Positions 1-46,664 of a stretch of 46,664 bases of DNA are shown here, piece by piece. The position numbers and the translations under genes are program-made. Where the stretch lies: positions 1 through 46,664 of IMG/VR virus record IMGVR_UViG_3300042922_001023; one strand, given 5' to 3'. Within the stretch, counting starts at the first letter, position 1, and each line of letters starts with the position of its first letter. The stretch is from a virus. The notes beneath the pieces are model-generated. The model saw nothing but the letters and a program-made list of their open reading frames with translations. It was not told the DNA's origin and made no database searches.

Positions 1-43
1 ATAGAGAAACATACACTCTTACTTGCTGCTTAATCACAACTTT

Positions 44-79
44 AAAAAACCAGCTGATAACCAAGTGGCAATCAGCTGG
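44..79 (-). terminator. Rho-independent terminator, minus orientation
   Basis: A perfect 9-bp stem (50-58 with 71-79) encloses a 12-nt loop. Read on the minus strand it is followed by six T residues. It would stop leftward transcription leaving the window; no minus-strand gene lies between it and the amidase, so it may catch read-through from the lysis end of the late operon. Confidence 0.6.
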
Positions 80-159
80 AAAAGTATTATTTTATTTCAT
101 TGTCCTCTTGACGGAGAGCGGTTCATTTATGCGGGGTTTTCTTTTGCAATATAATCCTA

Positions 160-188
160 TTCACAAATTAAGGTATCTGTAGTATTAT
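160..188 (+). promoter_or_regulatory. Sigma-A-type promoter for the small gene at 220
   Basis: TTCACA (160-165), a 17-bp spacer and TATTAT (183-188) lie about 30 bp before the start codon at 220. Hexamers and spacing fit a housekeeping promoter. Confidence 0.45.
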
Positions 189-219
189 GAAGACATAGAA
201 CAAATGTTTGCGAGGATGA

Positions 220-405
220 ATGGCTATGGATAAATATATATGTACCCTGGAAGTAAAGAGCTGTGAATACAAAGGGAATGACAAAACATGTCTGCTTGAT
301 AAACCGGGATGCAGCTTCCGTATGCAAGAGATGATAGAGATCAGCGAAAACAATAATCAACCTATTCAGAAGTCAAAGAAATGGTTTGAGGCATACATAA
401 AATAG
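220..405 (+). CDS. Small Cys-containing hypothetical protein
   Basis: A 61-residue soluble protein with Cys at positions 8, 15, 24 and 31 in the first half and a basic C-terminus. The Cys spacing could hold a metal, but I do not recognise the family. The purine-rich GCGAGG stretch ahead of the start serves as a modest ribosome binding site; a second in-frame Met two codons later is also possible. A promoter precedes it and a terminator follows, so it appears to be a one-gene unit. It sits with the other plus-strand cargo genes beyond the phage lysis module. Confidence 0.5.
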   Translation: MAMDKYICTLEVKSCEYKGNDKTCLLDKPGCSFRMQEMIEISENNNQPIQKSKKWFEAYIK

Positions 406-414
406 TTATACACA

Positions 415-439
415 CCGGTCCCGCCGGGGTTTTCTTTTT
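415..439 (+). terminator. Short GC-rich terminator
   Basis: CCGG-N5-CCGG (415-418 and 424-427) is followed by GG and a T-rich run. The stem is short but GC-only and lies just after the stop codon at 405. Its T-run merges into the next promoter's -35 box. Confidence 0.45.
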
Positions 440-466
440 GACAATATATGCTAATAGGATTATAAT
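438..466 (+). promoter_or_regulatory. Perfect consensus promoter for the Big2 gene
   Basis: TTGACA (438-443), 17-bp spacer, TATAAT (461-466): both hexamers match the sigma-A consensus exactly. It stands 42 bp ahead of the start at 509 and should be strong in the lysogen unless repressed. Confidence 0.8.
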
Positions 467-508
467 AAATGGTAATCATTACTAGGTGCTACAAAGAGGA
501 GGCAACAA

Positions 509-1309
509 ATGAAAAAACTTATATCAGTATTAATAATTACATTAATCTACATAACATTTATTACCCCGGGAATTACTTATGCCGCAACAATTAAGATAAA
601 TAAGAAATCTGCTATTGTAATTGAAGGCGATTACCTTTACTTAGAAATAACCGGAACAAAGAAAAAGGTTACATGGTCAAGTAATGATGAATATGTTGCA
701 ACCGTTTCAAAGAAGGGAAAAGTAACGACGGTTAGTGTCGGTAAGGCATCCATAACTGCTACTATCGGAAAGAAAAAGTATACATGTAAAGTAATAGTAA
801 TGCCAAATCTTGATCCGGATTACATGACTGACCGAGACATCGAAATAGCATTGGCAGAAAGGGACTACCTCGATAGGCTCGCTTCCGATACCCCAATAGT
901 TACTGCAATACCTACTCCTACTCCGTACGAATCTATAAATGATACATTGGACAGAATCAAAAAAATGAATAAATACGGCTTTGCTACAAGCGAAGAAATG
1001 GAAACCGAGATAGGAAAAGCATATATGGACTTCTGTAATGAATGGGTAAGTGAACACGAATTGAAAAACACTTATGATACTTCTGTTGTAAAGTCTATTT
1101 CAGATGACAAGCTATATCTTATAACCAATGTTGACAGCAGATATATTATTACCGGTGCTCTACTAAAACCAGAAAGCGGTACTATATATACCAACGGCGA
1201 GGTGCAATATCAATATCTGGAAAAGTTTGAGTATGACAACCAGAGCTATGATCAGAAGCAATATTTCTTTAGCCGCGCAGATTTGATAAAAGTCGGCGTC
1301 ATAAAATAG
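509..1309 (+). CDS. Secreted protein with Big2 (bacterial Ig-like) domain
   Basis: A 266-residue protein. Residues 1-25 form a signal peptide (KK, a hydrophobic core, then ITYAA as a plausible cleavage site). Residues about 27-95 are a Big2 immunoglobulin-like domain, recognisable by the pattern VTWSSND, VATVSKKGKVT and GKASITATIG. A Thr/Pro linker (near residue 130) leads to a C-terminal domain of about 130 residues that I do not recognise. Big2 domains are common in cell-surface adhesion proteins. An AGAGGAGGCAAC ribosome binding site lies just before the ATG. The perfect promoter upstream suggests expression from the prophage or host state, so it may be lysogenic-conversion cargo or a host surface protein. 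Confidence 0.75.
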   Translation: MKKLISVLIITLIYITFITPGITYAATIKINKKSAIVIEGDYLYLEITGTKKKVTWSSNDEYVATVSKKGKVTTVSVGKASITATIGKKKYTCKVIVMPNLDPDYMTDRDIEIALAERDYLDRLASDTPIVTAIPTPTPYESINDTLDRIKKMNKYGFATSEEMETEIGKAYMDFCNEWVSEHELKNTYDTSVVKSISDDKLYLITNVDSRYIITGALLKPESGTIYTNGEVQYQYLEKFEYDNQSYDQKQYFFSRADLIKVGVIK

Positions 1310-1391
1310 TCGCACAATATCACTTATATATACCCCGGCTGTTGACTGGTGAAAAGAGACCTTACATCATACACAGAAAATAGGATAAATA

Positions 1392-1420
1392 TTGACATTA
1401 TCCTCCATGTGCATCATACT
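1392..1420 (+). promoter_or_regulatory. Promoter with overlapping dyad, for nuclease lipoprotein
   Basis: TTGACA (1392-1397), 17-bp spacer and CATACT (1415-1420) precede the TTG start at 1460. The -35 box lies inside a dyad, GGATAA-N9-TTATCC (1383-1403), which could be an operator for an unknown regulator. Confidence 0.5.
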
Positions 1421-1459
1421 TTTAATCATGATATAATAACACACGAAGGAGATGAGAAA

Positions 1460-2458
1460 TTGAGAAACAAAAAGATACTAGGTGCATTAGTAATATTCGT
1501 TTTGGTATTCACATTAATGGCATGTACACAGGGCACAACGTCCTCTGAACCAAATAGCAATACTTTAACAGAAACACCAATAATCACTGAATCACCGACC
1601 GAAGTCATAACGGAAGCACTAAAGGATGTAACTCCAACAACTGCTCCTTCTAAAGAACCCACGAAGGAACCAGTCAAAAAGCCAGTTAAAAGCGACAGTA
1701 GCTCCAAGACAACATATGAATATGCCGGTAATACATATAAAATTATCGAGGTTGACGGCGGGGATTTATCAGGCGACAGGCAATCTAATGTTGCCGTAGA
1801 TATTGGATTTGGAGATCGTGAATATTGGGCATTGACCAACAAACACGGTCAGCTTGTTTATGTAATTACTGATGAAATTATTCTTCAAGATGACAGCACA
1901 GAGCCAGTCAATTCCGATGGAAGATACTACAATGATGAAGCAAAGGTTCCAGGTGTTGAAAATGATAATTTAGATGAAGGCCATGTGATTGCTGATTCCC
2001 TTGGTGGTGTATCCAATGCATATAATATAACACCTCAAGATAGTACGCTTAACCGTCACGGCGATCAGGCTTATATGGAAAAGGTAATTCGTGATGCTGG
2101 AGGGTGTGAGGATTTTCTAGCAACCATAACATATCCAGATACTAAAACTCAGACACCCTCACATTATCATTATGAATATGTGTTAAATGGTGAAAGTATA
2201 GTAGATGATTTTGACAATGTAAATCCTGATGAAGTCAATGCTTCTTTGATACAGGCTCCGACAAAGACACCCAGTAAAGATAAAAAGAATGATATCGTCA
2301 AAGAAAAAAATGATCTATCAAAGGTTGATACAAACGGAAATGGAAAAGTTACAATTGCCGAAGCGAAAGCTGCCGGTTACAAAATGCCGATATACTCCGA
2401 TCATTGGTTGTATCAATACATGGATGACCGAGACGGTGATGGTGTAGTTGGTGAATAG
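1460..2458 (+). CDS. Secreted DNA/RNA non-specific endonuclease lipoprotein
   Basis: A 332-residue lipoprotein. The TTG at 1460 is chosen because it follows GAAGGAGATGAG and starts a proper signal peptide with lipobox LMAC (Cys22); a longer ATG reading from 1349 would bury that signal. Residues 23-75 are a Thr/Ser/Pro/Lys linker. Residues about 80-270 resemble the Endonuclease_NS_2 family: GHVIADSLGG stands where the DRGH motif is expected, with YNITPQ holding the metal-coordinating Asn. The C-terminus has EF-hand-like motifs DTNGNGKVT and DDRDGDGVVGE, similar to Excalibur tails but with Gly in place of the usual Cys. It probably degrades extracellular nucleic acid at the cell surface, for DNA uptake, nutrition or exclusion. 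Confidence 0.78.
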   Translation: MRNKKILGALVIFVLVFTLMACTQGTTSSEPNSNTLTETPIITESPTEVITEALKDVTPTTAPSKEPTKEPVKKPVKSDSSSKTTYEYAGNTYKIIEVDGGDLSGDRQSNVAVDIGFGDREYWALTNKHGQLVYVITDEIILQDDSTEPVNSDGRYYNDEAKVPGVENDNLDEGHVIADSLGGVSNAYNITPQDSTLNRHGDQAYMEKVIRDAGGCEDFLATITYPDTKTQTPSHYHYEYVLNGESIVDDFDNVNPDEVNASLIQAPTKTPSKDKKNDIVKEKNDLSKVDTNGNGKVTIAEAKAAGYKMPIYSDHWLYQYMDDRDGDGVVGE

Positions 2459-2481
2459 TAATTCATATTAAGTTAAATATA

Positions 2482-2512
2482 CCCTGAGCCAATTAAGCTC
2501 AGGGGCTTATTA
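2482..2512 (+). terminator. Strong rho-independent terminator
   Basis: Perfect 8-bp stem CCCTGAGC/GCTCAGGG (2482-2489, 2497-2504) followed by a T-rich tail. It ends the nuclease lipoprotein transcript. Confidence 0.8.
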
Positions 2513-2600
2513 TTGTAAAGTATCCATACAAAATAGACTTTATGGTTTATCCTTCATAGTACAATCATATACTGCTAATATAAATGTCCGGAGGCATGCG

Positions 2601-2786
2601 ATGAATAGCGCATTGATTTTACTCTGTGGTATAGCTGTATGCTCGTTGTCGGGCTGGCTGGTGCATGATATATTAAATGATGATGTTTATCAACCAACTG
2701 AATCACCTACTCATACTGAAGAAGACAAAAAACCTCCACGCTTCGAAATTATCAGTTCGATTTATGATAATAAAAGTGCAAAATAA
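2601..2786 (+). CDS. Small membrane-anchored hypothetical protein
   Basis: A 61-residue protein with one N-terminal hydrophobic segment (residues 4-24), then a charged, Pro/Thr-containing tail. A clear ribosome binding site (CCGGAGGC) precedes the ATG and a terminator follows, which supports a real gene despite its size. It may be anchored in the membrane with the tail outside. The family is not recognised. It is the last plus-strand gene before the leftward lysis genes. Confidence 0.55.
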   Translation: MNSALILLCGIAVCSLSGWLVHDILNDDVYQPTESPTHTEEDKKPPRFEIISSIYDNKSAK

Positions 2787-2794
2787 TAAATTAG

Positions 2795-2826
2795 CCCCGT
2801 ACAGATATTGTATGGGGTTATTGCTT
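2795..2826. terminator. Convergent terminator between cargo and lysis genes
   Basis: CCCCGTACA (2795-2803) pairs with TGTATGGGG (2809-2817), one G-T wobble, followed by a T-rich tail on the plus strand; the minus strand also has AT-rich flanks. It lies between convergent genes and may serve both. Confidence 0.6.
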
Positions 2827-2871
2827 ATGTCTATGGTTTTATATCTGCTAACAGGACGAAGCCAGGCAAGC

Positions 2872-3750
2872 CTAAAATTCTTTCAGCTTGGTTATCGTCT
2901 TTGCGCCTGCTCTATCTCCGGAGTCTTTGCCGTCTTTATTCCACCCCAAGAGATTCCATAGCTCATGTACTCCATTCTCGGTATTGGCACCGTAAGCACC
3001 ATCAACCTTAAGAACTGTTTTACTACCAAGCGCTCTCAAGGCTTTATTAGCCCTAATCTGCAGCCACATCACATCATTGACAGAAGATTTTTTACTGATC
3101 GTAAAGGTTGGCACTGTCAGTGTTGACAGGATGTAATTATTGATCCCTTCTGCTATTTCCTCAGAACACTCTTGCCAATAATCTTCCTGGGTGATCATCG
3201 TTTCAACTTCATGCTGATTAGTCATAAAGGCGCATTCACAAAGGATAGCTGCCTTAGTACCAAGGTTCTTGCAATTACACATTGCCAGAGCCTGAGTCTT
3301 TACCCCTCGATTGGTCTGTTTAGTCCCTTTGATCATCTCGGACAGTACATACCCTGCCATGGTCAGAGAATCTCCTACTCTAGCCGGATCGTTATGTATC
3401 AGCACCTCGGTACCGTTTCCGGAGTTATACTTTACTCCATCTCCGAAAGCATTAAGGTGGATGCTGACAGAGTAATCACACTTCGCATTTTTAATAAGTC
3501 TCTGCCGATCGGAAAGGCTGACATCTAAATCATCTGTTACTATCCCATCATCCCAGGCTGATTTTGCTACGGCATAACCCATGCCGATAAGATTATCGTA
3601 CAGCCGCTTGCAGATATATGTATTGATCCAATGCTCTCGGACCTGTGTGCCATTTTTATATGGACCGATATCTTTCGTAAGTTTACATGTCCGCTTGCCT
3701 GCAGTATTGGATCCATGCCCAGAGTCTACTGCTATCTTAATTTGCGCCAT
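2872..3750 (-). CDS. N-acetylmuramoyl-L-alanine amidase endolysin (Amidase_3)
   Basis: A 292-residue phage endolysin that cuts the amide bond between MurNAc and L-Ala in peptidoglycan. Residues 1-200 are an Amidase_3 zinc hydrolase: DSGHGSNTAG has the first His ligand, SIHLNAF the second, and LCECAFMTN the catalytic Glu. Residues about 205-290 resemble a peptidoglycan-binding repeat (VDGAYGANTENGVHELW). There is no signal peptide, so release depends on the holin next door. The ATG at 3750 is preferred over an upstream in-frame GTG because AAGGAAGGTG sits 8 nt ahead of it. The start overlaps the holin 3' end by 14 bp, which implies translational coupling. Confidence 0.9.
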   Translation of the reverse strand: MAQIKIAVDSGHGSNTAGKRTCKLTKDIGPYKNGTQVREHWINTYICKRLYDNLIGMGYAVAKSAWDDGIVTDDLDVSLSDRQRLIKNAKCDYSVSIHLNAFGDGVKYNSGNGTEVLIHNDPARVGDSLTMAGYVLSEMIKGTKQTNRGVKTQALAMCNCKNLGTKAAILCECAFMTNQHEVETMITQEDYWQECSEEIAEGINNYILSTLTVPTFTISKKSSVNDVMWLQIRANKALRALGSKTVLKVDGAYGANTENGVHELWNLLGWNKDGKDSGDRAGAKTITKLKEF

Positions 3751-4183
3751 TCTGATCACCTTCCTTGCTTCTCAACATATCGATAGCCTTGATTATTACC
3801 CCTGGAATAGGAATTCCCATAATACCGGCATTCTCAACGATCGAGATTAATTCGTTAATTATAAATCCAATAATTACGGCAGTTCTGATATACTCAACTC
3901 CTAAGGCAATATCCAATCTAAACGCAATCAATACGAATAATAGCGATACACCTTTTCGGCACAGCCCTTTCCATGCGCTCCATGAGCTCAATGCACCATT
4001 CTCAGATTTTCCAGACTTTTTCCATATTGCAGCAATCATCAGTCCCATAACAAAATCGATGCCCATCATAATCATCAATGTCACCAAATCATTAGTCCAT
4101 CCTCCGAATAGATTTGCAATAAAGCTGCCGATTGCACCTATAATACTTATTGAGGTTGCTTTTACTAGCGTTGCTTTTTCCAT
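3737..4183 (-). CDS. Phage holin (holin_4_1 / TcdE-type)
   Basis: A 148-residue membrane protein with about four hydrophobic segments and the layout of the toxin-secretion/phage-lysis holin family (Phage_holin_4_1). The conserved-looking segments are LMIMMGIDFVMGLMIA near residue 40, the basic loop WSAWKGLCRKG, and the C-terminal NELISIVENAGIMGIPIP. It should form pores that release the endolysin. The start at 4183 follows AAAGGATGG; an upstream Met would lack a binding site. It overlaps the amidase and the two form the lysis cassette. Confidence 0.88.
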   Translation of the reverse strand: MEKATLVKATSISIIGAIGSFIANLFGGWTNDLVTLMIMMGIDFVMGLMIAAIWKKSGKSENGALSSWSAWKGLCRKGVSLLFVLIAFRLDIALGVEYIRTAVIIGFIINELISIVENAGIMGIPIPGVIIKAIDMLRSKEGDQNGAN

Positions 4184-4203
4184 ATTAATACCATCCTTTT
4201 CGC

Positions 4204-4229
4204 ATAAAAATAGCACCCTTCCGGATGCT
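4204..4229 (-). terminator. Terminator between tail and lysis genes
   Basis: On the minus strand GCATCC-GGAA-GGGTGC is followed by TATTTTT. It lies directly after the 47-residue gene and would partly separate tail-fibre transcription from the lysis cassette, leaving lysis dependent on read-through or another signal. Confidence 0.65.
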
Positions 4230-4373
4230 TTATTTATTAATCATCGACACAAGCTCATTGTACTGTGGTTCAATAATTCTGTCATTTAACAAGAAGACAT
4301 CAAGCTTGTTAAGCATATCATCTTTCTCGTAATTACCAGATGTGATAAGCTTCTTACATAAAGTATACGTCAT
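4230..4373 (-). CDS. Short XkdX-like phage protein
   Basis: A 47-residue protein, shorter than common ORF cut-offs. It begins MTYTLCKKLITSGNYEKDDM and ends in a helical acidic stretch. Small proteins of this shape (a short hydrophobic start, then NYEKDDM and IIEPQYNEL-type segments) sit between the tail fibre/XkdW gene and the lysis genes in PBSX-like phages (XkdX position). A GGGGGTG ribosome binding site precedes the ATG, and it lies 3 bp downstream of the previous gene. Function unknown; the family match rests on position and general resemblance. Confidence 0.6.
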   Translation of the reverse strand: MTYTLCKKLITSGNYEKDDMLNKLDVFLLNDRIIEPQYNELVSMINK

Positions 4374-4376
4374 GTT

Positions 4377-4700
4377 TTACACCCCCATTTCTTTCAGTGA
4401 CATTCTATAATCTAAATCGATTATATATTCTGTTAGCGTGAAGTTCTCACTATTGATACGTGCAATCTCTTCCGCTTCTGTAGGATTACGAGGGATTTCT
4501 GTAACTCCATTTTCCTGGTAGAATATTCCAGCAATAAATTTATTACCAATATTAACTGGGTATAGAGTAGTATCAACAGCAATAGCATCATCACCATAAG
4601 TGAGCCTAGCCAAATCGTTTGCAACAGTATAGTTGTCACAAACGACGATATTTTGAATTACTCCTTCATTGATTAAACTGAAAATTTGATTAATCCACAT
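4377..4700 (-). CDS. Tail-fibre-associated hypothetical protein (XkdW position)
   Basis: A 107-residue soluble protein. The middle (LYPVNIGNKFIAGIFYQENG) looks like a small beta-rich domain and the C-terminus is acidic and helical. It follows the large tail fibre gene by 16 bp and matches the XkdW position in PBSX-type phages. It could be a tail-fibre chaperone or an accessory structural protein; sequence alone does not decide. Confidence 0.65.
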   Translation of the reverse strand: MWINQIFSLINEGVIQNIVVCDNYTVANDLARLTYGDDAIAVDTTLYPVNIGNKFIAGIFYQENGVTEIPRNPTEAEEIARINSENFTLTEYIIDLDYRMSLKEMGV

Positions 4701-4716
4701 TATCTTATCTCCTTTC

Positions 4717-6462
4717 TTATTGTGCTGCCCATCTGATAATAACTACACCTGAACCACCTTTTACACTTCGCCATGAGTAGTCACCTTGATATTCTTGACC
4801 AGCACTACCAGCTCCGCCACCAGTGTTAGGTGTACCTACAACACCTTGAGATTGCCACATGCAACTACCTCTACCACCGCCACCAGCACCTCCTGCTCCT
4901 GGACCCCCTACTGTTCCTCCAGCAGGAGCATATCCACCACCGCCACCGCCAGCATATAACGTGTTTCCAGCTTCAGAAAAAGCCCTAGTCGTTGCTCCTT
5001 GACCAGCACCACCTGCAGCATAACTAGGAGTACCTCCGTATGGAGTTCCATTATATGTTGCACCAGTTCCAGCACTTCCATCAGAACCACCTACACCACA
5101 AACAAAAGTTACATTAGTACCAGACATACCGCCACCACCGCCACCAGAGCCACCACTTGCACCAAAAGCGTCACCATTGTTTCCAAGTGTTGGTGCATTA
5201 CCTCCTGCCGCAGAGTATGTCGAACCATTAATAACTACTGACGATGTGCCACCTGTGCCTCCTGTCGCGACTCCTGGGGTTTTCTCTCCTCCTGCCCCAA
5301 CAGTAACGGCAACGGAAGAACCAGGAGTGCAAGAGACGTTCTTTTGTGTTTTAGTGTAGCCACCACCTGGAGCGCCATAGGCATGAAAGTAATTTCCGCC
5401 ACCATTTGTTGAGCCGTTCGCAGTACCACCACCACCGCCTACGAGGAATATATCAACTAATCTGACACCTCCTGGAACTGCCCATGTTTGTGAGGAAGTG
5501 AGTACTACTTGACCTGCGTCTACTGACGTAGCTGCCGTGGCTACCTGTGTATCCCAGTAATCCGTCCAAGCCCCATCATTATTGTGCAAGAATACTCGGT
5601 AGTAGTATGCTGTCCCTGGAGATAGCCCCGTATCTACAAAAGTTCCTCCAGCAGTTAACCAGGAGCCAATCAGGATAGTTCCATCATTATACGCTGTGGG
5701 CCAGCTACCTGCTTTTCTAACCAAATAAACAGCACGAACAGGGTCAGGGGATGCCGTGTATGTAAGCGTAATACTCGTAGATGACCTTGTTGATATAGCA
5801 AGGGTAAGGGGGGTACAACATGTCTCTCTTGTAGCCTGCTGACTTTCATTTGTGTTCCATACACCATCTGCGTTAGCAACAAAAGCTCTTACATAGTACC
5901 TTGTACCTCCGGATAACCCTGTAATCATTGTGTTTGTGGCTCCCCCATAGTACCAAACTGTGCCGTCAGAAGGGGACGTAGGGTAGCTACCCTGTTTATA
6001 CACAATTCTTACACCAGCGTAGGTTCCTGCTGGAGCTGTCCAAACAACAGATAAACTACCAGGAGTATTGGCAACATACCCTGCTTGTAGACCAGTGACA
6101 GGGTTTGATACAGTAGCTTTTGATGCTCTAGCACCTATAGGGGCTGGATTGTAGTACACCTTTGTTCCACTTGTGTTTGTTGCCTTTGCAAATGCCCTAA
6201 CACAGTAAGTTGTTCCACCTGTTAACCCCGTAAGCGTGGTTGAAAGCACACCCTTTTCCACAAATATTGCTGTACCATCTGTAGGAGAAGTGGGGTATTC
6301 TCCAATTTTGTATACAATCACCACACCTTTATATAGCTTACTAGTTGGCTGTGCCCAGCTGATAGTCAAACTCCCTGGTGTATTAGCTACAGCACTTGCA
6401 GATAGGCTTGATACTTGGTCAGTATAAATCTTAGCTCCTCTTGGAAAACCATTTACAATCAT
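4717..6462 (-). CDS. Tail fibre with FN3 repeats and glycine-rich tip
   Basis: A 581-residue protein. Residues about 17-310 hold three fibronectin type III repeats, each ending in a G-(T/R)-x-Y-x-V/R-R-A/V-F strand (GGTTYCVRAF, GGTRYYVRAF, GTAYYYRVF). Residues about 318-581 form a glycine-rich domain: it begins WAVPGGVRLVDIFLVGGGGG, continues with many GGAGG runs, and ends GGSGVVIIRW. This architecture is typical of phage tail tips and fibres that contact host surface polysaccharide or protein. The glycine-rich part likely forms an elongated trimeric tip. It is the probable receptor-binding protein, with the two small downstream genes as accessories. Confidence 0.85.
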   Translation of the reverse strand: MIVNGFPRGAKIYTDQVSSLSASAVANTPGSLTISWAQPTSKLYKGVVIVYKIGEYPTSPTDGTAIFVEKGVLSTTLTGLTGGTTYCVRAFAKATNTSGTKVYYNPAPIGARASKATVSNPVTGLQAGYVANTPGSLSVVWTAPAGTYAGVRIVYKQGSYPTSPSDGTVWYYGGATNTMITGLSGGTRYYVRAFVANADGVWNTNESQQATRETCCTPLTLAISTRSSTSITLTYTASPDPVRAVYLVRKAGSWPTAYNDGTILIGSWLTAGGTFVDTGLSPGTAYYYRVFLHNNDGAWTDYWDTQVATAATSVDAGQVVLTSSQTWAVPGGVRLVDIFLVGGGGGTANGSTNGGGNYFHAYGAPGGGYTKTQKNVSCTPGSSVAVTVGAGGEKTPGVATGGTGGTSSVVINGSTYSAAGGNAPTLGNNGDAFGASGGSGGGGGGMSGTNVTFVCGVGGSDGSAGTGATYNGTPYGGTPSYAAGGAGQGATTRAFSEAGNTLYAGGGGGGYAPAGGTVGGPGAGGAGGGGRGSCMWQSQGVVGTPNTGGGAGSAGQEYQGDYSWRSVKGGSGVVIIRWAAQ

Positions 6463-6472
6463 CTAATCACCC

Positions 6473-6901
6473 CTAACCTAAGATTAAAACTGTGAGCGGA
6501 ATAGCCACTGTTGGTTTAGTATCAAAAGCCTTCATGGTAATTGTACCAGCCCCTTGAGCTGAGCAATGTAGTTGAGCATCAACCGCCGCAGCGTATTCGG
6601 CTGCTGATGCCCCTGAGCCAACTGTCACATAGATATTGTTACTTGCTGTGACCTCAGGAACACTTACAGTTTGAGTAAAAGGGGCTGATGTACCTGACCA
6701 TCCAGCAACTGTAAGAGTAACATTTTTAACAACAGATGGACCTGCCTTTCCGTTTGCCGTTTCTAGTGCCTGATTTGTATTATCCTGTAGATCCTTTAAC
6801 ACTTCGTCTAAAATATCAGCGTTATCATTAAACGGATCCGGCATCGCATTATCTATCAAAAGCTCAGGCTTTTTAAATCCAAAATTCGAAGTATATTTCA
6901 T
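6473..6901 (-). CDS. Tail-fibre/baseplate adaptor hypothetical protein
   Basis: A 142-residue protein. Residues 1-60 (FGFKKPELLIDNAMPDPFND, then a coiled-coil-like helix) look like the N-terminal attachment region of phage tail fibres. The remainder is Thr/Val/Ala-rich beta sequence such as TLTVAGWSG. It lies between the baseplate gene at 6915 and the FN3 fibre, so it probably joins the fibre to the baseplate or is a short fibre itself. Confidence 0.65.
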   Translation of the reverse strand: MKYTSNFGFKKPELLIDNAMPDPFNDNADILDEVLKDLQDNTNQALETANGKAGPSVVKNVTLTVAGWSGTSAPFTQTVSVPEVTASNNIYVTVGSGASAAEYAAAVDAQLHCSAQGAGTITMKAFDTKPTVAIPLTVLILG

Positions 6902-6914
6902 CTAATCTCATCTC

Positions 6915-7442
6915 CTATTCTGTTGCTAGTTGGTACCATGTCTTATCTGCCACATCTCCCCATAAGCGAGAGGATATATCAATCCATCTCCGGTAGGTAT
7001 ATTCAAAGGTATAACTCAGGTGTGCTGGCTTAATCTCATCAATAGTCAGAACCAAATCGCCCATGTTAGCTGGGATTCCCTTGGTACCGACAAACTTTAT
7101 TATAAAGCTATTACCCGCAGCATTCTCAATTACTTCAACCTCACCATTGCTGTAAGCCGCTGCTGTATCAATAATCATCTGTTTGGTAGTGGTGCCGATT
7201 CCTCTTATTTTCGCCTTAATTCGCTCTCTTCGGAATTCATCCGACTTACTTACATCCACCTTCAAGCCGTATATTTTTTCATATCGATTTAACAGGCTTG
7301 TTGCAGTGTCAACAAAGCATTGGTCAATTGTCTCGCCAAAGTTATCAGCAAGATTGTTAATATCCGCAGACAATATGCTTTGTAGATTTTGCATTGTAGT
7401 ATTGTCTAGGTAGTAATCCGGGAGCAGTTTCATCAAATCCAA
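6915..7442 (-). CDS. Baseplate/tail protein, YmfQ-like (XkdU)
   Basis: A 175-residue protein with the look of the YmfQ/DUF2313 tail family. The N-terminus (LLPDYYLDNTTMQNLQSIL) matches the usual L-L-P-x-Y-Y start, and YGLKVD, FRRERIKAKIRGIGT and the C-terminal PAHLSYTFEYTYR are typical. These proteins attach to baseplate J and begin the fibre-attachment region. The gene abuts the baseplate J gene (7443), so they are probably co-translated. Confidence 0.85.
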   Translation of the reverse strand: MDLMKLLPDYYLDNTTMQNLQSILSADINNLADNFGETIDQCFVDTATSLLNRYEKIYGLKVDVSKSDEFRRERIKAKIRGIGTTTKQMIIDTAAAYSNGEVEVIENAAGNSFIIKFVGTKGIPANMGDLVLTIDEIKPAHLSYTFEYTYRRWIDISSRLWGDVADKTWYQLATE

Positions 7443-8462
7443 CTAAACCACCTCCGTCAGTGTTACCGTACCAGCGATCGGCATTTCATCGTCCTCAATA
7501 GTTATGTTTGCGGTTCCGGAATTTATAAGAAGTGTATTGTAATCCTCAACCCCTGCGGTCGCTAATAATAGACTTCCTATCTTGGCATAGCTGACGCTAT
7601 AAACTTCAAATACAGTATCTTTTAGGTACTCCATTAAGCTTGCGTTAAAAACCATTTGCACTTCTGCATGGGTCTTGGTTCCATCTAGTACTATGTTTGC
7701 GGTTACATTAATCAGAAGACTTGTAGGGTTATCCACGGTTACTAAGGCATTGATAGGACGTACTGTTTCAATGTAGTCGGATACTGTTTCAGGCAGTGCT
7801 TCATCAACATTCATATTTTCATCAACAACTAACACCTTCACAGTGCCAGGTCCGTTCCATGTCGGGAACACCTTTGCGTCACCACAACCTGGAACCTCAA
7901 GAGCCCAATTGCGATAATCGTGTATATTACCGCTTGTTCCTGTGGCTCGTACTTGGTTGTAAAATCTCATGCGTAAATTATCGTCTGTTTCTGTATCTTC
8001 CCCGGATTTAATAATATCCGTCAGAGTAGCTGTTACTCCGGATACATTATCAATATTGTCAAGTGTTCCAGAATACTGGTTTCCGATATCGCCTAACTGC
8101 TCGCAAGAGGCACTATAAACGTTCGGGGACAGTAAAGCGATTATTGTATAGCTTGTATCATTTAAGCCCCATCTGGTACCGATTTCGACCGCACCGGTGG
8201 TTGCAACCTTTCTTAAGGCATAAGTGGGTTGCTTTCTTGGGATTCCATAATCAGCGACCACTCTATCGAGATATTCACCAACTGCAGTATCACCAGATAC
8301 TAAGTCAACGAAATTATCCAGATTAAAATAAGACTGAGCTAACTGCAACGCGCAGGGTGCAAGTGCATCATAAATTACTGAACCTTCTCGCTTATCAACA
8401 TCAGAGGTTACCCTGCTGAGCATATCCGTTAGAATGCTTTCATAGGTCATCGATTCCCACAT
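7443..8462 (-). CDS. Baseplate J-like wedge protein (XkdT)
   Basis: A 339-residue baseplate wedge protein of contractile phage tails (Baseplate_J family). Typical signs are the N-terminal EGSVIYDALAPCALQLAQ, the VADYGIPRKQ segment, the SGEDTETDDNLRMRF motif, and GNIHDYRNWALEVPGCGDAKV in the middle. It should form the wedges around the hub that trigger sheath contraction. Its start overlaps the stop of the XkdS-like gene by one base. Confidence 0.92.
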   Translation of the reverse strand: MWESMTYESILTDMLSRVTSDVDKREGSVIYDALAPCALQLAQSYFNLDNFVDLVSGDTAVGEYLDRVVADYGIPRKQPTYALRKVATTGAVEIGTRWGLNDTSYTIIALLSPNVYSASCEQLGDIGNQYSGTLDNIDNVSGVTATLTDIIKSGEDTETDDNLRMRFYNQVRATGTSGNIHDYRNWALEVPGCGDAKVFPTWNGPGTVKVLVVDENMNVDEALPETVSDYIETVRPINALVTVDNPTSLLINVTANIVLDGTKTHAEVQMVFNASLMEYLKDTVFEVYSVSYAKIGSLLLATAGVEDYNTLLINSGTANITIEDDEMPIAGTVTLTEVV

Positions 8463-8845
8463 TAGACATTCACCTCCTTAGATATTTTGGTATTTCCATA
8501 AATACTGATCACATCAAATGTACATAACATTTGGTCTCCATTTACAGTAAAGATAAAATTATCAACGCTTGTTACACGCTCATCCTGCAGTAAACAATCT
8601 CGTATCTTTCTTTTTAATTCAATTTTTACATAGGTCTGGTCCTTCCCAATAAGGGAATCCAATTCAATGCCATAAGAAAAGCTATATATCGGATACTCAT
8701 ACTTTTCGGTATTAAGCATCTTATATATAGCCTGGTGTAAAGCATCTAATTCGTCTGTAAAACTTTGTATCACAGTTTCTGATAACGTATAAGTCCTAGA
8801 GGTTTCTAGTTCTTCTGTGACGGTTAAATCCGTTGTAAGTATCAT
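8462..8845 (-). CDS. Baseplate protein, DUF2634/XkdS-like
   Basis: A 127-residue protein matching the W/gp25-like small baseplate proteins of Firmicute myoviruses (XkdS, DUF2634). TEKYEYPIYSFSYGIELDSL in the middle and LKRKIRDCLLQDERVTSVDNF in the C-terminal half are the characteristic features of this fold. It is part of the inner baseplate next to baseplate J, and overlaps the XkdR-like gene by 4 bp. Confidence 0.88.
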   Translation of the reverse strand: MILTTDLTVTEELETSRTYTLSETVIQSFTDELDALHQAIYKMLNTEKYEYPIYSFSYGIELDSLIGKDQTYVKIELKRKIRDCLLQDERVTSVDNFIFTVNGDQMLCTFDVISIYGNTKISKEVNV

Positions 8846-9075
8846 TCGCTGATCACCTCCATGATAAAAAATTGTTGACCGCCATGATTGCGTAGGAGTC
8901 TCACCTTCTGGCCGACAATCACGGAGCTTTTAAGATTTCCTATGATCAGCTCATTCGGCAATACTAATTTATCACTTATCTGGATTCCATCATCAGTTAC
9001 AGTACCCACCGTCAAGCTGCAGAGTTTTGCATTATTCAGATAATTTTGAACTATGGTTTTGATTTCATTTATCAT
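8842..9075 (-). CDS. Baseplate protein, DUF2577/XkdR-like
   Basis: A 77-residue protein with the OB-like strand pattern of DUF2577 proteins: TVTDDGIQISDKLVLPNELI and VGQKVRLLRNHGGQQFFIME. In PBSX-type phages this small protein sits between the hub protein XkdQ and XkdS and contributes to the hub/spike region. ATGA overlaps on both sides show tight coupling. Confidence 0.85.
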   Translation of the reverse strand: MINEIKTIVQNYLNNAKLCSLTVGTVTDDGIQISDKLVLPNELIIGNLKSSVIVGQKVRLLRNHGGQQFFIMEVISE

Positions 9076-10007
9076 ATCGCTACCTCCAGGCTCATGGTGT
9101 GAACAGGTAATAGATTGTGAGTTACCGATCGGACAATAAGCCTTTTATTTATATCAATATCTTCAATACTTGCATAAAAGCTGCTCCCGGCTCGTACTCT
9201 GGTATCGCCCAGACATTTCAATGTTAGCGATTCAACCTCTCGATTATAAAGACTCAGGAGTATACCTGCCTTGGCTTTTATCTGAGACGGATTACCATTT
9301 TTATCAAGCACTTCAAAAAATTGCAGTATGCCATATCTTGATATCGATTTACCATCCTTAACGATATAGGTGTCTCTTTTGCCGGTTGCTTCATTGTCGC
9401 TGACAAGCTTCACCACATTGTAAAAATTCTCATCGATAGACTTTTCATACTCATAGTCATAACAAAGGCTTTCATCACCAAGCACCAGGTCCAATTTTAA
9501 TTCTTCAATATCTCTAAGCACTATGCTACCGTATTCATCCCGGAGCGTATACCATTTGCCCTTATTGGTGAGGGTTTCACCTATAGCAGAATAAATGATG
9601 TCAAGCCAAGTTTTATCATCATGCGGAGCCGTGGAGAGCTTGTATACTGTGTCTGTGAGCTTGCCTGTCTTAAGACTAAGGTAATTGCACATCTTCTTTA
9701 TTAGGCTCGTTGCCGTTTCGCCTTTTGACATAATTGTATCTTTGGCTTTGGCATATCTCAGCATATCATAGGCGGTGGCTGTGACTTCTTGCTTCTTGTT
9801 CCGTCCATGCTTAAACACAACACCAAAAAATTGTATATCCTCATGGATAAATCTAACGACGCTACCGTTTTCTATCTTCAACCCATCATCGATAAAGGAA
9901 AACTCAAGCTTACTACATCCATCATTCAATTTATCCGTAAATGACACGGACTTCACAAGCTCGCTGATTTCATACACTGCCGAGTTAACCTCTACTAAGA
10001 ATTCCAT
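9072..10007 (-). CDS. Baseplate hub protein, XkdQ-like
   Basis: A 311-residue tail hub (gpD/gp27-like) protein. Visible features are the N-terminal SVSFTDKLNDGCSKLEFSF, VVFKHGRNKKQEVTATAYD, and the C-terminal LTLKCLGDTRVRAGSSFYAS with VRSVTHNLLPVHTMSLEV, typical of XkdQ family members. It likely forms the ring that links tail tube to baseplate. It follows the LysM protein gene by 4 bp. Confidence 0.88.
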   Translation of the reverse strand: MEFLVEVNSAVYEISELVKSVSFTDKLNDGCSKLEFSFIDDGLKIENGSVVRFIHEDIQFFGVVFKHGRNKKQEVTATAYDMLRYAKAKDTIMSKGETATSLIKKMCNYLSLKTGKLTDTVYKLSTAPHDDKTWLDIIYSAIGETLTNKGKWYTLRDEYGSIVLRDIEELKLDLVLGDESLCYDYEYEKSIDENFYNVVKLVSDNEATGKRDTYIVKDGKSISRYGILQFFEVLDKNGNPSQIKAKAGILLSLYNREVESLTLKCLGDTRVRAGSSFYASIEDIDINKRLIVRSVTHNLLPVHTMSLEVAI

Positions 10008-10011
10008 TCAA

Positions 10012-10809
10012 TCACCACCCTGCTCCGAAGCCTGCAACAATTTCCTCACCAGGAAGAGTAAACTTCTTTATCGCCGGCTCAACCTTTATGGTTTTTGGTA
10101 ACGGTGCCGAATACTTCGCAAATTCATCTTTGGTCGGGATCCTAAGCTTCCACCCGATACTGATTAGTGCCGGCTTCTTAATTTTGTCTTTATTGGCATT
10201 GAAGATTATATTGCTCTTGCTGCCATCACCGTAATATTTTTTTGCAATAGACCAGAGGGAATCTCCGGAAACTACAACATGGTACCCATTACTCTTAGGA
10301 TTGGTTGTTTCCTTGGCAGCCTTTTTCTTTTTAGCTTTAGTTGTCCCGGTTGAAAACGATACAATTTCTTCCACAACCATTGATTTCTTACCAAACTCCC
10401 GATACTCTAGCAATTTGAAGCTGACATATTTATCGCCCTCTTCCCCGGCTCTCTCAACCTCTTTTAAGGTCTCGATCAGCACAAGAGTGTTAATATCATC
10501 GCCTATTCCATTGCTCGCTATAAATCGGACCGGAATAAGCTTGCTTCTCCATTCATCAAATAGAGTAAGATAAAAATCCGCGCCTTTAAATTCACCCGAA
10601 GTCTCGACATAATATTGAGCTTCATGAGGAAATTCTGCTTCAAATGAATATTCTAATAACTCCATATGCGTGGGGATTGCAATTTGTCCGAGCTTTAGAA
10701 TCTCGTACTTTGATATGGCCTGCACGGATTCTTTTTCTAGCTGCTCCGGATTAACAGGGAGTTGGTATACTATTCCGTCCATATCAAAAAAAATTGCGTA
10801 ATTGCTCAT
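10012..10809 (-). CDS. LysM-containing tail protein (XkdP-like)
   Basis: A 265-residue structural protein. Residues 1-160 belong to the XkdP-type tail domain (YQLPVNPEQLEKE, PHEAQYYVETSGEFKGADFY). Residues about 173-225 are a LysM domain: YHVVVSGDSLWSIAKKYYGD, then a N-x-x-x-I-K-K-P and I-x-x-G-W-K-L-R-I-P ending. The LysM part probably holds peptidoglycan during DNA injection. It overlaps the tape-measure stop by one base. Confidence 0.9.
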   Translation of the reverse strand: MSNYAIFFDMDGIVYQLPVNPEQLEKESVQAISKYEILKLGQIAIPTHMELLEYSFEAEFPHEAQYYVETSGEFKGADFYLTLFDEWRSKLIPVRFIASNGIGDDINTLVLIETLKEVERAGEEGDKYVSFKLLEYREFGKKSMVVEEIVSFSTGTTKAKKKKAAKETTNPKSNGYHVVVSGDSLWSIAKKYYGDGSKSNIIFNANKDKIKKPALISIGWKLRIPTKDEFAKYSAPLPKTIKVEPAIKKFTLPGEEIVAGFGAGW

Positions 10810-12749
10810 TAGTATACCCCCTCCGCTGCAGTTGCTATCTCTTCGCGCATCATCATTTCTAATGTGCCCTTTAAATCATTGACGTCTGCTGTCTCATGGA
10901 TGTCCCCAAATGTAAATGATACATTCGGAGCCAAGGTTGCAGTACTGAATTTATTGATATATTCTCTTTCAGCGATATCTCTAAGATACTGTAGGTCTTC
11001 ATTTGACATATCAACTTTTACCGCCCCACCGTTGCCAAGTCCTTCAACCACAGTTGGGTCACCATCGGGGTCTGGGAGCAGTCCGTCTAATGCGCCTTTG
11101 GCTTCGCTGAACAATCCTTTTAGCCATCCGGATACCGTAAAGTCCTCCATCTTGTCTCCAAAGGAGTCAACTACCATTGACATTTTATTGGTATCTATCG
11201 GATTTATTAATGTTTCAATCTTGGCATTTGCTAAAGCACCATCAACACCACTGTATGCGCCGTTTATTGTTCCTACTGCTTTGTCAGATATATAACCGAT
11301 CGCTTTTTTGATATTCGCAGCGTTGACATCGAAATCGATTGTCTTACCTCCGGTCGCTTTTGCAAACATATTGTATGCCTTTATGGTAAGGCCAATGGCA
11401 TCGGTCAAAAATGAAAACTGATCAATCATTCCCGATATAGCTCCTTCGGTGATACGTACCCCGGCAATCATACCGATTTTTAAAGCACTGGTAAATAATT
11501 TAAACACATCAATTGACTTATTCCACATTATCGCAAACAGATTAAAGATTGTTGCAAATGAGTTGTAACCGTTCGCAGTTACCATAGCGCTTGACTTCCA
11601 GAATGCAACGTATAGCTTACGGAACCATTCGCATTTTTCCCAGAGCAGAACGAACGCACCGGCCAGAACTGCTACAAGCATAATCGATAAACTGATAGGA
11701 TTAAGCATCGATGCAAAATTCAATGCCCATTGAGCCGCGTTTACGAGCAATAGAACCGATTTATAAGCCAACCAAGCAACCGTAACTCCTTCAATGATAG
11801 GAGCTATCCTTGACCAGTTAGAGCTTACATAGTCATATATACCGATCATGCCATCCAAGGCCTTGTCTGCTGCACCGGCTGCAATATTTAATCCAACGAC
11901 AACATTGTCAATGAAGCGATCAAATTTCTCCGAATTAATCATTTCATTAATCCTGGTGATCAATGGTCCGAACGCTTTTGTTCCTCCGTTTTTAACCTTG
12001 TTCCAGATATCGGCCCAGGTATAAGGCATTGTCTTAAACTTAGCATTAATATTATCAGCAGCCATAAACATAGCGTTCTTGATAATATCAGAGGTTATAA
12101 CACCGTCAGCAGACATCTGCTTTAATTCGCCCTTAGACTTACCGGTATACTTTGCAATTGCATCCGCTATCATAGGAGCATTTTCCATAATTGAACGGAA
12201 TTCATCCCCCTGGAGCTTACCGGCGCCCATAGCCTGTGTTAATTGTAGCATTGCGGAGGATTGCTCTGTTGCACTCGCTCCTCCTACCTTGAAACCTTTC
12301 TGGATTAATTCAGTGAAAGCAATCAACTCACTATTTGATCCGAATGCTTCACCGGCTGTAATGCCCATCTTTGATATTGCTCCGGCCATTGCACCGTAAG
12401 AGCCTTTGGATCTATCCGCTGCTGCAAAAATCTGCTTCTGTAAGTCGAGTTGCTCCTTTTGACTATCCGTAATCAAACCCAGCCTTGCGTTCGTGTTGGT
12501 GTATTCATCTGATATGCTTGCTACCTTTAAAGCGCCGAGATACAAAGCGGTTGCAGATATAAGCTTTCCGATTCCGCTATTTGCCTTGCCTGCACTCATG
12601 CCCGTTGCTTCGAGCTTTTGATTGAACTTGTCTGTAGCTCCACTGGCATTAAGGATCTTACTTGTCGCCTGATCTGTTTTACTAATAATCTTATCAGCAG
12701 TACTTGAATACCCATTGAATAGTCTAAATGTTGCACTCAATGTCGGCAT
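10809..12749 (-). CDS. Phage tail tape measure protein
   Basis: A 646-residue tape measure. The N-terminus is long, Ala/Ser/Lys-rich and helical. Residues about 75-270 match the tape_meas_nterm domain, with LQGDEFRSIMENAPMIADAI and LKQMSADGVITSDIIKNA as its hallmark segments. Residues about 310-400 are hydrophobic, typical of the membrane-inserting part used for DNA passage. By length rule (about 0.15 nm per residue) it predicts a tail near 100 nm, which is inference. It begins 3 bp after the end of the frameshifted chaperone frame. Confidence 0.92.
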   Translation of the reverse strand: MPTLSATFRLFNGYSSTADKIISKTDQATSKILNASGATDKFNQKLEATGMSAGKANSGIGKLISATALYLGALKVASISDEYTNTNARLGLITDSQKEQLDLQKQIFAAADRSKGSYGAMAGAISKMGITAGEAFGSNSELIAFTELIQKGFKVGGASATEQSSAMLQLTQAMGAGKLQGDEFRSIMENAPMIADAIAKYTGKSKGELKQMSADGVITSDIIKNAMFMAADNINAKFKTMPYTWADIWNKVKNGGTKAFGPLITRINEMINSEKFDRFIDNVVVGLNIAAGAADKALDGMIGIYDYVSSNWSRIAPIIEGVTVAWLAYKSVLLLVNAAQWALNFASMLNPISLSIMLVAVLAGAFVLLWEKCEWFRKLYVAFWKSSAMVTANGYNSFATIFNLFAIMWNKSIDVFKLFTSALKIGMIAGVRITEGAISGMIDQFSFLTDAIGLTIKAYNMFAKATGGKTIDFDVNAANIKKAIGYISDKAVGTINGAYSGVDGALANAKIETLINPIDTNKMSMVVDSFGDKMEDFTVSGWLKGLFSEAKGALDGLLPDPDGDPTVVEGLGNGGAVKVDMSNEDLQYLRDIAEREYINKFSTATLAPNVSFTFGDIHETADVNDLKGTLEMMMREEIATAAEGVY

Positions 12750-12752
12750 TGA

Positions 12753-13348
12753 CTATTTACCTCCCTTCGGAAGATGTTTCTTTTCATCCTCTACTCGTAG
12801 CTGGATGCTGCCATAGGTAAATGCTCTTTCTTTTGCATCCATTGGATCATTGGCCGAACATATTCCCATTACTACTCCGGCTCGCAAGTGGAGTTTTTGA
12901 AGTGCAAAGTGACACAGTGTAGCTTCTGGATCACCTTGCCTTATTAGTTTTTTGCTTCTTCGATATCCTCATTGATATCTTCATCGAGCCCGGATAACTC
13001 CTGCACCGCCATGGATAGTTCCGCATACTCACCAATATAAAGCATTTTTTGTAGCAAAGCGGATTCGCCTAGTACCCCATATGCTTTTTGCAGTTCTGCA
13101 TTGGTCAGATCAGGGAACACAACTGCGGCTGCAGTCATAGCAGAAACATATTCCGGACGGTCAAAACTCTCCGTACCCTTTTTGTCATTCTTTTTTGTAA
13201 ATTTCTTAATAAGAAGCTTGTTTTCTTCCTGGGTGATTGGTCTGATTACAAAAGGTACCGCCTTACCATCTTCCTTGAAGCGATTTGATATAATCACTTC
13301 TTTATTTTCGGCCTGAATGGGATTCAGGAATGCTTTCATTGAACTCAT
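12753..13348 (-). CDS. Frameshifted tail assembly chaperone (gpGT-type fusion)
   Basis: This is the -1 frameshift product of the gene at 12944-13348. After the slippery heptamer at 12947-12953 the ribosome continues in the -1 frame for 64 codons (LIRQGDPEATL ... HLPKGGK), bypassing TAA at 12944-12946 and stopping at TAG 12753-12755; the total is about 198 residues. The extension has no start codon with a good ribosome binding site of its own, fills the otherwise empty gap to the tape measure, and reads as real protein. This is the standard organisation of tail chaperone pairs (G and G-T), where the long form recruits tape measure. Confidence 0.8.
12944..13348 (-). CDS. Tail assembly chaperone, short form (XkdN-like)
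   Basis: A 134-residue acidic protein with XkdN family features: FLNPIQAENKEVIISNRFKE at the start, PFVIRPITQEENKLLIKK, and PEYVSAMTAAAVVFPDLTNAELQKAYGV. These proteins coat the tape measure during tail assembly. The last codons GAA GCA AAA AAC TAA contain the A AAA AAC slip site, so most ribosomes should end here and a minority make the long form. A terminator-like hairpin lies just upstream (13371-13394), which may lower its dose relative to tube protein. Confidence 0.88.
   Translation of the reverse strand: MSSMKAFLNPIQAENKEVIISNRFKEDGKAVPFVIRPITQEENKLLIKKFTKKNDKKGTESFDRPEYVSAMTAAAVVFPDLTNAELQKAYGVLGESALLQKMLYIGEYAELSMAVQELSGLDEDINEDIEEAKN
12947..12953 (-). promoter_or_regulatory. -1 ribosomal frameshift slippery site
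   Basis: On the minus strand the heptamer is A AAA AAC in register with the chaperone frame (X XXY YYZ form), immediately before the TAA stop. This is one of the most efficient bacterial -1 slip sequences. The -1 frame stays open for 64 codons afterwards. Confidence 0.85.
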
Positions 13349-13370
13349 AAAGTTCCTCCTTTAAAATAAT

Positions 13371-13394
13371 AAGGGAGCTGTGTAAGCCTCCCTT
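13371..13394 (-). terminator. Intra-operon terminator after tail tube gene
   Basis: AAGGGAG (13371-13377) pairs with CTCCCTT (13388-13394) and on the minus strand is followed by ATTATTTT. It sits between the abundant tube protein and the low-abundance chaperone and tape measure, so it may act as an attenuator. Confidence 0.65.
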
Positions 13395-13402
13395 GTCTGT
13401 AG

Positions 13403-13879
13403 TTATCTGTAGTTCTCCGGCAGCTGGAAGAAGCTTAATCCCTCCAGATCATCGAAGGTGAAATCCGTATCAATTGTGATAGGATCATCTGACTGATCGT
13501 CAAGCGTTGCTACTGGAATGGTTTTGAGAAGCACATTGAGCATTACCACTTCCTGCGCCCCGATTGTGGACTGCGCATCCTCGTTCTTGACCTGAAGCTT
13601 TAATCCACCGTACTTACCTTCTTTGATATAGGCAATAGCAAGCTTAAGCATATCAGAATTCATAAAATACATCGTCATGGATCCAGTGCCTTCGGCTCCT
13701 ACAACTTTATGCTGAGTCATCCTATGCCCCATCATTCGACGGGCCTGGATGATCAGATCCAGCTGTGCTTTAAGATTGGAAATCTCAAAGAGCTCTCTGT
13801 TTGATCCGTTAATGGTGATAAATACCTTACCCTCTTTCGAGGATATAGTATCCGTTAACCTTGTATAATTCTCTGGCAT
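13403..13879 (-). CDS. Tail tube protein (XkdM-like)
   Basis: A 158-residue protein of the XkdM/DUF2001 tube family: the start has DTISSKEGKVFITINGSNRELFEI, followed by RRMMGHRMTQHKVVGAEGTGSMTMYFMN. The C-terminal half carries the beta-strand-rich tube fold (PITIDTDFTFDDLEGL). It forms the inner tube around which the sheath assembles. It follows the sheath gene by 16 bp in the usual sheath-tube-chaperone order. Confidence 0.9.
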   Translation of the reverse strand: MPENYTRLTDTISSKEGKVFITINGSNRELFEISNLKAQLDLIIQARRMMGHRMTQHKVVGAEGTGSMTMYFMNSDMLKLAIAYIKEGKYGGLKLQVKNEDAQSTIGAQEVVMLNVLLKTIPVATLDDQSDDPITIDTDFTFDDLEGLSFFQLPENYR

Positions 13880-13895
13880 GATTTAATCCCCTTTC

Positions 13896-14945
13896 TTAGG
13901 ATAAGTTGACAGTAATGTAGATCTTCTCTACCGAGTCAACCGGCTGTATGTAGCATTCGATTACAACCGCATCGGAAGCCGTTCCGGCTTTGACGATAAC
14001 ATCTTCAGCTACAAAGTTCTGAATTGCATTTAATCTCTGCAACTCATTGAAATATTCAATCAATGTTGCTCTGAGGAGAGACCGTCCATCTGCATTGTTA
14101 TTGATCTTGCCGACATAGTTACTTTCGAAGATCTCCGTGATATCATTATTGATACCTTGGATTGTCCGAATTACACGGTTCTTCTTAAACTGCGGACCTT
14201 TATCCACAGTAACGGTTGTTAGGCTGTTGATATCATATACTGCAGTAACGTTCTGCGCTGTATCGACCTTAAAAATAAATTCGCCGGCTGTGATTGCAGC
14301 TTCCATCTCGGATTTGGTCATTCTAGGCACAACATCAATAGCGCCTATGTATTTCCGACCGGTATTAGATTGATTGATATTTGCGCCTGCAGTAACACCA
14401 CCAACCCATGCGGCTGCCTGCGCCTTGGCGAGTACGGTCCCATCTGCCAATTCAACACCGTGAGTCACATTGATAATAAATTCGCTATCAGCCACGTAAT
14501 CAACAAGTACACCTTGTACGCCTACACTTTCCTCAGCAACCATAGCTTCAACCCATGTTGCGATTGCGAGCTGCATAGCTGTAAAGCCTGCTCCGGTATA
14601 AGGATAGACCAGTGCATTGAACTCAACGGTTTTAAGGACTGCGAGAGCTGCTGTGATATCTGCTGCTTCGTGTGCTGTAGCGCCAAGATTAAATAGCTTA
14701 ACCGTTTTGGCGCCTTTCAATGCTTCATTGACAAGCAGCTTATCCGCAGCAGTGGCGCCCTCTGGATATTCGCTTGCATCAAGAGCCGTTATGGTATAGA
14801 TTTCCCCCTGTAAGCCTACGCTCATTTCTTGCAATAATACAACCGTACCTCTATCACCTAAAGTAATAGATAACGGCGCATTCGTGCGAAAATTGAGATA
14901 TGCACCAGGAAGGATTTTATTCTGAGAGGTAAAAGTTCCACCCAT
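13896..14945 (-). CDS. Contractile tail sheath protein (XkdK-like)
   Basis: A 349-residue sheath protein (Phage_sheath_1 family). It begins MGGTFTSQNKILPGAYLNF, which matches the P-G-(A/V)-Y motif of clostridial sheaths. Other signs are NAPLSITLGDRGTVVLLQEM, FNALVYPYTGAGFTA, QFKKNRVIRTIQGINNDI and a C-terminal VDSVEKIYITVNLS strand. This protein makes the prophage a contractile-tailed (myovirus-type) phage rather than a siphovirus. It is somewhat shorter than the usual 430-480 residues, as in other reduced PBSX-like sheaths. Confidence 0.93.
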   Translation of the reverse strand: MGGTFTSQNKILPGAYLNFRTNAPLSITLGDRGTVVLLQEMSVGLQGEIYTITALDASEYPEGATAADKLLVNEALKGAKTVKLFNLGATAHEAADITAALAVLKTVEFNALVYPYTGAGFTAMQLAIATWVEAMVAEESVGVQGVLVDYVADSEFIINVTHGVELADGTVLAKAQAAAWVGGVTAGANINQSNTGRKYIGAIDVVPRMTKSEMEAAITAGEFIFKVDTAQNVTAVYDINSLTTVTVDKGPQFKKNRVIRTIQGINNDITEIFESNYVGKINNNADGRSLLRATLIEYFNELQRLNAIQNFVAEDVIVKAGTASDAVVIECYIQPVDSVEKIYITVNLS

Positions 14946-14962
14946 GATTTATTCCACCTTTC

Positions 14963-15382
14963 TTAAATAGTTGTATTTGTTGCTTGTGTCTGCATCGGAA
15001 TTCCTGTTTCAACCTTCATTTCTGAATAATTGACATCAAAAGTCATGTGCAGAACATTATCAGTTATCCGGGCATTCTTATTCAGCGCCTTAAATGCCCC
15101 AAAGTAATCAAATCCTCTAAGTAATATTTCCTGTATAACAAAGCAGTCACTTTTTATATCCGGAGTTCCCTTATCGGAGAAAAAAGCCACATCAAAACTA
15201 ATCCTGGCATTATATTTTGAATTCAAGCGCTTTTCATAATCATGGTCAATTTCAAATATGACAAATGCCGGCTTCTTGAAGTCCTGAGGGATATCATCAG
15301 TGTATCTTCTGATTTTTCGAGTTTCATCCGGATACAGCTCTTTCAGTTTATAAACGATTGCTGATTTAATATCATTTATCAT
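14963..15382 (-). CDS. Tail terminator protein
   Basis: A 139-residue protein that looks like the phage tail terminator family of myoviruses: MINDIKSAIVYKLKELYPDE, then KKPAFVIFEIDHDYEKRLNS and YNARISFDVAFF. It is placed between the HK97 gp10-like gene and the sheath, as expected for the protein that caps tail growth and meets the head connector. It overlaps the gp10-like gene by 11 bp. Confidence 0.78.
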   Translation of the reverse strand: MINDIKSAIVYKLKELYPDETRKIRRYTDDIPQDFKKPAFVIFEIDHDYEKRLNSKYNARISFDVAFFSDKGTPDIKSDCFVIQEILLRGFDYFGAFKALNKNARITDNVLHMTFDVNYSEMKVETGIPMQTQATNTTI

Positions 15383-15791
15383 GCTTCTTATTCACCCTCT
15401 CCACTTCTTTTTTAAACTCCTGGTTGAGCGACCGTCTGACTGCTTTCTCTGCTCGTTCAAGCATAAATCTACCTTCAACCCAACCTATGGTCTCTCCGGC
15501 TTGATTGACTATCCTGTGTCCATCATTGACATAGGAACCGTAATCGGCTGCATTATATATGGACTTCTCGACACCTTTTCGTTTAACTTTACGAGTAGGT
15601 AGGGCTCCCCACATTTTGCGCATGAATCCCGTATCGACCGGCGTTCCTCTTTTAGCACTCGCAAGTCCTTTATTGACAGCTATATTCAAACATTTTCTGT
15701 CAATATCTTCGACATCTCCAAGCATCGCCTTAAGCTCTTTCCGGAAAGCATTAATTTCCTTCCGGTTATGTTGCTGATTACTAAAACTCAT
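15372..15791 (-). CDS. HK97 gp10-like head-tail completion protein (XkdI-like)
   Basis: A 139-residue basic protein with the gp10-like signature GTPVDTGFMRKMWGA and a C-terminal basic helix (RAEKAVRRSLNQEFKKEVER). It helps complete the head-tail joint. It overlaps both neighbours. Confidence 0.82.
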   Translation of the reverse strand: MSFSNQQHNRKEINAFRKELKAMLGDVEDIDRKCLNIAVNKGLASAKRGTPVDTGFMRKMWGALPTRKVKRKGVEKSIYNAADYGSYVNDGHRIVNQAGETIGWVEGRFMLERAEKAVRRSLNQEFKKEVERVNKKHDK

Positions 15792-16123
15792 ACGGTACCA
15801 TCTCTCTTCACTTTAAATTCCTGATGATGAGTATATGGGAATCCTTCACCAACTGCCAGTGTCACCTGTCTATCATTTCGCTGAGTAACAACAACCTTGT
15901 CACCCTCACGTAAATCGGTTTCCAGAGCACAAAACAGAGAATAGGAGTTAATAAGCGTCGGAACTCCTTCGGTACCTGTATCGGTCAAGGAGCCCTTGCT
16001 GTAGTGGCATTTAATGTTGGAGTATTTCAGGACATCACCGCTTTTTGTAACTCCGTTTTCTTCATACTCCTCGTATCGATAAATTTCCATCTTATCTTTC
16101 CATAGCCTCTGTAAAGCTGTCAT
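15788..16123 (-). CDS. Head-tail joining protein (XkdH-like)
   Basis: A 111-residue beta-rich protein: ALQRLWKDKMEIYRYEEY at the start, KCHYSKGSL, ETDLREGDKVVVTQR and a final GEGFPYTHHQEFKVKRDG. The pattern and position match stopper-type head-tail joining proteins (YqbH/XkdH, DUF3599-like). It overlaps neighbours by 4 bp each. Confidence 0.75.
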   Translation of the reverse strand: MTALQRLWKDKMEIYRYEEYEENGVTKSGDVLKYSNIKCHYSKGSLTDTGTEGVPTLINSYSLFCALETDLREGDKVVVTQRNDRQVTLAVGEGFPYTHHQEFKVKRDGTV

Positions 16124-16458
16124 TTACGCAACCTCCTAAAGTCCTGTAGGCGCTTTTTATCCTCTTTGGATAAGCCGTACACAGTTTCTCTGGAGACTTC
16201 ATCAGTATTGTAGGTTGTTGATGTGTCGCCCTCTTTGATAGACTTCACATCAAATACATTGCCGGTATCGTTCTCCAGCTCATAGTTGATAATGGTCTGG
16301 ACTTTCTTCCGGATGAAAGGCTCGAGGGCATCCGGTATCTCACTCAGGTTGCAGTAATTCAATGTTTCTTGTATAGCATCCGATATTATCAGGTCTTTTT
16401 CGGTACCGGTAATCTTAAGATTGGTTTTTACCAATGCCATTAATTCTGTTTTGGTCAC
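16120..16458 (-). CDS. Head-tail connector protein (gp6/YqbG-like)
   Basis: A 112-residue connector of the Phage_connect_1/DUF3199 type: TELMALVKTNLKITGTEKDL, ISDAIQETLNYCNLSEIP and KVQTIINYELEN are typical. It forms the adaptor ring under the portal. The GTG at 16458 is preferred because AAGGGAG lies 8 nt before it; an ATG 18 bp upstream would place the binding site inside the gene. A long inverted repeat (16468-16494) overlaps the binding site and could modulate translation. Confidence 0.78.
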   Translation of the reverse strand: MTKTELMALVKTNLKITGTEKDLIISDAIQETLNYCNLSEIPDALEPFIRKKVQTIINYELENDTGNVFDVKSIKEGDTSTTYNTDEVSRETVYGLSKEDKKRLQDFRRLRK

Positions 16459-16491
16459 TGTATCAGCTCCCTTCAAAAAAGAGGGAACTGA

Positions 16492-16722
16492 TTACTCAGC
16501 ACCCTCGTCATCGTCCAGATCCTCTCCGGTGTTTTTATTCTGTGTAGCCTCAAGCAGTTCCATAAGTTCTGCCTTGGATGCTCTTTTATCGTACCCAATG
16601 CCTTTTTCGTCAAGCATTGCCATTAACTCTTTGTTGGTTGGTTCAGCGGACTTCTCTGCCTTTTTCTGAGCTGCCATCACATGATCGTGCAGCCTTTTCA
16701 CTCTATCTTCATATAATCCCAT
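16492..16722 (-). CDS. HeH/LEM-domain small capsid-module protein
   Basis: A 76-residue protein. Residues 1-25 are a basic helix and residues about 27-60 resemble a HeH/LEM (SAP-like) motif, with TNKELMAMLDEKGIGYDKRA and SKAELMELLEAT. The C-terminus is strongly acidic. Small HeH proteins are commonly found right after major capsid genes; they may bind DNA or decorate the capsid. It is separated from the capsid gene by a terminator hairpin. Confidence 0.72.
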   Translation of the reverse strand: MGLYEDRVKRLHDHVMAAQKKAEKSAEPTNKELMAMLDEKGIGYDKRASKAELMELLEATQNKNTGEDLDDDEGAE

Positions 16723-16747
16723 GATATTTTATCCTTTCTACAAAAAC

Positions 16748-16770
16748 TGAGGGAGCATTAAGCCCCCTCA
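16748..16770 (-). terminator. Intra-operon terminator after major capsid gene
   Basis: TGAGGGAGC (16748-16756) pairs with GCCCCCTCA (16762-16770) with one mismatch, followed on the minus strand by GTTTTTG. It is placed to make capsid mRNA more abundant than the downstream connector genes. Confidence 0.7.
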
Positions 16771-16782
16771 TTGGTTGATGTG

Positions 16783-17766
16783 TTACGCAGTTTTAAACAT
16801 GAATTTTACGATCCGGATCTTCTTTGGCTCGTATACCCTGTTCCAGTTGGTCCCGGCTGCAAGCTCAGTAAGGCTCGGGAATTTCTTAGCCAATCCAGCG
16901 GCAGGCTCTACCCATTTGACCCCACGAGGATGGAGGATAGAAAGACGTCTGTTAACTAAAACGTCCTCACCAGCTAAGGATAATCCCTTACGGACAACTT
17001 CAGTTTCAAGGATATCTTTGTGACTACCATTACCCCATGCAATAGCACCGGCTCCAAACAAATATGCTTCGGAAGCTCCTGTTGCAGTATCAAAAGCGAT
17101 ACTGTCATCAACGATAACGCGCTTATTCATGAAATATGGAACTCGAGGACTCGCATCGGATTCCTTTATGTACTCGATAAGGTTGTTTTTTGCGAGATAG
17201 GTTTCAGTTGCACTGTGGATCATCATACCGGTAAGTAGATCCTTGGCATCACCCATAAGCTGATTTGCATCAAGGAATGTTGCTCCACCGATTAAAGCTG
17301 CATCGCCAGTCTTACCGGTGATATCATGGATCTTTCCAGACATGTTCGATGCGGCGAAGACACCGTCAAGAATGGATAACAATACTCCCTGGTATTGTCT
17401 GTTCCAATAAGCAGCAAACAGATCAGCGATTGCCTTCATCGGGTCATCTCCGGATAAAAGACTGGTCAGATTATTAGCACCGAAGGACTTAACAAAGGCA
17501 AGCTTTCTTGCAACGTCCTTATCGGATCCAATTTTGTCGGGATCAGTTTCACCCTGATCATCCATGATTTCCAAGTCACCGGTGAGGTCATTCCAGAACG
17601 GCATATTAGCGGTTAAGTTAGGACCACTGGCCAACTCATCAAATTCCACAGTGTGTTCTGCGATTCCGCTCTGAATTAAAGCGGATAATTCCATCGTTCT
17701 GTTGATGGTATAAGGTGTAAAAACCTCGGGTTGAATAACGTCCACTACTCTTGTAATATCAGGCAT
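16783..17766 (-). CDS. Major capsid protein
   Basis: A 327-residue protein that forms the icosahedral shell. It follows the scaffold gene and has features of clostridial major capsid proteins: NRTMELSALIQSGIAEHTVE near the start, PNLTANMPFWNDLTGDLE, RKLAFVKSFGANNL, then IHSATETYLAKNNLIEYI and a C-terminal RLSILHPRGVKW. It most resembles the Gp13-like coat proteins; an HK97-type fold is expected from known homologues, not shown here. Confidence 0.88.
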   Translation of the reverse strand: MPDITRVVDVIQPEVFTPYTINRTMELSALIQSGIAEHTVEFDELASGPNLTANMPFWNDLTGDLEIMDDQGETDPDKIGSDKDVARKLAFVKSFGANNLTSLLSGDDPMKAIADLFAAYWNRQYQGVLLSILDGVFAASNMSGKIHDITGKTGDAALIGGATFLDANQLMGDAKDLLTGMMIHSATETYLAKNNLIEYIKESDASPRVPYFMNKRVIVDDSIAFDTATGASEAYLFGAGAIAWGNGSHKDILETEVVRKGLSLAGEDVLVNRRLSILHPRGVKWVEPAAGLAKKFPSLTELAAGTNWNRVYEPKKIRIVKFMFKTA

Positions 17767-17804
17767 ATTATTTACCTCTTTCTTTCATTGAATTTAGTTA
17801 ATAG

Positions 17805-18449
17805 TTACTTGCTTGCCATAAACTGCTTTGCAAGTTCGGGATTCTCTCTGAGTAATCTTCCCTGCTCAGTCAGGTTGAAGTGTTCCTTGCTCCAAGGGTT
17901 CTTTGTTCCCGGAGGGGTCTTATCCTTGTTGTAAGGAGGGTTACCCTTAACATCCACGGTAAACAGATCTTTATACTGCTCTTTAAGAACAGTCAGCTGC
18001 TCATCAATACCGAATACCTGAGATCCATCCTCAGAAAGTGATAATTTTGTTTTATCAAATTTACCGATCAGCAGATCCGGGTGTTTTGCATCAGTCAGCT
18101 TTGCCTGGATAGCAGCTTCGATTTTCATCTCCTTAATCTTACCCTCATAGGTTTTCTTAAGGGTCTCAATCGTGCCCTCATGGGTTTTTATCGTCTGCTG
18201 CAGAGTCTCATTATCCTTGTTGTCCTTCTTAAGGGTGGTGATGGTTCCTTCGGCTGCGGTAAGCTTCTCCTGTATACCGTCTTTTTCGGTTACCATCGCA
18301 TTGTACTTACCGATTCCTACATATTCGCCACTCCCCAGGTCTGCTAACTTGACCTGCTTATCCTTGTTTTCGGGTAATGCGTTATATGCAGTGATAGCCG
18401 CTTCAAATTCAGGATACTTGTCACCTAAGATTGCTTTTAAAAATTCCAT
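17805..18449 (-). CDS. Capsid scaffold protein (GP20-like)
   Basis: A 214-residue protein of the phage minor structural GP20 family. MEFLKAILGDKYPEFEAAI at the N-terminus, a central coiled coil rich in Lys/Glu/Thr (residues about 60-115), and a C-terminal PPGTKNPWSKEHFNLTEQ motif are typical. It directs shell assembly and is normally lost from the mature head. The start at 18449 follows AAAGGAT. The 180 bp upstream hold no recognisable gene. Confidence 0.88.
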   Translation of the reverse strand: MEFLKAILGDKYPEFEAAITAYNALPENKDKQVKLADLGSGEYVGIGKYNAMVTEKDGIQEKLTAAEGTITTLKKDNKDNETLQQTIKTHEGTIETLKKTYEGKIKEMKIEAAIQAKLTDAKHPDLLIGKFDKTKLSLSEDGSQVFGIDEQLTVLKEQYKDLFTVDVKGNPPYNKDKTPPGTKNPWSKEHFNLTEQGRLLRENPELAKQFMASK

Positions 18450-18630
18450 GATAATCCTTTCCATCGCTATGTTTTTATATGTGGTATCTCCACTGCGATA
18501 CAGTGTTTAAACGTCTGCCTGCAAGACAAGATTAGTTTAAATGTCATTTCGGACATAATAAAAAACACCTACATAAGCAGATGATTGATTTTGAGTATAA
18601 AAATACCACCTACCGTTATGATAGATGGCA

Positions 18631-18843
18631 TTAAAGTTCGGCTAATATATCCAATATGCTTTCGCAGGTTCTTCCCTCTTCGTTTGGAGAGTCATTTGCA
18701 TCCAAGCAATGAAGTGTATAATAATCGCCTACTTTTTCTTCTAAATCAATGCAGTTATCATCAGATAACTCTTGTTTGGGATCATAAGTTAACTCAAGTT
18801 TATCTAAAACTTTGAGCTGCTTCTCATTAAAATCAATTATCAC
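18631..18843 (-). CDS. Small acidic protein, candidate immunity protein to the MuF C-terminal toxin
   Basis: A 70-residue, strongly acidic protein (about 18 Asp/Glu against 6 Lys/Arg) starting at GTG 18843, 8 nt after GGAGGTGG. It begins 2 bp after the stop of the MuF gene, so the two are almost certainly co-translated. Its sequence (DNCIDLEEKVGDYYTLHCLD, then EEGRTCESILDIL) is not a known structural protein pattern. Small acidic proteins directly downstream of MuF genes with toxin-like C-termini often prove to be immunity proteins; that role is inferred from position and charge. Confidence 0.68.
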   Translation of the reverse strand: MIIDFNEKQLKVLDKLELTYDPKQELSDDNCIDLEEKVGDYYTLHCLDANDSPNEEGRTCESILDILAEL

Positions 18844-18845
18844 AA

Positions 18846-20171
18846 TTATCCACCTCCGTATTTCTTCTTTGTTTTAGACCCAGTCGACCATATGGTTGCT
18901 ATATTCCCCGTTTCCGGGTTCACATTGACCGTTGCATCCATCCCAATAAATCTTTGACTTTTTCTTCCTTCACTGTCTGTTTTTATTTTATCAACTTTTA
19001 ATGGATTTAGCAATGCGTTTCGTACATTATCTGCAGAAACAGATCTATCGATTGCTCTACTGATAGTATGTTCAGAAATACCAGTAATCTCAATTCCATT
19101 ACTTGTAACAGTTCCAATAATACTATTAAATTCACTTTGCGTTTTTCCGGCAATATATTTATCGTGCCAAAGCGGATAAGTCATATCAGCCGGTACCATA
19201 TAATTTCTTCCGGTACCTGGATCCCGTGCAACTCTTGTCTCTTCGGAAAGATCATCATCGTCATAAGCTGGCACTGTAGTACACCTATCAAATGCATGGA
19301 GTGGAGGAATAGTTTTCCCGACAATGCCTTTGCCGACTTCAAATATCTTGCCGTCTAATTCCTGGCAGTGTTCACAAGTCTTTAAATCCAGTGTAGCTAA
19401 CCACTGATACTTTTCAACTCCGTCCTCTTTGTAAGCAGCCTGCGTCCCCTGCTCGATGATAAAGGATCCTTCTGTATGCAGTAATCGGTATGCCTCATAC
19501 TCCTTCGTACTAAACGTCTTTGACACTTCTCTTGCCAGTGTCTTAGGGTTTCTTCCTTGGATCAGCATGGTTGTTATGGACTCATTCAGCTTCTGAAGCA
19601 TATGATCTTTCTGTTTCCAAAGCCGAGTGGAGAAATCAGCTCCATCAAAAGGATATCTTATCAACTCATCAACTGTACCGGCACTGATCTGAGCGAACTC
19701 CGCATGAAAGCCATGATACTGATCAATATTAAACCATGTCTGGTAATATGAATCGGTATAGACATTCTTCATCAGTTCCTCTCCCTTATACTGATACTCA
19801 ATAGCATATAGCTGTTGAAGCTGGGCATCAATTTGCTTCTGCAGTGCCTCATACCTGGTTATCCTGGCCCGGATACTTATGTTATTCAGCTTCAAATTGT
19901 ACTTACCCATATTCTCATTAACCATATCAATAAAGGCCTGTAAATCCCCGATTTCAGTCTGGGAAAGCTTCAGCTGAGCTGCCGCATAGGTAAGTTGATT
20001 TTCTTCTGCATACCGCCAGTAAAATGTATTGATAATGGATTGAATCTCCCGCTTAGCCTGCTCGAAAGACTTTTCGAGATCTTTGTAATAATGGTTGATC
20101 ATCTTTTCAGCGGCAAGGTACTTCTTCTCTTGCCTATCCTGCCAGTATGATTTATTCGGTTTAGACATCAT
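18846..20171 (-). CDS. MuF-type minor capsid protein with toxin-like C-terminal domain
   Basis: A 441-residue protein. The first 190 residues are helical; residues about 200-310 form the Phage_Mu_F domain, with RLLHTEGSFIIEQGTQAAYK, LDLKTCEHCQELDGKIFEV and PPLHAFDRCTTVPAY (the C-x-x-C and H-x-x-x-x-C pattern). The remaining part, about residues 345-441, is not needed for MuF: it starts near ITGISEHTISRAIDRSVSAD, continues with NALLNPLKVDKIKTD and RFIGMDATVNVNPETGNI, and ends in a basic KTKKKYGGG tail. Its basic, compact form resembles nuclease toxins fused to MuF proteins in temperate Firmicute phages. An acidic gene follows immediately. Confidence 0.85.
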   Translation of the reverse strand: MMSKPNKSYWQDRQEKKYLAAEKMINHYYKDLEKSFEQAKREIQSIINTFYWRYAEENQLTYAAAQLKLSQTEIGDLQAFIDMVNENMGKYNLKLNNISIRARITRYEALQKQIDAQLQQLYAIEYQYKGEELMKNVYTDSYYQTWFNIDQYHGFHAEFAQISAGTVDELIRYPFDGADFSTRLWKQKDHMLQKLNESITTMLIQGRNPKTLAREVSKTFSTKEYEAYRLLHTEGSFIIEQGTQAAYKEDGVEKYQWLATLDLKTCEHCQELDGKIFEVGKGIVGKTIPPLHAFDRCTTVPAYDDDDLSEETRVARDPGTGRNYMVPADMTYPLWHDKYIAGKTQSEFNSIIGTVTSNGIEITGISEHTISRAIDRSVSADNVRNALLNPLKVDKIKTDSEGRKSQRFIGMDATVNVNPETGNIATIWSTGSKTKKKYGGG

Positions 20172-21598
20172 TCCTCACCGTCCTCATCCTCATCTTCACC
20201 TAGCAGCGGTACTTCTCGTGATTTCGCTTCTTTATCCATCTGCGCCTTCTCGGACTCATAATCCTTTGTCCAAGGATGGTTCTCAATAATGGTCTGCTGA
20301 CTGATAACACCCATACTGTTCTGGCAATCAGTGATAGCAGCGCTTTCATTAATGGCAATATCACGGTTGAATACAATGGAAATCTCCTTATCAGATGGAG
20401 TTCCTTTTCTCGTGACTTCGAGATATTTATTGATGAAATATAGCTGCTGTTCAAAGCTCCATTTGAAGCTATCCTCCAAAGCATTGCACTTAAGGTCTAA
20501 CCCTGAATAAAGGAACTTCAAAGCAATACCAGAAGGACTATTACCAAGGCTTTCCTGCCCCTTATCAACCGCCTGACCGAACCGGTAAATGTCTTTGAGC
20601 AGCTGCTTAAAGTGCTTCTCAGCGGCATCAATATTAATAGTGTGCTCGATCTTATCTACACCGGCATTCTCATCTGCATCCAGCTTAACAGCTTTGTAAT
20701 AAGCCAGATCCCGCATGAACTCACTTAGGTTTTCACCGCCGTAACCCCTCAATGCAAAGATAATATCCTTAATATCCGTCAGTAGATTGGACACATCTGA
20801 TCGTGTGAGATCGTAATCATCTACAAGTGTTTTAAAGAATTGCAGGTCCGGAAGCTCGAAGTCATTATTCTTCCACGGAACGAATGGAACACGTTCCCAC
20901 GTATCCGGAACATTATTAATCGTGAAGTGCGGTATCAGCAACCCATCATCTTCTGGCTGATCCAAATACATCTCGGCATCCAAAAGGACTTGACTGTCTT
21001 TATCCTGGATGTAATACTCAACACCGTCAGGAGTATGATACTCGATCTTCGTAATGTACTTTTTTTCTTTACCTTCGTACACCTCAACCTGATAATACCG
21101 GATCATGGCCTGCAGCTCTTCATGGTCATTATCAACCCATAAAGGAATGAGCTGCTCAGACGGGATTCTCATGGTCTTTTTATCTCCGTTAGCGTCTATG
21201 TACTCATAACTCCAGGCAATACCTTTGTTGCTACATTCGGTACCTAATTGCACTAGTCTGTGTTGAAAACGTTTGCCGAGGGTATCCTGGACGATTTCGA
21301 GATAATTCTCATCATCACATTCCATTGTATACGGCTTTGACAAGAGATAATTAACCTTGTCCTCAACAAACTCATGCATAAAGCCGTGAGCCAGCTTGTG
21401 ATTGGTCTTGGTCTCGTCCTCAACCGGCTTCTCATTCTCATACCGGTACATTTTGCGATTAAGGATATCATTCTCGACCTTATAGTATTTCTCTCCCTTA
21501 ATCATCAACAGACGCTGCTTCGATGCGTTGAACTCATCGATCTCAATCTTGATCAGCTCCGGAGTGGTTAATATATTAATATCATTTTTAAAATCCAT
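20168..21598 (-). CDS. Portal protein (SPP1 gp6-like)
   Basis: A 476-residue portal of the Phage_prot_Gp6 family. Signs are NDILNRKMYRYENEKP, LAHGFMHEFVEDKVNYLLSK, WSYEYIDANGDKKTMRIPSE, and ELPDLQFFKTLVDDYDLTRS followed by SNLLTDIKDIIFALRGYGGE. The last 40 residues are very acidic. It forms the dodecameric DNA gate. The start at 21598 (GAGGTGAG 6 nt ahead) lies just past the terminase stop; a longer upstream reading would overlap terminase. Confidence 0.92.
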   Translation of the reverse strand: MDFKNDINILTTPELIKIEIDEFNASKQRLLMIKGEKYYKVENDILNRKMYRYENEKPVEDETKTNHKLAHGFMHEFVEDKVNYLLSKPYTMECDDENYLEIVQDTLGKRFQHRLVQLGTECSNKGIAWSYEYIDANGDKKTMRIPSEQLIPLWVDNDHEELQAMIRYYQVEVYEGKEKKYITKIEYHTPDGVEYYIQDKDSQVLLDAEMYLDQPEDDGLLIPHFTINNVPDTWERVPFVPWKNNDFELPDLQFFKTLVDDYDLTRSDVSNLLTDIKDIIFALRGYGGENLSEFMRDLAYYKAVKLDADENAGVDKIEHTINIDAAEKHFKQLLKDIYRFGQAVDKGQESLGNSPSGIALKFLYSGLDLKCNALEDSFKWSFEQQLYFINKYLEVTRKGTPSDKEISIVFNRDIAINESAAITDCQNSMGVISQQTIIENHPWTKDYESEKAQMDKEAKSREVPLLGEDEDEDGEE

Positions 21599-21611
21599 CG
21601 TTCTCACCTCA

Positions 21612-23021
21612 CTATTTGAATACTGCCACGCCATTCTTATCACAATTTTCAGCCACACCCGTTGTTGCATCAGGGGCATCATCATGCTTGTTTTCACCAT
21701 CTCGCTGATATTTAATCATAGCAGAATAATACTCTGGCCATCTGTCACGCCAGTTAATCGGGTAGTATATATGATCCATAACCCAGGTACTGTTAGATAA
21801 TATACGAGCGATTTTATTCTTGCTTTGATGAAACCACTTAATTCTAGTCTTGTTGCTACCAAGGACTTCTTTAAGAATTCTTTCAACTGATCTGGCGAAT
21901 CCGCGCCCACCATTATTAGATTCTATATCTGCAACCCTTACACCATTTTCATAAAGCCTTTTCGCCGTCTCAGGCTCCGTAATTTCCATCGGTGCATTGG
22001 TGTAATAAATATCCAAGACATATGCTTCTTTGTTGTAGACACCGTATATGATATTGCATAAGTAATCATTGCCCTCATCAGCCGTATCACAATATGATTT
22101 AATAGCTGTAAACAGAGGATTACCATTCCTATCCTCCGGTATTTTTTCATAAGTCTTAAATGAGCTGTACAACCTGCCTTTTAGGTCAATTGGTTCCTGT
22201 TGATAATTTGCCGAAGCTATATCGGGACCCATAGCCTTGATCTTCTTCATATAAGACTCATACGATAGTACTCCAGGGCATAGCATCTTTTTACTTTCTT
22301 TATCCACCAAAGCTTTCATAGATATGTGACGGATCTTAATGCCTTGCTGTTTATAGTAGTCCAATGCTCTACCGGCCAGATCATCACTCGCCCATCGGGT
22401 CATGATGATGATTATCTTTCCCCCCTCTTCAAGACGAGATAGCATCGTATTGGTGAACCACTCCCAGTGTTTCTCTTTCACCGCCTCGTTATTAGCCTCC
22501 TCAGCATTCTTAATGAGGTCATCTATAATCATTAATGAGCAGCCGAAGCCGGTTGCCGTTCCGGTCGGAGAAGTAGCTAGATAATTGTTGTAACCACCTT
22601 CAAGGCTCCAAAGGTTCATAGCACCATCGCCTCGCTTTATAACAACACCTGGGAATACATCGGAGAACACCGGTTTATACTGATCGGCCTTGACCTCCAT
22701 AATGCTGTTACGGACATTCTTTGAGAACATAGTCGATAATGTCTCATTGTATGATCCGGTCATTACCTTTTGCGTTTTATCTTTTCCTAGGACCCATTCA
22801 ACAAGTAGTCCAGCAGTTCTTGATTTACCATGCCTAGGAGGCTCATTAACAACCATTACCTCCTCATCAGAGGCAAGGAACTCCTGAAATTCATTACTCA
22901 GCTGAATCAGATACTCTCTATCATTTTTGTAGAAGTCAGGAGCCTTCAGTTGACAATAAAAAAAGAACTCCCTTCTGGCAAGTTCTATCTTTGCACCTAA
23001 TTTAATTAATTCTCTATCCAT
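21612..23021 (-). CDS. Terminase large subunit
   Basis: A 469-residue packaging motor. The ATPase half carries Walker A NEPPRHGKSRT (near residue 60), Walker B LMIIDDLIK and the coupling motif IIIIMTRW. The nuclease half has SYCDTADEGNDYL and the C-terminal HDDAPDATTGVAE, which supply the RNase H-like metal-binding aspartates. It overlaps the small terminase gene by 8 bp. Confidence 0.95.
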   Translation of the reverse strand: MDRELIKLGAKIELARREFFFYCQLKAPDFYKNDREYLIQLSNEFQEFLASDEEVMVVNEPPRHGKSRTAGLLVEWVLGKDKTQKVMTGSYNETLSTMFSKNVRNSIMEVKADQYKPVFSDVFPGVVIKRGDGAMNLWSLEGGYNNYLATSPTGTATGFGCSLMIIDDLIKNAEEANNEAVKEKHWEWFTNTMLSRLEEGGKIIIIMTRWASDDLAGRALDYYKQQGIKIRHISMKALVDKESKKMLCPGVLSYESYMKKIKAMGPDIASANYQQEPIDLKGRLYSSFKTYEKIPEDRNGNPLFTAIKSYCDTADEGNDYLCNIIYGVYNKEAYVLDIYYTNAPMEITEPETAKRLYENGVRVADIESNNGGRGFARSVERILKEVLGSNKTRIKWFHQSKNKIARILSNSTWVMDHIYYPINWRDRWPEYYSAMIKYQRDGENKHDDAPDATTGVAENCDKNGVAVFK

Positions 23022-23409
23022 CGCCGATCAGCTTCTTTAGTTCCTCAGTTGTTAACCCCTGATATGGATTATTAACCTCTAAGGATCCAGATACTTTCAC
23101 GTCCGATTTCTCAGTATACACCCCTGCCATCTCGAGTATCACCTTGCCATGTTGGAAGCTACCCCGCTGCGCCTCTCGGACGAATGTGTTGATAACGGAG
23201 GCAACATTCTGCTTTACCAGATCAACCGACTGTTTATTATATAAGCTCACAAAGCCTGGTTTAGCAAAGGCCTCATAATATACCGGACGGGTGCATTTTG
23301 CCAGTTTACAGATATCGGTTATTGACTTCATTCGATTTTCGGGATTCATCAATACTTCTAATAAATTTTTTTCTTTCTCTGTTGGCTCATATTCTGTAAA
23401 GTTTTGCAT
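23014..23409 (-). CDS. Terminase small subunit
   Basis: A 131-residue DNA-recognition subunit. The N-terminal helix-turn-helix region is visible as KSITDICKLAKCTRPVYYEA; a central helical oligomerisation stretch follows, and the C-terminus SLEVNNPYQGLTTEELKKLI is typical of phBC6A51-type small terminases with a motor-binding tail. The ATG at 23409 has AGGAGGTG 8 nt ahead; the upstream in-frame GTG overlaps that binding site. Confidence 0.85.
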   Translation of the reverse strand: MQNFTEYEPTEKEKNLLEVLMNPENRMKSITDICKLAKCTRPVYYEAFAKPGFVSLYNKQSVDLVKQNVASVINTFVREAQRGSFQHGKVILEMAGVYTEKSDVKVSGSLEVNNPYQGLTTEELKKLIGDG

Positions 23410-23410
23410 A

Positions 23411-23977
23411 CTACTCACCTCCTAATATGTCGGGCAGCTCCTTACCATATTCGTTCCAATCAAGCCCGTAGGTTTCTAATATTTCCTTGAAATCTTCTAT
23501 GTCATGAGGTCTCAGTTTTAAACCTCGGTCACCCATCGTAATATGCCGTAGTTCATGGAGCATCAGAACCTTTAACTGGTTATCATTAAGCATTCCGGTA
23601 TTCTGCTCATAAAATGTTATTATGAAATCAAAAGGTAGGAATGCTCTGAAGACTTCCTGCACCTTCCGACAATCAGCAAATGCTATCTTCTCACCTGACT
23701 TACGTTCCGGACTAATCACATAACCGATCTTGACATTCCACTCTTTGATGAATGAAAATTCCGGATATCTGTTTATTATTTTATTTGCAAGTAACCAAAG
23801 TTGCTTACTTGGCTCTGCCTCTCTAATTCCCATTTGTCTCTTAAGATTACGAATAAGTACGATTTTATCCTTCTCATTCTGTTCATCCCAAATTTGGTAC
23901 AGTTGATTATAAGCAGCACAGGTGATTTCACATTCTTTGTTTTTATGACACTTTATACATACTTCGTTGAACTGCAT
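23411..23977 (-). CDS. Putative phage zinc metallopeptidase
   Basis: A 188-residue protein with Cys-rich start (EVCIKCHKNKECEITC, four Cys) and a zincin-type motif LMLHELRHITMGDRG (H-E-x-x-H) near residue 145, followed by a further His in LRPHDIEDFKEIL. This arrangement matches the putative phage metallopeptidase family (DUF5661/PF18894-like) seen beside terminases. Its target is unknown; a role in processing or in disarming a host protein is possible. It is the most upstream gene of the late block. Confidence 0.8.
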   Translation of the reverse strand: MQFNEVCIKCHKNKECEITCAAYNQLYQIWDEQNEKDKIVLIRNLKRQMGIREAEPSKQLWLLANKIINRYPEFSFIKEWNVKIGYVISPERKSGEKIAFADCRKVQEVFRAFLPFDFIITFYEQNTGMLNDNQLKVLMLHELRHITMGDRGLKLRPHDIEDFKEILETYGLDWNEYGKELPDILGGE

Positions 23978-24019
23978 GCATCCCACCTCTCAATCGTGTT
24001 TGTTTTGGGTATAAGAAAA

Positions 24020-24040
24020 GGAACAGTACTGAACTGTTCC
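24020..24040 (-). terminator. Terminator upstream of the late block
   Basis: Perfect 8-bp stem GGAACAGT/ACTGTTCC with a 5-nt loop, followed on the minus strand by TTTTCTTAT. It would stop leftward transcripts from the small peptide region before the metallopeptidase and terminase genes. Confidence 0.7.
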
Positions 24041-24134
24041 CAATGTTATGTTTAATATTATATACGATTGTTTATTTTGTACTATTTTAGGTGTACCTCC
24101 AAAGCTATAGTTCAGCCTTGGGAGCAGTTGAGTA

Positions 24135-24197
24135 TTATCGGCTCAACCCGATTACGATAGTGATTTTTATCTTAGCTATTCTAAGACTCAGCCTCAT
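24135..24197 (-). CDS. Candidate 20-residue basic amphipathic peptide
   Basis: An ATG at 24197 follows GGAGGGTG at good spacing and opens a 20-codon frame, MRLSLRIAKIKITIVIGLSR, with alternating basic and hydrophobic residues. An inverted repeat (GTTGAG/CTCAAC, about 24129-24147) overlaps its end and a terminator lies 95 bp further on. The layout resembles a short structured mRNA for a tiny membrane-active peptide, as in type I toxin genes or leader peptides. No homology is claimed; it could also be chance. Apart from it, the stretch 23978-24276 shows only the hairpins listed. Confidence 0.3.
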   Translation of the reverse strand: MRLSLRIAKIKITIVIGLSR

Positions 24198-24276
24198 AAT
24201 CTACACCCTCCTTATTCACTTATTTATAATGCATTAGTAGTATTACCCGAAAAATGCTTATTATGCAAAAATAGAA

Positions 24277-24296
24277 AAGCACCCCGAAGGATGCTT
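24277..24296 (-). terminator. UUCG-loop terminator
   Basis: On the minus strand AAGCATCC-TTCG-GGGTGCTT is followed by TTCTATTTTT. It overlaps the stop codon of the 111-residue gene and ends the three-gene membrane cluster. Confidence 0.8.
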
Positions 24297-24630
24297 ATTT
24301 CTTTTTTCTTTCAATAATGTCGACAATAAAGTGTGCTAAAATACCTATGGCTATTAATGCGAACCATCCATTTAATATAATATCAAATCTATATGTAGAG
24401 TATTGTTCAATTTTTAAGAATGGAATAACGACAGTTGGCACTAAGGCTAAAATCATAGCTATTATAAAAAATTTTTCTCCGCGTCGAAAACCTTTAATTG
24501 TTTCAACATATGCATTGGATACGCTTTTCGATATTTCACCCGCTCCTGTTACATCATTTAGTATCTTAATTTCCGCTTCTTCCCCCACGCTATCAACAGA
24601 AATTTTCCTCTTGTTCTTATCTGGTTTCAT
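24295..24630 (-). CDS. 2TM membrane protein, third gene of accessory cluster
   Basis: A 111-residue protein. Residues 1-50 are soluble and charged (ISVDSVGEEAEIKILNDVTG); two transmembrane helices follow at about 53-73 (KFFIIAMILALVPTVVIPFL) and 85-104 (LNGWFALIAIGILAHFIVDI), and it ends IERKKK. It overlaps the previous gene by 14 bp, so they are coupled. Family not recognised. Confidence 0.7.
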   Translation of the reverse strand: MKPDKNKRKISVDSVGEEAEIKILNDVTGAGEISKSVSNAYVETIKGFRRGEKFFIIAMILALVPTVVIPFLKIEQYSTYRFDIILNGWFALIAIGILAHFIVDIIERKKK

Positions 24631-25108
24631 GTATTACCTTTTTTTTGTAATCTAATTTATCAATAATGAACGATATTAATGCTATTGATAAGAAGAATAT
24701 AAATGATACACTAACTTCAACCGGTATGGGGATAATAGAAGTCGCGCTCATAAGTACTATCAAAAGTATAGCTGCTATAATCACAAAAATAATAACTGAA
24801 TAATATTTAAGAATGATTTCGGCTTTTGACATTGTACTCACCTCTCTCTTAGTTTCAATTTCTGTAACAAATAGACTATCATTTGAAGGAGCTCTTTTGA
24901 GAATGTAATAACTACCATTACATATACTTACAACATTATATGAATCTCCCGTTCTATTTAATGCTGCAGTAATTTCGTTTAAAGAGACATTGCATGCCGC
25001 TTGAATAAAGGGTTTTGTCTCATCACTCAAAGAAAAGTCTTTTGTATATTGAAAAATTGGGTTAGTTGCTTTTTGGGATAAATTATTTGTAAAAATTAAC
25101 GTTTCCAT
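24617..25108 (-). CDS. 2TM membrane protein with soluble N-terminal domain
   Basis: A 163-residue protein. Residues 1-95 form a soluble alpha/beta-looking domain (FIQAACNVSLNEITAALNRT, YNVVSICNGSYYILKRAP); residues about 100-150 hold two transmembrane helices, and the end is basic. The start at 25108 follows AAAGGTTGG. It lies 12 bp after the 225-residue gene. A soluble sensor-like part joined to two membrane helices recalls membrane effectors of abortive-infection systems, but no family is recognised. Confidence 0.7.
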   Translation of the reverse strand: METLIFTNNLSQKATNPIFQYTKDFSLSDETKPFIQAACNVSLNEITAALNRTGDSYNVVSICNGSYYILKRAPSNDSLFVTEIETKREVSTMSKAEIILKYYSVIIFVIIAAILLIVLMSATSIIPIPVEVSVSFIFFLSIALISFIIDKLDYKKKVIHETR

Positions 25109-25120
25109 ATACACCAACCT

Positions 25121-25798
25121 TTACAGTACGCTACTGCATGTTTTAATATTATCATATGTAATTATTTTGAAATTGGTTAGATACTCGAAAATATTGCTAT
25201 ACTTACATGATTTATCAATAAATGTATCCATATCTGCGAGTACACAATATTTTTCTTTCACTATTCTTATATCGCCATTATTAAGCTGCATTTCGCGATT
25301 TGTTGCTGCTGAAAAATTAAAATTTGTTGCATAATCGCCTCTGGCGACTGAAAAACCTACCCTAACATCACCAATTACATTAGAAAAATATTTAGCACTT
25401 GTTTTATGTATATCAAAACTTTTGGCAATTACCCCGTTGGCTATATCCAGGCTTTCGTAATCTTTTCCATGAAAAGTTCTAAACCCAACTCTTTGAATAT
25501 TATCTAAAAATGAATACTCTCTAAATTCCTTAAGCGTATCTTCAGCGATTTTACAAAATCCATCAATTGTTCCTGTTGCACTAGAATCAATTGCAAGACG
25601 ATCTGGAGCTAGAATACAGTTATATGCACCAATCGGATTATTCATGATAAATGCTTTATTATTAAAATCAAAATTTGAGCTACCATATAATCTTCTTAAA
25701 TTGTTTGATATATTGTTTAGTTCGCCCATAACCTTATCTGTTTCCACCATTTGTGAAAATCTTATCTCCAAAAATGCTTGCCTTAATTCAAATCCCAT
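25121..25798 (-). CDS. Hypothetical soluble protein, first gene of accessory cluster
   Basis: A 225-residue soluble protein with alternating strands and helices. It has an internal pattern, NIQRVGFRTFHGKDYESLD in the middle and NVIGDVRVGFSVARGDYATN later, suggestive of two related halves and loosely reminiscent of TIGR04255-type proteins; that likeness is weak. The ATG at 25798 follows GAGGTGG. It has its own promoter (25836-25864) and heads a three-gene operon with two 2TM proteins. Codon use is AT-richer than in the structural genes, which suggests cargo gained separately. Confidence 0.7.
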   Translation of the reverse strand: MGFELRQAFLEIRFSQMVETDKVMGELNNISNNLRRLYGSSNFDFNNKAFIMNNPIGAYNCILAPDRLAIDSSATGTIDGFCKIAEDTLKEFREYSFLDNIQRVGFRTFHGKDYESLDIANGVIAKSFDIHKTSAKYFSNVIGDVRVGFSVARGDYATNFNFSAATNREMQLNNGDIRIVKEKYCVLADMDTFIDKSCKYSNIFEYLTNFKIITYDNIKTCSSVL

Positions 25799-25835
25799 TT
25801 TATCCACCTCGTAACATCCTACTTTGTATTAAATA

Positions 25836-25864
25836 ATTATATACCATAAATATACAATTGTAAA
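25836..25864 (-). promoter_or_regulatory. Promoter of the three-gene accessory cluster
   Basis: On the minus strand TTTACA (25859-25864), 17-bp spacer, TATAAT (25836-25841), about 40 bp before the start at 25798. It has the same hexamers as the phage repressor promoter, so the cluster is probably expressed in the lysogen. Confidence 0.7.
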
Positions 25865-25869
25865 CATAT

Positions 25870-25965
25870 AAAAGGCACCCAGCCAGAGGATAATCTGTAA
25901 CCGAATGCCTTTTCCGTGGTTGAATATGTATGATAGTACCTTTGGGAGAACGAAATCATTACCAA
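25870..25965. repeat. Intergenic repeat unit A (terminator plus downstream segment)
   Basis: This unit shares GGCACCCAGC, TAACCGAATGCCTTTTC and a similar downstream portion (TATGTATGATAGTACC) with unit B at 26564-26640. The AAAAGGCA/TGCCTTTT arms (25870-25877, 25906-25913) make it a bidirectional terminator, here ending the 169-residue gene. Confidence 0.55.
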
Positions 25966-25994
25966 GCGATAACCTTACATAATATTATTATAAC

Positions 25995-26504
25995 TTACTG
26001 TTTTGTGTTTTGTGTGTTATTTAACTTTTTTATGATAGAATCAATATATGAATATTTCTTAATCCTTCTACTATATCTTATTTCAATATAGCCATATAAA
26101 AGTAAATATATAATACAAGCGTCTCCAATAATTAATGCTAATAATTTACCTGCATCAAGAGGTATTTTAATATTACTATTTGAAAACATAGTGTTAATGG
26201 TTACAATTAATAACGAAAAAATACTTATAAAAAAAGGAGCTGCTGTTTTCAATTCATAATTTCTTTTCGACTCATCTAAATCTTGAGTAATCAATATTTC
26301 CAAGATCGCCTTTTCATCTTTAGTACACCCGTTAATTTCACTCTTTATCGCTTTGTATTGGGCTTCATATGTAACAAAACTATTGTATTTATTTTTTCTT
26401 TTCTTGGTGTTTTCATCAGGAATATAATTACTCGCCATTAAATAAAGGTTTTTTTTGATCTGCTCAATCTTGTCTGTATCTTTAGATTTTTTGGATACGT
26501 GCAT
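25995..26504 (-). CDS. 2TM membrane hypothetical protein
   Basis: A 169-residue protein: a Lys-rich N-terminal half with helical character (residues 1-85, NSFVTYEAQYKAIKSEING), two transmembrane helices at about 88-108 (FFISIFSLLIVTINTMF) and 118-138 (LLALIIGDACIIYLLLYGYI), and a basic end. This cytoplasmic-helical plus 2TM plan is close to the SLATT-type membrane effectors found in defence operons, but the match is only architectural. It has its own promoter (26531-26559) and is bounded by the two repeated terminator units. Confidence 0.68.
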   Translation of the reverse strand: MHVSKKSKDTDKIEQIKKNLYLMASNYIPDENTKKRKNKYNSFVTYEAQYKAIKSEINGCTKDEKAILEILITQDLDESKRNYELKTAAPFFISIFSLLIVTINTMFSNSNIKIPLDAGKLLALIIGDACIIYLLLYGYIEIRYSRRIKKYSYIDSIIKKLNNTQNTKQ

Positions 26505-26530
26505 AATACCCTCCTCAATTTGTTACCATA

Positions 26531-26559
26531 ATTATACATCCACTGCCATAATTCTGCAA
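26531..26559 (-). promoter_or_regulatory. Promoter of the 2TM gene at 25995-26504
   Basis: On the minus strand TTGCAG (26554-26559), 17-bp spacer, TATAAT (26531-26536), about 27 bp before the start at 26504. Confidence 0.65.
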
Positions 26560-26563
26560 TATA

Positions 26564-26640
26564 AAAAGGCACCCAGCGTAAACCGAATGCCTTTTCTTGG
26601 GATACGTATGAGGGTATCCCTCGGGGGAGTGAGGGAAGGA
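26564..26640. repeat. Intergenic repeat unit B (terminator plus downstream segment)
   Basis: This is the partner of unit A. AAAAGGCA (26564-26571) pairs with TGCCTTTT (26588-26595); a second stem GGGATAC/GTATCCC follows. It separates the tRNA-like gene from the 169-residue gene. Confidence 0.55.
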
Positions 26641-26716
26641 ACCGGCAGGAGTCGAACCTGCATCCACTGTACCTGTTATGCGCGCGCCAGTGCTCTGCCT
26701 ATTGAGCTACAATTCC
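26638..26716 (-). tRNA. tRNA-like gene with aberrant anticodon arm
   Basis: Over 79 nt the minus strand has a 7-bp acceptor stem (GGAATTG/CGGTTCC, two G-U pairs), a D arm (GCTC-AATAGGCA-GAGC) and a canonical T arm (GCAGG-TTCGACT-CCTGC). The anticodon region is abnormal: only CACTG/CAGTG pairs, around an 18-nt loop containing CGCGCGCATAAC, so the T arm is about 7 nt too far from the D arm. CAT in that loop is the only hint of an anticodon. No CCA is encoded. It is either a decayed phage tRNA or a tRNA mimic; a normal decoding role is doubtful. Confidence 0.5.
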
Positions 26717-26722
26717 ATAATA

Positions 26723-26748
26723 AAAGGCACCAGTCTCCTGATGCCCTT
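26723..26748 (-). terminator. Terminator after the kelch gene
   Basis: On the minus strand GGGCATCAG-GAGA-CTGGTGCCT, one G-T wobble plus a GNRA-type loop, is followed by TTTTATT. It ends transcription from the kelch gene before the tRNA-like gene. Confidence 0.75.
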
Positions 26749-26765
26749 AATAATTTTGTTATTAA

Positions 26766-28577
26766 TTATTGTCTTACTCTTATATATATCCTGCCGATTT
26801 CTTTACCTTCGCCATCAGTTGCAGTAATATAGGTAAGTCCTTCGCTTACCGCTGTGACTTTGCCTTTATTGGTAACTGTAGCTATCGCAGGATTATACGA
26901 TGTCCACGTTACATTTGCTGTATTTGCTGCATCATCAATAGTTAATCTGCAGGTTTCCCCTACCAATAAATCAACAGCCAGTTGTAAATCCAGATCTACT
27001 ACTAACACTTTAATTGTTTCAGTGTAATCCCCATCTTTACTGGTACACGTGATTACTGTATCCCCTGGTTTCAATGCTTTTACTAGACCATTCTCGTCAA
27101 CGGTTGCTATCACTGTATCTGATGAGGTCCATGTCATATCAGAATTTTTGCCCATATCATCAGCCACACTCAGCTGCTTTTGTTCCTTTACTTCAAGAAC
27201 TAGCTTTAATACATTAGCCGGCGCTATTGGAGTTGCAGATGCTTCATTAGAATTTGCACTTTCTCCACCTGAGTTTACTGCTGATACAACATAGTAATAA
27301 GTTTTACCATTCGTTAACCCAGTATCGATAAATTTGATAGCTGATCCTGTTACGGATGATACTGTAGTATACGGGCCACCTGCTATCTCAGAACGCTTTA
27401 TATTATAGTTTCCTGCACCATCTACCGCATCCCAGGTAAGAGAAATTTGCTTAACACCTGCTAAAGCGGATAAGTTGGCAGGAGCTGGCAAATCGAATGT
27501 TGCTATAGCATAAGATTCGACGCTACTAATACCATTATGACCCCCTAAGGCGTATATACAGCCATTCACTACTTCAGTCTGCAATATGGCTCTTACCACA
27601 GACATAGATGCAAGTGTAGTCCATGTATCCGAAACAGGATCATAAACTTCTGTTTGATTTAGATATGTAGTACCACTCTGTCCGCCAATCGCATATATCT
27701 TTCCATCTACTACTTCGGTCTGAAAAGAACTTCTTGCCATAGACATAGGCTTAAGAGTAGTCCATGTATTCGTAGAGGGATCATAAACATCTGTTTGATT
27801 TAGATATGTACTATGATACTGTCCACCAATCGCATAGATTTTACCATTAATGACTTCAGTTTGTAATCCACGTTTTGCCATAGACATAGGCTCAAGAGTA
27901 GCCCATGTATCTGTAACAGGGTCATAAACTTCAGTCTGATTTAGATAAGCAGTATCACCCTGTCCACCAATTGCATATATCTATCCATCTACTACTTCAG
28001 TCTGAAAAACACTTCTTGCCATAGACATAGGCTTAAGAGTAGTCCATGTATTCGTAGAGGGATCATAAACTTCTGTTTTATTTAGTATAGTACTAGAAGC
28101 TCGTCCACCTATTGCATATATTTTACCATCTATTACTTCTGTTTGTAAATAACCTCTTCCTGTAGGCATGGAAGCAAGTGTCGTCCATGTATTCGCTGTT
28201 GGATCATATGATGCAACTTGTCGAAGGACGGCAGCACCCTCACCTAATCCACCAATCGCATAGATTTTACCATCTATTACTTCAGTTTGAAATGCAATCC
28301 TTGCCACAGGCATAGATGCAAGTGTAGTCCATGTATCCGTAACAGGATCATAAACTTCTGTCTGATCTAGATAAGTAGTATTACCCTGTCCACCAATTGC
28401 ATAAATTTTTCCATCTATTACTTCGGTCTGAAAATTGCTTTTTCCAGTAGGCATATCTATCCTTCCTTCCCAGATAGCCATATCCTGCTGCTCATTTGCT
28501 GCAAGACATACCGAAGGTACTGCAGTTAGTACTAACAGTATAAAAAAAGCAAATCCCACTAATTTTTTCAATTTCAT
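26766..28577 (-). pseudogene. Secreted kelch/FN3/Big2 protein interrupted by an amber codon
   Basis: The frame from 28577 to 26766 would encode 603 residues but has one in-frame TAG at 27981-27983. Residues 1-28 are a signal peptide ending VCLAA. About seven kelch repeats of roughly 47 residues follow, each with (V/I)-D-G-K-I-Y-A-I-G-G and T-x-V-Y-D-P-x-x-x-x-W-T-T-L. Then comes one FN3 domain (ISLTWDAVDGAGNYNI ... GKTYYYVVSAVN) and two Big2 domains (MTWTSSDTVIATVDENGLV; VTWTSYNPAIATVTNKGKV). At the stop, DGKIYAIGG has become DG*IYAIGG, an AAG-to-TAG change. The 198-residue head or a re-started C-terminal piece could still be made. It is likely a surface adhesin cargo gene. Confidence 0.8.
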
Positions 28578-28740
28578 CTTTTGTAATCCTCCTAGTTATT
28601 TTGTACTATAATAATACATTTTAACCAAAATATGTTATATAGTAATTATTTACTATTTTAACCAAAAATTTCTGTTCTTATTGTTATAATTAGCTACCGA
28701 AATTTTATACCCTGTAGCCTCTAAAATAATACCCATAACC

Positions 28741-28769
28741 ATTATATCAGTCGAACATTTGTTTGTCAA
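28741..28769 (-). promoter_or_regulatory. Perfect consensus promoter with embedded LexA-like box
   Basis: On the minus strand TTGACA (28764-28769), a 17-bp spacer and TATAAT (28741-28746) match the sigma-A consensus exactly. The spacer carries CGAACATTTGTTTG on the plus strand (28752-28765), close to the Firmicute SOS box CGAAC-N4-GTTYG. A LexA dimer there would block RNA polymerase. It reads into the kelch gene (28577) with a leader of about 150 nt, and overlaps the last codons of the methylase gene. Confidence 0.75.
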
Positions 28770-29535
28770 AATTTTTAATAATTAGTTCTTTATAACGCTC
28801 ACTACCTGACTTCGAGACAAGATTGTGCTGCCGGTCAGTTTCGACTATTGTATATCCAGAATATAACTGGCGGACGAACTCACAATCATTGTATGACAAT
28901 ACAAATCGACCTTTGATACCAGCAAGACAGTCCTTTAATCGTCTATGATCTACATCAGAAAAACCAACGCCATAATATTGTTCTGCTTGATAATAAGGAG
29001 GGTCCAAATAGAATAAAGCTTTATCCCTATCATATGTTTTGATAAGCCCTTCAAAGTCCTTGTCCTCGATAACCGTAGATTTCAGTCTATCTTTTATGAT
29101 TCCTAGGACCTCTATACTATTATCAAGATTTTTACCTCTTACTGCAAAGGACCGCAAATCTGTCCCAAAGCTATTCTTGATCAGGATGAAGTACCTTGCA
29201 GCTCTTTGAATATCTGTAAGACCCCTGGTACTAATTTGATCCTTACAATCGAAAAACTGTTCCCGGGATACGAACTGCCATTCCAGCTCTTTCTGTAGGG
29301 CTTCGACATGATATTTTACACACCGATAAAGATTGATTAGTTCTCCATTAACATCATTGAAGACCTCCATTGGTGCGTGCTTATCCTTTGCGAACAAAAC
29401 CCATCCGGCTCCTCCAAATACTTCAATGTACCTATCGTATTCACCAGCATCAGGGAATTGTTCTATTACTTTGTTTCTCAGCAGCTTCTTGCCGCCAATC
29501 CATGAAATAAAACTGTTTATAATATCACCTTCCAT
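28747..29535 (-). CDS. DNA adenine methyltransferase (D12 class)
   Basis: A 262-residue N6-adenine methylase. FISWIGGKKLLRNKVIEQFP near the start and EVFGGAGWVLFAK form the AdoMet-binding part; ALFYLDPPYYQAEQYYG contains the catalytic D-P-P-Y. FVLSYNDCEFVRQLY and the C-terminal SERYKELIIKNF are typical of phage Dam-like enzymes. No partner endonuclease is adjacent, so it probably protects phage DNA or regulates it. The ATG at 29535 lies inside the GGAAGGTG binding site; a start at ATT or ATA 5-6 codons later would fit the family better, so the true start is uncertain. Confidence 0.88.
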   Translation of the reverse strand: MEGDIINSFISWIGGKKLLRNKVIEQFPDAGEYDRYIEVFGGAGWVLFAKDKHAPMEVFNDVNGELINLYRCVKYHVEALQKELEWQFVSREQFFDCKDQISTRGLTDIQRAARYFILIKNSFGTDLRSFAVRGKNLDNSIEVLGIIKDRLKSTVIEDKDFEGLIKTYDRDKALFYLDPPYYQAEQYYGVGFSDVDHRRLKDCLAGIKGRFVLSYNDCEFVRQLYSGYTIVETDRQHNLVSKSGSERYKELIIKNFDKQMFD

Positions 29536-29565
29536 AAATTATTGGGTATTATTTTAGGCGATAAA

Positions 29566-29597
29566 AAACCGCCTAGGTTCTGAATCCTAAACGGTTT
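29566..29597. terminator. Terminator after the membrane gene at 29684
   Basis: AAACCG and CGGTTT arms with an inner TAGG/CCTA pairing form a hairpin; on the minus strand it is followed by TTTTTTATC. It ends the nuclease/membrane operon. Confidence 0.75.
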
Positions 29598-29683
29598 CTT
29601 GATTTGTTTGATTTATTATAACTTTCGATATACTTTCACAATAATATTATACTACAAAAAACTGTGCATTGTGTGCAAAATTA

Positions 29684-30493
29684 TCATATCTTCTTTTTAA
29701 TAATTTCCGGATCAATATGTTCTTCTATCCCTCGTTTCTTTTTTAAATCTATGCGGTATAATTCTTCTATATCCTGAGGTATATATTCCAACATGATAAT
29801 TATCGATTTATTATATTTACAACAAGATAATTTTTTGTTTTTATCCACTTTGAAAAAGCAAATAAAATCCTTCTCTTCAATAACATCATCAATATTATAG
29901 ACGTCAGTAGGCGTTGAATTACTAAAATAAGGTTTTACTTTGCCATATTTTTTGTACTCCTTAACAAAATAAAAATACTTGAGGCAAAAATAATAACAAC
30001 TTAAATAGCAAATCAAAAGACCTCCAAATATATAATCACTATATTGGTATATTGTAATTGGAAGGTATAAATATATAATCATAATAAAATGAGGCAAAAG
30101 GAAGATCAAATAATTTTTAAACCTGTGAGAAATAAAGCATTTATTAATATTAACTATCAAATTTCTATTTTTCTTATTCAGCAAAGGAAAGAATTGACCT
30201 ATGAGCAAAAAGATACCAAATTGAATCCTGAAATTTAAATTATACGCACTAAAATCCTCACCAATAACAAATGAACTAATAATAACATCAGCAATAGATA
30301 TTATTAGAATACCTAGCACTTCGCGTACGTAAAAATATGCTATATAAGCTGGTAGCACCGACCTCTTTATAATATAATTATTATCTTTTCCTTTTGATCG
30401 CATTAATTTACTTATGATCATTAAAATAAATGTGGCTATTAATTGAGCAATTACAGCAATAGATATAGCTACTAATATCGACGTCCTATCCAA
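29684..30493 (-). CDS. Polytopic membrane protein paired with the DUF3883-type nuclease
   Basis: A 269-residue protein with about five transmembrane segments in residues 5-175 and a cytosolic C-terminal region of about 90 residues rich in Lys, Asp and Glu (DDVIEEKDFICFFKVDKNKK). The start follows 1 bp after the nuclease stop, so the two are coupled. No family recognised. AT-rich composition sets it apart from the structural genes. Coupling to a nuclease hints at a membrane-linked defence or exclusion role, which is inference. Confidence 0.72.
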   Translation of the reverse strand: MDRTSILVAISIAVIAQLIATFILMIISKLMRSKGKDNNYIIKRSVLPAYIAYFYVREVLGILIISIADVIISSFVIGEDFSAYNLNFRIQFGIFLLIGQFFPLLNKKNRNLIVNINKCFISHRFKNYLIFLLPHFIMIIYLYLPITIYQYSDYIFGGLLICYLSCYYFCLKYFYFVKEYKKYGKVKPYFSNSTPTDVYNIDDVIEEKDFICFFKVDKNKKLSCCKYNKSIIIMLEYIPQDIEELYRIDLKKKRGIEEHIDPEIIKKKI

Positions 30494-30494
30494 T

Positions 30495-31694
30495 TTACTT
30501 AACTTCCTCCTTAAGTAACAATCCTTTTGATATAAAAGACTGAGCCTCTAATTTCAAAACTTTTGTAACATCCCCAGTGAGTACAAAAAGATCACCTTTT
30601 TCACCATCAAAATTATAAATCCTATATAAGTAATAAATATCCGCATAATGGTTAGAGTGCTCTATTTCTTTAGATGTTAAATAAAATGGTACATTAATAC
30701 CTCCTGTGGTAGTTTTCACTTCGATATGTAGTTCCTGATCATCTTTACATGCTTTTATATCATATCCTTCTCTATCATTCTTAGTAACCGCTACATGCTC
30801 AACCTCATAACCATCCTTTATAAGTTGATTTAAAACCATATATTCTCCAGCTAGCCCAAGTCGTCTATGCTTTTTTGAATTTTCTTCATAATCAGTTTGC
30901 CTTCCATTAGATCCAGTGGTAATGCTTGCTCGGGTAAATCCGGATTCGTTATATATATCAGGTAAGACAGATTGAGCATTTATATGAGTATCTTTACCCA
31001 TATTAGTAATTATTTTATCAATCTTAGCTCCCATACTGTCTGGTTTATCTATCTCATTTATACTTCTGGTACGGAATAAAAAGTTATTGGTATCAATATA
31101 ATCTCCGATCAGATTACCTTTTAATTCACGAAAAAGCGTAATCATAATTTGTAGATCTCTTACTAGTTCATCTTCTGCAGGAAGATTATTTGCATTATAA
31201 TACTTTCCAAAGATATGACCTCTTTCATAACCCTTAGGCAAATCTGTTTTAAACCCTTCTGCCTTCAGATTAATTGGATCTTTTGAAAAGTGGCCTAAAC
31301 AGGACTTCAATATTACTCGCCAATAATCAGCGATTTGAGCTATTCTTTTGTAGCCTTCTTTTCGGCCAAAGGTATCTTTATAATAAGTCCATCCCTGACC
31401 TAAGGAGATATATACACCGCTCATATCAGCAGTAAATAAATAAACTATATAATATCCTTTTCTCGCTGATACGCTAATATCTTTATCAAAAATACATATC
31501 CACGGAACCGCTGCCCAATTACCCTTGCCAGCAGATCCTTCAACAATATATTGCTTCGGGTCAACAATTCCTGAGTTAATAAAATCCTGCTTACATTCAC
31601 TTTCCAAATACCTAACCATACTATTGTTTTTAAAGTCTAACCCTTTGTTGCTTATGTACTGATTTGATATATTAGATAAAACTTGTCTGATCAT
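30495..31694 (-). CDS. DUF3578 (MrcB-N-like) / DUF3883 restriction-endonuclease-like protein
   Basis: A 399-residue protein. Residues about 10-180 resemble the DUF3578/MrcB N-terminal recognition domain: GSAGKGNWAAVPWICIFDKD, then YYIVYLFTADMSGVYISLGQ. The C-terminus (about 275-385) looks like DUF3883, a PD-(D/E)XK nuclease: GLAGEYMVLNQLIKDGYEVE, NDREGYDIKACKD and LHIEVKTTTGG give the E, D and E-x-K residues. Such proteins occur as type IV-like restriction or other defence nucleases. The start at 31694 follows GGAGG 6 nt ahead. It has its own promoter and is followed by a coupled membrane protein. Confidence 0.78.
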   Translation of the reverse strand: MIRQVLSNISNQYISNKGLDFKNNSMVRYLESECKQDFINSGIVDPKQYIVEGSAGKGNWAAVPWICIFDKDISVSARKGYYIVYLFTADMSGVYISLGQGWTYYKDTFGRKEGYKRIAQIADYWRVILKSCLGHFSKDPINLKAEGFKTDLPKGYERGHIFGKYYNANNLPAEDELVRDLQIMITLFRELKGNLIGDYIDTNNFLFRTRSINEIDKPDSMGAKIDKIITNMGKDTHINAQSVLPDIYNESGFTRASITTGSNGRQTDYEENSKKHRRLGLAGEYMVLNQLIKDGYEVEHVAVTKNDREGYDIKACKDDQELHIEVKTTTGGINVPFYLTSKEIEHSNHYADIYYLYRIYNFDGEKGDLFVLTGDVTKVLKLEAQSFISKGLLLKEEVK

Positions 31695-31721
31695 ATAGTA
31701 CCTCCAAGCGAATTTGGTACT

Positions 31722-31750
31722 ATTATACAGCTTATTTCTACAAATTTCCA
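31722..31750 (-). promoter_or_regulatory. Promoter of the nuclease/membrane operon
   Basis: On the minus strand TGGAAA (31745-31750), 17-bp spacer, TATAAT (31722-31727), about 28 bp ahead of the start at 31694. The -35 box is one base off the common TTGAAA. Confidence 0.55.
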
Positions 31751-31759
31751 TTATTTTAT

Positions 31760-32188
31760 TTATAAGCCAGCATTTTCTAAATTGGAAATATATTTTGATA
31801 TTCTTCTTGATATTACACTCCTATCTAAGTTTAGTTTCTCACCAATGATAATTTGAGACATCCCATCGACATATCTGTAAACGAATATTTGCCTAAGCTC
31901 AGAGTCTTTAATGCTCTGAATGAACTGCTCAATCCTTATGATTTCTTTCCTTGCCTGATCAAGCCTTTCTTGATATACAGCAATTAATTTGTCTCTATCT
32001 GCAACCTGTCTGGGATCATCTACCCAAATTCCCATATGAAATTCAATATATGGGAAGAATTTTGTTGATCCTCTTACAGTACTATGAGCTGTATCTATTG
32101 TTTTATCATATAATCTATCTATACGATTTTGAAGGTCGTTAGCCTCCATAGCTAATTTTCTATATTGCATTAATTCTTTATCTGTCAA
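31760..32188 (-). CDS. ArpU/RinA-like late transcription regulator
   Basis: A 142-residue protein. Residues 1-30 and 65-95 are coiled-coil-like helices; the C-terminal 45 residues are a sigma-4-like helix-turn-helix, DSELRQIFVYRYVDGMSQII followed by LNLDRSVISRRISKYI. This plan (ELR-x-I-x-x-x-R-Y, then an HTH) is typical of phage DUF1492/ArpU/RinA proteins that switch on late genes. The TTG at 32188 has GAGGTGA in front. Its place between the early and the late/accessory blocks supports the role. Confidence 0.8.
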   Translation of the reverse strand: MTDKELMQYRKLAMEANDLQNRIDRLYDKTIDTAHSTVRGSTKFFPYIEFHMGIWVDDPRQVADRDKLIAVYQERLDQARKEIIRIEQFIQSIKDSELRQIFVYRYVDGMSQIIIGEKLNLDRSVISRRISKYISNLENAGL

Positions 32189-32321
32189 CCTATCACCTCA
32201 CTTTCACGTATCTCATTAATAAACTAATTGCAGAAAACACATGTACATATTTCAAAAAAGTGCATAATATTTACATTCTATAGATGTAGTATGCTATACT
32301 CCTCATAAAGGAGGTGCCATT

Positions 32322-32474
32322 ATGTCTAATCATGACTATTGCCAGTGTGAAAACTCATCAAGCGTCTATTCTGAGACTAATGATTGGGGTTACTGGAATG
32401 TGTGTAGCGATTGTAACAAAGCAATTGAAGATTCGTATACATATTTTACTGAAGATCAATCAGATGATTTATAA
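32322..32474 (+). CDS. Small zinc-ribbon-like protein
   Basis: A 50-residue protein, below usual ORF cut-offs, with a strong AAAGGAGGTG binding site 6-7 nt ahead of its ATG. It has C-x-C near the start (HDYCQCENSSS), then W-G-Y-W-N-V-C-S-D-C, giving four Cys suited to one zinc, and an acidic tail. It is on the plus strand, opposite to the replication and late operons around it. Weak promoter-like TTTACA and TATACT elements lie at about 32270-32300. Confidence 0.65.
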   Translation: MSNHDYCQCENSSSVYSETNDWGYWNVCSDCNKAIEDSYTYFTEDQSDDL

Positions 32475-32538
32475 TTCATCCACAGCACTTCGATCCTGGG
32501 AAGACAATTCTAAGCTCTGGACCGAGTGCTTATTTTGG

Positions 32539-32567
32539 TCATAGAGCTATCGCTCCTTGCTCTATGA
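32539..32567 (+). promoter_or_regulatory. Hairpin whose loop is complementary to the next ribosome binding site
   Basis: A perfect 9-bp stem, TCATAGAGC/GCTCTATGA, has an 11-nt loop that contains CTCCTT (32553-32558). This is the exact complement of AAGGAG (32650-32655), the binding site of the 31-residue peptide gene. There is no T-run, so it is not a terminator; pairing could hide the binding site. Confidence 0.4.
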
Positions 32568-32665
32568 ATACTGTATAAGTGTTTTCATATTCCCTCTTAA
32601 AGCAAAAGTTATCGCACCACCCCATTAATCATACTAGGAGTATCAATTTAAGGAGGTATGACTCA

Positions 32666-32761
32666 ATGGTGGCGTTAAATTCAATTGCGGTATTAGTCTT
32701 TCTACTGGCTTTTGGTTATGTGATTCTGCAGATTATCCTATCAATCATTAACCATGACTAA
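32666..32761 (+). CDS. 31-residue single-TM peptide, type I toxin-like
   Basis: The ATG at 32666 has AGGAGG 9 nt ahead and opens MVALNSIAVLVFLLAFGYVI, then LQIILSIINHD: one transmembrane helix with a short polar end. A longer in-frame reading from 32579 lacks a binding site. The small size, strong binding site and hydrophobic core fit holin-like or type I toxin peptides. It converges with the minus-strand gene at 32758 by 4 bp. Confidence 0.55.
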   Translation: MVALNSIAVLVFLLAFGYVILQIILSIINHD

Positions 32762-32961
32762 ACTGATACATCGGGGTGGGCAGGGATTAATCCCTGCTCT
32801 ATTCCTTTGTTTGGTTCCGGTATCCCGTAATGTGGCCTCTCTCGGAACACTAGCGGCACTCGACTCGGCTCATTCTCCAACTTTCCATAGAACCTCTGAT
32901 TAACGAGCTTCTGTTCTGATGCTCTCTTACTGTATGGTTTGTTTACGCTTCTCTTTGGCAT
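32758..32961 (-). CDS. Small basic hypothetical protein
   Basis: A 67-residue basic, Pro-rich protein (SVNKPYSKRASEQKLVNQRF, PHYGIPEPNKGIEQGL) without an obvious fold. It overlaps the upstream gene by 35 bp in another frame and shares its expression. GGAGG is 12 nt ahead of the ATG. Not recognised; last gene of the early leftward operon. Confidence 0.55.
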   Translation of the reverse strand: MPKRSVNKPYSKRASEQKLVNQRFYGKLENEPSRVPLVFRERPHYGIPEPNKGIEQGLIPAHPDVSV

Positions 32962-33133
32962 ATGTACTATTTACCTCCTTCATCCAGCATCGGGTATGTA
33001 CAAAGTTAAACCCACGACTGGTTTTAGCTGCATGAAATTCTTGACTATCCGCTTCTGGTTCGGTGATATGTTCCAGACAGATCCTACAAGTGGAATGTTC
33101 TGCCTTCTCAATTAGCTTCTTGTCATAATCCAT
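32927..33133 (-). CDS. Small zinc-finger-like protein
   Basis: A 68-residue protein with STCRICLEHITEPEADS and later FNFVHTRCW: C-x-x-C plus H-x-x-C would bind one zinc. Basic ends suggest nucleic-acid contact. Coupled by a one-base overlap to the gene at 33133. Function unknown. Confidence 0.6.
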   Translation of the reverse strand: MDYDKKLIEKAEHSTCRICLEHITEPEADSQEFHAAKTSRGFNFVHTRCWMKEVNSTYAKEKRKQTIQ

Positions 33134-33327
33134 TATTCATCATCCCTTCTCGAGGTTGATATGAAGGGATCTTCGGGTTCCGAATACTCGATCACACTCT
33201 TTGTCTGCTTCTTGCCGTTCACTATTTGATCTATACGCTTCTGCCTTACCATGTACCCGTTCTTTGCTAAGATGGATATTACTTGAAGCCGGTCATTAAC
33301 TCCCTTTACCTCAATCATTCCCGCCAC
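33133..33327 (-). CDS. Small winged-helix-like hypothetical protein
   Basis: A 64-residue protein starting at GTG 33327 with AGGAGG 7 nt ahead. RLQVISILAKNGYMVRQKRI and KSVIEYSEPED suggest a small helix-then-strand fold as in phage DNA-binding accessory proteins. Not assigned to a family. It begins 1 bp after the stop of the previous gene. Confidence 0.6.
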   Translation of the reverse strand: MAGMIEVKGVNDRLQVISILAKNGYMVRQKRIDQIVNGKKQTKSVIEYSEPEDPFISTSRRDDE

Positions 33328-33328
33328 C

Positions 33329-33562
33329 TTAATTCCTCCTTCTCATAATTTCCAGATCTATACTCTCGGCCAATCCAATCATCAGTTCACGACACAGCTG
33401 ACAGTCATATTTTTTATCCATATTTCTGACTTCACACATCATGGCTTCAGGGTCGTATACTGTATCAGGATTGATCCATTTTTTATAAAATACGTTGTAT
33501 GCCTCGTTCATTAACTGTCTTACTTCGGTTGGGGATGGTATTTTTATCACTATATCTGCCAT
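33329..33562 (-). CDS. Small helical hypothetical protein beside the origin
   Basis: A 77-residue helical protein (SPTEVRQLMNEAYNVFYKKW, YDCQLCRELMIGLAESIDLE). AGAGGTG lies 6 nt ahead of the ATG at 33562. Its ribosome binding site overlaps the first iteron of the putative origin. No family recognised. Confidence 0.6.
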   Translation of the reverse strand: MADIVIKIPSPTEVRQLMNEAYNVFYKKWINPDTVYDPEAMMCEVRNMDKKYDCQLCRELMIGLAESIDLEIMRRRN

Positions 33563-33564
33563 TT

Positions 33565-33784
33565 GTAACACCTCTTCTCCTATTTGTACACCAATTTTTT
33601 AAATGTAACACTGTAGGTGATACGCTAAAACCCTTGATTTTACTGGCTTTCTTGATGCTGTAACACCTGTAACACCATTTTGGGGGGTATCTTACACGAG
33701 TAAAAATTATTTATGAGAATCCACTTTTTTTATTTTTTATATAAGAGCCTATATTTTTAGGTGTTACACGTGTTACGGTGTTAC
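33565..33784. repeat. Iteron cluster, putative phage replication origin
   Basis: GTAACACC occurs at 33565, 33660 and 33669 with a near copy (GTAACACT) at 33605; the inverse GGTGTTAC is at 33760 and 33777 with a near copy (CGTGTTAC) at 33769. Neighbouring copies lie 8-9 bp apart. Between the two arms are a GGGGGG run and about 80 bp of very AT-rich DNA (33700-33758), suitable as a melting region. The cluster lies next to the helicase and primase genes. No gene is visible here. Confidence 0.6.
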
Positions 33785-33786
33785 AT

Positions 33787-35742
33787 TTAATTAAATGGAA
33801 GCTCACCTTGCAGTTCCTCTGGAACCTTCATAAACTCCTCCGGTATCTCCAATTGCTTATTCTCTGGACCTATTTCAGTGGGAAGTTTCAAGTATACGCA
33901 CCTGCTTACAGAGCCGTTAATTCGCTTTGTCTTAGTGTTTTTCCCCGATTGGGTATCTATTAAACCCTGTCTTGTCGCCCATGCAAGAAATGATTTACTG
34001 GAGAAGTTTCCGCGCTCACAGATCTTATTAAATGCATTATTGATGATGAGTAAATAACCTGCTTCGATAACTCCCCATACTTCTCCTCGGTATTCACCTG
34101 TCATTGGATCAGGCTTAAATTTATTCATATTAATTGCTGCTTCGGACATGATAAACTCATAGGCCCTTTCATTCTCACTAACTTCGCCTTTGTTTTTAAG
34201 TAGATCAACACATGTATTAAAATCTATATATATTTCATCATCGAAAATGTAATCAGTAGCGATCTTATCTGCAGTTAGCAATATTGACATTGGCAGGGTC
34301 TGCTTCTCTTCCTTTTCAACTCCAAGTTCAGCAGCTCGATTATTAATCTTACTGAGAAAATCTTGTTGTATTTGTCTGATCTGCTCCATGCCGATTTGTC
34401 CGATAATGTTAATAAACATCCTACCGGCAAAGCCGTAATTCATTTTTATAGCCTCGACTACTTGATTTCCGTTTTCGAATATGTAACCATCATCCATACG
34501 AACATCAATAATTCGATTGATAGCACCACCCTGCATTGTTTCAGTGACGAGGGAGTGCTCACCATTAGTCAGTATTACATTTCTCCATGTGGTAGGCTTA
34601 TTTAACCCCAGTGTGACATTAGCACGGTCCTTGCCCTTACCAGAGCAAAGCATATATACCAATTCAGAAAAGTCTCCATCATACCGGTTTTTAAGTTGTG
34701 CCATATCATCGATAAGCATAGGCAAGTTATTAAGGAAGTCCATCCTTAGTTCCAATGCTGTCATCGTTGACTTTGGATCCGTTACATAATCATTTCCCCA
34801 TGGATTAGCCCATATCGAAGCAGCAAGCATGATTGCGACCGTCTTACCTTTACCTGCATCACCCCAAAGATTTAAGACGAATGGTAATGCATTTAACGGT
34901 TCCACTAGAACGCTTGCCAGTGCTCCGGCTATGTAAATCTTAGGCTCAAATCTATCGGTTTTTCTTATCTGCTTAGCGATTGACATCCACACATCATAAG
35001 ATCCTTGCTCATGAATACTTTCATAAGTATCCTTAAATCGAGTTTCATTATCAAAGATAATACCCTTCCCATAAGGCATGAATTCCTTTTCAATCCATCC
35101 TAATTTACCCGTTGATACCTGGACCTCAATCCTTTCCATGTTGTAGTTTTCAATATCCGATAAGTAGCGAACTAAATTCTTTGCACTTTCAGAAGTGACT
35201 GATATACCATAGTCAGCTAGTCCTACAATCCTGTTTGCAGAAGCAATCATACCTTTATCGATGATGATATCTTTCCACCTGTTACCTTTTTTATAAGCTA
35301 ACTTTATCTTTTCTCTACCCGTTTCAGCATTAATTAATCGCTGCACGGGTAAGATCGGGTGATAGCATGCAAGAATTTCACCACCAAACGGTCCAAAGGT
35401 TCGTATACCGTTATTATTAGCAATCCAGTTACCACATCGCATTTCGCCATACTCAGAATCAAATTCGGTTGATCGATCAAGCGTTCCTTGCTGAACGGAT
35501 ACTTCAAGCTTCTGTTCCTTTTCAAATTTCTTCTTGGCTTTTGTGTAAGCCTTTACAAGCGTCTCAAATTTTCCCTTTACTCCAAGTTCATGTGCCCGAT
35601 CCATTAAAGATAAAAGCAGTCTAGCTTTAAAGACTTCATCCTGTTCTTCCATAACTTCGCACAAAACTTCCTCAGACAGAATGCTGTCGGATGTTAAATT
35701 ATTAAGTGGTTGCAGTGTTTTCACCTCTCTTCTGTCATACAT
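33787..35742 (-). CDS. DUF927-type replicative helicase/ATPase
   Basis: A 651-residue protein with the DUF927 phage ATPase layout. An N-terminal region of about 230 residues precedes IYIAGALASVLVEPLNALPF and Walker A NLWGDAGKGKTVAIMLAASI; Walker B is LPMLIDDMAQL, and ERGNFSSKSFLAWATRQG lies in the C-terminal winged-helix part. It should unwind DNA at the origin. It ends ELQGELPFN, which copies the SSB tip ELPFN. The start is unsure: the ATG at 35742 lacks a good binding site, whereas AGAGAGGTG precedes a CTG at 35715. Confidence 0.82.
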   Translation of the reverse strand: MYDRREVKTLQPLNNLTSDSILSEEVLCEVMEEQDEVFKARLLLSLMDRAHELGVKGKFETLVKAYTKAKKKFEKEQKLEVSVQQGTLDRSTEFDSEYGEMRCGNWIANNNGIRTFGPFGGEILACYHPILPVQRLINAETGREKIKLAYKKGNRWKDIIIDKGMIASANRIVGLADYGISVTSESAKNLVRYLSDIENYNMERIEVQVSTGKLGWIEKEFMPYGKGIIFDNETRFKDTYESIHEQGSYDVWMSIAKQIRKTDRFEPKIYIAGALASVLVEPLNALPFVLNLWGDAGKGKTVAIMLAASIWANPWGNDYVTDPKSTMTALELRMDFLNNLPMLIDDMAQLKNRYDGDFSELVYMLCSGKGKDRANVTLGLNKPTTWRNVILTNGEHSLVTETMQGGAINRIIDVRMDDGYIFENGNQVVEAIKMNYGFAGRMFINIIGQIGMEQIRQIQQDFLSKINNRAAELGVEKEEKQTLPMSILLTADKIATDYIFDDEIYIDFNTCVDLLKNKGEVSENERAYEFIMSEAAINMNKFKPDPMTGEYRGEVWGVIEAGYLLIINNAFNKICERGNFSSKSFLAWATRQGLIDTQSGKNTKTKRINGSVSRCVYLKLPTEIGPENKQLEIPEEFMKVPEELQGELPFN

Positions 35743-36215
35743 TCTAAGTGGTATAATTCGAGCTGCAATCCATTTTGAGATTCGCACCATATATCTGAGA
35801 ATGGCTCATATAATGCGATAAGCTCGCGATATGCTGTGATATACATATGTATCCGGTGAAGTTCTTTATTCTCCGCCTCAGCTTCGGCAATTCTCCGAAT
35901 ACGTTCTCTGAGTGCTGATTTTGCCTTACGTTGAGAAGTAAACGACTGCTTTTCCGTGCCGCCAAGCAACTCAAAGGCTGTCCAGAAATCACAATTGCAA
36001 AGCATCATGGTTGCATCGAATATGTCATAGCTCTTACCGCATACGAAGCAGTGGCAACCATTCCGAAAAACTTTCATGTTATAATCCTTACCATCATGAC
36101 AGAATCCCTTGCATCTGCCCCATTTGACTTTAATCCCGTACCGGTAAAGAACTTCTGACATTGAGACGGTTGCCCTCAAGTATTCTTTACGTTCTTTGAT
36201 TTCCTCTTCAGTCAA
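35721..36215 (-). CDS. CHC2 zinc-finger primase-like protein
   Basis: A 164-residue protein with the N-terminal zinc domain of DnaG-type primases: VSMSEVLYRYGIKVKWGRCK, then CHDGKDYNMKVFRNGCHCFV and CGKSYDIFDATMML, giving the C-x4-H ... C-x-C-x-x-C ligands. The catalytic Toprim part is absent, so it may load the downstream helicase or act as an origin-binding subunit. The TTG at 36215 follows AGGTGGTG; GTG codons 3-4 positions earlier are alternatives. It overlaps neighbours on both sides. Confidence 0.78.
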   Translation of the reverse strand: MTEEEIKERKEYLRATVSMSEVLYRYGIKVKWGRCKGFCHDGKDYNMKVFRNGCHCFVCGKSYDIFDATMMLCNCDFWTAFELLGGTEKQSFTSQRKAKSALRERIRRIAEAEAENKELHRIHMYITAYRELIALYEPFSDIWCESQNGLQLELYHLECMTEER

Positions 36216-36765
36216 TATGTTCACCACCTAAAATTTCTATGATGCGTTTGCCGGTATGGAGCTTATCGCAGAACATGAACTTGCATCCATATTTCCGTTC
36301 CTGGGTACGCATCACTTGAGCCAGTGTTTCTCCACTCATGGCCTTAGATCTTGTAATCTTCCAATACCCTGGCACCCAATATTCTTCTCCTTTTTTATTG
36401 GTACAGAGTTCGTCCTCAATCCACTCTTTCTTTTCTCTCAATCGTGGGTTTACCCACTTGCTTGCAACATCATCTATGGATTTAAATTGATTACTATGCT
36501 CGATCAAGATAATTAACTTTATTCCATTCTCCTGAGCTCTTATCAGTTCGTTCCGGAACCGATCGTGATTCTGACATACATTGGCACAAATCTCAGATAG
36601 ATTCTGCTTCCTGTCAATTATCAGCCGTGGGTTGTCCAGGGACATATAGTCCCCGGCCCACAGTTTACTTATGTAGCTCTTAACACCTTGGCGATCAAAC
36701 TCAGCGACAATTTTGGTGATTGCCCTGGCTTTTTCCCTGCTATCGATCTGTATCGTTAATCCCAT
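36208..36765 (-). CDS. ERCC4-type nuclease
   Basis: A 185-residue nuclease of the ERCC4/XPF superfamily. TIQIDSREKARAI, LWAGDYMSL and RLIIDRKQNLSEI match the V-D-x-R-E, G-D-Y and (V/I)-x-R-K motifs. These proteins cut branched DNA in replication or recombination. ATG at 36765 has AGGTGA 6 nt ahead; it overlaps the primase-like gene. Confidence 0.85.
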   Translation of the reverse strand: MGLTIQIDSREKARAITKIVAEFDRQGVKSYISKLWAGDYMSLDNPRLIIDRKQNLSEICANVCQNHDRFRNELIRAQENGIKLIILIEHSNQFKSIDDVASKWVNPRLREKKEWIEDELCTNKKGEEYWVPGYWKITRSKAMSGETLAQVMRTQERKYGCKFMFCDKLHTGKRIIEILGGEHID

Positions 36766-36775
36766 AAGCATTCAC

Positions 36776-37201
36776 CTAATTAAAGGGAAGTTCTTCATCT
36801 ATACCGTCCGGAATATTCATGAAGCCGTCTCCGATGGAAGAAGGCGTATAATGAGGTTCATACTCAGTTTGTCCACCACCGGATGATTTACTCTCTACGA
36901 ATTCCACATTCTCCACAACTACATCAGTGGTATAGACCTTCTGTCCATCTTTATTGGTATATGATCCTGTCTGGATCCTGCCATCTGCACCAAGCTTCAT
37001 TCCCTGTTTGAAATACTTCTCGATGAATTCAGCTGTCTTACCGAAGGCCACGCAGCTGATAAAATCTGCTGTCTGAGTCTCTCCTTGCTTCTTAAATCTC
37101 CTGTCGCAAGCAAGAGTAAATTTAGCAACCGATGATCCTCCCTCGGTATATCTGACCTCCGGATCTCTTGTAAGTCTTCCGACTAAATTAACGCTATTCA
37201 T
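36776..37201 (-). CDS. ssb: Single-stranded DNA-binding protein
   Basis: A 141-residue SSB. The OB fold starts NSVNLVGRLTRDPEVRYTEG, continues VAKFTLACDRRFKKQG and ADFISCVAFGKTAEFIEKYF, and ends with VVENVEFVES. The tail is Gly/Gln-rich with the acidic tip DGIDEELPFN, the protein-docking motif. AAGGAGG lies 6 nt before the ATG. Confidence 0.96.
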   Translation of the reverse strand: MNSVNLVGRLTRDPEVRYTEGGSSVAKFTLACDRRFKKQGETQTADFISCVAFGKTAEFIEKYFKQGMKLGADGRIQTGSYTNKDGQKVYTTDVVVENVEFVESKSSGGGQTEYEPHYTPSSIGDGFMNIPDGIDEELPFN

Positions 37202-37212
37202 ATAATGCCTCC

Positions 37213-38064
37213 TTAGAAAATTCTATTGATAACTTCAAACAAATAAGAGTTATCAGGCTGCCAATTAGGTTCATCCTTCTGCTTTTTTTCCATAAGCTCG
37301 ATAGCGGTATTAAAATACGCACTGTCCACACCTACTAACTGGTCTTTTAAGACTTCAACATTATGCAAGTCTAATTCACTAACTTGTAAAGCCATTTTCA
37401 AATACTGCCCTGCATTGATCGTGTATCCTCTTTGTAGAAACTTCCTTGCGCGGATAATCGAACTTAAAGGATACTTACTGCCTATATAGTAAAGTTCCTT
37501 GTTGATGATACATTCAAGTGCCTTCTGAGGTAGCAATAATTCGTTATCCCATGAGCTCCACGAACAAGTACAATGCGAAAAGTCATAGTTAGTATGAATT
37601 TCGTTCACATCACCCCAGAAACGAATTACTATCTGAATTTTATCTAAAAGGGTAATTGCATTGCTGGTAAGGTAAACAGGTCTGTAATGAGGTTTTTCTT
37701 CTTTACTATCGGCTTCAAGTATAACCTCTTGTGTCTCTTCGGTTCCGCTTGGCTCTTCACCTGCAACGCCTTTGCTCTGAATGAAAATTTTGATGCGTCC
37801 ATTTTCATCCTTGATGACAGCTTCTGATTTATGTACCGCATTGAACTGGTTAACGTAATAATTCGCTACGGATAAAACAGCTTCTTTTGACTTAAAGTAA
37901 ACATCGTAATCATTTACCTCAGTTCCTGTAAGAAGGGATACTAATGCACCACCGGAAATGATGGTGTTATTCCGGACAATCTTCTGAACTTCCTTATCGG
38001 AAATACTGTCAACCCACTTTTCAAACTTAGTATTCAGTGACTTCTTAATATTTTTACTATTCAT
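37213..38064 (-). CDS. Nucleotidyltransferase-fold phage protein
   Basis: A 283-residue protein. IISGGALVSLLTGTEVNDYD followed by VYF matches the G-G/S ... D-x-D core of pol-beta-like nucleotidyltransferases, the two Asp being the metal ligands. A later region (TLLDKIQIVIRFWGDVNEIH, ALECIINKELYYIGSKYPLS) resembles the helical part of poly(A) polymerase or tRNA-nucleotidyltransferase-like proteins. It lies between SSB and the Sak4-like ATPase. The role is unknown; nucleotide addition to RNA or protein, as in MenT/MNT toxins, is possible. Confidence 0.7.
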   Translation of the reverse strand: MNSKNIKKSLNTKFEKWVDSISDKEVQKIVRNNTIISGGALVSLLTGTEVNDYDVYFKSKEAVLSVANYYVNQFNAVHKSEAVIKDENGRIKIFIQSKGVAGEEPSGTEETQEVILEADSKEEKPHYRPVYLTSNAITLLDKIQIVIRFWGDVNEIHTNYDFSHCTCSWSSWDNELLLPQKALECIINKELYYIGSKYPLSSIIRARKFLQRGYTINAGQYLKMALQVSELDLHNVEVLKDQLVGVDSAYFNTAIELMEKKQKDEPNWQPDNSYLFEVINRIF

Positions 38065-38066
38065 GA

Positions 38067-39089
38067 CTATACCTCCTTAGATTTAGTCTTACTTAATGCG
38101 CTCATTACCTTGACGTATAACTCCTCGGTGCACTCATCTATCTTATTAAATCCATATCGCTTACAAATAGCCGCTTCCTGTACTCCAGTTCGTACAAGTT
38201 CGTTGCGGATTGTTTTGATTTTTACATCACTAATTACCAACTGGGCAACTTCTGCCATATGCTCCGGAGTTGGTACCGGAGGCGGAGCAGCTACAGGTGT
38301 CTTTGTTTCAGGTGTGGGTGGCGGTGTCTGCTTTGGCTTATCTGCCTTAACAGGAGGCTTCTTTGGTGCAGGCTCTAATCCATTGTCAAGCCAGGTCTTC
38401 AGTTTCTGTCCCAACTCGATGTTAATTACGTCACCATAATTATCAAGGAAGGTAACGTCCTTAGAAGCTGTTGCGACGTGGTTCCTGGCAATATCCAGAA
38501 CTATATCAAATTCATATTCAGTATCGTCTCTTTGCACCGGAGCAAGTCCCACCTTAACCGGCTTCTGTTTACCGCGATCATCCATTTCCATGACATAATC
38601 CATCTTGGACCGCATTGTAACGATGGTGTGGCAATCAACTGCTAAGATTGTATTAACGAGGTTGTTTTGGAGTTTTCCGGCTTCATTCCATGCCGTGTAG
38701 CTTGTCTGCCCTTGTCTTGATGCTATCTTATCCTTGGCATCCAGAATACCGCCTTCGTTATTCCAGGCATGAGAGAAGCTATCTACGATAACTACACCAT
38801 CCGGCCCAACAATATCAGCTGCTTCCTTAACCAGTGCTTTGTATCTCTCTGCCGAATATGGAGGATTCATCGGGCAGTAAAGAAATTCCTCTGTATGTAA
38901 ATCAGTGCGGTTTGCATATAACCTGGCTCTTTCATGCTCCGTGTCGATCAGGGCGATCTTACTCCAATCACCGGTCATGCCGTAAGCGATATACAAACCT
39001 CCGAGAGTCTTACCGGATCCGCTTACTCCGGTAAGTGCAAGTCTTAATTTACTTTTTAGTCGTTCGACTTTTTGAAAGTTACTACCCAT
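38067..39089 (-). CDS. Sak4-like RecA-fold ATPase (AAA_24)
   Basis: A 340-residue single-strand annealing-type ATPase. KLRLALTGVSGSGKTLGGLY holds Walker A, and GVVIVDSFSHAW is Walker B. HTIVTMRSKMDYVMEMD and GLAPVQRDDTEYEFDIVLDI are conserved in Sak4-like proteins that assist SSB-coated recombination. The C-terminal 80 residues include a Pro/Lys linker (PKKPPVKADKPKQTPPPTPE). The ATG at 39089 overlaps the DUF1351 stop (TAATG) and has AAGGAAGG in front. Confidence 0.85.
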   Translation of the reverse strand: MGSNFQKVERLKSKLRLALTGVSGSGKTLGGLYIAYGMTGDWSKIALIDTEHERARLYANRTDLHTEEFLYCPMNPPYSAERYKALVKEAADIVGPDGVVIVDSFSHAWNNEGGILDAKDKIASRQGQTSYTAWNEAGKLQNNLVNTILAVDCHTIVTMRSKMDYVMEMDDRGKQKPVKVGLAPVQRDDTEYEFDIVLDIARNHVATASKDVTFLDNYGDVINIELGQKLKTWLDNGLEPAPKKPPVKADKPKQTPPPTPETKTPVAAPPPVPTPEHMAEVAQLVISDVKIKTIRNELVRTGVQEAAICKRYGFNKIDECTEELYVKVMSALSKTKSKEV

Positions 39090-40156
39090 TAAGCATCCTT
39101 CCTTTCCCATACTAATCCGATACTATTCAGATACATAGCCACCTGCTCCAACTCTTCCGGAGTACCTTCTACAATAAAGGTTGTCCGAATTTCTCCATTA
39201 TCAGCATCAAACGGAGCTTCCAGATCATCCACCGGCTCGGGTGCTTTCACTGCCATCAATCTCTGCTCGGTTGCAATTCGCTCCTCTTCACGGATACGTT
39301 CTTCCTCTGCAGCTGCTTTTGCCTGTTCTTCTTGGCGAATTTGTTCTTCTGCATCAGCAGCCTTCCGACGCTCTTCCTCTTTGATCCGCTCCTCTTCTTC
39401 GGCGGCTTTTTTTCGTTCTTCCTCGCGAATACGCTCTTCCTCACGGATCTTCTTGCGTTCCTCAGCTCTAATTCGCCCACGCTCACGTTCGAGTTCGGCT
39501 TCTTTTTCCTTGTGAAGACGCTCCTCCTGCTGAGCCAATATCCTTTTCTTATACTCTTCAAAGCTGTTAATTGTTGCAATCGCTCTGGTCATATTCAGAT
39601 CTTCCCAATAGCCATTAAGAGCTTCAGAAGTCTTATCTGATACCATAGAGCTGATTACACTGACTTCCTGGCGAACTTTATCTATTTTTACAGCCATGTC
39701 TTCTTTAATAGACTTTTTGCTTGTAGCTGTGTTCTCCCACTTACTGTCATAAATCTTCTCGAGAGGAAGGCTATCCACCAGATCACCGATAAGCTCTGAA
39801 TAAAATTTCTTTATCTCTTCGATTTTAGCCAGACGCTGCTTCTCTTCATACTCCTTAACTTGATTGTCAATAATCCTGATAGGCTCCTGGATGATCTCAG
39901 CCAGAGCATTAGCTTGTATATTAAATTCCTCGTATGGCTTAAGACAGATATTTCTAACCTCGGACTTCTTATCAGTGATTGCCTTTTGCATCTTGCGAAG
40001 GGTAGCAACATCTTTCTTTCGCTCCGGTTTGTTATCCTCGGTAACTTCCAATTCCTTATAAAGCTGCATCTGCTCCGATAGAGTAGATTTTATCTCTGTA
40101 AAATTTGTTGATATCAGGCTTGGCTTTATATCAACTACAATCTGTAATTCATTCAT
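39089..40156 (-). CDS. DUF1351 phage protein with long charged helix
   Basis: A 355-residue protein. Residues 1-210 are the DUF1351 region (DVATLRKMQKAITDKKSEVR, KPYEEFNIQANALAEIIQEP). Residues about 215-305 are almost only Glu, Arg, Lys and Ala in ERxxEE patterns, typical of a single alpha-helix or coiled coil. The final 45 residues have EAPFDADNGEIRTTFIVEGT. DUF1351 proteins accompany phage recombinases, so it may be a recombination accessory. TAGGAGG precedes the start. Confidence 0.82.
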   Translation of the reverse strand: MNELQIVVDIKPSLISTNFTEIKSTLSEQMQLYKELEVTEDNKPERKKDVATLRKMQKAITDKKSEVRNICLKPYEEFNIQANALAEIIQEPIRIIDNQVKEYEEKQRLAKIEEIKKFYSELIGDLVDSLPLEKIYDSKWENTATSKKSIKEDMAVKIDKVRQEVSVISSMVSDKTSEALNGYWEDLNMTRAIATINSFEEYKKRILAQQEERLHKEKEAELERERGRIRAEERKKIREEERIREEERKKAAEEEERIKEEERRKAADAEEQIRQEEQAKAAAEEERIREEERIATEQRLMAVKAPEPVDDLEAPFDADNGEIRTTFIVEGTPEELEQVAMYLNSIGLVWERKDA

Positions 40157-40167
40157 TGTAAATCCTC

Positions 40168-40326
40168 CTATTCCTCACATTCGATACATACTTCGCTTCC
40201 ATATCTCGAAAACTTGATCTTGTCTGCTCTTCTCTCTTCACTGGCAACCTTGGCGGTAAAATCAACGTTTACCTTAAGATCCGGAGAGAACTGAGCTAAT
40301 TCCTGTATCCACTCATATACTGTCAT
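40168..40326 (-). CDS. Small hypothetical protein of the early operon
   Basis: A 52-residue protein starting with TVYEWIQELAQFSPDLKVNV and ending EVCIECEE (two Cys). The ATG overlaps the preceding stop as CTATGA, so it is translationally coupled, and a new TAGGAGG site follows its stop. No family recognised. Confidence 0.65.
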   Translation of the reverse strand: MTVYEWIQELAQFSPDLKVNVDFTAKVASEERRADKIKFSRYGSEVCIECEE

Positions 40327-40718
40327 AGGCCGTTCTCCATCACCATGTCATTTACAGCTAGAGCGCAGCTCTTGCAAATCTTTGTTTTCTTCACAGGATA
40401 CAAATCAAAAAGCTCACCGGTACGTTCGCAGATTGCACAGTACTCACCATGCTTCTCGATACAGATTTCACCGTTCTCGACATAGATATCAAGCGTCTGA
40501 TCATCTGCCCATTTGTTAGTCCGACGGATCTCCTTAGGGATGCAATACCTCCCTAGCTCGTCAATATTTCTACCTTTGCCTTTTCTTAGATGGAGTACCC
40601 TGTTTTCTACATACAGTTCCAACGGTTCGAGAGAGCCTACACCGATTGATCTACGATATTCGATTGGGAGTGTGATGCGTCCCAGATGATCTAATTTTCT
40701 AACAATTCCTTTTGCCAT
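40323..40718 (-). CDS. Tandem AbrB-like regulator with C-terminal zinc finger
   Basis: A 131-residue protein. Two SpoVT/AbrB swapped-hairpin domains follow each other: KGIVRKLDHLGRITLPIEYR and RNIDELGRYCIPKEIRRTNK, each with L-G-R then (I/L)-P-x-E-x-R. Residues 90-125 hold CAICERTG and KICKSC, a four-Cys zinc finger. Having both domains in one chain would let it bind as a pseudo-dimer. AAGGAGGT is 10 nt before the ATG at 40718. It probably regulates the phage early genes or, like AbrB, host transition-state genes. Confidence 0.78.
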   Translation of the reverse strand: MAKGIVRKLDHLGRITLPIEYRRSIGVGSLEPLELYVENRVLHLRKGKGRNIDELGRYCIPKEIRRTNKWADDQTLDIYVENGEICIEKHGEYCAICERTGELFDLYPVKKTKICKSCALAVNDMVMENGL

Positions 40719-40771
40719 AAAATATTTGACCTCCTTCAAAATTGGTGATACAATCACCTTAGATTATTTTG

Positions 40772-40921
40772 TTATGCGCTCATTTTGGTCCTGCCAGACC
40801 GGATGAGCTTTTTTCTTACGCTGATACAATGCGGACATACATATCCGCTGCTTGGAATCTCCTGCCTCACACTGATATTCCAGATCCTGCGGCAGGTGAT
40901 ACATTTCTTAATCCTTGCCAT
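40772..40921 (-). CDS. Small zinc-ribbon protein
   Basis: A 49-residue basic protein, below ORF cut-offs: KKCITCRRIWN and GYVCPHCISV give C-x-x-C twice, a complete zinc ribbon, followed by a basic tail. It overlaps the preceding gene by 14 bp, which supports expression. Likely nucleic-acid binding. Confidence 0.65.
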   Translation of the reverse strand: MARIKKCITCRRIWNISVRQEIPSSGYVCPHCISVRKKLIRSGRTKMSA

Positions 40922-41123
40922 CAGAACTCAGCTCCTTCCCATCGATACAGCAATTCATCTGATCAGCTATTACTTCTGCTGCTTCTCTGTTTTCGGTCCA
41001 TCCTCCTGCGTACTCCCTGTTACCAGAATGGTCGATTTCATTTATGTCTCGTAAACGGTAGACTGCATACATCTTGTCTCCACCTATGTAATTTAAGGTT
41101 ACCTTCCATTTACCGTAGTTCAT
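40908..41123 (-). CDS. Small hypothetical protein
   Basis: A 71-residue protein with a strand-rich first half (GKWKVTLNYIGGDKMYAVYR) and an acidic end. GGAGG lies about 9 nt ahead of the ATG. Such short beta-hairpin proteins are common in phage early operons; function unknown. Confidence 0.62.
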   Translation of the reverse strand: MNYGKWKVTLNYIGGDKMYAVYRLRDINEIDHSGNREYAGGWTENREAAEVIADQMNCCIDGKELSSDGKD

Positions 41124-41124
41124 C

Positions 41125-41322
41125 CTATCTCTCCTCCCTGTTCTGCTTAATTGCTGAAATAACAGCTCCAACTATTACAGCTCCAAATACTGCTCCGCAT
41201 CGAATTAGCGCTTGCCAGACAGTGATCAAATCAAACTCGAGTGAGCCTGCTGTCCCGTAGATATAGAGAAATGCTAAGATGCCGAGAATGAATTTAAGGA
41301 GTGTTTTGATATCTTCTTTCAA
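41125..41322 (-). CDS. Small 2TM membrane protein
   Basis: A 65-residue protein with two hydrophobic segments, LLKFILGILAFLYIYGTAGS and LIRCGAVFGAVIVGAVISAI, and a basic end. It starts at TTG 41322 after GAGGAGAT. It may be a superinfection-exclusion or small membrane regulator; unproved. Confidence 0.62.
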   Translation of the reverse strand: MKEDIKTLLKFILGILAFLYIYGTAGSLEFDLITVWQALIRCGAVFGAVIVGAVISAIKQNREER

Positions 41323-41359
41323 GGTGGATCTCCTCTCTACCTCTTAAGACATTTATGCT

Positions 41360-41596
41360 TTACATGATGAGTGACTTTTCTTCATCACTGAGTCTAATCG
41401 CAGCACATAGCCTTCTAAGTTCTCCCAGGGTAAATGTCTCAGGACGCTTCTTTTTATTCTGGAATGTACGCTTTGTACACATAAGCTTTACGGCAATCTG
41501 CTCTTCGCTCAAGCTGTACAATTCCATGTTTTTCGCTATGTACGCCCTTATAAGCCTATCCTTCTGCTTATCCTCAGTTTCTTTGAGCTTAGGCAC
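41360..41596 (-). CDS. HTH-containing early regulator
   Basis: A 78-residue protein starting at GTG 41596 with AAGGAGGTG in front. LSEEQIAVKLMCTKRTFQNK is a helix-turn-helix like those of XRE-type phage regulators, followed by TLGELRRLCAAIRLSDEEK. It is the second leftward gene from the switch and could be a Cro/excisionase-like factor. Confidence 0.7.
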   Translation of the reverse strand: MPKLKETEDKQKDRLIRAYIAKNMELYSLSEEQIAVKLMCTKRTFQNKKKRPETFTLGELRRLCAAIRLSDEEKSLIM

Positions 41597-41627
41597 TGAA
41601 TATCACCTCCTTATCATGCTTTCCTGA

Positions 41628-41676
41628 TTGACACTCATTTACAAATGTGCTAATATAATCATCGAACACTTGTTTG
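41628..41676 (+). promoter_or_regulatory. Rightward promoter with LexA-like box, antisense to the Cro-like gene
   Basis: TTGACA (41628-41633), 17-bp spacer and TAATAT (41651-41656) form a near-consensus promoter pointing right. CGAACACTTGTTTG (41663-41676) sits at the expected transcription start and differs from the box at 28752 by one base. The transcript would run antisense through the 70-residue HTH gene toward the repressor. Confidence 0.6.
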
Positions 41677-41678
41677 TT

Positions 41679-41891
41679 TTATGCTACCTTCTCACGTGCA
41701 AATAGGTAATCATAGTCATATTCAGGAAAAAAGACATTCTTGATTTTTGATGCTTCATCGAAGGTAAACCCTGACACTACCAATCCATTAAGCTTATCGC
41801 TTATAGTAGCCTGTCTGCATTCAAGAAGATTTGATATCTGAATTCCTGTGATACCTTTCAACTTCATCACCTTTAATAAGTTGCAATACAT
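41679..41891 (-). CDS. Cro-like HTH protein
   Basis: A 70-residue protein. MKLKGITGIQISNLLECRQA followed by TISDKLNG is a compact helix-turn-helix, and the C-terminus is FFPEYDYDYLFAREKVA. The ATG at 41891 is chosen because AAAGGAG stands 8 nt before it. It is the first leftward gene, driven by the promoter at 41940-41968 and divergent from the repressor, as for Cro or an early antirepressor. Confidence 0.78.
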   Translation of the reverse strand: MYCNLLKVMKLKGITGIQISNLLECRQATISDKLNGLVVSGFTFDEASKIKNVFFPEYDYDYLFAREKVA

Positions 41892-41910
41892 AGCAAATTC
41901 TCCTTTCATA

Positions 41911-42010
41911 TAATTCGTATTTCCGTATTTCATAATTGAATTATATACCGACTTACGAATTAGGTCAACATAAAAATACTGACTTACGAATTATTACGTT
42001 ATTCCGTATT
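41911..42010. promoter_or_regulatory. Operator repeats of the lysogeny switch
   Basis: GACTTACGAATTA occurs twice as a direct repeat at 41950-41962 and 41981-41993, 31 bp apart (about three helical turns). Inverse half sites TAATTCGTA (41911-41919) and the related TTCCGTATTT (41921-41930 and 42002-42010 region) flank them. The first full repeat lies in the spacer of the leftward promoter: -35 TTGACC (41963-41968), 17 bp, -10 TATAAT (41940-41945). These should be the repressor and Cro binding sites. Confidence 0.7.
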
Positions 42011-42016
42011 TTTTTC

Positions 42017-42045
42017 TTTACAATATTTGTTTCTCGGTATATAAT
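42017..42045 (+). promoter_or_regulatory. Repressor promoter
   Basis: TTTACA (42017-42022), 17-bp spacer, TATAAT (42040-42045), about 30 bp before the repressor ATG. It is divergent from the leftward early promoter across the operator array. Confidence 0.75.
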
Positions 42046-42076
42046 ATAAAAAACAATTATAGTAGAGGGATAAACC

Positions 42077-42403
42077 ATGGAAAAAGCTAAGATTCTTGAG
42101 AGGTTAATTAAAGAGCAGGGTTATAATTTAAAAGCATTTGCTGAAAAATGCGGCATACCTTATACAACACTCTATGGGATAATTAAAAACGGAGTTGGTA
42201 GAGCATCTATGGATAACATATTGATTATATGCAAATGCCTTGGAATCAAAGTAGAAGAGCTTGAAGAAATGGCAGCGGGTGCCCCAAAGGAAAATTATGA
42301 GCCTACATATGAAGACATTAAGATTTTGGTAGCGAGAAACGGAAAGCATCTCACACCAGAACAGAAGCAAGAAATAATAAAGACCCTGCTTTCAGATAAC
42401 TAA
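42077..42403 (+). CDS. XRE-family phage repressor
   Basis: A 108-residue CI-like repressor. Residues 5-65 form the XRE helix-turn-helix: NLKAFAEKCGIPYTTLYGII followed by SMDNILIICKCLGIKVEELE. The C-terminal 40 residues (LTPEQKQEIIKTLLS) are helical and may dimerise; there is no LexA-type autoprotease domain, so inactivation probably relies on the ImmA/IrrE protease next door. TAGAGGGATAA precedes the ATG. Confidence 0.88.
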   Translation: MEKAKILERLIKEQGYNLKAFAEKCGIPYTTLYGIIKNGVGRASMDNILIICKCLGIKVEELEEMAAGAPKENYEPTYEDIKILVARNGKHLTPEQKQEIIKTLLSDN

Positions 42404-42418
42404 ACGGAGCTGATATTA

Positions 42419-43114
42419 TTGGACTATAAAATGATCAATCAGAAAGTATTAGAAGTGTTTATAAAATACGATATAAAATCGTTTCCTGTAGATTGCAAGT
42501 ACATAGTTAATAAACTCGGATATAATCTGTTTAAATATTCCGAATTATCAGAAGAAAAAAGAAATAGCTGCCTTATGGTGAGCGATGAATCGCTAATGTT
42601 ACATAATAATATTTATTATAATGATGACATGGTAAATTCACGTATCAGATTCTCAATATCTCATGAAATAGGTCATATTATTCTTAATCACGGTGAGTAT
42701 ATGAATCCAATAAAGGAGGCAGAAGCAAATTGTTTTGCAAGCTGCTTACTAGCTCCACGAATGGCCATCCATTATGCAAAATGTAAAAATCAGAATGATG
42801 TAGTAAAGATATTTCACATTTCTCAGGAAGCTGCACAATATGCATTTGACGATTATCGACGTTGGTATCGGTGGATTGTAATACATAAGATGGCCGCCTT
42901 TGATAAGGCTATGTATCAGCATTTCTATAACGCCGATGCAAATTGCTTTGTATATAGTGTTAAGAAATGTGCCTATTGCGAATCAGAAATTTATAACTCT
43001 CCCGATATACTGTGTAAAGAATGCAAAACACCCACCCCATTCTATCTTCAGCATCCCCAGTATGATGACGATTTATTAGTTGCAGAAAATCACTGGCTCT
43101 ATAGTGGATTATAG
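42419..43114 (+). CDS. ImmA/IrrE-family metallopeptidase with zinc ribbon
   Basis: A 231-residue protein, 15 bp after the repressor. FSISHEIGHIILNHGEYMNP holds the H-E-x-x-H zinc site, and KEAEANCFASCLLAPRMAI is the downstream Glu region. The C-terminal 50 residues have KCAYCESEI and DILCKECKT, a zinc ribbon often fused to phage ImmA proteins. Such proteases cleave their partner repressor upon induction. The TTG at 42419 follows GGAGCTG; an ATG four codons later is also possible. Confidence 0.88.
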   Translation: MDYKMINQKVLEVFIKYDIKSFPVDCKYIVNKLGYNLFKYSELSEEKRNSCLMVSDESLMLHNNIYYNDDMVNSRIRFSISHEIGHIILNHGEYMNPIKEAEANCFASCLLAPRMAIHYAKCKNQNDVVKIFHISQEAAQYAFDDYRRWYRWIVIHKMAAFDKAMYQHFYNADANCFVYSVKKCAYCESEIYNSPDILCKECKTPTPFYLQHPQYDDDLLVAENHWLYSGL

Positions 43115-43126
43115 CACAGAAAAAAA

Positions 43127-43151
43127 CCGCCCCTGTAGCAAGCAGGAGCGG
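43127..43151 (-). terminator. Terminator between immunity and integrase genes
   Basis: CCGCCCCTG/CAGGAGCGG stem (43127-43135, 43143-43151) with one mismatch. The T-run lies on the minus side (GGTTTTTTTC), so it stops leftward transcripts best; it may also weaken rightward read-through into the integrase. Confidence 0.65.
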
Positions 43152-43280
43152 CATTGCAATAAAATAATCAGGTGATTATAATACTGCCATAGACAAGCCT
43201 ATTATAACACCTTTAACATAAATCAACAATATGTTGGGTGTATTTTTTATACCCAAATTTCAGAAAGGAACGTGATAATA

Positions 43281-44558
43281 ATGGCAAAAGCTAAGAAATT
43301 GCCCAGCGGAAGCTGGAGGGCTCTGGTTTATAGCCATTCAGTAAATGAAATAGATGAGAATGGCAATATCGTATATGGGCAGGACGGTAAGCCTAAACAA
43401 AAGCGCATATATGAATCATTCACAAGCGACGACCCTTCCCTCAATGGTAGGAAGGAAGCAGAGTATGCAGCTGCTGAATTCGCCTTGAATAAGAAAAAAA
43501 AGAGCAAGCCTCGCAATATGACTCTCGCCGAAGCTATCGATGAGTATATCAGTAATTCTGATGCTATTCTATCACCGACCACTATACAGGGTTATAAGAC
43601 AATAAAAAAGAATAGTTACAAGGATTTAATGAGCGTACCTCTCACAAGCCTATCAAACGAACTGCTCCAGAACGCAGTCAACATTGAGGCAAAAAGACCA
43701 TCGAAAAAGAATAAGAAGAAGCCAAAGCCTGTTTCTCCTAAAACAATCAAGAATACATACGGTTTGATAACAGCAGTCATTAATAGATATCACCCGGATC
43801 TTGATTGCACAGTCAAGTTACCGGCTCCAGTTGAGCACATAAAGGAGCTTCCTTCTCCAGAAGTAATAATGTCTGTTGTAAAGGGAACCGAGATAGAACT
43901 TCCCGTTCTTCTTGCAATGTGGCTATCATTTTCCATGAGCGAGGTCAGAGGACTTAGAAGGTCATCCATTAGTAATGGATACATAACAATTAATGAGGTT
44001 GTCGTAGATGTTGACCGTAAAGCAATTCGTAAACAGCAAGCAAAAGTGCATACGCGTATCAGGAGGCACCAGATACCGGAATATATCCAGGAGCTGATCA
44101 ATAAAACGGATCTAAGTCATGATGAATTGATACAATTAAGCGGGGATGCAATCTATAAAAGGTTCATGAGGCTATTAAAAAAGAATGGGATTCCTCATAT
44201 GTCATTCCACGACCTAAGGCATCTCAATGCTTCTATAATGGCTCTGCTTCGCATACCTGACAAATACGCAATGGAACGCGGAGGATGGAAAACGGATAAG
44301 GTAATGAAGAAAGTCTACACCCATACGTTTTCTGATGAGCGTGAAAAGGTGGATGCGGTTATAGACAATTACTTTGAATCTGTAATAAAGTCAACCAATA
44401 ATGATGTGGATATAAAGAAATACAAAGCATGGTTAATGCTGTATGACAAGACTGAAGGAGGCAAGTCCCTGGACGAATTTAAGTCATTCATGCAACACGA
44501 AATGCAACACGAAATGCAACACAAAGAAAAAAGACCCTTGAAAACTCAAGAGTCTTAG
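43281..44558 (+). CDS. Tyrosine recombinase integrase
   Basis: A 425-residue integrase. An AP2-like N-terminal arm-binding region (PSGSWRALVYSHSVNEIDEN) is followed by a SAM-like core-binding domain (MTLAEAIDEYISNSDAILSP) and the catalytic domain. HDLRHLNASIMALLRIPDKY has the H-x-x-R box, ERGGWKTDKVMKKVYTHTF gives the Trp and nucleophile Tyr. At the usual Arg I position the sequence reads LSFSMSEVRGLRR, with Ser where T-G-x-R normally has Arg. The end carries three 12-bp tandem repeats (MQHE, MQHE, MQHK). The ATG at 43281 is used; a GTG 9 bp earlier is possible. Confidence 0.93.
   Translation: MAKAKKLPSGSWRALVYSHSVNEIDENGNIVYGQDGKPKQKRIYESFTSDDPSLNGRKEAEYAAAEFALNKKKKSKPRNMTLAEAIDEYISNSDAILSPTTIQGYKTIKKNSYKDLMSVPLTSLSNELLQNAVNIEAKRPSKKNKKKPKPVSPKTIKNTYGLITAVINRYHPDLDCTVKLPAPVEHIKELPSPEVIMSVVKGTEIELPVLLAMWLSFSMSEVRGLRRSSISNGYITINEVVVDVDRKAIRKQQAKVHTRIRRHQIPEYIQELINKTDLSHDELIQLSGDAIYKRFMRLLKKNGIPHMSFHDLRHLNASIMALLRIPDKYAMERGGWKTDKVMKKVYTHTFSDEREKVDAVIDNYFESVIKSTNNDVDIKKYKAWLMLYDKTEGGKSLDEFKSFMQHEMQHEMQHKEKRPLKTQES
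44490..44525 (+). repeat. Three tandem 12-bp repeats in the integrase 3' end
   Basis: ATGCAACACGAA at 44490-44501 and 44502-44513, then ATGCAACACAAA at 44514-44525. They encode M-Q-H-E/K three times. Being tandem and next to the attachment end, they could be slippage products or arm-type binding sites. Confidence 0.8.
44523..44556 (-). terminator. tRNA-Pro terminator inside the integrase coding end
   Basis: On the minus strand AGACTCTTGA-GTTTT-CAAGGGTCT is followed by TTTTTTCTTTG. It lies just downstream of the tRNA-Pro 3' end and within the last integrase codons, so the phage DNA supplies the terminator of the host tRNA transcript after integration. Confidence 0.75.
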
Positions 44559-44560
44559 TG

Positions 44561-44634
44561 TCGAGGCGACGGGATTCGAACCCACGGCCTCTGCGTCCCG
44601 AACGCAGCGCTCTACCAAACTGAGCCACGCCTCG
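44561..44634 (-). tRNA. tRNA-Pro(CGG), prophage attachment target
   Basis: A complete 74-nt tRNA on the minus strand: acceptor CGAGGCG/CGCCTCG, D arm GCTC/GAGC, anticodon arm CTGCG-TTCGGGA-CGCAG with anticodon CGG, T arm with TTCGAAT, discriminator A; CCA not encoded. Its 3' end faces the integrase 2-3 bp away, the classical arrangement for integration into a tRNA 3' end, so the attachment core is expected within about 44561-44600. It decodes the Pro codon CCG. Confidence 0.95.
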
Positions 44635-44677
44635 ATCTTATTCATTGCAGTGCTTCTACAGAAGCACCGCATTAGTT

Positions 44678-44706
44678 ATTATCTAATAAAAGTACTAAAA
44701 AGTCAA
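44678..44706 (-). promoter_or_regulatory. Promoter of tRNA-Pro
   Basis: TTGACT (44701-44706), 17-bp spacer, GATAAT (44678-44683) on the minus strand. The 40-nt leader contains a perfect hairpin, GTGCTTC-TACA-GAAGCAC (44650-44667), perhaps a processing signal. Confidence 0.7.
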
Positions 44707-44775
44707 CTGTTAATTTTACTTTTTTCAATAAATTATTATGATACAATTGCAGTCCAGTCAGACCGAAACTCCGGA

Positions 44776-46506
44776 TTAATTCATAGCTTCCTGTCCTTCA
44801 TAGGATAGGCTAATCCGTACCAAGCCCTCCTCCATCGGTTCTTTCATCCACAGACCAACTCGATATACGGTCTCTTCCTTCCTATTATGATTCCTAACAA
44901 CAACCTTCTCTTCTTTATAATATAGCATAGTATCATCGTAAGACAGAAGCATTCTTCCCGACTTACCGATCAGAATGAGACTGCCTGCCTGCTTGAGCTG
45001 GGGCTTCACCACAGTGATAAAGCCTTCTTCAAAACAGATTGCTTCTGATGCCTTATAGTAATCCTCAAGAATAATGCTTTTTTCTTTATGATCAGAGATG
45101 ATACTGCGGCGGTAGGACTGAAGCTCCGGTATCTGATAGAGCTGCGCTAGCTCCATTGTGATATATGAATAATCTGCCTCAGCTTTTACCTCAAGAACCT
45201 GACAATGGTATTCTCCTGCTCTCTGCTCCTGATTGGCTACCACTGCTACATTATGATAGTATGATCTGGTGTGAGGATAAGTATAACGCTTCTCTCCAAA
45301 ATAATCCGCGGTATATGCTCCTGCACCGAGATCAGCCAGAAGCTGCTCGCCTGAAATCGCAAATAGAAAGCTTCCAACATCGTTATGATTATGTGATTCC
45401 ATATTGTTTCCGCCTTTTACAGCGAAATAAAAAGGATTATTCCTCTGTATCAGCCATTGCTTATCGGCAAGATATATTGCAGTATTCTTTGGTGTCTCCG
45501 ATAACAATTCTTCTTCTGTCCACCAGAGATCTCGACTGATATGCTGAAAACGATAGCAATGATCTGAATCAAAGGAGGGAACGGACGGACAAGCAGGTAT
45601 TTCTATATTATATTCCTTCTTCAGATAGCATAATAAACCCGAAGGGATAGCTGCCTCCGCCATACTATCGGAAAACGGAACATATGTGTTGCTATTCATC
45701 TGCAGATATTGGGGGAACCCTGCAATTGCCTTCAGCTTTCCCGACAGTTCCTTCGGTATGGTATAACCAAGCTCCAGCTCCTGCCGCATTGCGGTATAAT
45801 AGGTATAATATCCAAAGCCATAGGCCCAGTACCCGATGCCTTCTTCTGTGGCCCCATCCTCACCAAAGCCTTCCAGATAATAACGCATCGCTCGTTCCAC
45901 CTTCGGTAAGAGTTTCTGCTGCTCTTCTTTCTCTGCCAGTAGAAGTGCTGCAATACCGATGGAACCCGCACATACTGCACTCCAATTGTTACTCAATGTC
46001 TCCCAACCCCATTCCTTCTCCAAAAAGGGCTTAAAGGTCCGTTCTTCTACCCTTCTGCGGATATGGGTCTGGATAAACGGATGGATTAGGTCATGATGCA
46101 TGGTAATAATCTCACTTAAGGTTGCGGCAGTCTCTGCAGCAAAAAGATCAATCCGGGAGGCGACATCCTTATCAAAGCCTTCCTCATCAAAGGGCAGATG
46201 AGCGGCCAGGCACCAGGTAAATTCGTTGGAGACCGACCATAAGAGTTCATTCAGTTGAGCTACCTCCTGCTTATGGAAGGTTCCATTCGTATTCCACAGC
46301 AGATAAAGAGCCAATGCTGTCAGCCTTTTTCGCACTTCAAAATATGCTGCCTCTGATTCTTTTCTGCTGCCACTTTCCACAAACTGCCGATACCCTTCAA
46401 ATAAGATTGGCGGAGTACTCTCATATCTTATTTTACTTACATACTCCTCTATTTGCTCCCTCAACTTCCTGGTAGCTTCCTTGTTCTCCCAGCCTGATAT
46501 TCTCAT
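44776..46506 (-). CDS. Heparinase II/III family polysaccharide lyase-like protein
   Basis: A 576-residue host protein. Residues about 80-330 form the helical toroid (LYLLWNTNGTFHKQEVAQLN, WSAVCAGSIGIAALLLAEKE, EGIGYWAYGFGYYTYYTAM). From residue 370 the heparinase II/III C-terminal beta sandwich starts: GNNMESHNHNDVGSFLFAIS with the conserved H-N-H-N-D and GEQLLADLGAGAYTADYF. There is no signal peptide, so it probably acts in the cytoplasm on imported uronate-containing oligosaccharides. The start at 46506 has GAGGTG 8 nt ahead. It lies outside the prophage. Confidence 0.85.
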   Translation of the reverse strand: MRISGWENKEATRKLREQIEEYVSKIRYESTPPILFEGYRQFVESGSRKESEAAYFEVRKRLTALALYLLWNTNGTFHKQEVAQLNELLWSVSNEFTWCLAAHLPFDEEGFDKDVASRIDLFAAETAATLSEIITMHHDLIHPFIQTHIRRRVEERTFKPFLEKEWGWETLSNNWSAVCAGSIGIAALLLAEKEEQQKLLPKVERAMRYYLEGFGEDGATEEGIGYWAYGFGYYTYYTAMRQELELGYTIPKELSGKLKAIAGFPQYLQMNSNTYVPFSDSMAEAAIPSGLLCYLKKEYNIEIPACPSVPSFDSDHCYRFQHISRDLWWTEEELLSETPKNTAIYLADKQWLIQRNNPFYFAVKGGNNMESHNHNDVGSFLFAISGEQLLADLGAGAYTADYFGEKRYTYPHTRSYYHNVAVVANQEQRAGEYHCQVLEVKAEADYSYITMELAQLYQIPELQSYRRSIISDHKEKSIILEDYYKASEAICFEEGFITVVKPQLKQAGSLILIGKSGRMLLSYDDTMLYYKEEKVVVRNHNRKEETVYRVGLWMKEPMEEGLVRISLSYEGQEAMN

Positions 46507-46591
46507 CCTGTCCACACCTCACTATAATATAAAGAATGAATCGTCCTACAATCCAATTATACCCCAATGCCTTAAGCATATAAAGCATTGA

Positions 46592-46664
46592 TTAAACCTC
46601 ACTAAAATATAACTCAGTCAGCTCCGGTTCACCCATCATCGCTTCCACCAACAGATCCAGATGG
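46592..46664 (-). CDS. 3' end of a host gene, partial
   Basis: The last 23 codons before a TAA at 46592-46594 are open to the window edge and read HLDLLVEAMMGEPELTELYF followed by SEV. The acidic C-terminus is typical of a soluble enzyme but too short to identify. It runs in the same direction as the heparinase and probably precedes it in one locus; about 85 bp separate them. Confidence 0.5.
   Translation of the reverse strand, partial: HLDLLVEAMMGEPELTELYFSEV

Follow-up and report, generated by a model that had tools for sequence, protein, structure and literature searches.

A methylase unit ends in a host-type SOS promoter, probably under LexA control, in a temperate phage of Herbinix-like Lachnospiraceae

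The viral DNA analysed here, hereafter the window (46,664 nucleotides), carries at the 3' end of an adenine methylase gene a promoter with a LexA-like box lying inside it, and this raises the question of whether the SOS response of the bacterial host governs the promoter and which gene would then be placed under its control. An initial annotation of the sequence had proposed that DNA damage would switch on a secreted kelch protein encoded downstream at the time of prophage induction. We consider it probable that this is a host-LexA-controlled (SOS) promoter located where a methylase unit ends and driving the neighbouring gene in a temperate phage of Herbinix-like Lachnospiraceae. The identity of the gene that benefits from such control is a different matter, and we examine it separately.

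The promoter at the methylase end and its host counterparts

The promoter, of the sigma-70/A type (TTGACAAACAAATGTTCGACTGATATAAT; 28741..28769, minus strand), is an exact match to TTGACA-17-TATAAT, with both hexamers perfect and separated by a spacer of 17 nt. A LexA box, CAAACAAATGTTCG (equivalent to CGAACATTTGTTTG on the plus strand), identified by its palindrome and its matrix score, lies at 28752..28765 (minus strand) and spans the final 2 bases of the -35 hexamer plus 12 of the 17 spacer bases. The box has the CGAAC-N4-GTTYG palindrome of the Firmicute LexA (DinR) operator and overlaps the promoter in such a way that its occupation would be predicted to block the polymerase. The promoter runs through the last codons (KNFDKQMFD) of a D12-class N6-adenine DNA methyltransferase (28747..29535, minus strand) and is aimed at the kelch ORF, which starts with an ATG at 28577 and is preceded by a Shine-Dalgarno sequence, AGGAGG, at 28593. 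The perfect promoter with a LexA-like box across its spacer, its direction toward the kelch gene and its overlap with the methylase codons had all been described in the initial annotation, and the sequence at 28769..28741 (minus strand) and the coordinates of the flanking genes confirm them.

In the window the integrase gene ends beside a tRNA-Pro gene, and the gene beyond, which we take to be host DNA, shares 75% identity with a gene of a Herbinix sp. MAG that likewise stands beside tRNA-Pro. The host is likely to be a Herbinix-like member of the Lachnospiraceae and the virus its temperate phage; among named phages, the search for DNA relatives of the window returned nothing beyond a short Ig-domain match. 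The LexA protein of the Herbinix MAG carries LexA_DNA_bind and S24 domains, and a LysM (yneA-like) gene divergent from lexA has a promoter (TTGACAAACATATGTTTGTTCTGTATAAT) identical to that of the window at 22 of 29 positions, the identity rising to 25/29 for the LysM-gene promoter of other host relatives (TTGACAAACAAATGTTTGTTCGATATAAT). Several boxes are present in each of the lexA regions of this MAG and its relatives. The composite pattern of promoter and box occurred in 26 of the 41 related genomes (35 sites listed, many of them adjoining lexA) against 2 hits in the reversed control. Boxes of the AGAACATTAGTTCG type were found ahead of recA in all 10 genomes with a readable upstream region among the 12 fetched. 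A point against is that the strict pattern CGAACNNNNGTTYG was rare in one genome (G001), giving 3 hits, below its reversed control. The box of the window agrees with the lexA and recA boxes of the host group, as judged from relatives and not from the exact host: the lexA/yneA box of these relatives is the same and their recA box is related, the divergence in sequence that could have contradicted the initial annotation being absent.

The phage L053, whose portal and methylase are 82% and 80% identical to those of the window, respectively, has TTGACAAACATATGTTCGATTGGTATAAT at the corresponding methylase end, identical to the window promoter at 26 of 29 positions. Because the TGA within TTGACA serves as the stop codon of the L053 methylase, the promoter of this phage is non-coding, lying beyond the methylase coding sequence, and coding constraint could be ruled out as the cause of the conservation. 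The ends of the methylase homologues read KNF(K/V), KNY or similar, and the longer tail of the window methylase, DKQMFD, is consistent with a one-base difference from L053. Another relative, L052, presents the same plan of promoter and box with a different gene behind it. We found no box 3' of the methylase in 15 other homologues (L003, L004 and 13 genome loci, not all of them with readable 3' ends), so that the association between methylase and promoter rests on two phages. Exact composite promoters were detected in 20 stretches of viral contigs, only two of which, L131 (the contig of L052) and L133 (the contig of L053), are known members of this phage group. Given the top rank of the box under a host-derived matrix (see below), the near-identical lexA/yneA promoter of the host group and the conservation in L053, LexA control is well supported by sequence, and repression of this promoter by LexA is in our view very probable.

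A second SOS-type promoter (GAAC-N4-GTTC, 1 nt, TATAAT) is present in some of these relatives (L052:5953, L053:5158 and L056:6538), followed by a conserved leader and then by ORFs of 324-333 aa, ahead of the terminase genes.

The methylase gene of the window is flanked by a perfect pair of 15-nt inverted repeats, TGGGTATTATTTTAG, one upstream of the gene (29543..29557, plus strand) and one downstream (28721..28735, minus strand), the SOS promoter standing just inside the right repeat and reading outward. The same pair occurs in L053 (3448/4258), and a close version of it in L165 and L166 (1480/2267, methylase strand). A mobile element would be expected to have such repeats at its two ends; no clear target-site duplication was apparent on inspection by eye of L165, L166 and the window, and for this reason the mobility of the methylase unit is only suggested. 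The repeats could belong to a mobile cassette or could be the sites of a regulator. A scan of viral contigs with the 15-mer yielded mostly chance matches, and we left it out of the results. The methylase unit seems to include the SOS promoter, which is aimed outward at the neighbour of the unit. Close to the methylase, the product of 30495-31751 (minus strand) combines MrcB_N and NO VEIN C-terminal (NOV_C) domains and is a candidate restriction or defence gene.

The genes behind the promoter

The kelch gene (26766..28577, minus strand) codes for a secreted-type protein with kelch-repeat, fn3 and Big_2 domains and a signal peptide recognised by eye; its AT-rich 5' leader could contain further promoters. 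An in-frame TAG at 27983..27981 (minus strand), absent from the initial annotation, breaks the frame after 198 codons, and the second half of the gene beyond it retains kelch, fn3 and Big_2 domains. Unless UAG is suppressed, the product in this record would be a fragment of 198 residues comprising the signal peptide and kelch repeats. Recoding of UAG or a suppressor tRNA was considered and rejected, as no CUA anticodon was seen by eye in the tRNA-like element described below, and a plain nonsense mutation is the simpler account. The homologues of kelch elsewhere have open frames (for example, 520 aa in L005 and 536 aa in L008), and no LexA box was found upstream of those in other phages. With its own promoter and terminator and its sporadic presence among relatives, the kelch gene resembles a phage moron; a moron is also an intact gene with a product in the lysogen, but this one is interrupted by the TAG, and its promoter is expected to be repressed in the undamaged lysogen. 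Because of the in-frame stop codon, this record is unlikely to yield a working surface protein in response to DNA damage. The outcome foreseen in the initial annotation is weakened by this stop, by the absence of boxes at the kelch homologues and by the fact that the promoter of L053 faces a tRNA gene.

The order of elements in L053 is SOS promoter, 20-bp leader, tRNA and terminator-like sequence. In the window this same leader precedes kelch, after which come a terminator-like hairpin directly 3' of the gene (26719..26745, minus strand; -16.4 kcal/mol, z -4.9, then a T-rich tract), the homologous tRNA-like element, whose anticodon loop is enlarged (26637..26716, minus strand; Rfam tRNA, 48.5 bits), and a second terminator-like hairpin belonging to that element (26563..26595, minus strand; -19.3 kcal/mol, z -4.7). 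Insertion of kelch behind the promoter is the simplest explanation, its loss in L053 being possible. Under such a history the promoter may really serve the tRNA or RNA element, as it seems to do in L053, or some other downstream gene, kelch being an inserted passenger that is expressed incidentally, and the box-less kelch homologues and the broken kelch gene of this record are what one would expect from a passenger. However, a terminator separates kelch from the tRNA-like element and kelch has a ribosome-binding site of its own, and on these grounds we take kelch as the first and main target in this record; kelch could also have been lost in L053, and an SOS box immediately ahead is lacking for most of the related tRNA-like elements. 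We rather doubt that the tRNA-like element is the true target, while regarding it as a serious possibility.

Several features of this region deserve description in their own right. The anticodon arm of the tRNA-like element has an 18-nt loop with a conserved GCGCGCGCAYAACA, the element is conserved in several related phages (L060, L062 and L157-L164) upstream of terminase-type genes, and in L053 and L056 the arms are near normal size. The terminators at 25870-25913 and 26563-26595 (minus strand) are alike (AAAAGGCATTCGGTT...GGGTGCCTTTT) and separate cargo genes; their kin are present in L053, L056 and L062, and such repeated sequences could aid the exchange of cargo by recombination.

Further LexA boxes and the immunity region

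We built a LexA matrix from 71 boxes near the lexA genes of host relatives (Herbinix-like Lachnospiraceae). The ranking that it gives within the window, with the box at 28752 first (20.4), one at 41663 second (17.1) and one at 197 third (16.4), is to be read in relative terms only, since a consensus pre-filter was used in building the matrix. The last two boxes (41663-41676 and 197-210) had been omitted from the initial annotation.

The second box, CGAACACTTGTTTG (41663..41676, plus strand), lies just beyond the stop of a cro-like HTH ORF of 84 aa (41679..41933, minus strand). Upstream of the box is a promoter, TTGACA-17-TAATAT (41628..41656, plus strand), which reads antisense to the cro-like ORF and toward the genes for an ImmR-like HTH repressor (42077..42403, plus strand; Pfam HTH_3/HTH_26) and an ImmA-like M78 metalloprotease (42419..43114, plus strand; Pfam Peptidase_M78). 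A box is found at this position in 13 of 14 related records (L142-L155, among which L150 and L151 are alike in that stretch), and in those 13 it sits 3-9 nt past the -10 hexamer of a TTGACA-17-TATNNT-type promoter (17-nt spacer) directed toward the ImmR-like gene; most of the 13, but not every one, had recognisable ImmR-like and M78 genes. The relatives speak against a leftward promoter at 41663, since their sequences fit the opposite strand better (9-11 of 12 matches, compared with 5-9). The box at 41663 possibly provides the ImmR/ImmA switch with another SOS input, with more ImmA, silencing of cro or restoration of the repressor as candidate effects, and this arrangement may be more interesting than the promoter at the methylase end.

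The third box, AGAACAAATGTTTG (197..210, plus strand), follows TTCACA-17-TATTAT (160-188). Behind it, ORF 220-405 encodes 61 aa with no Pfam match.

The recurrence of the box at the immunity region of related phages, where phage regulators act, suggests an alternative in which the palindrome is bound not by host LexA but by a phage repressor, either ImmR or the cro-like HTH protein, as its operator. We consider this very unlikely: the box equals the lexA/yneA boxes of the host, at which no phage protein is involved, the immR/cro intergenic region is devoid of it and has other repeated motifs instead, and the window encodes no LexA-like protein, a search of it for LexA-domain proteins having found none.

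Exact matches to TTGACA-16/18-TATAAT numbered 2 in the window against 0.03 expected, and sites scoring at least 16 numbered 3 against 0.06 expected per shuffled window, with none of 200 Markov shuffles containing two of them. The region is AT-rich and promoter-like matches in general are no commoner in the window than in shuffles, yet it is extremely improbable that an AT-rich stretch at a gene end simply happened to match promoter and box, given that a box with a nearby -10 and a -35 of at least 5/6 appeared in 0 of 200 Markov shuffles, that the window holds two more boxes and that the promoter is conserved in non-coding DNA in L053.

Relation to known SOS-controlled phages and biological meaning

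With host LexA as the regulator, the protein bound in the spacer would block RNA polymerase; DNA damage would lead to RecA-stimulated cleavage of LexA, and the freed promoter would fire outward, across the right inverted repeat, into the adjoining gene, which is the kelch/fn3/Big_2 cargo with its own ribosome-binding site and terminator here and a tRNA gene in L053. This LexA/RecA mechanism is drawn from established SOS biology and from the precedents of phages GIL01 and Gifsy, and it is in this sense that we infer that LexA binds and represses the promoter, that damage induces it and that transcription proceeds into kelch. Since the methylase end carries a near-copy of the host DNA-damage switch, damage should switch on any gene that adjoins it.

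The divergent lexA-yneA SOS promoter of host Lachnospiraceae (B. subtilis yneA type) shares with that of the phage a common 29-bp plan, TTGACA and TATAAT with a CAAACAAATGTTTG-type box in the same register (at most 25/29 identical); however, the phage has a single box where the host has four to six, and its promoter would drive phage cargo whereas that of the host drives a LysM division inhibitor. In the Gifsy prophage of Salmonella, host LexA directly controls an antirepressor locus that lies downstream of the replication genes and is not part of the immunity region (PMC3121763). Gifsy and the window would be alike in having host LexA sites at prophage genes outside the immunity region, but no antirepressor was recognised in the window, where the cargo is kelch or tRNA. 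In GIL01 of Bacillus thuringiensis, a temperate phage of Firmicutes that, like the window, has CGAAC-N4-GTTCG-type boxes for host LexA, LexA and gp7 repress the main phage promoter P1 (PMC4551915), whereas the window has an ImmR/ImmA-type pair and its LexA sites at other promoters. Operators of the form GAAC-N4-GTTT/C were used in a screen of C. difficile (PMC4234289). The window also resembles the ImmR-ImmA switch of ICEBs1 and phages in its order of genes, an HTH repressor first and an M78 protease next, but differs from ICEBs1 in the LexA box on the promoter aimed at this operon; in a limited literature search we found no report of a LexA box on a promoter directed at immR/immA. Known LexA-controlled prophage genes are mostly antirepressors or lytic promoters from a few model phages, and the ImmR/ImmA switch has so far been explained by ImmA alone.

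Taking a broader and more tentative view, which we find plausible but short of probable, a family of phages of Lachnospiraceae and their relatives may be wired to the host SOS response at several points, through a conserved LexA-blocked promoter toward immR/immA, antisense to the cro-like gene, and through the outward SOS promoter of the inverted-repeat methylase unit, which would put adjoining cargo under damage control. The design of a host SOS promoter is reproduced in phages of a major family of anaerobes, with the gene behind it differing among relatives. If confirmed, damage-induced cargo genes would be predictable in these phages from a 29-bp sequence, and through the conserved LexA site at the immR/immA promoter the ImmR/ImmA switch would gain another route by which it responds to damage.
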